Shown piece by piece: positions 1 through 25,919 of a DNA stretch of 25,919 nt. The stretch spans positions 1 to 25,919 of IMG/VR virus record IMGVR_UViG_3300030943_001863; one strand, given 5' to 3'. A program made the translations under genes and the position numbers. Origin of the DNA: a virus. The notes beneath the pieces are model-generated. The model did not search any database. It was given only the letters and a program-made list of their open reading frames with translations, and was not told the origin of the DNA. Position 1 is the first letter of the stretch. The number at the start of each line of letters is the position of its first letter.

Positions 1-39
1 GTATCAAACGAGAAAGCTCCATTTTTGAAAGCCAGGCTT

Positions 40-1014
40 ATGAAAAGAATAAACAATTTATTTGACAAAGTAGTCACAAAAGACAATTTGATGTTTGCAT
101 ACCAAAAAGCCCGGAAAGGAAAGTCCGGGCAATATGGTGTCAAGATTTTTGAAAGAAATGTTGAAAGCAACATTGATCAGTTGTACAATGAACTGATAAC
201 AGGCACATATAAAACTTCTGAGTATAGCGTGTTTAAAATATATGACCCAAAAGAACGCGAAATATTCAGATTACCCTTCAGAGATAGAGTAGTTCACCAT
301 GCCATTATGAACATACTTGAACCTATATGGACATCGATATTTATTCACCACACATATTCATGCATAAAAGGCCGTGGAATACATGCTGTGTTGAAAGATT
401 TAAAACAGGACTTGAAAGATGGTGAGAACACAACATATTGTCTTAAACTAGACATAAAGAAGTTCTATCCAACTATTGATCATGAAGTTTTGAAATCTAT
501 TATCCGTCTAAAATTGAAAGATAATAAGCTACTTAACTTATTGGATGAAATAATTGATAGTGCTCCTGGTGTTCCAATTGGGAACTATTTATCACAGTTC
601 TTTGCAAATCTGTATTTATCCTACTTTGACCACTGGTTAAAGGAAGAAAATCAAGTAAAATACTATTACCGGTATGCAGATGACATTGTTATTCTAAGCG
701 GAAATAAACCGTATTTACACGAATTACATAAGGATATAGACGCTTATTTAGTAACTAAACTAAAGGTGCAGATAAAAGGTAATTATCAGGTATTTCCTGT
801 CGATTCTCGCGGTATTGACTTCGTAGGTTATGTTTTTTATCACTCACATGTTTTAATGCGTAAATCGATAAAGAAACGACTTTGTCGGAAAGCTGCAAAG
901 CTCAATAAAATGAAGCAAATAACAGACAAAGAATATAAAATTAAAATAGCTCCTTGGCTCGGTTGGGCTAAGCATTGCAATTCAAAAAACTTATTAAAAA
1001 CTGTATTAAATTAA
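40..1014 (+). CDS. DGR-type reverse transcriptase
   Basis: This is a 324-residue reverse transcriptase of the diversity-generating retroelement class. It would copy a template repeat RNA into adenine-mutagenised cDNA that replaces the variable repeat of a target gene. Visible motifs are the fingers segment around IYDPKEREIFRLPFRDR (68-83), a catalytic Asp in LKLDIKKFYPTID (135-147), the DGR hallmark VPIGNYLSQFF (178-188; SQ where most RTs differ), YADD (212-215), and a thumb-like basic C-terminus. Length and the MKR...NL opening match the Bordetella phage BPP-1 RT, which supports ATG 40. The frame is open to base 1, and TTG 25 is an alternative start. No template repeat, Avd gene or variable repeat is visible in the window, so these probably lie upstream. 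The next gene overlaps or abuts its stop codon. Confidence 0.93.
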   Translation: MKRINNLFDKVVTKDNLMFAYQKARKGKSGQYGVKIFERNVESNIDQLYNELITGTYKTSEYSVFKIYDPKEREIFRLPFRDRVVHHAIMNILEPIWTSIFIHHTYSCIKGRGIHAVLKDLKQDLKDGENTTYCLKLDIKKFYPTIDHEVLKSIIRLKLKDNKLLNLLDEIIDSAPGVPIGNYLSQFFANLYLSYFDHWLKEENQVKYYYRYADDIVILSGNKPYLHELHKDIDAYLVTKLKVQIKGNYQVFPVDSRGIDFVGYVFYHSHVLMRKSIKKRLCRKAAKLNKMKQITDKEYKIKIAPWLGWAKHCNSKNLLKTVLN

Positions 1015-1327
1015 AAGGTTCTCTGATTTCGGAATAAAAACAAATGAAGATAAAAACATATTTGCAGTGCCTATTATATCAATAGAAGAGGTTACTAACT
1101 GCGAAATAGAAGTGTTGGATTTTGAGGCTAATGTAAAGACTAAGCATGGTCCAGGAAGATATATTGTAAAAGTGCGATATGAAAATATAGAGCGGAAATT
1201 TTTTACCAATGCAGCCCCAATTAAAGAGGCTTTGGACAAGGTTCAAAAACAAGATTTTCCATTCTTAGCAACGATAAAACAACAGCGGTTTGGTAGTGGA
1301 AGCGGAAAAACATTTTATTTCACATAA
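1010..1327 (+). CDS. small DGR-associated protein, non-canonical start
   Basis: This ORF of about 105 residues follows the RT and overlaps its stop if read from ATT 1010. From there it reads IKRFSDFGIKTNED, then a compact beta-rich protein ending in KTFYFT. From memory, similar small proteins starting M-K-(K/R)-F-S-D-(F/L)-G-I and ending in PF-x-(A/T)-T-I...F-x-F-T sit directly after DGR reverse transcriptases in Bacteroides; I could not verify this. The first ordinary start is GTG 1067, which would remove the N-terminal 19 residues. The frame is closed upstream by TAA 1007-1009. Options are initiation at ATT, an ATA at 1034 or 1058, GTG 1067, or slippage from the RT frame. The function is unknown; an OB-like nucleic-acid-binding role in the DGR is only a guess. 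Confidence 0.6.
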   Translation: MKRFSDFGIKTNEDKNIFAVPIISIEEVTNCEIEVLDFEANVKTKHGPGRYIVKVRYENIERKFFTNAAPIKEALDKVQKQDFPFLATIKQQRFGSGSGKTFYFT

Positions 1328-1339
1328 AACAAAATAGAT

Positions 1340-1759
1340 ATGATACTAGGTTACAAAAAGCTTTTTCCTTGGAACAAACCAACGGAATTCGACCGTAAAA
1401 TAATAAACGGTCATAAGAAACACACAATACGAGTAGATGAACATGACCGGTGGCGTGCCGGAAGGCGAATAAATCACTGTCATGGCGTTAGAACTAAGCA
1501 CTTTGATAATTTCTACAATAACGATTGTACAGGCACACAGAAAATTGAAATTAAATGGAGTCACTTATACAAAGATGCACCGCGTGCTGCTGTCTATGTC
1601 GATGATAAATGCATTGGTACATATACAAACATGTATCCTTCAGGACTATTAAAAGTTTTAGCATATAACGATGGTTTCGACTCAGTTGATGACTTCTTTA
1701 AATGGTTCAATACAGACTTTACTGGAAAACTAATTCACTGGACTGATTTACGGTATTGA
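1340..1759 (+). CDS. ASCH-like domain protein
   Basis: This 139-residue protein has the look of an ASCH/PUA-like RNA-binding fold. It has a GYKKLFPWNKPTEFDRKI opening, a KKHTIR motif around 26-31, a basic RWRAGRRI segment at 37-44, and a conserved C-terminus with NDGF, DFFKWF and IHWTDLRY. I recall very similar proteins as common accessory genes of Bacteroides phages. ASCH proteins are proposed to bind RNA, and some relatives hydrolyse modified nucleosides, but no catalytic assignment can be made here. It starts at ATG 1340, 12 bases after the preceding gene, and is probably co-transcribed with the DGR genes. Its role in the phage is unknown. Confidence 0.65.
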   Translation: MILGYKKLFPWNKPTEFDRKIINGHKKHTIRVDEHDRWRAGRRINHCHGVRTKHFDNFYNNDCTGTQKIEIKWSHLYKDAPRAAVYVDDKCIGTYTNMYPSGLLKVLAYNDGFDSVDDFFKWFNTDFTGKLIHWTDLRY

Positions 1760-1779
1760 TAACTCCTAAAACTAATAAT

Positions 1780-2238
1780 ATGGACTTAGTAACAGCAAAA
1801 AATATCCTGAATAACAGGACATCGACCAAAGAAGAACTCCGCGAAGCTTTAGCCTTCGCAGTTGGAGTTCCCTATAAGGAAAAGTATAAAAAACAAGTAA
1901 CGGTCTTTACTGTTTGTCGGGATTACTTCTGCGAAGAGTATGCGAAGTATAGCGGAATTCGTTATTCATTTGGGGCTAAAGATGGCAAATCGTTGGCAAA
2001 CTTGCTCAAGAAAATAGAAAAAATAGTGGATAACCCGTCGGATGATCAGATTGTGGTAGATACTTTCAAAGTGACTATACAGCAGCTTCCAGATTGGTAT
2101 AAACAGAATGGATTCAGTCTTTCAGTGATTGATAGCAAGTTTAATGAGATCGTGTCAGCAATTAAAAAGAATGGAAAACAACCAACAGCCGTTACCACAG
2201 ACTACAAGCAAAGAGTCATTGAAGATTTACTCTCCTGA
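1780..2238 (+). CDS. conserved hypothetical phage protein
   Basis: This is a 152-residue soluble, mostly helical protein that I cannot assign to a named family. A basic, Cys- and Tyr-containing middle (VCRDYFCEEYAKYSG) is followed by LPDWYKQNGFSLSVIDSKF, a segment I remember from hypothetical proteins in the replication or accessory regions of Bacteroides mobile elements. ATG 1780 is preferred because the upstream TTG 1756 overlaps the previous stop codon and the intervening residues look non-conserved. Its 3' end overlaps the next gene by 68 bases in another frame, which suggests translational coupling. Confidence 0.6.
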   Translation: MDLVTAKNILNNRTSTKEELREALAFAVGVPYKEKYKKQVTVFTVCRDYFCEEYAKYSGIRYSFGAKDGKSLANLLKKIEKIVDNPSDDQIVVDTFKVTIQQLPDWYKQNGFSLSVIDSKFNEIVSAIKKNGKQPTAVTTDYKQRVIEDLLS

Positions 2239-2707
2239 TGTAGTACAGCAGTCGCTTGCAACTATTAAGACAGCCAACGATGCATTGGCTGTGTATAATA
2301 AAGTTCCGAGCCTTGCAAAGCTTCGCAAAGAGTTCGGAAGTGATAAAATAGAGGCAATTATAAAGCTTTACCTGATTGAAATAACCGAATTGGTAAACCT
2401 AAAGCGTCCACTGACAGAACCGCAAATTGAATATATTGCTAAAGAGGTTCTATCGACCTATTACATGCTTACTATTGCCGATGTACATGTGATATTTAGA
2501 AAGATTAAACACGGTGAATTTGGCAGCATGTACGAAAGTATGGACGTTCCAAAGGTGCTTAAAATCTTTCAGCTATACTTTGATGAACGTTGCGAAATTG
2601 CTGAATATAATAGTCGTAACAATGGAATTTACGATAAAGGGGATAACATAACATCAGCCACAATGACCAAGTATTTTAATGATTTAGAAAAGAAACTAAA
2701 AAAATGA
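2171..2707 (+). CDS. conserved hypothetical protein, possible DUF6633-like
   Basis: This is a 178-residue helical protein. Recognisable features are KVPSLAKLRKEFG (about 39-51) and, towards the C-terminus, TIADVHVIFRKIKHGEFG followed by YFDERCEIAEYNS. This pattern recalls a family of Bacteroides mobile-element proteins possibly annotated DUF6633; that label is from memory. ATG 2171 gives the natural N-terminus MENNQQ. The earlier ATG 2129 lies deeper in the preceding gene and adds residues that read like out-of-frame sequence. It overlaps the previous gene by 68 bases, and its stop codon overlaps the next start in ATGA. Its function is unknown. Confidence 0.6.
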   Translation: MENNQQPLPQTTSKESLKIYSPDVVQQSLATIKTANDALAVYNKVPSLAKLRKEFGSDKIEAIIKLYLIEITELVNLKRPLTEPQIEYIAKEVLSTYYMLTIADVHVIFRKIKHGEFGSMYESMDVPKVLKIFQLYFDERCEIAEYNSRNNGIYDKGDNITSATMTKYFNDLEKKLKK

Positions 2708-2904
2708 CTCACAAACGATACATGCACCCAACTATTGAACTTTGTCGGGACTGTGAAGGCACTGGAACAATGTATGTTTACGACAAATACGATTTGTTAC
2801 ATCAAGAACCAATTGCAATAAATTGTACAACCTGTGAAAGCAGTGGACGCGTATTAGTAAGTAAAATAACAGTGATAACAGTTGAACCATTTAAAACCAA
2901 ATAA
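2704..2904 (+). CDS. small CxxC zinc-ribbon-like protein
   Basis: This 66-residue protein has two Cys pairs, CRDCEGTG (14-21) and CTTCESSG (41-48), spaced to bind one zinc ion. The CxxCxGxG pattern resembles one half of the DnaJ zinc-finger region, and no J domain is present. It is probably a structural zinc knuckle for protein or RNA contact. It begins in the ATGA overlap with the preceding gene, so it is likely the last cistron of the accessory operon before the separate promoter at 2882-2913. Confidence 0.6.
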   Translation: MTHKRYMHPTIELCRDCEGTGTMYVYDKYDLLHQEPIAINCTTCESSGRVLVSKITVITVEPFKTK

Positions 2905-2913
2905 CTATATTTG
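2882..2913 (+). promoter_or_regulatory. Bacteroidota-type promoter for the secreted-protein gene
   Basis: TATATTTG at 2906-2913 is a perfect match to the Bacteroidota -7 consensus TAnnTTTG. A TTG at 2882-2884 lies 21 bases upstream, close to the expected -33 spacing. Initiation would fall a few bases before ATG 2929, leaving a very short leader. It suggests that the next gene is expressed independently of the phage operons. The assignment is by consensus only. Confidence 0.6.
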
Positions 2914-2928
2914 TAAAAAAATACAGCC

Positions 2929-3393
2929 ATGAAAAAACTAATATTATCAATTTTCCTTTTAGCGTCGGTATACGCAAGTGCACAAATTAAGTTTATATCA
3001 ACTAATAAGGATGATATGCGTGCCCTGAGTGATAGTCTCATGTCGAATGCAAAACGTCACTATGTATTTAAATCGGAAAAAAACAGCGAGTATGCTTTTA
3101 AATATGAGTATGTAAATACCGTAGATGACTCAGACCGGTTATATGTTCTATTTCGGATTATAAAGAAAGGCGAGAATAAAGACTTGGAAATTAAAGGAGT
3201 TCCTGAATATCGTTTTGAGTCTGTTTCGGGGCGTTTCTTAGACCTTTTCCCATTCTGGAGTAAGTTTATCAATCCGGGTGAAAATATGGACGCGTTGCAA
3301 GCTAAAGGCGTTACGTATATCAAACGTGATAATATGACTTATCTGATTAATAAAGGCGGTGAAAACTGGAGTCTATCATTGAAAGATTATTGA
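2929..3393 (+). CDS. secreted protein, possible lysogenic-conversion gene
   Basis: This 154-residue protein has a clear Sec signal peptide: MKK, a hydrophobic core ILSIFLLASVYA, then S-A-Q with likely cleavage near residue 18. The mature part is soluble and beta-rich with no Cys, so it should be periplasmic or secreted rather than a lipoprotein. I do not recognise the family. It has its own consensus promoter and ends just before a strong bidirectional terminator, which isolates it from the late operons. Such an isolated secreted gene among phage modules is typical of a moron expressed in the lysogen. It could affect host envelope or fitness, but no function can be read from the sequence. Confidence 0.7.
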   Translation: MKKLILSIFLLASVYASAQIKFISTNKDDMRALSDSLMSNAKRHYVFKSEKNSEYAFKYEYVNTVDDSDRLYVLFRIIKKGENKDLEIKGVPEYRFESVSGRFLDLFPFWSKFINPGENMDALQAKGVTYIKRDNMTYLINKGGENWSLSLKDY

Positions 3394-3414
3394 TATAAAT
3401 TGCGAAACCCAATA

Positions 3415-3449
3415 AAAAAGCCTCAGACTTAATTGTCTGAGGCTTTTTT
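3415..3449. terminator. bidirectional intrinsic terminator
   Basis: A perfect 9-bp stem (GCCTCAGAC at 3420-3428, GTCTGAGGC at 3435-3443) encloses the loop TTAATT. Six A's precede it and six T's follow it, so it can terminate transcription from both sides. It sits between convergent genes: the secreted-protein gene on plus and the gpG-like gene on minus, whose stop codon overlaps its edge. Confidence 0.93.
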
Positions 3450-3912
3450 ATTTCATATTGTCTAAATCATCCAGCTTTCTTTCAAAAGCTTCGATATTAC
3501 GTTTATCCACTTCAGCAGAATCACCAATAAACTTACGAGCCGTAATAGTAACGTTATGGTTGCGTCCGGCGTTAGTTGTGCCCTCGTTTTGTGCTTTAGA
3601 GTACTTCTTATCGGATACTATTGTAACTTCGCCATTAGCGGCATTTTTGTACTCTATACTCATTCCCAAATCACCGGTGTCACCGGTTAGAATCTTTCGG
3701 GTTGCTTTTGCCCCGGTAATTTTTGGGTTTAGCCTACGTTTCACCTCTTCCCAGGATTCATTTTGCGTGTCCATAAAGCCTTCGTTCTGGAAGTTCTCGG
3801 TAAAAACATCCCTGGCATTTTTACCCATAATAATGGGTGCATCGTCATCAATAAACCGTCTGGCCTCTTCTGACATGTTTAGTAAGTGGCTTGCAAATTG
3901 GTCTCCATCCAT
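3448..3912 (-). CDS. Mu gpG-like virion morphogenesis / tail completion protein
   Basis: This 154-residue protein resembles the phage virion morphogenesis family (Mu gpG and P2 gpS type), which joins head to tail or completes the tail. Supporting features are the charged helical N-terminus, the SWEEVKRRL...KILTGDTGDLGMSIEY segment (about 53-89), and the NAGRNHNVTITARKFIG stretch (about 116-132). The RKILTGDTGDLGMSI pattern is the recognisable part, since family members carry K-x-L-x-x-(S/T)-G-x-L-x-x-S-I there. It follows the MuF-like gene as gpG follows gpF in Mu. It is the last gene of the leftward late operon and ends in the bidirectional terminator. A 128-base gap with hairpins separates it from the preceding gene. 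Confidence 0.75.
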   Translation of the reverse strand: MDGDQFASHLLNMSEEARRFIDDDAPIIMGKNARDVFTENFQNEGFMDTQNESWEEVKRRLNPKITGAKATRKILTGDTGDLGMSIEYKNAANGEVTIVSDKKYSKAQNEGTTNAGRNHNVTITARKFIGDSAEVDKRNIEAFERKLDDLDNMK

Positions 3913-3963
3913 AAATTTTGTATTAAATATCAGCTAATGAGTACAATTATTCAAAATATATTG

Positions 3964-4047
3964 TACTTTTGTCATGTCGGAGCTGCGTGCTCTGACGCTA
4001 CCCAGGGCGAATATGTGATTTATCACTTGTTCGCCCTGGTTCATTTT
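3964..4047 (+). ncRNA. candidate small structured RNA, or intercistronic hairpins
   Basis: The gap between the MuF-like and gpG-like genes holds a plus-strand TACTTTTG (3964-3971), an exact match to TAnnTTTG. It is followed by hairpin 1 (arms 3976-3983 and 3989-3996, one G-U pair, loop TGCGT) and hairpin 2 (CCAGGGCGAA 4002-4011 with TTCGCCCTGG 4030-4039, and an inner GTGA/TCAC stem). TTCATTTT follows, a modest U-tract that runs into the end of the MuF gene. Read on plus, this could be a ~70-base RNA antisense to the late mRNA 3' end. Read on minus, the same structures could be a processing or attenuation element between two cistrons. No -33 match is visible. Confidence 0.35.
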
Positions 4048-5360
4048 ACGAATACGTGAACATCTTCCCCGGTCATAACAATGATTTTCTTCAGGTTCAA
4101 CCTATCATCTAAACTAAATTGCCATTTTGCAAAGCGTTCCAGATACGATTTTGAAACAATATCCGTGCATTTTATTACTGCTATATCAGCCTGTTGTGAA
4201 GCTTTTAAAACATTTTTACTCAAATGGTTTGCATCGGTCAACTTAAATTCAAGTAGGTTTCCATCTCCCAGACAATCAGGACATTTTGTTTTATGCATTG
4301 CCTGATATGCTTTGCCGTAGTAGCGCGTTCTCAATTCAACTTCAGACTGGTGAATACGGGGCAATAAAGTGGCTTCTTTTACTACCTTATTTTTTACCAA
4401 TGCTTCTACAATCTTTGCATTTTCAACCGTTTCAGGCTCTTTAATGCAAAGGAAATGTTCTTTGTACTTCACGCCTGAAGCTGTTACTTTATTCATATAA
4501 GCAACATCGTCCGGATTATACAATACACCAACATCTGGTATATGTTTGTCAACACGACTGAAGTACGGATGTTTATCCGTAAATATCTGATCGGTGTAAT
4601 AGGGATTACCTTCGAGTCCGGGCGAAACAGGAACCGGTTTAATATCGGTATTGTCAGTAACTGCTTTGTCGGTGTTCTTCCAATCACATTTACAATTATA
4701 GATACAACCAGGCGTGTTGTTTACTAAGAACGAATCATCCATTGACCAAATACGGCCAACGTATGTAAGGTGAAGTTCACGCGGTGAAGCGGAACGGGTT
4801 CTCAACCATTCAATATTTGGGAATAAGCGTTTTTCTTGTGTGAATTGCGCCCATTGTTTGGCTACACGACACCGGTGCGAAGTGGTATTATATTCAGCAG
4901 CCTGAGCGCGGTTGGCTCTACCAATAACTACTTTTGCAGCTTTCTGATACTCTTCTTTGCTTCGCTCAACTCCATTTATATCTGCTTTACAGGCATCCAA
5001 CAATTGAATGGTGTAATTAGATTTGGCAGCTGCTAACCGGCTCACATTGTTTTTAAACAGCTTCGCAGTCTCTTCGTTATCGGATGCAACGGCACGATGT
5101 AAATCGTCGTTATACGTGTCGAAAATAGGGCGCATGAGTTCGCTACCTTTTCCCTGCCATATTTGCTCTACAGCACTGTTTAAATCTGTCTGACGGTTGG
5201 CCAGTTGTAAGTTTGGATATTCGGAAATAGCCAATTGGCGTATTTCTAAATCATTGTCGAAATAAAGTTTGTCGGTGTCGAGTTCCCCATCTTCTAATAC
5301 AACTTTTCCAAAGTTTAGAACTTTGGAAAAGTTTAGTTTTTCAGTAGATGGGGCTAATCG
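4041..5360 (-). CDS. MuF-like minor head protein with C-terminal nuclease-like domain, expressed as -1 frameshift partner of portal
   Basis: This is the -1 frame downstream of the portal gene: 439 codons from the shift site to TGA. The only usual start is TTG 5234, giving 397 residues, yet the frame reads like protein for 42 codons before it (for example KVVLEDGELDTDKLYF). Numbered from TTG 5234, a helical N-terminal half leads to the Mu gpF/SPP1 gp7-type motif at 148-185 (SASPRELHLTYVGRIW, then CIYNCKCDW), characteristic of minor head proteins bound to the portal. The C-terminal ~100 residues look unrelated: CPDCLGDGNLLEFK (318-331), ASQQADIAVI, and a KKIIVMTG strand. This resembles CdiA C-terminal tRNase/PD-(D/E)xK toxin domains, which are known in polyvalent phage head proteins. 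It likely acts in capsid assembly and possibly on nucleic acid in the infected cell. Confidence 0.78.
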   Translation of the reverse strand, partial: RLAPSTEKLNFSKVLNFGKVVLEDGELDTDKLYFDNDLEIRQLAISEYPNLQLANRQTDLNSAVEQIWQGKGSELMRPIFDTYNDDLHRAVASDNEETAKLFKNNVSRLAAAKSNYTIQLLDACKADINGVERSKEEYQKAAKVVIGRANRAQAAEYNTTSHRCRVAKQWAQFTQEKRLFPNIEWLRTRSASPRELHLTYVGRIWSMDDSFLVNNTPGCIYNCKCDWKNTDKAVTDNTDIKPVPVSPGLEGNPYYTDQIFTDKHPYFSRVDKHIPDVGVLYNPDDVAYMNKVTASGVKYKEHFLCIKEPETVENAKIVEALVKNKVVKEATLLPRIHQSEVELRTRYYGKAYQAMHKTKCPDCLGDGNLLEFKLTDANHLSKNVLKASQQADIAVIKCTDIVSKSYLERFAKWQFSLDDRLNLKKIIVMTGEDVHVFVK

Positions 5361-5366
5361 AAAAAA
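5285..5366 (-). promoter_or_regulatory. -1 programmed ribosomal frameshift signal, portal to MuF
   Basis: On the minus strand the portal frame ends AGT TTT TTC GAT TAG, so bases 5366-5360 form the heptamer T TTT TTC in frame for -1 slippage. After a six-base spacer (GATTAG, which includes the stop codon), an outer stem begins: CCCCATCT (5353-5346) with AGATGGGG (5292-5285). It encloses a perfect 15-bp stem (5333-5319 with 5315-5301) with a three-base loop. Slippage continues at CGA (5358-5360) into the MuF-like frame. Slippery site, spacer length and strong structure all fit known -1 signals. A homopolymer sequencing error could mimic the heptamer junction but would not create the structure. 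Confidence 0.75.
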
Positions 5367-6622
5367 CTGAGCGACTGGTTACTTGCTTTGGCCGGTTGTG
5401 TTTTTGGGTTCTCCTTGTCAAGCATTACACCGTAAGTACTTTCTATGTATTCGGTTGTAAGGTTATAGCCGTATTTGAGCAACTCACTGTCTTCCTTAAT
5501 CTTTTCACTTGGTTTCACGTTCTTTTTAGCCTGAAGCTCCACGGTGTAGCCTTCCGGTATATCAAAACCAAGGTTGCGTAAAACAGGAACGAAATCATCA
5601 TTAATCCAGTCCTGAACATCCGCAATATCAGCATCGGTTATATCCTGGAACATTTGAAGGTGAACGTCGGCTTGTGATTTGCTAGAACCATCGTCCATGG
5701 TCATGGTTTGCCCTACAATACCTTTGGACATTTCTTTGTTGATACGCTCAATCTTCTTATCAAACACATTGAAAGAATCGGTTTTCTGATTCTCTTTGAT
5801 TTCAATTTCAGTCTGTTTGTCAAAGATTCCATAACTGGAAGTCCCCATCATTTGCAACCACTCCTGAAGCTCATCTTTGTGCTTTTTGGTATTGATCATT
5901 GTTTTTGCAATACGGATAGGCACACCGAATATTTGTTCAAACTCATCCCACGAAGCCCATGAATGTCTTTTATAGATGGTCATTGGCGCAATGCGCTCCA
6001 GGATACCGCCTTTGTCGGGTGATAGTTGAACATAGATAAGAAAGTTTGAAAAATCTTCGTACCGGATAGCAACACCGGTAGGGTTATGGGCTTCTTTCAA
6101 AAGCAGTCCTTTTTCTGGAATAATGTTTTCACGAGGTATATCAACGAGTTTGCGAATACTTCCCGAAGTGAAGTCTGATATTAGGAACATGCTGTATTCA
6201 TAGAACTTTGACTCCATTGCTTTACGGATAGCATGACGAAACCACTTTTTATTGATTTGTTTTGAACGCTCATCATCCTGTTTACCTTCAGTATCTTTGA
6301 ATACGGCAATTTTATTTACCACCCGCAAAATACGTTGTTGGATAGCTCCCTGAAGGTGATTGTCCAACATAGCATCTTTGTACAGCTGTTGTATCAGGTA
6401 CGTTACCGGATGAAAAGGGTCATAGCGTGCGAAACGTGCGTTTTGCCAATCGGTTACTTCTTTTCGATACATGGATTCATACAGCCGGAAATAGTCTATT
6501 TCCATAGTATCAGAACCCCGTGTGTCGGTTATGGGTGGTTTCTTAGCGTTGCGTCCAGTTGGTTGTACGTTAGTTGGCTTTGCTGCCAATGCTAATTTAT
6601 TGAAGTCTTTTTGCTTTTTCAT
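5354..6622 (-). CDS. portal protein, DUF935 / Mu gp29-like
   Basis: This 422-residue protein belongs to the DUF935 portal family of Mu-like phages, which forms the ring at the capsid vertex through which DNA is packaged. Recognisable segments are the N-terminal FHPVTYLIQQLYKDAMLDNHLQGAI region, the SWASWDEFEQIFGVPIRIAK motif typical of DUF935 proteins (around residue 230), and the C-terminal SSKSQADVHLQMFQDITDADI helix region. ATG 6622 is the natural start. It lies in the leftward late operon between the gp36-like protein and the MuF-like frame. The last codons before TAG form a T TTT TTC slippery heptamer, so a fraction of the product is expected to continue as a portal-MuF fusion of about 860 residues. 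Confidence 0.9.
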   Translation of the reverse strand: MKKQKDFNKLALAAKPTNVQPTGRNAKKPPITDTRGSDTMEIDYFRLYESMYRKEVTDWQNARFARYDPFHPVTYLIQQLYKDAMLDNHLQGAIQQRILRVVNKIAVFKDTEGKQDDERSKQINKKWFRHAIRKAMESKFYEYSMFLISDFTSGSIRKLVDIPRENIIPEKGLLLKEAHNPTGVAIRYEDFSNFLIYVQLSPDKGGILERIAPMTIYKRHSWASWDEFEQIFGVPIRIAKTMINTKKHKDELQEWLQMMGTSSYGIFDKQTEIEIKENQKTDSFNVFDKKIERINKEMSKGIVGQTMTMDDGSSKSQADVHLQMFQDITDADIADVQDWINDDFVPVLRNLGFDIPEGYTVELQAKKNVKPSEKIKEDSELLKYGYNLTTEYIESTYGVMLDKENPKTQPAKASNQSLSFFD

Positions 6623-6631
6623 ATCTATGAA

Positions 6632-7060
6632 TTAATAAGCTGAATTGTAACGTGTATTTCCACCAAAGCGGACATCGCCGGTAGTTCCTTCGGTATCGGT
6701 TATTTCGGCTGGTTTTGGAGGGAGTGTTCTATCTCCCAGTTCGCCGGTATACGATTTTTCGAGCCAGTCTATTGTTTCGGCATAGCGTCGGGCTGCAACG
6801 GCATTGGTATCGCGCGTGTGTCGTTCGTATATCTCATAGATTACTATATCCTTCAGGCGTTTTACGATTGACTTTTTACGTGCAGTACCTTCAGCATTGA
6901 AAATTACGTCAATGTCGTAGTACCGGCTTAAATAGCCTTTCATTTTATCAATACTTTCATCGATAATGTCAGTTATAATCGTATCATCTACACCGGTAAG
7001 AATATCAATAAGACTCAAATCACCGACGGTTTTAAGTTCTGCTTTAGTTAGAAATGCCAT
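6632..7060 (-). CDS. DUF1320 / Mu gp36-like head protein
   Basis: This 142-residue protein matches the DUF1320 (Mu gp36-like) pattern. An N-terminal FLTKAELKTV is followed by a helical bundle with IIDESIDKMKGYLSRYYDID (about 31-50), then the KDIVIYEIYERHT helix and an acidic Pro-rich tail ending in FGGNTRYNSAY. Proteins of this family are head-tail connector or head completion components. In Mu, gp36 is encoded near the major head protein; here it lies between terminase and portal, a rearrangement of local order. It is separated from TerL by 18 bases and from the portal gene by 9. Confidence 0.8.
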   Translation of the reverse strand: MAFLTKAELKTVGDLSLIDILTGVDDTIITDIIDESIDKMKGYLSRYYDIDVIFNAEGTARKKSIVKRLKDIVIYEIYERHTRDTNAVAARRYAETIDWLEKSYTGELGDRTLPPKPAEITDTEGTTGDVRFGGNTRYNSAY

Positions 7061-7078
7061 GTTAGTAAGTTATTTATA

Positions 7079-8716
7079 TTAGTATCCACCACGTTCACGT
7101 TTACCAATTATCGGTTTATTATCAGTCTCATCGTTCTCTTCAGAATCTCCGTTCAGGTATTCCTGGGCTTTGAGAATTGCATCAGTCAGGGAGTCCGGGA
7201 AATCGACCGGGTAACTACCGCCTTTCTCAAAGTTGAGCATTTGTGCTTTGGCCTCTTCCCAGTCCGGGTTTTCTTCCAACTCTTCGCTGAAATCTAAAAT
7301 ACCGGTGCTCAACACACTCACAAGTGTAGTGTCTATTTTTGTGTATTTGTCCGTGACGCTCTTTTGCGAAATAGGAATACTGATAGACTTGTATTTTTGT
7401 GCAGCACGGATAAGAATAGGGTAATAGATTACTTCCTGCGAAACCGAACCGTCAAAATAATAGATTGTTGAGCCATTGATGCTTAGTATCTTTTTAGCCT
7501 GTGTATAATGATATTCCAGGGCGGTTTCAATATCAGCCGTTTGCCGGCAATAAAGGTCGATAACTGTCATGTGCAAGTCGCGAACTCCAATAGTAGCCAA
7601 TGCTTTGTAACAGGCTTTATCAGAATAGGCAAAATCCCAGTTACCCACAATCACAAGATAAGCATCGAACGGTTTTGGCTTAACCATGCGTATCCATTCC
7701 TTTTTGATACGCTTGCCAACGTTTATGGGCGTATTGTAGAACTCACCCGAAAGCGTTGCCTGATCATGTTCGTATTGTTCAACCTTGCGTAAACAATCAG
7801 CTTTGGTGTATCTTTCTTCCCAACTGGGTTTCCAGTCGCTAGAACTATTAAGCTGATCGTAATACTTTGTAGTGAGATTGACTAAATACAACGTGGAAAA
7901 TTTTTCTTTCCGGATTTGATTGTTTTTAGTATCAATCTTTTTCAGGTCGAAACCTTTACGTTCGGCCAATGTGGCTACAAAACCCTTTTCGGTAAAATAG
8001 TTGTTGTTGATGATGGTGCGCTCTGAGTCCTTTGAAAACGCGCCCTGGATATCACCGGTTACTTTGTCGGCATACTCATGAACCAATGATTTATTCATTG
8101 ATTTCTTTTTGTCCTCAATATCATCAAGCGACACGTATTCAAGCCTTACACCATTTTGTCGAAGTCCACGGAACGGTTGATCAATACCCAAAGCCATGAA
8201 TGTGCAACGGTCGGTTGTCTCAAATTGACCATCAGCCCAGTTGCCATAACTCTTTTGCATACCGAAGTCTTTAATGATTCGGTTGTTTGATTCAAATTGA
8301 ACTTGCAAGTCCTGAAGCAACATAGCAGCGCGAACCTCATTAGCTCCTACAACCAGTTGAAACATGGCTTTTTGAGTTTGTTTAAGTCCGAAAGCGTAAC
8401 CCATATTAGCATGAGTAGACTTTGCCCCACCACGAAAAATGAGATTAAACAACGTTATAAAATCGTTGTTGTATAAGTCTTTGTAAATAGAAGTATGATA
8501 CCAGGCACAATCACTGTCAGCCATTGGAATGGTTGTACCTTTGCCAAAGTAGTAATTAAAGAACTGGCCGTAGTTCTCCGGTTTCAGCAGCATTTTTATA
8601 CGCGCTTCCTGTTGTTCCGGTGTTTCTTCGATAATGTTGTCAATCGTGGCCTTATTGATAAAAGCCGTTTTTTCACGGAACCGGTCGAGTAGTTCTTTAT
8701 ATTCCTTCTTAGTCAT
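7079..8716 (-). CDS. terminase large subunit, Mu gp28-like
   Basis: This is the 545-residue DNA-packaging motor and nuclease. The ATPase domain has a Walker A-like FRGGAKST (94-101), a coupling region near VVGANEVRA, and a Walker B LEYVSLDDIED (192-202). The RNase H-like nuclease domain begins at GNWDFAYSDKACYKA, with metal-binding Asp candidates D361 and D422 (YYFDGS) and an Asp in FPDSLTD near 508-512. Length and motif spacing suit a complete enzyme. Mu-like terminases use headful packaging from the integrated phage end. The gene is immediately downstream of an 87-residue ORF and upstream of the DUF1320 gene, in the leftward operon. Confidence 0.93.
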   Translation of the reverse strand: MTKKEYKELLDRFREKTAFINKATIDNIIEETPEQQEARIKMLLKPENYGQFFNYYFGKGTTIPMADSDCAWYHTSIYKDLYNNDFITLFNLIFRGGAKSTHANMGYAFGLKQTQKAMFQLVVGANEVRAAMLLQDLQVQFESNNRIIKDFGMQKSYGNWADGQFETTDRCTFMALGIDQPFRGLRQNGVRLEYVSLDDIEDKKKSMNKSLVHEYADKVTGDIQGAFSKDSERTIINNNYFTEKGFVATLAERKGFDLKKIDTKNNQIRKEKFSTLYLVNLTTKYYDQLNSSSDWKPSWEERYTKADCLRKVEQYEHDQATLSGEFYNTPINVGKRIKKEWIRMVKPKPFDAYLVIVGNWDFAYSDKACYKALATIGVRDLHMTVIDLYCRQTADIETALEYHYTQAKKILSINGSTIYYFDGSVSQEVIYYPILIRAAQKYKSISIPISQKSVTDKYTKIDTTLVSVLSTGILDFSEELEENPDWEEAKAQMLNFEKGGSYPVDFPDSLTDAILKAQEYLNGDSEENDETDNKPIIGKRERGGY

Positions 8717-8980
8717 TTATCCGCGTGTGTAGTAGAATGCAATCTTTTTTAAATCATCCGATGTCATTGTTTTCGGAAAGTTTCCTAATTGGCGTTGATA
8801 TTTAAACCATCGCTTGCTAATCATACGGATACGGCCTTCGTGTTTTAGCACAAACATCTGTGAACCGTACACTTCGCGATACTTATCCGCTTTACGCTTC
8901 AGGCGTTTGATTTTATATCCAATCAGATACTCATTCAGTTCCATAACCCATTTAAGGAATTCAATCTTAAGTTTACTCAT
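8717..8980 (-). CDS. small basic protein between terminase subunits
   Basis: This is an 87-residue, Lys/Arg-rich, mostly helical protein that I do not recognise. Its stop codon abuts the TerL start and its 5' end overlaps the small terminase gene by 8 bases, so translation is tightly coupled to packaging genes. Motifs visible are LIGYKIKRLKRKADKYREVYG, then a GRIRMISKRWFKYQR stretch. The composition suggests DNA or RNA contact. It may be a packaging accessory factor, but this rests only on position. Confidence 0.7.
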   Translation of the reverse strand: MSKLKIEFLKWVMELNEYLIGYKIKRLKRKADKYREVYGSQMFVLKHEGRIRMISKRWFKYQRQLGNFPKTMTSDDLKKIAFYYTRG

Positions 8981-9458
8981 TGCCTAATACTTCATTGGTT
9001 AGGCGGGTTAATACATTTTCCATTTTTGAACGTACCCCGCGTAAATCGTTCAACAGGTTGTCTTTTTGTTTTGGCGTTTCAGCCTTTTGAATGTCATTCA
9101 TAAACTCTTCGCTAAGCATCTCAAAAGCTTCGTGCATGTACGAAAGCACTTGTTTCTTGCTGCTGAACTTTTCAAAAGCATTGGCGTATTTAGCAGCCTG
9201 GTCAGGTGTAATCTTTGGCTTTTTACCATCGAGCAAATCGGCATAACTTTCGAGTATGGAGTTACGGATTTCGGAAAGTGCAATGATTTGACTCTTTTTG
9301 CTACGGTCGAAATCATATTCGCGTATCCATCCGTCCAGTGTTCGTTTGGTTACATCGCCCATAATGTCGGCAATGGTTTGTGAGTCGAAGCCTTTGCAAT
9401 ACATTCGCCGGGCTTGTTCAATTTTAAGTTCGCGTTCGGCTTTGGTGAATTGTGCCAT
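8973..9458 (-). CDS. terminase small subunit, DUF1804 / Mu gp27-like
   Basis: This 161-residue protein begins with a helix-turn-helix (RRMYCKGFDSQTIADIMGDV, then TKRTLDGWIREYDFDR), followed by helical oligomerisation segments and a coiled-coil-like C-terminus. This layout and its place before TerL match Mu gp27-like small terminases (DUF1804). The small subunit recognises the packaging start on DNA and regulates the large subunit. It is the first gene of the leftward late operon. ATG 9458 lies about 40 bases downstream of a TTTG element in the divergent control region. Confidence 0.85.
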   Translation of the reverse strand: MAQFTKAERELKIEQARRMYCKGFDSQTIADIMGDVTKRTLDGWIREYDFDRSKKSQIIALSEIRNSILESYADLLDGKKPKITPDQAAKYANAFEKFSSKKQVLSYMHEAFEMLSEEFMNDIQKAETPKQKDNLLNDLRGVRSKMENVLTRLTNEVLGNE

Positions 9459-9497
9459 TTACATGCTTTTTAGTCGTTTAGTTGTCTATTTTCATTA

Positions 9498-9546
9498 CAA
9501 AGGTTTTACTTTTTTTGTGGTTAATAAAACGCTTGATTTATAGTTG
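9498..9546 (-). promoter_or_regulatory. candidate leftward late promoter
   Basis: Read on minus, one arm of the 21-bp repeat (9546-9526) is followed after exactly 20 bases by AACCTTTG (9505-9498), which keeps the TTTG of the Bacteroidota -7 box but lacks the leading TA. ATG of the small terminase gene follows at 9458. The geometry is identical to that on the other side of the region. The weak -7 element and the conserved upstream arm suggest activator dependence, as with C-protein-driven late promoters of Mu. Confidence 0.45.
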
Positions 9547-9602
9547 TATGGATTTCCGACAGTAGTTGTTTGAAAACCGGTCAACTATAAATCAAGCGTT
9601 TT
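9526..9602. repeat. 21-bp perfect inverted repeat in divergent control region
   Basis: The arm at 9526-9546 (AAAACGCTTGATTTATAGTT plus G) is the exact reverse complement of 9582-9602, separated by 35 bases. It lies midway between the divergent TerS and protease genes, and the whole gap (9459-9649) contains no gene. Possible roles are paired activator sites for two late promoters, a cruciform, or a terminator in the plus direction, since arm 2 runs into a T-tract. The equal spacing to TTTG motifs on both sides favours the promoter reading. Confidence 0.85.
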
Positions 9603-9630
9603 TTTAGTGTTTTTTTTTGCTTTTACTTTG
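9582..9630 (+). promoter_or_regulatory. candidate rightward late promoter
   Basis: The second repeat arm (9582-9602) is followed after exactly 20 bases by TTACTTTG (9623-9630), one mismatch from TAnnTTTG. ATG 9650 of the protease gene lies about 20 bases further on. The TTTT that ends the arm occupies the -33 position. It would drive the long rightward capsid and tail operon. Confidence 0.45.
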
Positions 9631-9649
9631 CTCAAAATTTACAACCAAA

Positions 9650-10714
9650 ATGGCTGAAACAAAACGAAAATTACCTGAAGGAAAATTGACACAAGATTTC
9701 GTTATCTGTGACAATACAGTCAATCGTTACGGTTGGCGTTTGCTCGTTGAAGGTGGAGATCTAGAAGGTTTTAATATGAATCCAGTCTGTTGCGTTCAAC
9801 ATTCAACCTACATGATTCCAGTAGGTAAATGGTCAGACTTAAAAGTTGCTGATGGAAAATTGACCGGTACAGTTGAATTTGACCGAAATGACGATGATGC
9901 TGTAAAGCTATATTGGAAATATAAAGATGGTTACATGAATGCTGTTAGCCTAAATATACTTCCAAAAGAAGAGAGTGAAGATGTGAAGATGTTAGTTCCT
10001 GGTCAGACGTGTTCGACAATTACTAAATGGGAATTACTTGAAGTTTCATTGGTAACTATTCCAGGACAAAAGAACGCAGTAAAATTATCTACCCCTGAGG
10101 GTAAAGCTTATAAATTAAATTTAATTTCAAAAACTCCTACAATGGACAAAGTAGAAAAAACAGTTGAGCAACTGCAAGCAGAGCTTGTAGCCTCAAAAAA
10201 ATTGAACGCTGAAAATTTGGTGCTACGTCACAAAGAACGCGGTGTGTTACAGGATGGCGAAATTGAAGGCCTGAAAGAACTGGCCTTGCACAGTTACGAC
10301 ACAGTTAGTAAAATGCTTGATTCGCGTGTGAAACCTGAAGGTGCACCTAATACTGAAACTGCTGAAGCGAAAGCAGATGCATTGGTAGCATTGCATTTCA
10401 ATCGTGGTGTTATTGGTGAGCCTCAAAAAGCTATCTATCGTGCAGGTGCTGTATTGGATTATGAAGGTACTAAAAAAGCACTTGAGTTGCTTAAAGGAGT
10501 TGATGGACTTCAAACTTTTGTATTGGGTATGGGTGACGGAAAAGAAAAGGAAACTGACGAACGTGCTAAATGGACTTATCTGGAGTATTACAAAAAAGAC
10601 AATGTAGGACTCGCTGCAATGAAAAAAGAAGATCCTGATCGCTACAAAAAATTAGAGGGCGATTTTTTAAAAGAAAGTGAGAGATTGGGTATTTGTACCA
10701 CTGTTGAGGAGTAA
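9650..10714 (+). CDS. prohead protease with C-terminal scaffold
   Basis: This 354-residue protein has an N-terminal domain of the HK97/U35 prohead protease type. VTL-like strands surround a likely catalytic His in CCVQHST (about 50) and a Ser in MNAVSLNIL (about 100), then WELLEVSLVTIPG, where the E-(V/A)-S-x-V-x-x-P motif is typical. The second half is charged and helical (coiled coil from about 165), typical of a scaffold. Proteases of this type cleave scaffold and capsid precursors during head maturation. ATG 10142 (MDKVEK), right at the domain boundary, could start a separate scaffold as gene Z does within Mu I. ATG 9650 is chosen over TTG 9617, which lies in the promoter. Confidence 0.82.
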   Translation: MAETKRKLPEGKLTQDFVICDNTVNRYGWRLLVEGGDLEGFNMNPVCCVQHSTYMIPVGKWSDLKVADGKLTGTVEFDRNDDDAVKLYWKYKDGYMNAVSLNILPKEESEDVKMLVPGQTCSTITKWELLEVSLVTIPGQKNAVKLSTPEGKAYKLNLISKTPTMDKVEKTVEQLQAELVASKKLNAENLVLRHKERGVLQDGEIEGLKELALHSYDTVSKMLDSRVKPEGAPNTETAEAKADALVALHFNRGVIGEPQKAIYRAGAVLDYEGTKKALELLKGVDGLQTFVLGMGDGKEKETDERAKWTYLEYYKKDNVGLAAMKKEDPDRYKKLEGDFLKESERLGICTTVEE

Positions 10715-10792
10715 ATCGATTGCGAAGCCTGCGAAACGGTTTGCGAAGTATTTTAAAATAGGTATTAGTTTAATAAAAACAAAGAAAGAAAG

Positions 10793-11812
10793 ATGAAAAG
10801 AATTTTAAGCGTATTTGGTTTGCTGCTTGTTTGCGTAGCTACCATTTTTGGAGCGGCTTATGCTCCTCAAGTTTTGGGGACGGTAATTGCTACCGGGCCG
10901 GTTGTGTTGTCAACTCAGCAAATCGTATTTATGCGCTCTTTGCAAGAAGAGTATGTAAAGATAGATACATGGCTGAATGAAGCCCAGGATTTAAGTTCGT
11001 TTGTTGTCGACGGTCAAACATTGCGATTTCCCGAAGCCGGTGCTGCACCTGTAGTGTATAAAAACCGAACTACGGATATTGATAGTGTAGAACCTGCTGA
11101 AACTACCTACGATGTATCATTGGATTATTACGACTCACAAAATTACAAGATGCGTAATATCAATATGCATGCATTGCCTTACGATAAGGTTCAGTACTAT
11201 ACTAAAAAGTCGAGTGATGCCATTTTGATTAAAGAAGTTGCTGATGCTGCTTATGCTTTTGCTCCTGCAACTGCCGGTGCTAAAAGAATAATTATCCCAA
11301 CAACCGGTGCTGCTCGTAATGGATTAAAAACAATTACGCTGAATGACATTATGACCTTTGCCCGTGCCTTGGATAATGCAGGTTTCCCTGAATTAGGACG
11401 TAATTTGGTATTGCCTTCGGATATGTGGTGGGATTTAGCCAATAACGATATTTTGAAAGCTCAAATTAGTTTTCAACAAAACACAGGTATTATTAATCCG
11501 AATGTGGTTAATTACTACGGTTTTAAAATTCATAAGGCTACTAATAACAGTATGATTGCTTACGACATTACAGGTGCTGCTAAAGCAGCACAAGGTGCTG
11601 TAATTACAGGCAATGTAGTTCCTGCTGGATTTATGTTTATCAGTTCTGAAGTATTCCGTGCCGGTGGTTCATTTGAAATGTTTTTATTAAACAAAGGTCA
11701 GAATACAGGAGGACGTGCCACTGAGTTTGGTTTTGCTCACCGTTTCAAAGCGGACTTTACTAAAGATGCTCAAAAGTATTCAGCAATGATTTATCAAGCT
11801 GTATCAGCATAA
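10793..11812 (+). CDS. major capsid protein with hydrophobic N-terminal leader
   Basis: This 339-residue protein sits where the Mu major head protein T is found, directly after protease/scaffold. Features fitting an HK97-fold capsid are the N-terminal LSTQQIVFMRSLQEEYVKIDTWL helix, an E-loop-like acidic region, TLNDIMTFARALDNAGFPE, the LPSDMWWDL motif, and a C-terminal FEMFLLNKGQNTGGRATEFGF with HRF. Such late-region segments are typical of capsid proteins that bind their own peptide or DNA cue. The first ~24 residues (MKRILSVFGLLLVCVATIFG) look like a signal peptide or membrane anchor, which is unusual for a capsid protein. It may be removed by the protease. A hairpin follows the gene. Confidence 0.8.
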   Translation: MKRILSVFGLLLVCVATIFGAAYAPQVLGTVIATGPVVLSTQQIVFMRSLQEEYVKIDTWLNEAQDLSSFVVDGQTLRFPEAGAAPVVYKNRTTDIDSVEPAETTYDVSLDYYDSQNYKMRNINMHALPYDKVQYYTKKSSDAILIKEVADAAYAFAPATAGAKRIIIPTTGAARNGLKTITLNDIMTFARALDNAGFPELGRNLVLPSDMWWDLANNDILKAQISFQQNTGIINPNVVNYYGFKIHKATNNSMIAYDITGAAKAAQGAVITGNVVPAGFMFISSEVFRAGGSFEMFLLNKGQNTGGRATEFGFAHRFKADFTKDAQKYSAMIYQAVSA

Positions 11813-11841
11813 TAGGGTTAGTTTTTTCATAGGTTGGATAG

Positions 11842-11871
11842 CCACTTCGACTCAGTGATGAGTTGAAGTGG
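11842..11871 (+). terminator. intercistronic hairpin after the capsid gene
   Basis: CCACTTCGACTC (11842-11853) pairs with GAGTTGAAGTGG (11860-11871), a 12-bp stem with one G-U pair and a six-base loop. It is followed by TTTAAAT, a weak U-tract. It could be a leaky terminator or a 3' stabiliser that raises the capsid-to-tail transcript ratio, which is useful because capsid protein is needed in excess. Confidence 0.55.
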
Positions 11872-11886
11872 TTTAAATAAAACGAA

Positions 11887-12387
11887 ATGAAAAGAAGCGA
11901 TATATACAAGGCCTTACGCGACCGGGCTAATTCCGAACTGGACTATCTCAAATTTGTGGATTTGCAAAAGGGTCAAATGCAAAATGAGGTACAAAATTAT
12001 CCCGTTCCGCTTCCGGCTTTGTTTATCGAACTTGGAGATTTCCGTTTTAGTAACCTGGGCGAAAGCGCTCAAATTGGTGACGGTATTGTAAGTCTTTACC
12101 TATATGTCAATTCGGGTTCTGACACCTTCAGTACTTCCACCAGTGAAAACACAAGCTTAGATATCCTGGACAAATTTGATGATATCTATCAGGCCTTTGA
12201 AGGCTTATCCATTGATAAGCTTACCCCGCTAAACAGATTAGCCGAATACAAACCGCAATATGGCAAAAAGTATATCCTTTTCAGGGTCGACTTTAGCACC
12301 GCGGTGGATGATCAGAAAGTAATTGAACGTAACACAGTGGCTAAACCGGAACCGGATATTGCTACGACATTTAAATTCAAGTCATGA
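11887..12387 (+). CDS. putative head-tail connector / tail terminator protein
   Basis: This 166-residue protein follows the capsid gene. It has a helical start (MKRSDIYKALRDRANSELD), then VPLPALFIELGDFRFSN and IGDGIVSLYLYVNSG strands, a mid helix (LDILDKFDDIYQAFEGL), and a YILFRVDFSTAV strand. The alternation of P-A-L-F-I-E, V-x-L-Y-L-Y and F-x-V-D-F strands fits tail-terminator or neck proteins that cap the tail tube. I do not recognise a specific family. The stop codon overlaps the lysozyme start in ATGA. Confidence 0.5.
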   Translation: MKRSDIYKALRDRANSELDYLKFVDLQKGQMQNEVQNYPVPLPALFIELGDFRFSNLGESAQIGDGIVSLYLYVNSGSDTFSTSTSENTSLDILDKFDDIYQAFEGLSIDKLTPLNRLAEYKPQYGKKYILFRVDFSTAVDDQKVIERNTVAKPEPDIATTFKFKS

Positions 12388-12857
12388 AATCACTAAGAAC
12401 TATTCTTATAGTAAGGCAATTTGAGGGTTGCAAACTGAAACCGTATTTGTGTCCCGCCGGTATCCCTACCATTGGTTGGGGTAGTACCCGTTATCCAAAC
12501 GGTGTCCGGGTATCAATGAAAGATCCTGCAATTACTCAAGCGAAAGCCGATGAGATGCTTTTGTGTGATTTACACGCCTTTGAAGCGGATGTAACTATGC
12601 TTACAAAGTCGGTATTACTGACACAAAACATGTTTGATGCATTAGTTGACTTCGCTTATAATTGCGGTTCTGATATTGACATTGATACAACTCCTGAAGG
12701 ATTGGGTGATAGTACGCTTTTGAAAAAGGTATTGGCTAATCCAAATGACCCGACCATTGCGAATGAGTTTGCAAAGTGGAACAAAGGTGGTGGTGTTGTA
12801 TTACCAGGATTAGTAAAAAGGCGGAAAACTGAAGCTGATTTATATTTCAAAAAATAG
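12384..12857 (+). CDS. endolysin, GH24 phage lysozyme (T4/P21-type)
   Basis: This 157-residue muramidase cleaves the MurNAc-GlcNAc bond of peptidoglycan at lysis. The catalytic triad pattern is E14 (FEG), C23 (YLCPAG) and T29 (IPTIGWG), with the +9 and +6 spacing of T4 lysozyme (E11-D20-T26). The Cys in place of Asp is known in other phage lysozymes. The C-terminal LVKRRKTEADLYF matches the conserved R-R-x-x-E-x-x-L-(Y/F) segment. There is no signal peptide or signal-anchor, so release would depend on the holin encoded next. Confidence 0.93.
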   Translation: MKSLRTILIVRQFEGCKLKPYLCPAGIPTIGWGSTRYPNGVRVSMKDPAITQAKADEMLLCDLHAFEADVTMLTKSVLLTQNMFDALVDFAYNCGSDIDIDTTPEGLGDSTLLKKVLANPNDPTIANEFAKWNKGGGVVLPGLVKRRKTEADLYFKK

Positions 12858-12863
12858 GATTAC

Positions 12864-13412
12864 ATGAAGAATTATTTTATCAAGTTCCTGGCAGTATATG
12901 ACTGGAATTCATTTGAAGAATTTGCGTTGTCGATATTTCCCAGTTACAAATACCAGATGCATGGTGCTGTACTGACTCTTTCAGTTCTTTCCGGATTGGT
13001 TAATTATTTATTTGGCGTAACGCCTGCTTTGGCCATTGCTATGTTCATTGCAATAGTAATTGAAGTGGTAACCGGAATAAGGGCTTCAAAAAGGCTAGGT
13101 AAAAAGTTTGAGTCATTCAGGTTCTCGCGCTGTGTGATAAAAATAGCCATTTGGCTCGCTATACTTTATATCATACATGCATTTCAGCGTGAGTTTGAAA
13201 ACTCAACTAATTGGATAAATATGGCAGCTGAAGGATTCTTTAATTTTACATTTATAGTGTGTCTTACCGGATTTTTAGTTGAGTATGTGACATCTATACT
13301 AGAGAATGTATCGGTATTGAAAGGAAAGGAAAAAACTGCTATTATAGAGGCTATTTCAGGTGGATGGCTAAACTTAATAAACTCCATTAAACCAAAGAAA
13401 AATGAGAATTAA
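12864..13412 (+). CDS. phage holin, phi-LC3/Cph1-type family
   Basis: This 182-residue membrane protein has about three to four helices: 34-52, 54-71 with VIEVVTGIRASKRLGKKFES following, about 92-107, and 121-144. The V-T-G-I-x-A-S/A-x-R-x-G-K-K-F-x-S motif is typical of the phage holin family 4 (Cph1/toxin-secretion holin). It would form inner-membrane holes to admit the lysozyme encoded immediately before it. Its 3' end overlaps the next gene by 11 bases, completing a lysis cassette. Confidence 0.85.
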   Translation: MKNYFIKFLAVYDWNSFEEFALSIFPSYKYQMHGAVLTLSVLSGLVNYLFGVTPALAIAMFIAIVIEVVTGIRASKRLGKKFESFRFSRCVIKIAIWLAILYIIHAFQREFENSTNWINMAAEGFFNFTFIVCLTGFLVEYVTSILENVSVLKGKEKTAIIEAISGGWLNLINSIKPKKNEN

Positions 13413-14019
13413 AAATTTTAATAAAGCATTGGTTGAACGTATTATACTTGTTTGTTTAGTACTTGTGTCGGTTTTAGTTTATTCCGGTTGCAAAACATTG
13501 AAACAAGCTAATAGTTCCGTATCAACCGGTTCAACGAACGTAAGCTCAACGGCCAATAGTTCAACCGATTCAAAATTGGATGTAAAAACTTCGACAAGCT
13601 CAGTTATCAATGCTTCGACAAGTTCAGTCTCCACCGACAAAGGAACTACTTCCGAAGTGGTTGAAGAAACAACTACTAACACAAAATTGTCTCCACCGGA
13701 TAGTACTGGTAAGCAATATCCAACTGAAACTACTACCACTAAACGAAATATCAAACGTGGTGAGAATAAGAACCTAACTGCAAATGCAGGCTCAAAAAGT
13801 GATGCAACTACTAAGGCTATTAATGAAGATAAATCGAAGATTAAAGCCAATGCATCGCTTAAAAATAAAGGTAAGGCACAAACAGCTACTAAAACAGCAT
13901 CAAAGCAATCTATTGAATCAAAAACACCTGGTTGGGTATATGTTGCTATTGTTGGGCTTATTGGACTTTTATCATTCATTATATATCGAATTCTAAAACG
14001 CTTTAATATAAATAAATAG
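13402..14019 (+). CDS. u-spanin-like lipoprotein with C-terminal membrane anchor
   Basis: This 205-residue protein carries a lipoprotein signal with lipobox VYSGC (Cys30) and a C-terminal transmembrane helix (about 177-197) followed by KRFNINK. Between them lies a low-complexity Ser/Thr/Lys/Asn-rich periplasmic span. An N-terminal outer-membrane lipid plus a C-terminal inner-membrane helix is the defining layout of unimolecular spanins such as T1 gp11, which fuse the two membranes at the end of lysis. Position right after lysozyme and holin fits. The residues after Cys30 are basic rather than the acidic surface-export signal of Bacteroidota, consistent with the inner leaflet of the outer membrane. 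Confidence 0.78.
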   Translation: MRIKNFNKALVERIILVCLVLVSVLVYSGCKTLKQANSSVSTGSTNVSSTANSSTDSKLDVKTSTSSVINASTSSVSTDKGTTSEVVEETTTNTKLSPPDSTGKQYPTETTTTKRNIKRGENKNLTANAGSKSDATTKAINEDKSKIKANASLKNKGKAQTATKTASKQSIESKTPGWVYVAIVGLIGLLSFIIYRILKRFNINK

Positions 14020-14020
14020 T

Positions 14021-14341
14021 ATGGCAAAGAATGTAAAACCTATCGTGGAAACTCCAATTGTTGGGACTCCAGTTATTGAAACACCGATTGTGGAAACTCC
14101 GGTTATTGAAACACCGATTGTTGAGACTCCAGTTATTGAAACTCCGATTGTAGAGACCCCAGTTGTGGAAACACCGATTGTGGATCCAGATTTTCTAGAT
14201 CAAGCCGAAACGCTTATGGCTTCGCAAAATGTAAAAGAAATTTGGCGTTGTCCTGTAAAAGGATATTGGTTCACTAAAGCCGAAAACGCTTTAGATCACT
14301 CAAAGAAAGTGGACAAAAGTCCGGAACATTATAAACTGTAA
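14021..14341 (+). CDS. pentapeptide-repeat protein before the tail sheath
   Basis: This 106-residue protein has nine tandem five-residue units alternating ETPIV and ETPVI (residues 10-54), an acidic Pro-rich extended rod, followed by a C-terminal domain (LDQAETLMASQNVKEIWRCPVKGYWFTKAENALDH) that looks folded. Small proteins with a similar C-terminal domain often precede the sheath in these phages, as I recall. It could be a minor tail or neck component. Start is ATG 14021, one base after the preceding stop. Confidence 0.65.
   Translation: MAKNVKPIVETPIVGTPVIETPIVETPVIETPIVETPVIETPIVETPVVETPIVDPDFLDQAETLMASQNVKEIWRCPVKGYWFTKAENALDHSKKVDKSPEHYKL
14048..14182 (+). repeat. 15-bp in-frame tandem repeat, nine copies
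   Basis: Nine imperfect 15-bp units encode alternating ETPIV and ETPVI, so the effective period is 30 bp. Copy number could change by slippage without breaking the frame, because the unit is a multiple of three. Confidence 0.9.
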
Positions 14342-14344
14342 ACC

Positions 14345-15502
14345 ATGACAGGATTACCAAATGTAGTAATTAGCCTAGTCCGTAATGGACTGGGCTTAGT
14401 AGCCGAAACAAACGATAACACAGTGGGCTTTATTTTACCCGGTGTAGCTGTTACCGGTAAGTTGGTTTTAAATACTCCTTATGCTATTTATAGCACCGAT
14501 GGAGCAAAAGCCCTAGGCATTGATATTACCGGAACTAATACGGCTGCGTTCCGTCACATTTCTGAGTTTTATTCAGTTGCTCCTGTAGGTGCAAAGCTTT
14601 GGATTATCATAGTTGCTACTACTACAAAGCTATCTGCCACTGTAGATAAAGATTTGACTGTTTGTCCGGCAAAAATTCTGCTGAATAGAGCTAATGGTGA
14701 AGTCATGGCTTTGGGGATTGCAGTCGGTTCTGATGCTGGAACTACTCTAGACGGTTTGGATACTGAGGTATCAACAGCCAGGACAAAAGGTCAATTGTTG
14801 GCCATGGAGTACCTGGGCAAAATTATGCCATTCGTGTTGGTTATTGAAGGTCGAAAAATGACCGATTCAGCTTCATTGCTTGATTTACACACTCAAACTA
14901 ATTACCGTACTTCAGTTGGTTTATTTTCGACTCTCAGTGATGGTTCTGCTTCCATTGGGTTGGTATTAGGTTCTATTGCTTCCATACCGGTTCAGCGCAA
15001 AATTTCGCGGATAAAGAATGGTGCTTTGCCTATTTCAACTGCTTACTTAAGTGATGGTGTAGCTGTAAAAGAACGTGAAGATTTAGCCACAATCAGCGAT
15101 AAAGGTTATATCGTTTTGCGCCAGTTCCCAAATAAATCAGGCTACTTCTTTAATGGTGACTTCACAGCCACTTCGCTAACGGATGACCTGAATACTATTG
15201 CCAGGATACGAACTATAGACAAAGCGTTGAAAATAGCTTATAATACCTACGTTGAAGAGCTGGACGATGATGTGGAAGTAAACGACGATGGTACGCTTAA
15301 CGCTGCTGTAGCTGCTTACCTGAAGCAAAAGATTGAAACACAGGTGAACGGTTCAATGGCCGGTGAAATATCCAAATTCAGCGCGCAAATTGATACTACG
15401 GTTGATATTCTTTCCGGTGCTGCTCAAAAGATGTATCTGAACATCACTCCTAAAGGTTATTTGAACCCGATTGAAGTGGTATTGAGTTTTGTAAACCAAT
15501 AA
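14345..15502 (+). CDS. contractile tail sheath protein, DUF2586-like
   Basis: This 385-residue protein occupies the Mu L position. The N-terminus (MTGLPNVVISLVRNGLGL) and the C-terminal arm (KFSAQIDTTVDILS, then MYLNITPKGYLNPIEVVLSFV) fit sheath proteins of the DUF2586 type, with an inserted domain in the middle. RQFPNKSGYFFNGDFTAT is typical of sheath domain 2, where many members have G-x-Y-x-x-D/N. It polymerises around the tail tube and contracts at infection. ATG 14345 follows the prior stop by three bases; the tube gene follows after 12 bases. Confidence 0.85.
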   Translation: MTGLPNVVISLVRNGLGLVAETNDNTVGFILPGVAVTGKLVLNTPYAIYSTDGAKALGIDITGTNTAAFRHISEFYSVAPVGAKLWIIIVATTTKLSATVDKDLTVCPAKILLNRANGEVMALGIAVGSDAGTTLDGLDTEVSTARTKGQLLAMEYLGKIMPFVLVIEGRKMTDSASLLDLHTQTNYRTSVGLFSTLSDGSASIGLVLGSIASIPVQRKISRIKNGALPISTAYLSDGVAVKEREDLATISDKGYIVLRQFPNKSGYFFNGDFTATSLTDDLNTIARIRTIDKALKIAYNTYVEELDDDVEVNDDGTLNAAVAAYLKQKIETQVNGSMAGEISKFSAQIDTTVDILSGAAQKMYLNITPKGYLNPIEVVLSFVNQ

Positions 15503-15514
15503 TAAATTAATAAT

Positions 15515-15931
15515 ATGGCATATAGTTGGTCAGAATACCGCTGTTTTATGGGCGGTCGGTTTGTAACCGGGATTCGTGGTTTTAAGTATAAAGCTGAGCG
15601 AGAAATAGAAGCTATCTACGCTGAAGGCGATGAGCCTGTTGATGTAGGTTATGGCAATAAGAAGTACAGCAATGAGCTTAAGTTACTTCAAAATGAACTG
15701 GAGGCTATCATAGCTTCAGCCGGTGGTGACCCATTCAAATTACCACCTTTCACAATTGTTCACTCGTATATTCCAATACATAGTACTACCGGAAGGATAA
15801 TCACTGATGTTTGTGAAGGAGTTCAAATTATGGATATTGAAAAAGCCATGGAGCAAGGGGCGAAATTCATGGAAATTACAGTGGGAACTTTCGTAAAGAA
15901 AATAAAATTAAACACAACATTTGCAGCATAA
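15515..15931 (+). CDS. tail tube protein
   Basis: This 138-residue beta-rich protein sits between sheath and chaperone as Mu gpM does. YRCFMGGRFVTGIRGFKYKAEREIEAIYAEGDEPVDVGYGNKKYS has the strand-turn pattern of tube proteins, where an acidic E-G-(D/N)-E-P-V-x-x-G-x-G segment is common. KFMEITVGTFVKKIKLN near the C-terminus supplies the closing strands. Hexameric rings of it would stack into the inner tail tube through which DNA passes. Confidence 0.83.
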   Translation: MAYSWSEYRCFMGGRFVTGIRGFKYKAEREIEAIYAEGDEPVDVGYGNKKYSNELKLLQNELEAIIASAGGDPFKLPPFTIVHSYIPIHSTTGRIITDVCEGVQIMDIEKAMEQGAKFMEITVGTFVKKIKLNTTFAA

Positions 15932-15933
15932 TC

Positions 15934-16299
15934 ATGAAAAAAGAAACAACCCTTGTGGGCGAAGTAACGCCTGAACAAATTGCAGAGTGGAAAGCCAAAT
16001 ACGGCAAAGTTACCGGTGTAATTGTAGATGGACATATTGCTTATGTTCGTAAAATTGACCGGAATACTACCAGTTACGCCCTTAGTCAAATGTCGTTCAA
16101 AATGTCGAAAGGCGAAAATGAAGGAAGCGATATAGAGATGAATATGGGTAAACTGATGAAAACCGGTGAAGCTGTATTGAATAATTGCTGGATTGGTGGT
16201 AGTGAAGAAATTAAAAAGGATGAAACGCTTTGGTTCAATGCCTGTGTAAAAGCGGGTGAATTGATAGAGTTCAAGGAGACTGAGCTAAAAAACTTTTAA
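15934..16299 (+). CDS. tail assembly chaperone, 0-frame product
   Basis: This 121-residue cytoplasmic chaperone (analogue of lambda gpG and Mu gp41) binds the tape measure and tube protein during tail assembly and is absent from mature tails. Position between tube and tape measure is diagnostic. The start TTLVGEVTPEQIAEWKAKYG and the GKLMKTGEAVLNNCWIGGSEEIKKD segment are characteristic of Bacteroides phage chaperones. It ends ...GAG CTA AAA AAC TTT TAA, embedding the slippery A AAA AAC heptamer (16287-16293) before the stop, where a minority of ribosomes would shift. Confidence 0.85.
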   Translation: MKKETTLVGEVTPEQIAEWKAKYGKVTGVIVDGHIAYVRKIDRNTTSYALSQMSFKMSKGENEGSDIEMNMGKLMKTGEAVLNNCWIGGSEEIKKDETLWFNACVKAGELIEFKETELKNF

Positions 16300-16353
16300 G
16301 CGAGGCTGAACAGTGGGGTGAGAATGATTGGGTCGGCTTAATGTCGACCCAAT
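16287..16353 (+). promoter_or_regulatory. -1 frameshift signal in the tail chaperone gene
   Basis: The heptamer A AAA AAC (16287-16293) is in the correct phase, four bases before the 0-frame stop TAA (16297-16299). A 9-bp hairpin (ATTGGGTCG 16327-16335, CGACCCAAT 16345-16353) lies 33 bases downstream, farther than the usual stimulator position, so its contribution is uncertain. The -1 frame then stays open to TAA 16464-16466. Confidence 0.88.
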
Positions 16354-16466
16354 TAGAATATTACCTAGGCTATGATGTCTCGCACCTTACGGATGAACAA
16401 TGGGCGCTGAAGGTTGCTCAACTTCACATTGTACGAAAAATAGAAGCTGAATCAAATAAGCAATAA
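16293..16466 (+). CDS. tail chaperone -1 frame extension (GT-type)
   Basis: After -1 slippage the frame continues for 57 residues, from LLSEAEQWGENDW to EAESNKQ, making a 177-residue fusion with the 15934 product. This part has no ATG near its start and fills what would otherwise be a 166-base gap before the tape measure. It corresponds to the T domain of lambda gpGT, which contacts tube subunits. Its stop overlaps the tape-measure ATG by one base (TAATG). Confidence 0.85.
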   Translation, partial: LLSEAEQWGENDWVGLMSTQLEYYLGYDVSHLTDEQWALKVAQLHIVRKIEAESNKQ

Positions 16467-18304
16467 TGGGACCAGGTGTTGAATACATATTACGAGCGAG
16501 AGACTTATTGAGCGGTGTTTTGAAGAATGCTTCTAACGCAGCTGATAATGTTCGTAAAGGTGTAGATAATGTCAATACTGCGACTAATAAATATGCCAAA
16601 GAATCAAAAGTAAGCATTGAACGATTAACAAAAACTCTTGAATATCTAAAGGATAGACAATCGAAAGCGTTCGATGAAAAATATATTGCTAAATATGGTG
16701 ATTCTATAAAAAGGGTTCAAAATGAATTATCACGACTAAATAAGCTTTCTAATATACCAACAATACCCATACCTAAAGTTGGTATGTGGGGTAATTATAT
16801 CTCAGGTATTAGAAATGCGAATTCGGAGACAAATAGCTTAGCTAGTAGTATCAGAAGTATTGTTGGAGCTATGGCTCTGTTTCAAGGAGTAAAAGCTATC
16901 GTGAAGATGGGGGCTGATTTGGAACAATCCAAAATCAGTTTTGATGTACTTCTTGGCAGTGTCCAAAAATCCCGAATTATGTTAGCCGGCCTGAATAAGT
17001 TTGCTAATGATACGCCCTATGAAAACAAGCCGTTGATTGATCAGGCTAAGTTATTGCTTTCGTTTGGTACTTCAGCAGAAAAGATTTTGCCAACCCTGAA
17101 GATGCTTGGTGATATTGGTATGGGAGATACCAATAAAATGCAGTCTTTGACATTGGCTTATGCTCAAATGTCCAGTGCCGGAAAACTACAAGGCCAGGAT
17201 TTATTGCAGATGGTCAATGCCGGATTCAATCCACTCCAGGAACTCGTAAAGATGACCGGGAAAAGCATGGGAACCTTACGGTCTGAAATGGAAAAAGGCA
17301 AATTGTCATCGGCTTTGATTGAAAAGGCTTTTGAACATGCAACCAGCAAGGGCGGTCTTTTCTTTGGAATGATGGATAAAATGAGCCAAACAACTTCCGG
17401 TAAGTTCTCTACAATGGTAGGAACGCTAAAGCAAACCGGGGCTGAAATTGGATTGAAGCTTTTGCCGTATGCCAATAGCCTGATGAACTTCCTGATGCCA
17501 ATGGTTGACTGGATAGCTCAAAATGCTGACATGTTATTACAACTTACAGCAGTTGCTTTAGGAGCTTATGCAGCCTTTAAACTGATAACATGGGGAATTA
17601 AGCTTTGGACAATTGCCCAGGCTATTCTAAATGGTACCATGGCTCTTAATCCAGTGGGATTAGTTGTGATTGCTATAGCTGCTTTAATCGCGATGATAGT
17701 TGTTGCCTGGAATAAGTTTTCATGGTTCAGAGGTATTGTTTTCGGACTTTGGGACACGTTTAAATTATTCGTCAACTTTCTGAAAGATGCTGTAATGAAT
17801 ACAGTAAAAGGACTGGTTGATATGTTCCTTGGGCTTGGTAAAATCATTGATGGTATTTTTCACCGGGACTGGAGTAAAATCAAAGATGGAGCAAAACAAG
17901 TTGGTTCTGGCTATGTAAATAGTTTTGCCGGTGGCGGTATTGTCAAAGCAGCTATCGACAACGGTTCAAAAGCCGGTGAAACATGGGCTAAAGGATACAA
18001 CAAAGGGCTTAAGAGCTTTGCTAAAAGTGAAGCTGACAAAAAGAGTGGTGTTGATGCAAATTCATTGACAAGTGGATTAGGTGGTGGTGGAAATGGAACT
18101 GTAAACCCGGATGATAAAATAAAAAGTATTGCCGGTGGTGGAAGTAAGCCTACGAATATCAATATTATTTTGAATAAAGAAATGGTTGGCAGCATTACCG
18201 TACAGGCCACTAATGTGACTGAAGGCGTTGGTAAGATTAAAGACATTGTAATGGAATGTATGTCACAGGTATTGAATAGTGGAAACAGATTAGCGCATGA
18301 ATGA
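16466..18304 (+). CDS. tail tape measure protein
   Basis: This 612-residue protein sets tail length; at about 1.5 Angstrom per residue it would give a tail near 90 nm, close to Mu. The N-terminus is helical and low in Cys, followed by the conserved tape-measure domain from about 150 (LEQSKISFDVLLGSVQKSR, FANDTPYENKPLIDQA, GKLQGQDLLQMVNAGFNPLQ, MSQTTSGKFSTMVGTLKQTG). A hydrophobic region (about 355-430) may enter the host membrane, and the C-terminus is Gly-rich. A small HTS-type start (MGPGVEYILRARDLLSG) is common in this group. The start overlaps the chaperone extension, and the stop overlaps the next gene by 8 bases. Confidence 0.9.
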   Translation: MGPGVEYILRARDLLSGVLKNASNAADNVRKGVDNVNTATNKYAKESKVSIERLTKTLEYLKDRQSKAFDEKYIAKYGDSIKRVQNELSRLNKLSNIPTIPIPKVGMWGNYISGIRNANSETNSLASSIRSIVGAMALFQGVKAIVKMGADLEQSKISFDVLLGSVQKSRIMLAGLNKFANDTPYENKPLIDQAKLLLSFGTSAEKILPTLKMLGDIGMGDTNKMQSLTLAYAQMSSAGKLQGQDLLQMVNAGFNPLQELVKMTGKSMGTLRSEMEKGKLSSALIEKAFEHATSKGGLFFGMMDKMSQTTSGKFSTMVGTLKQTGAEIGLKLLPYANSLMNFLMPMVDWIAQNADMLLQLTAVALGAYAAFKLITWGIKLWTIAQAILNGTMALNPVGLVVIAIAALIAMIVVAWNKFSWFRGIVFGLWDTFKLFVNFLKDAVMNTVKGLVDMFLGLGKIIDGIFHRDWSKIKDGAKQVGSGYVNSFAGGGIVKAAIDNGSKAGETWAKGYNKGLKSFAKSEADKKSGVDANSLTSGLGGGGNGTVNPDDKIKSIAGGGSKPTNINIILNKEMVGSITVQATNVTEGVGKIKDIVMECMSQVLNSGNRLAHE

Positions 18305-18932
18305 TAAATATAATTTCAAAGAATTTGATTTAGCTCAAATATTTAAAAGTGTTTGGGGTTATTCAGCCCCTCCACTTTTATTCGGTTTACAAAATGCCGT
18401 AGAAAAAGAGTTGTTTAGAAGTACTTCGGATACTTCGGATTATTCCTTCGCAACACCTTCGGAACGCCGGGAATACAATATAAAAGGTTCGCCTTTTTAC
18501 GGATTGAATAACAATGGCAATGAGGTGTTTTTGCCTATTTGGTTGATTCGTGCTGACGGCTCAAAGTTTCTGCTTCAGAATACAGTTTCGTCCATTGTAA
18601 GTAAAAAAACGATTGTTGAAACTGTATTGGTCAATCAGCATGGTTCTGTAAAGGAAGAAATATCAATGGATGATTGGGATTTGGCTGTGAAAGGTATTAT
18701 AGTTTCACCGGATATGGATTATCCTGATCAGCAAGTTGCAGACCTGAAAGCACTTTACAAGTTAAGTGAATCACATGGAATTGAAAATGCCAGGACATCG
18801 CTACTATTTGAAGATAATGAAAAGGTAGTTATTAAAAACCTGAAATTTCCTGAAATAAAAGGGATGAAAAATGTACAGGCATTCGAGTGTGATCTAGTGA
18901 GTGATATTGAATTTAAACTGATAATTGAATAA
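18297..18932 (+). CDS. baseplate-associated protein, DUF6046-like
   Basis: This 211-residue protein lies between tape measure and baseplate hub, the position of Mu gpN or a LysM-type tail protein. The segment FLPIWLIRADGSKFLLQNTVSSIVSKKTIVETVLVNQHGSVKEEI resembles DUF6046 proteins that I recall from Bacteroides phages, where K-K-T-I-V-E-T is conserved. IKGIIVSPDMDYPDQQV and the beta-rich C-terminus suit a DNA circulation or baseplate-hub adaptor. The family name is from memory. The stop overlaps the next ATG by one base. Confidence 0.65.
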   Translation: MNDKYNFKEFDLAQIFKSVWGYSAPPLLFGLQNAVEKELFRSTSDTSDYSFATPSERREYNIKGSPFYGLNNNGNEVFLPIWLIRADGSKFLLQNTVSSIVSKKTIVETVLVNQHGSVKEEISMDDWDLAVKGIIVSPDMDYPDQQVADLKALYKLSESHGIENARTSLLFEDNEKVVIKNLKFPEIKGMKNVQAFECDLVSDIEFKLIIE

Positions 18933-19930
18933 TGTACGTTAAGCTTCGTGGACATATTGAAATAGTGCGTAAATCGGATGGTAAAAAGCTTTCATTCGAT
19001 GCTTTTCACTCAGTTCACATTGAATTAGACATTTTCAAAATAAATCAGTCATGTAAAATTCAGATACCGATTTCAGCCAGATTAGAATATAAAGATAAAA
19101 GGGTTGGTGAAAGTGTTCAGACAGCCTCACAGTTTGCTCGTGGTGATAAAATAAGTGTATGGTTGGGGTATAACAATGATATGCGGTTGGAGTTTGAAGG
19201 TTTTATTTACCGGTTGAACTATAAAACACCGCTTGAGATTGAATGCGAAGGTTACGAATTCCAATTGCGAAGGCCTTGCGAAACCAAAACATGGAAGTCG
19301 ACAACCATGAAAACGGTACTTCAGTACCTGATCAGTGGAACGGATATCGTATTGAGTGACCATATTCCGGATATAAGCTTCACGAAGTTTATTATACCGG
19401 CTAACATGACAAAGTTGGAAGCCTTGCAACTCATTAAAGAGAAATATGGTGTAACCGTATTTTTCATGGGTAAAACTCTTTATTCCGGTTTGGCTTATGT
19501 GATTGACAGGGGAACTGTAAAATATAAGTTGGGCTATAATACCATCAATGCCGATGACCTGAAGTATCGTAATGCTGACGATGTAAGCCTTAAAATAAAG
19601 GCTGTTTGGATTAAGCCGGACAATACAAAAGTTGAAGCTGAAGTAGGAGATAAAGAAGGGAGTCTACGAACATTATTTTTCTATGATGTTTCGAGTACTG
19701 CTGAACTCAAAAAACTAGCAACTGAAGAAATAAAGAAGTACAAATATTCCGGTTACGAAGGAAAGATAAAAACATTTTTACAACCTTTTGCTCAACCAGG
19801 AATGAAAGCAAATATGACTGACCCGAAGTATGATGAACGTGGTGGAATTTATTACATAACAAAAACTACGGTAGATGCTGATAAGGGTGGTGGTAGAAGG
19901 GTTGTTGAAATATCGGTCAAACTATTATGA
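18932..19930 (+). CDS. baseplate hub protein, Mu gp44 (P)-like
   Basis: This 332-residue protein fits the gp44/gp27-like baseplate hub. It has an N-terminal barrel, then RGDKISVWLGYNNDMRLEFEGFIYRLNYKTPLEIECEGYEFQLRR, where the F-x-G-x-(I/V) and E-C-E-(D/G) pattern is typical. Next come a domain with YGVTVFFMGKTLYSGLAYV, a FFYDVSSTAELKKLATEEIKK helix, and PGMKANMTDPKYDERGGIYYITKT. Trimers of such proteins form the hub above the central spike. It is coupled to neighbours by 1-base and 4-base overlaps. Confidence 0.8.
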   Translation: MYVKLRGHIEIVRKSDGKKLSFDAFHSVHIELDIFKINQSCKIQIPISARLEYKDKRVGESVQTASQFARGDKISVWLGYNNDMRLEFEGFIYRLNYKTPLEIECEGYEFQLRRPCETKTWKSTTMKTVLQYLISGTDIVLSDHIPDISFTKFIIPANMTKLEALQLIKEKYGVTVFFMGKTLYSGLAYVIDRGTVKYKLGYNTINADDLKYRNADDVSLKIKAVWIKPDNTKVEAEVGDKEGSLRTLFFYDVSSTAELKKLATEEIKKYKYSGYEGKIKTFLQPFAQPGMKANMTDPKYDERGGIYYITKTTVDADKGGGRRVVEISVKLL

Positions 19931-20448
19931 CAAAGGAACAAGAAATATTGAAAAAGCTTCAAATGCTTGGAAACGGAAATACAAAAACATTCCTGGCATT
20001 AGTCGATAATAATTACCCTGATAAGGATTACATCGATGTAAAAGATTTGTCCGGTACTCTTTACCCTGATGTCCGTAAACGTGCTGCTATTGGAACTGGT
20101 GACGATGCAAAAAAAGGATTAGTAATAACACCCGTTTCCGGTTCTTCAGTAATAGTTAGTCGTATTGGTGATAGTGATGAGCTGTTTGTGGAGATGTTCT
20201 CTGAGGTTGAAAGTATTGTGTTTGATGGTGGTGAGAATGGTGGAATGACTATTACACCAAAATTAGTCCAGGAGCTAAACAAGAATAATGAATTGCTTCA
20301 GGCAATTGTAACAGTTCTTTCGGGAACTCCAATACCCGAACCTGGTAGCGGTTCACCCAGTGCATTGCAAACGGCATTGAAAGGAGCAATTACAGGTAAA
20401 CAATTAGGTGATTTTTCAGAAATTGAGAATACAAAAATTAAACACTGA
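19927..20448 (+). CDS. baseplate spike-type protein, Mu gp45 (V) position
   Basis: This 173-residue protein follows the hub as Mu V follows P. KTFLALVDNNYPDKDYIDVKDLSGTLYPDVRK followed by GTGDDAKKGLVITPVSGSSVIVSRIGDSDELFVEMFSEVESI reads as an OB-like barrel domain (V-x-V-x-P-x-x-G-S-x-V-x-V), the usual base of a puncturing spike. IVFDGGENGGMTITPKLVQEL resembles a short beta-helix segment before a helical, Pro/Gly-linked tail. It likely pierces the outer membrane. Certainty is moderate because the apex with His ligands is not seen. Confidence 0.65.
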   Translation: MTKEQEILKKLQMLGNGNTKTFLALVDNNYPDKDYIDVKDLSGTLYPDVRKRAAIGTGDDAKKGLVITPVSGSSVIVSRIGDSDELFVEMFSEVESIVFDGGENGGMTITPKLVQELNKNNELLQAIVTVLSGTPIPEPGSGSPSALQTALKGAITGKQLGDFSEIENTKIKH

Positions 20449-20771
20449 TGAAAAATAAAGATATACTATTAGATGACAGTTTCAAACCTGCAATTACTGT
20501 AGTTTTTGATAGTGGTCTAGTCATATCTGATTTTATGATTGGTGATGTTACTCGTCAGAATCAACAAGTAATACTTTTAGCTGAAAAAGGGGAAATAAAA
20601 GAATCTCCAAAATTGGGGGTTGGTATTGCTTCATTCCTGGACGATGATAATCCTTCGGACTTACTTCGCGAAATTCGTGAAAATCTTTGTGAAGATGGTC
20701 AGGTAGTTCGTAATTGTAGTTTTGATATAAATGGTAAACTTATTATTGATGCTAGTTATGAAAGTAAGTGA
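20448..20771 (+). CDS. baseplate wedge protein, gp25/Mu gp46 (W)-like
   Basis: This 107-residue protein has the size and pattern of gp25-like wedge proteins. DSGLVISDFMIGDVTRQNQQVILLAEKGEIKESPKLGVGI fits with the E-(K)-G-x-x-x-x-x-P-x-x-G-V-G-(I/L) core. It continues with DLLREIRENLCEDGQVVRNC and a closing GKLIIDASYE strand. It connects sheath initiation to the hub. Start overlaps the previous stop (TGATG), and its end overlaps the next gene by 14 bases. Confidence 0.8.
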   Translation: MKNKDILLDDSFKPAITVVFDSGLVISDFMIGDVTRQNQQVILLAEKGEIKESPKLGVGIASFLDDDNPSDLLREIRENLCEDGQVVRNCSFDINGKLIIDASYESK

Positions 20772-21300
20772 AGGTCAATCGCTAATTGATATAGCCATAC
20801 AATACTGCGGTTCAGCCGATGCAGCTATGGCTATTGCAGTACTGAATGAGTTGAGCATAACAGATGACCCAATACCAGGAACTGAGTTGCTATTTCCGGA
20901 TGTGGTGAATGCTGATGTTATAGCGTACTATAAAAATTATGCTATTATTCCGGCTACGTTGATAGATTCAGCCATTCAGGTTAGCAATGTAATAGATACT
21001 GTTTACCGCGAGGTTAGGACTATTGAAAGCAATCTAATAAAGGTTTTAGATAATCAAACGTTTTTCGATATTGCAATTCAGGAGTTTGGAAGTGTTGAAG
21101 CTGCTTTTGTATTGGCTTTATTAAATGGTTATTCAGTTACCGATAACTTAGTTCCTGGTACTTTGCTTCAGCGGACATTAGTAATCGATAAGAAAGTATC
21201 TATATACTATTCATACAACAATTTACACCCTGCAACGGGATTAGTTGAACTTTCAGAATCAGGCATTTTTAATTACGTTTTCAATTACTCATTTGAATAA
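20758..21300 (+). CDS. tail protein with two LysM-like domains
   Basis: This 180-residue protein contains two LysM-like copies. The first spans 2-48 (EGQSLIDIAIQYCGSADAA, then PIPGTELLFP) and the second 96-143 (DNQTFFDIAIQEFGSVEAA, then LVPGTLLQRT). Both share the D-I-A-I-Q-x-x-G-S-x-(D/E)-A-A core. LysM modules bind peptidoglycan and are common in baseplate proteins such as gpX/gp53. The linker 50-95 is helical. ATG 20758 begins directly before domain 1; the upstream ATG 20731 lies inside the wedge gene and adds only hydrophobic residues. Confidence 0.8.
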   Translation: MKVSEGQSLIDIAIQYCGSADAAMAIAVLNELSITDDPIPGTELLFPDVVNADVIAYYKNYAIIPATLIDSAIQVSNVIDTVYREVRTIESNLIKVLDNQTFFDIAIQEFGSVEAAFVLALLNGYSVTDNLVPGTLLQRTLVIDKKVSIYYSYNNLHPATGLVELSESGIFNYVFNYSFE

Positions 21301-21302
21301 CT

Positions 21303-22178
21303 ATGGCACGTACAATTAGTGAGATTAAAGCCGGTATCGGTAACTATTATATTGGATTTTCGACCATTCAGGCACTATACGGATTCACCACTGAACAGGT
21401 AGCATTAGGTTATGATGCTTTGTTTTCCAAGGTTGCCGGGTCTAATTTGTTTTTCTATGCTTATGCCTTCTGTGTATACACTTTTGAACTTATTTTAGAT
21501 GCATTTCGCATTGAAATTAAATCAACAGTAGATGCCGGTTATATTGCAAACGATCCGTGGTGGCATTCGGTTGTTATGGCCTTTCAGCGAGGTGATGACT
21601 TGGTGCTTAACCCAACTACATTTAAATGGAGTTATGCCGTTATAGATGCCACAAAGCAAATAATTAAGCGTGTGGCCGTTCGTCAGAAGGTTGATACGGT
21701 TGATAGTGTTTATAAGGTTTTTCTTTACGTTGCCACTGAAAATAACGGTGTAATCGAAGCCTTGACTAACAATGATAAAACGCTTTTGGAGGCGTATGTT
21801 TTCCGCCAAAAGTATTCCGGCGTTCTCACTAAAATAGTGACCGGTACGGGCGATGTGGTTGATTTATCAATCACCATCAATTACAATCCGCTACTGCTTA
21901 CCAGTGCGGGATTATCGTTGGCCAATAATATTTATCCGGTAAATGTGGCTATTGCCAATTTCATCAAGAATTTAAACGATACCAATTTTGGCGGTAAACT
22001 GAATGTAACTAAACTTATTGATGACATTCAAAGTGCCGAAGGTGTGGTGGATGCCAAAATTACCCAGATAAAAATAAACGATGATATTCAGGCTGAGAAC
22101 TGGGGAACGTATGAAAGTACCAACGGTTGGTTTTCATTGGGCGATATTACTCCAACTTATCAACCTCAGACGCTATGA
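21303..22178 (+). CDS. baseplate J-like protein, Mu gp47 position
   Basis: This 291-residue protein sits where Mu gp47 does, after the wedge gene and before the gp48-like gene. Visible segments are an N-terminal ISEIKAGIGNYYIG, a hydrophobic FFYAYAFCVYTFELILDAFRIEI, a WWHSVVMAFQRGDDLVLN region, and VFLYVATENNGVIEAL, where the A-x-x-x-x-G-x-(I/L)-x-x-L turn resembles J-family proteins. The C-terminal VVDAKITQIKINDD strand is also typical. It would connect hub and fibre proteins. It overlaps the next gene by 4 bases (ATGA). Confidence 0.7.
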   Translation: MARTISEIKAGIGNYYIGFSTIQALYGFTTEQVALGYDALFSKVAGSNLFFYAYAFCVYTFELILDAFRIEIKSTVDAGYIANDPWWHSVVMAFQRGDDLVLNPTTFKWSYAVIDATKQIIKRVAVRQKVDTVDSVYKVFLYVATENNGVIEALTNNDKTLLEAYVFRQKYSGVLTKIVTGTGDVVDLSITINYNPLLLTSAGLSLANNIYPVNVAIANFIKNLNDTNFGGKLNVTKLIDDIQSAEGVVDAKITQIKINDDIQAENWGTYESTNGWFSLGDITPTYQPQTL

Positions 22179-22852
22179 ATATAGATTTCCCAAAACTTAT
22201 AAAGCTGCTTTTGCCCACGTTTATGCGTGCCGGGCTAACGGAACTGGTTGAGGCTATTGCCTCACCACTCACCTCGCTGTACACCGATTTTCAACTTTGG
22301 CAAATAGACATACGGTTACAAGCTGCTATGACGGCTCAGGTAATGTATATGGAAACCATACTCAATTACCGGCTGCTGAATAGTTTTATTCGCACGATAT
22401 ATATTACCGATGGCGATGGCGTTACTGTTGACTTTATTGTCAACGTTCCGTCAGGTGTGGAGGTCGATAATTACCGGCTTATTGCTTTAGTAGAGAAATA
22501 CAAAGCATCGGGAAAACGCTATTCAATTGGTCAATCGGCTTTGACGTATGAGGTTTTGTGGACTGATGCGGTTTGTGAGCTTATATCAGCCGATAAGATA
22601 ATCAATATGCTTACAGCCGATAGGGATATGGGTATTCATATATTCGTAGTTTCTGAATTCGTTGTAACAACTGAGATATCCGTTGATATTCAAGTTACTT
22701 ACAATGGTGGTCTTACATCTATTGAAACTGTAACTATACCTTTAGGAAGCAATACGTCCAATATAATTGATAAAAATAATGTTAGTTCAGTTATGACAAT
22801 CGCTTCTAATCCGGCATTCGATGACACATATATTTATGACACATTTACATAA
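22175..22852 (+). CDS. tail protein, Mu gp48-position (P2 gpI-like)
   Basis: This 225-residue protein follows the J-like gene, like Mu gp48 and P2 gpI, which attach fibres to the baseplate. MNIDFPKLIKLLLPTFMRAG is a leucine-rich opening, then ASPLTSLYTDFQLWQIDIRLQ and beta-rich C-terminal strands from about 150. ATG 22175 lies in ATGA overlap with the prior stop; the earlier ATG 22127 would overlap 52 bases of the J gene and is unlikely. Assignment is positional. Confidence 0.65.
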   Translation: MNIDFPKLIKLLLPTFMRAGLTELVEAIASPLTSLYTDFQLWQIDIRLQAAMTAQVMYMETILNYRLLNSFIRTIYITDGDGVTVDFIVNVPSGVEVDNYRLIALVEKYKASGKRYSIGQSALTYEVLWTDAVCELISADKIINMLTADRDMGIHIFVVSEFVVTTEISVDIQVTYNGGLTSIETVTIPLGSNTSNIIDKNNVSSVMTIASNPAFDDTYIYDTFT

Positions 22853-22854
22853 TT

Positions 22855-23154
22855 ATGGCATATAAAAACAATGGCTATCAGCGAGCTACAACGCTGACAA
22901 TAAAGGTATATAATGATGGTGAATTACAATCAACCAACGTGCTACCACTTATGTCGGCATTCACGCAGAATGGTGTGCCATTTGCCACTGTAGATGCTAC
23001 TCAGATAGCACAAATGTCAACGGCAGATTACAATACCCGCGTTGCTGCGTATGCTGCCTATGTGCAGGCTAATTATCAAAGTCAATATCCCGGGCTAACA
23101 GTGTCGTCTACCAGTTCCAGAGTTTATAACACAACGGCTTGTCCGTTACCATAA
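22855..23154 (+). CDS. small protein of the fibre region
   Basis: This 99-residue protein is Ala/Tyr/Asn/Thr-rich without a clear family. NNGYQRATTLTIKVYNDGE looks like a short beta segment, and TADYNTRVAAYAAYVQANYQSQ a helix. It follows the gp48-like gene by two bases and precedes the repeat fibre, so it is probably a fibre adaptor or minor tail protein. No function can be read. Confidence 0.6.
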   Translation: MAYKNNGYQRATTLTIKVYNDGELQSTNVLPLMSAFTQNGVPFATVDATQIAQMSTADYNTRVAAYAAYVQANYQSQYPGLTVSSTSSRVYNTTACPLP

Positions 23155-23166
23155 AATGATAGAACT

Positions 23167-23937
23167 ATGAGTTTAATAAGCATTGCCCGAGATTTGTGGC
23201 TAGTTATCCGTAATGAGCAGACCAAGAATGCTAACACAGCAATACGCGTTGGTGATGCTGCTGCTGCGATTTTAGACGCTATTGAGGCACTGCCAACTCC
23301 AGTTGATGGCGTAACTCCTCATATTGGCGAAAATGGTAACTGGTTTATTGGTGATACTGATACGACAATTAAAGCTGCCGGAACTAATGGTGATGATGGT
23401 GTAACACCTCATATTGGCGAAAATGGCAATTGGTTTATTGGTGCAACTGATACTACTGTGAAAGCTGTCGGTACAAATGGTGATGATGGTATAAGCCCTC
23501 ATATTGGTGGAAATGGTAACTGGTATATTGGTGATACTGATACAACAATTAAAGCCGCCGGAACTAACGGCAATGACGGTGTAAGCCCTCATATTGGCGG
23601 TAATGGTAACTGGTTTATTGGTGCAACTGATACGACAATTAAAGCTGCCGGTACAAACGGTAACGACGGCACTTCCGTCCCCGTAAACCTATCTATTTTC
23701 AAGCCGGATGCAAACGCACTGGCTCTACCTGTCGGGTTCAAATGGATAAATAACATAACCGTTACAAGCGTACAGTTAATGACCAACTGTTCGGGGATAT
23801 CAGTAACTATTGGTGCAACTACTTACAACCAAACAACGCTTATAGGTGTAACACTTCCCGCAGGAACTCAGATGGTAATTAATGACCTTACAATTGTAGC
23901 CGGACAAAATAACGCTAACGCAATAATAATATTTTAG
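23167..23937 (+). CDS. tail fibre-like protein with four 30-residue repeats
   Basis: This 256-residue protein has a helical N-terminus (1-46), then four near-identical 30-residue repeats (47-166) of the form D-G-(V/I)-(T/S)-P-H-I-G-x-N-G-N-W-(F/Y)-I-G-(D/A)-T-D-T-T. They resemble the NGNW-x-IG-x-TDT units found in Bacteroides surface and fibre proteins next to collagen-like segments. A beta-rich C-terminal domain (TSVPVNLS onward) ends in IIIF. The repeats probably form a thin trimeric stalk between baseplate and receptor-binding tip. Confidence 0.75.
   Translation: MSLISIARDLWLVIRNEQTKNANTAIRVGDAAAAILDAIEALPTPVDGVTPHIGENGNWFIGDTDTTIKAAGTNGDDGVTPHIGENGNWFIGATDTTVKAVGTNGDDGISPHIGGNGNWYIGDTDTTIKAAGTNGNDGVSPHIGGNGNWFIGATDTTIKAAGTNGNDGTSVPVNLSIFKPDANALALPVGFKWINNITVTSVQLMTNCSGISVTIGATTYNQTTLIGVTLPAGTQMVINDLTIVAGQNNANAIIIF
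23305..23664 (+). repeat. four 90-bp in-frame tandem repeats
   Basis: Units begin at 23305, 23395, 23485 and 23575, each encoding 30 residues. Units 1 and 3 carry GDTDTTIKAAGTNG, and units 2 and 4 GATDTT; thus there is a 180-bp higher-order pattern. Recombination between copies would lengthen or shorten the fibre stalk in steps of 30 residues without frameshift. Confidence 0.93.
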
Positions 23938-23940
23938 ATT

Positions 23941-24204
23941 ATGAAAATAGCTGACAACATAGATTTTGACGAAAGCAAGAACCTCTCTGAGCAAACTAAA
24001 GAATTTCAATCGTGGTACAATGAGAATGTAAACACGCTTATTAACGATACGTTGAAACCTGATTTTTTGGACGAATATAAACGCCCAAAAAGTTATACGG
24101 TGACTGTTGATTCGTTTTCAATCACTATTTACCCGCTTTATATTTACCAAGATCAATCTAATTGGGCTTGCCGTGATTTTCAATTGACTATTAAAAACGC
24201 TTAA
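23941..24204 (+). CDS. small hypothetical protein of the fibre region
   Basis: This 87-residue acidic protein is mainly helical at first (ESKNLSEQTKEFQSWYNENVNTLI), then has strands (KSYTVTVDSFSITIYPLYIY). I do not recognise it. It is in tight array between two fibre genes (3-base and 2-base gaps), so a chaperone or minor fibre component is likely. Nothing in it points to a catalytic role. Confidence 0.6.
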   Translation: MKIADNIDFDESKNLSEQTKEFQSWYNENVNTLINDTLKPDFLDEYKRPKSYTVTVDSFSITIYPLYIYQDQSNWACRDFQLTIKNA

Positions 24205-24206
24205 CC

Positions 24207-25919
24207 ATGCCAAATTATTTCAAAACCCGCTTTTTGCCCAATCCCGACGGCACGGATAGTGCTACCGCCTTGACTAATTCTAACACGGCATTCGTACACA
24301 CGTACATAGGTGATGATTTAACTGGTGATGGTACTCGGGAGTTTCCGTTCCGGTCTGTGTATAAAGCTAATCAGAAAAGCGGTGTAAGTTATATTGTGTT
24401 TAGAGGGGTTATTAATGAGTTCGTGAATTTAGACCAATATAAGCCGTTGATAGGAGACGACGTTAATCAGAATGTAATTACATCCAATTACACTACAGCT
24501 CTTGGTAAAATATATAAATTAACCATTGATAAAATCCCGGATAATAGACCTTTCATTTACGGTTGTACGGTCAATAATACTAGCTATCAATATGATATTA
24601 TCGGTGTAATTAGGTCATTAGTAGGTTTTTTAGCGTTTAATACATGGTCGGCTGGCGGGGATGATACAGCAAATAATGTAACAACAAATATACTGACCGT
24701 CCTTAATATCGACTATACTTATGGAGTAAAAAATTCAATAATTAGACAGGAATTAAGAGTATTGACTAATAAAATTCCTAATATATCGTATTGTGTGCTA
24801 TTATCTACTTGTATTTTCAAATTAAACGGAGCAGTATTAGATCAACCTTCTTGGACTAATGATTCAAAGGCTAATGTACAACTATTACGTGTCGCATATT
24901 TAGCTACTGGAATGAGCCAAGCGAATGTAGATTTATTATTCCTAAAAGATTCATTTGGTAATGAAACCTGCCGTATAATCAAAGAAGAACGAAATGGTGG
25001 TACATCTGCTAATATTTTCAACCGTTACGATGGCAGTGGCAATGTATTGGATTATTCGCTTAATACAGATTCGCTAAACGAAGCTCTGTATGCGAGTGAT
25101 ACAGGCAGTTATGTTGGTTGCTTCAAGCCCGCTTCCGCTATTAGCTCTGTAGGCAATACGCTCACCTCTCCTGTAAATGTACTAACGGATGGAAGTGAAG
25201 GCGTTGCAGGTACTTTATTGCTGAATACGGCTGATGTTCTATCATTCGCAACTGGTCAATCTCAAATCTGGAATAGAGTTAAAAGCACAAGTACAATAGT
25301 TATTCCAAACGGAATAAAATTCAATGGCATTCAGTCGTTATCGACCGATGGAAGCCCATTCGGTTATTACTTCGGAAAGTTTCAAAACTTAATGGATGCC
25401 ACAGGCTTAACGCCTGCTGATGCGCTAGAAGCTAACACTATCTATAAGGTTCATAACCTGACAAGAACTATTTACGAATCGGCAATATATAACGGAAATC
25501 AGTATTTACCTGACTATTTCTTTAAAACAGGTACAACGCCATTAGCTTTTACGCTATTAAATAGCGATTCAGGTACGGTGGTTAAAAAGGTACTAACTAC
25601 ACCGCTCGAAAGCATTGAGATTATACCTTACGATGATGAAACAACACCATCAACCACGTTTCCTAAGTTCTCGTGCCCGATGTTTGGTAATTGTATGATG
25701 TTGTTTCACAAAATCGGTGCTAACATAGATTTGCCAGTACTTTTTAGCGAAGTAACTAATGACAAGATAGCTTATTACGATGGTTGGGCTGTTACAAACG
25801 CAGATCAGGAGTTTGTAACGTTAGCTGCCGACACTACTAATTACTACTATGCGCTACCTGTATTGAAATATCTGAGAGTAGAGATTAACGGACACTTTAA
25901 CGCTGATTACGACCAATAA
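24207..25919 (+). CDS. tail fibre or tailspike, beta-helix-like
   Basis: This 570-residue protein ends with the window at TAA. The N-terminus has DLTGDGTREFPFRSVYKANQ (37-56) followed by short strands (SYIVFRGVINEFV), the G-x-G-(T/S)-x-x-x-P-F-x-(S/T) opening typical of parallel beta-helix surface proteins and phage depolymerases. The middle part has regular short Asn-turns (for example NSYTN-like loops), and the C-terminus is mixed beta. It may bind or cleave host polysaccharide; no catalytic residues can be assigned. Its end lacks a DGR variable-repeat pattern (C-type-lectin WG...R core), so it is probably not the DGR target. Confidence 0.65.
   Translation: MPNYFKTRFLPNPDGTDSATALTNSNTAFVHTYIGDDLTGDGTREFPFRSVYKANQKSGVSYIVFRGVINEFVNLDQYKPLIGDDVNQNVITSNYTTALGKIYKLTIDKIPDNRPFIYGCTVNNTSYQYDIIGVIRSLVGFLAFNTWSAGGDDTANNVTTNILTVLNIDYTYGVKNSIIRQELRVLTNKIPNISYCVLLSTCIFKLNGAVLDQPSWTNDSKANVQLLRVAYLATGMSQANVDLLFLKDSFGNETCRIIKEERNGGTSANIFNRYDGSGNVLDYSLNTDSLNEALYASDTGSYVGCFKPASAISSVGNTLTSPVNVLTDGSEGVAGTLLLNTADVLSFATGQSQIWNRVKSTSTIVIPNGIKFNGIQSLSTDGSPFGYYFGKFQNLMDATGLTPADALEANTIYKVHNLTRTIYESAIYNGNQYLPDYFFKTGTTPLAFTLLNSDSGTVVKKVLTTPLESIEIIPYDDETTPSTTFPKFSCPMFGNCMMLFHKIGANIDLPVLFSEVTNDKIAYYDGWAVTNADQEFVTLAADTTNYYYALPVLKYLRVEINGHFNADYDQ

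Follow-up and report, generated by a model that had tools for sequence, protein, structure and literature searches.

Phage diversity-generating retroelements (DGRs) are mostly interpreted as devices that switch host range by altering tail fibers. The sequence studied here, an entire IMG/VR virus record 25,919 bases long (the window), opens at its left end with a DGR-type reverse transcriptase (RT), which raises the question of what this enzyme rewrites and with which partner protein it works. An earlier note on this DNA had looked to a further fiber gene as the target and to Avd as the partner. Both questions are addressed here through related contigs and records, labeled with L-numbers (L003, L009, etc.). 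In our view, the window likely represents the right-hand portion of a Bacteroidota phage of the transposable (Mu-type) kind, whose DGR is ordered target A, target B, template, RT, and OB-like accessory, with the first three beyond the left edge. Known phages gave no near DNA match to window bases 1-3400. The kind of element is itself known; what is new here is that its targets are twin small proteins of the early region and that an OB-like accessory probably replaces Avd.

The reverse transcriptase and its left flank

A single open frame spans bases 1-1014 of the window and encodes VPIGNYLSQ and YRYADD, which bears out the hallmark IGNYLSQ and YADD motifs named in the earlier note. The protein matches Pfam RVT_1 (E 2e-17), and its nearest solved chain is 8ub7_A (E 3e-52), which we take to be the BPP-1 bRT, while the runner-up is a group II RT (E 7e-22). 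Identity to BPP-1 Brt is 35%. The ATG at base 40 is the start in most aligned relatives, and since these and BPP-1 Brt place the start at this position, the RT gene is probably complete. All 80 RTs of the relatives contain IG...SQ and all 80 contain YxDD, with one carrying a stop. Judged by these motifs and matches, the window RT is a genuine DGR enzyme. A group II intron or retron RT was rejected, as the other NCBIfam RT models scored far under their cut-offs. The RT alignment (A3) was built without L081 and without L075, the contig with the stop. L075:6001-6993 is an RT with one in-frame stop, lacking the OB-like accessory and accompanied by two target ORFs with variable repeats (VRs).

Table 1. 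Features at the left end of the window.
Feature	Coordinates	Strand	Basis
RT-template spacer, 3' end	1..39	+	homologous to L003:6001-6039
DGR-type reverse transcriptase, 324 aa	40..1014	+	IGNYLSQ, YADD, 8ub7 match, BPP-1 Brt alignment
OB-like DGR accessory, 105 aa	1010..1327	+	homologues at 78/81 RT loci; model pLDDT 88

The window begins within the spacer that separates template and RT, 39 bases before the RT start. This spacer of ~100 bases is conserved and forms stems with covariation across 22 aligned loci, both sides changing in 8 of 11 pairs, and its covariation score is 0.503 as against 0.209 for shuffled and at most 0.111 for slid alignments. The first 39 bases of the window are presumed to be part of the template RNA. 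Rfam gave no match at gathering score in the window, L003, or L008.

Template, variable repeats, and small targets in related loci

The absence of template and variable repeats from the window, as the earlier note had it, is confirmed. No adenine-only repeat pair was found within the 25,919 bases, and the templates of 7 close relatives gave no match longer than 12 bases. Two repeated stretches in the window are not DGR repeats: tandem 15-base repeats inside an ORF (14032-14196) and 90-base repeats in a gene matching the tail fiber phrog_9525 (23304-23663).

The relatives comprise 80 contigs with RTs 61-100% identical to that of the window, the one at 100% (L009) being partial. A diagonal scan that allows mismatches at one base and keeps pairs of at least 60 bases places a template/variable pair directly left of the RT in 70 of these 80 loci. 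Since the scan by itself favors pairs of the adenine type, a control was run with other bases; over the 80 loci it returned 0 pairs with mismatches allowed at C, 0 at T, and 12 at G, and the G matches we take to be these repeats again, with the variable copy in the role of template. The template is ~80 bases long and lies roughly 60-200 bases upstream of the RT, and the VRs, usually two, sit in two small ORFs (~125 and ~160 aa), sometimes three, that are in tandem and homologous to each other. Among loci with at least 1.3 kb upstream (n = 65), 51 have two VRs, 4 have three, 7 have one, and 3 have none. Mismatches fall at template adenines in 1840 of 1870 cases over 132 VRs, and in non-redundant two-VR loci 1214/1802 adenine cells differ compared with 16/5120 other cells. 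In L003, whose RT is 94% identical, the template occupies -140 to -62 counted from window base 1, the VRs begin at -320 and -717, and the mismatches are at adenines only. The repeat pair differing at adenines that was predicted beyond the left edge is thus present in the relatives. The window itself contains neither template nor target, and its own left side would be expected, from the sequences of these relatives, to carry them in the same way. Contig ends cluster beside the RT, with 15 within 1 kb to the left and 3 to the right among 81 contigs, a distribution that fits assembly breaking at repeats.

Ten loci yielded no pair. Seven of these end close upstream of the RT, and the other three, L035-L037, represent one lineage with a single target whose VR runs into a template-type 3' end and with no separate template. 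By its sequence, this arrangement looks like recombination between VR and template, which would freeze the DGR. In L061 an insertion separates template and RT, and the template is more distant than usual, occupying -554 to -465 as counted from the RT match.

Comparison of near-identical contigs shows differences concentrated in VRs in some cases: L003 and L005 differ at 3/7688 bases outside as compared with 9/75 in a VR, L021 and L022 at 0/8848 versus 6/80, and L066 and L070 at 0/3573 versus 11/88. No VR difference was seen in 11 of the 19 contig pairs compared, and the VRs of L048 are the same as those of L049 and L050 despite 42/3983 and 241/6617 differences elsewhere. The template, covered in 18 contig pairs, differs in one of them, by one base. 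Because some near-identical contigs differ in a VR and the mismatches fall at template adenines, these comparisons indicate, indirectly, that the DGR has worked in nature. For the final three template adenines at the 3' end, the two VRs share a replacement base in 37, 36, and 32 loci, respectively, of the 44 counted (out of 45 non-redundant loci); such fixed replacements are expected of the IMH/IMH* boundary described in PMC7290462.

The VR-bearing ORFs do not bear out the expectation of a further fiber gene. Upstream of the targets, L003 encodes a MuA-like transposase, a MuB-like ATPase, and a RadA/Sak4-like ATPase, and template scans of both strands found no VRs elsewhere in eight long relatives of 33.7-57.9 kb (the 57.9-kb one scanned to 56 kb and a 38.3-kb one to 38 kb). 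Since the neighbors are transposition and recombination genes and no VR lies elsewhere in these eight, a fiber gene was rejected as target in favor of the small ORFs. The targets match only phrog_11581, of unknown function. Their model has a helical N-terminus and low confidence in the variable part, with no structural match by Foldseek or VIA-align, and a transmembrane-like segment is absent from all 76 targets aligned. These 76 sequences, drawn from 100 distinct targets, make up the target alignment (A1), from which truncated or out-of-frame-extended targets were excluded unless restarted at their own ATG.

Three other Bacteroides phages also carry small-target homologues as remote VRs, with mismatches falling at A in 14 of 14 cases in Versailles, 19/19 in LoVEphage, and 13/13 in BT-TP2. 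The other VR of the same DGR lies in a tail protein in Versailles, beside the RT at the record end in LoVEphage, and in a 2265-aa ORF in BT-TP2. The LoVEphage homologue is 1.7 kb from a methyltransferase, and the one in Versailles is flanked by a NinB-like mediator and a replisome organizer. In BT-TP2 the small target gene is unannotated and spans the record ends (L184:44838-45224 and 1-324). A 2025 survey (PMC12629997) describes a second VR close to counter-defense genes in four gut prophages. These second VRs and the target-gene neighborhoods lead us to favor, with less assurance, small targets that would act early and inside the host cell as hypervariable binders, for example in counter-defense. 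Gene position is no proof of role, as mtd of BPP-1 also adjoins its RT.

An OB-like protein proposed in the place of Avd

The earlier note's expectation of Avd does not hold for this clade, because the bAvd model finds it in 0 of 16 phage records yet finds the BPP-1 control at 2e-37, and on this basis Avd was ruled out. HRDC was likewise found in 0 of the 16 records, and with BPP-1 Avd as a BLAST query, BPP-1 alone was matched among 17 records. Searches with PF05635 (for which BPP-1 was not run) and TIGR02436 (which misses BPP-1) are poor tests. Avd is usual in DGRs but not universal according to PMC7290462, from which we also take the definition of lineage 3 (Wu et al. 2018); the order target-TR-RT with no avd present, which defines it, is also the order found here.

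Where the earlier note saw no Avd in the window, a different accessory is present, a 105-aa ORF that follows the RT within the very stretch that the note described (Table 1). Of the homologues at RT loci, 76 are separate ORFs at the RT 3' end, one is fused to the RT (L058), and one lies elsewhere (L078); none was found in L075, L081, or L082. The accessory alignment (A2) comprises the window and 40 of 42 kept references, with L009 and L078 left out. Most of the 68 viral accessory loci are also among the first 80 contigs, and the two sets do not count as independent. In genome_contigs there are 25 copies, all under titles that on our reading denote Bacteroidota; a DGR RT is close by in 22, a template/variable pair accompanies 21 of these 22, and in 6 of the 22 RT loci the accessory is fused to the RT. 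The copies with no RT are L103, L104, whose contig starts at the accessory, and L107, in which targets are kept. In the last of these (Dysgonomonas sp. 216, 6718-8156), the targets and part of the accessory remain and the RT is gone, making it a DGR remnant.

Across 393 Bacteroidales genomes, 14 of 14 accessory copies adjoin a DGR RT or form part of one. Among 40 RT loci from these genomes (G016, L092, being outside this set), the OB-like protein is present in 14, Avd in 7, and both in 0, and an HRDC-type ORF is present in 17, none of them together with the OB-like protein. Matches to PF00570 were obtained for all 3 HRDC-type ORFs tested, and to bAvd for all 3 Avd tested. All 13 OB loci with a template/variable pair have the template 5' of the RT; 17 of 18 others have it 3'.

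The model of the accessory has strands and a helix in OB order. Its matches in the PDB are weak and include many OB proteins, e.g., SSB and PriB (best Z 5.9; SSB 3pgz Z 5.1), all under the safe level of the tool, and Foldseek against the PDB gave no match at E ≤ 0.001. In a structure search of viral models, RTs took ranks 1, 5, 6, and 10, the last being that of the crAss-like cr7_1. No Pfam family matches the protein. In the window its start codon is ATT (1010-1012), the next in-frame start being GTG at 1067. At this codon 76 of 78 loci have ATG, and the displaced copy of L078 has GAT. The ATT may be a true mutation or, since L009 has ATG, an assembly error.

Published DGR accessories beyond Avd include HRDC, MSL, and one unattributed protein (Wu et al. 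2018, as cited in PMC10053308). That unattributed accessory, according to this source, and the 105-aa protein are both without a Pfam entry, and the latter may already be the one listed by Wu et al. No OB-like DGR accessory was found in the literature searched, a set that lacked Wu et al. 2018, and papers pairing diversity-generating retroelement with OB-fold concern other subjects by their titles and abstracts.

Mechanism, alternatives, and relation to known systems

By analogy with BPP-1, the RT would copy the template RNA, which carries the folded spacer, making errors at adenines, and the resulting cDNA would replace the variable repeats of both small targets. We infer that the OB-like protein takes the place of Avd in this process and would hold the template RNA or cDNA for the RT. 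With less assurance, we propose that the small targets would work within the host cell early in infection and not as tail fibers.

The role of the targets is where a different reading has most to offer. Both small proteins could be virion parts, either small lectin-hairpin adhesins or tail-tip subunits, encoded with the RT by chance. Published phage DGR targets are mostly tail proteins (PMC8144416 and PMC10743442), the Versailles homologue is annotated as a tail protein, and the C-terminal hairpin aligns with mostly tail-type targets (hhalign 93%, 28 columns). That alignment does not extend beyond the hairpin, however, and the target genes lie within a transposition/recombination region, the Versailles one between its mediator and replisome organizer genes, in a phage that has a tail protein rewritten by that DGR as well. 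We regard a virion role as rather unlikely and continue to favor an early intracellular one.

Doubts of another sort attach to the accessory and to the state of this copy. The 105-aa protein has no Pfam family, its DGR role is assigned by association, it is missing from three RT loci, and copies with no RT exist (L103; L107, where the RT was lost; L104, where the contig is cut), all of which would suit an ordinary neighbor gene outside the DGR. Against this stand its constant position at DGR RTs in the 393 genomes, its fusion to the RT in L058, in the genome_contigs loci, and in hankyphage, its never occurring with Avd or HRDC in the 40 loci, and the high rank of RTs among its structural matches; we hold an unrelated neighbor to be very improbable and retain the protein as part of the DGR. 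Slightly less so, but still improbable, is that the window DGR is a dead or dying copy. The ATT at the accessory start coincides with the single difference from L009 over 6907 bases, and degenerate relatives are seen in L035, where the VR runs into the template end, and in L075, with its RT stop and missing accessory. The window RT is intact, though, the record breaks off 39 bases before its start, just where contig ends cluster, and the ATG of L009 leaves an assembly error as a source of the ATT.

DGRs may have a further major class of cofactor, an OB-fold protein or RT domain replacing Avd and HRDC across Bacteroidota phages including crAss-like ones, and in some of these phages the DGR may yield hypervariable proteins that work inside the cell against factors of the host or of rivals, in place of tail fibers; we put this forward tentatively, as possible and short of probable. 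A DGR that has twin small early-region proteins as its only detected targets, taken with the reuse of their family as a second target in other phages, suggests that directed hypermutation serves a function other than that of the tail. The OB-like partner is fused to the RT of hankyphage, an isolated phage, which would allow a direct test of Avd-less DGRs.

The DGR of Bordetella phage BPP-1 (mtd-avd-TR-brt) resembles that of the window clade in its RT family, its adenine-specific pairs, and a template 5' of the RT with a spacer. In contrast to the clade, BPP-1 has Avd, a single tail target (Mtd) where the clade has two small non-fiber targets, and a template of 134 bases as compared with ~80. 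Bacteroides hankyphage p00 is a transposable Bacteroides phage (PMC6199706), as the window phage is probably a transposable one of Bacteroidota, and shares the order target-template-RT. Its OB-like domain forms the RT C-terminus (hhalign 99.7%), whereas that of the window is a separate ORF, and it has one large target with the VR at residues 2188-2225, unlike the two small ones of the window clade, and a separate small ORF published as Avd.

The DGRs of crAss-like phages assigned to lineage 3 share with the window clade the target-template-RT order and the lack of Avd but have tail targets (PMC7290462). Their RTs are 51-63% identical, and the cr7_1 RT matches the OB-like model at 1.7 Å over 74 columns. 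An OB domain in crAss RTs was not found by sequence profile, though the structure search hints at one. Versailles, LoVEphage, and BT-TP2 resemble the window clade in having small-target homologues as VRs and an OB-like accessory near or in the RT, and differ from it in that the small protein is a remote second target. In LoVEphage (OY731433, L183:28932-30484), the RT runs across three frames, with the OB-like domain on the last piece.
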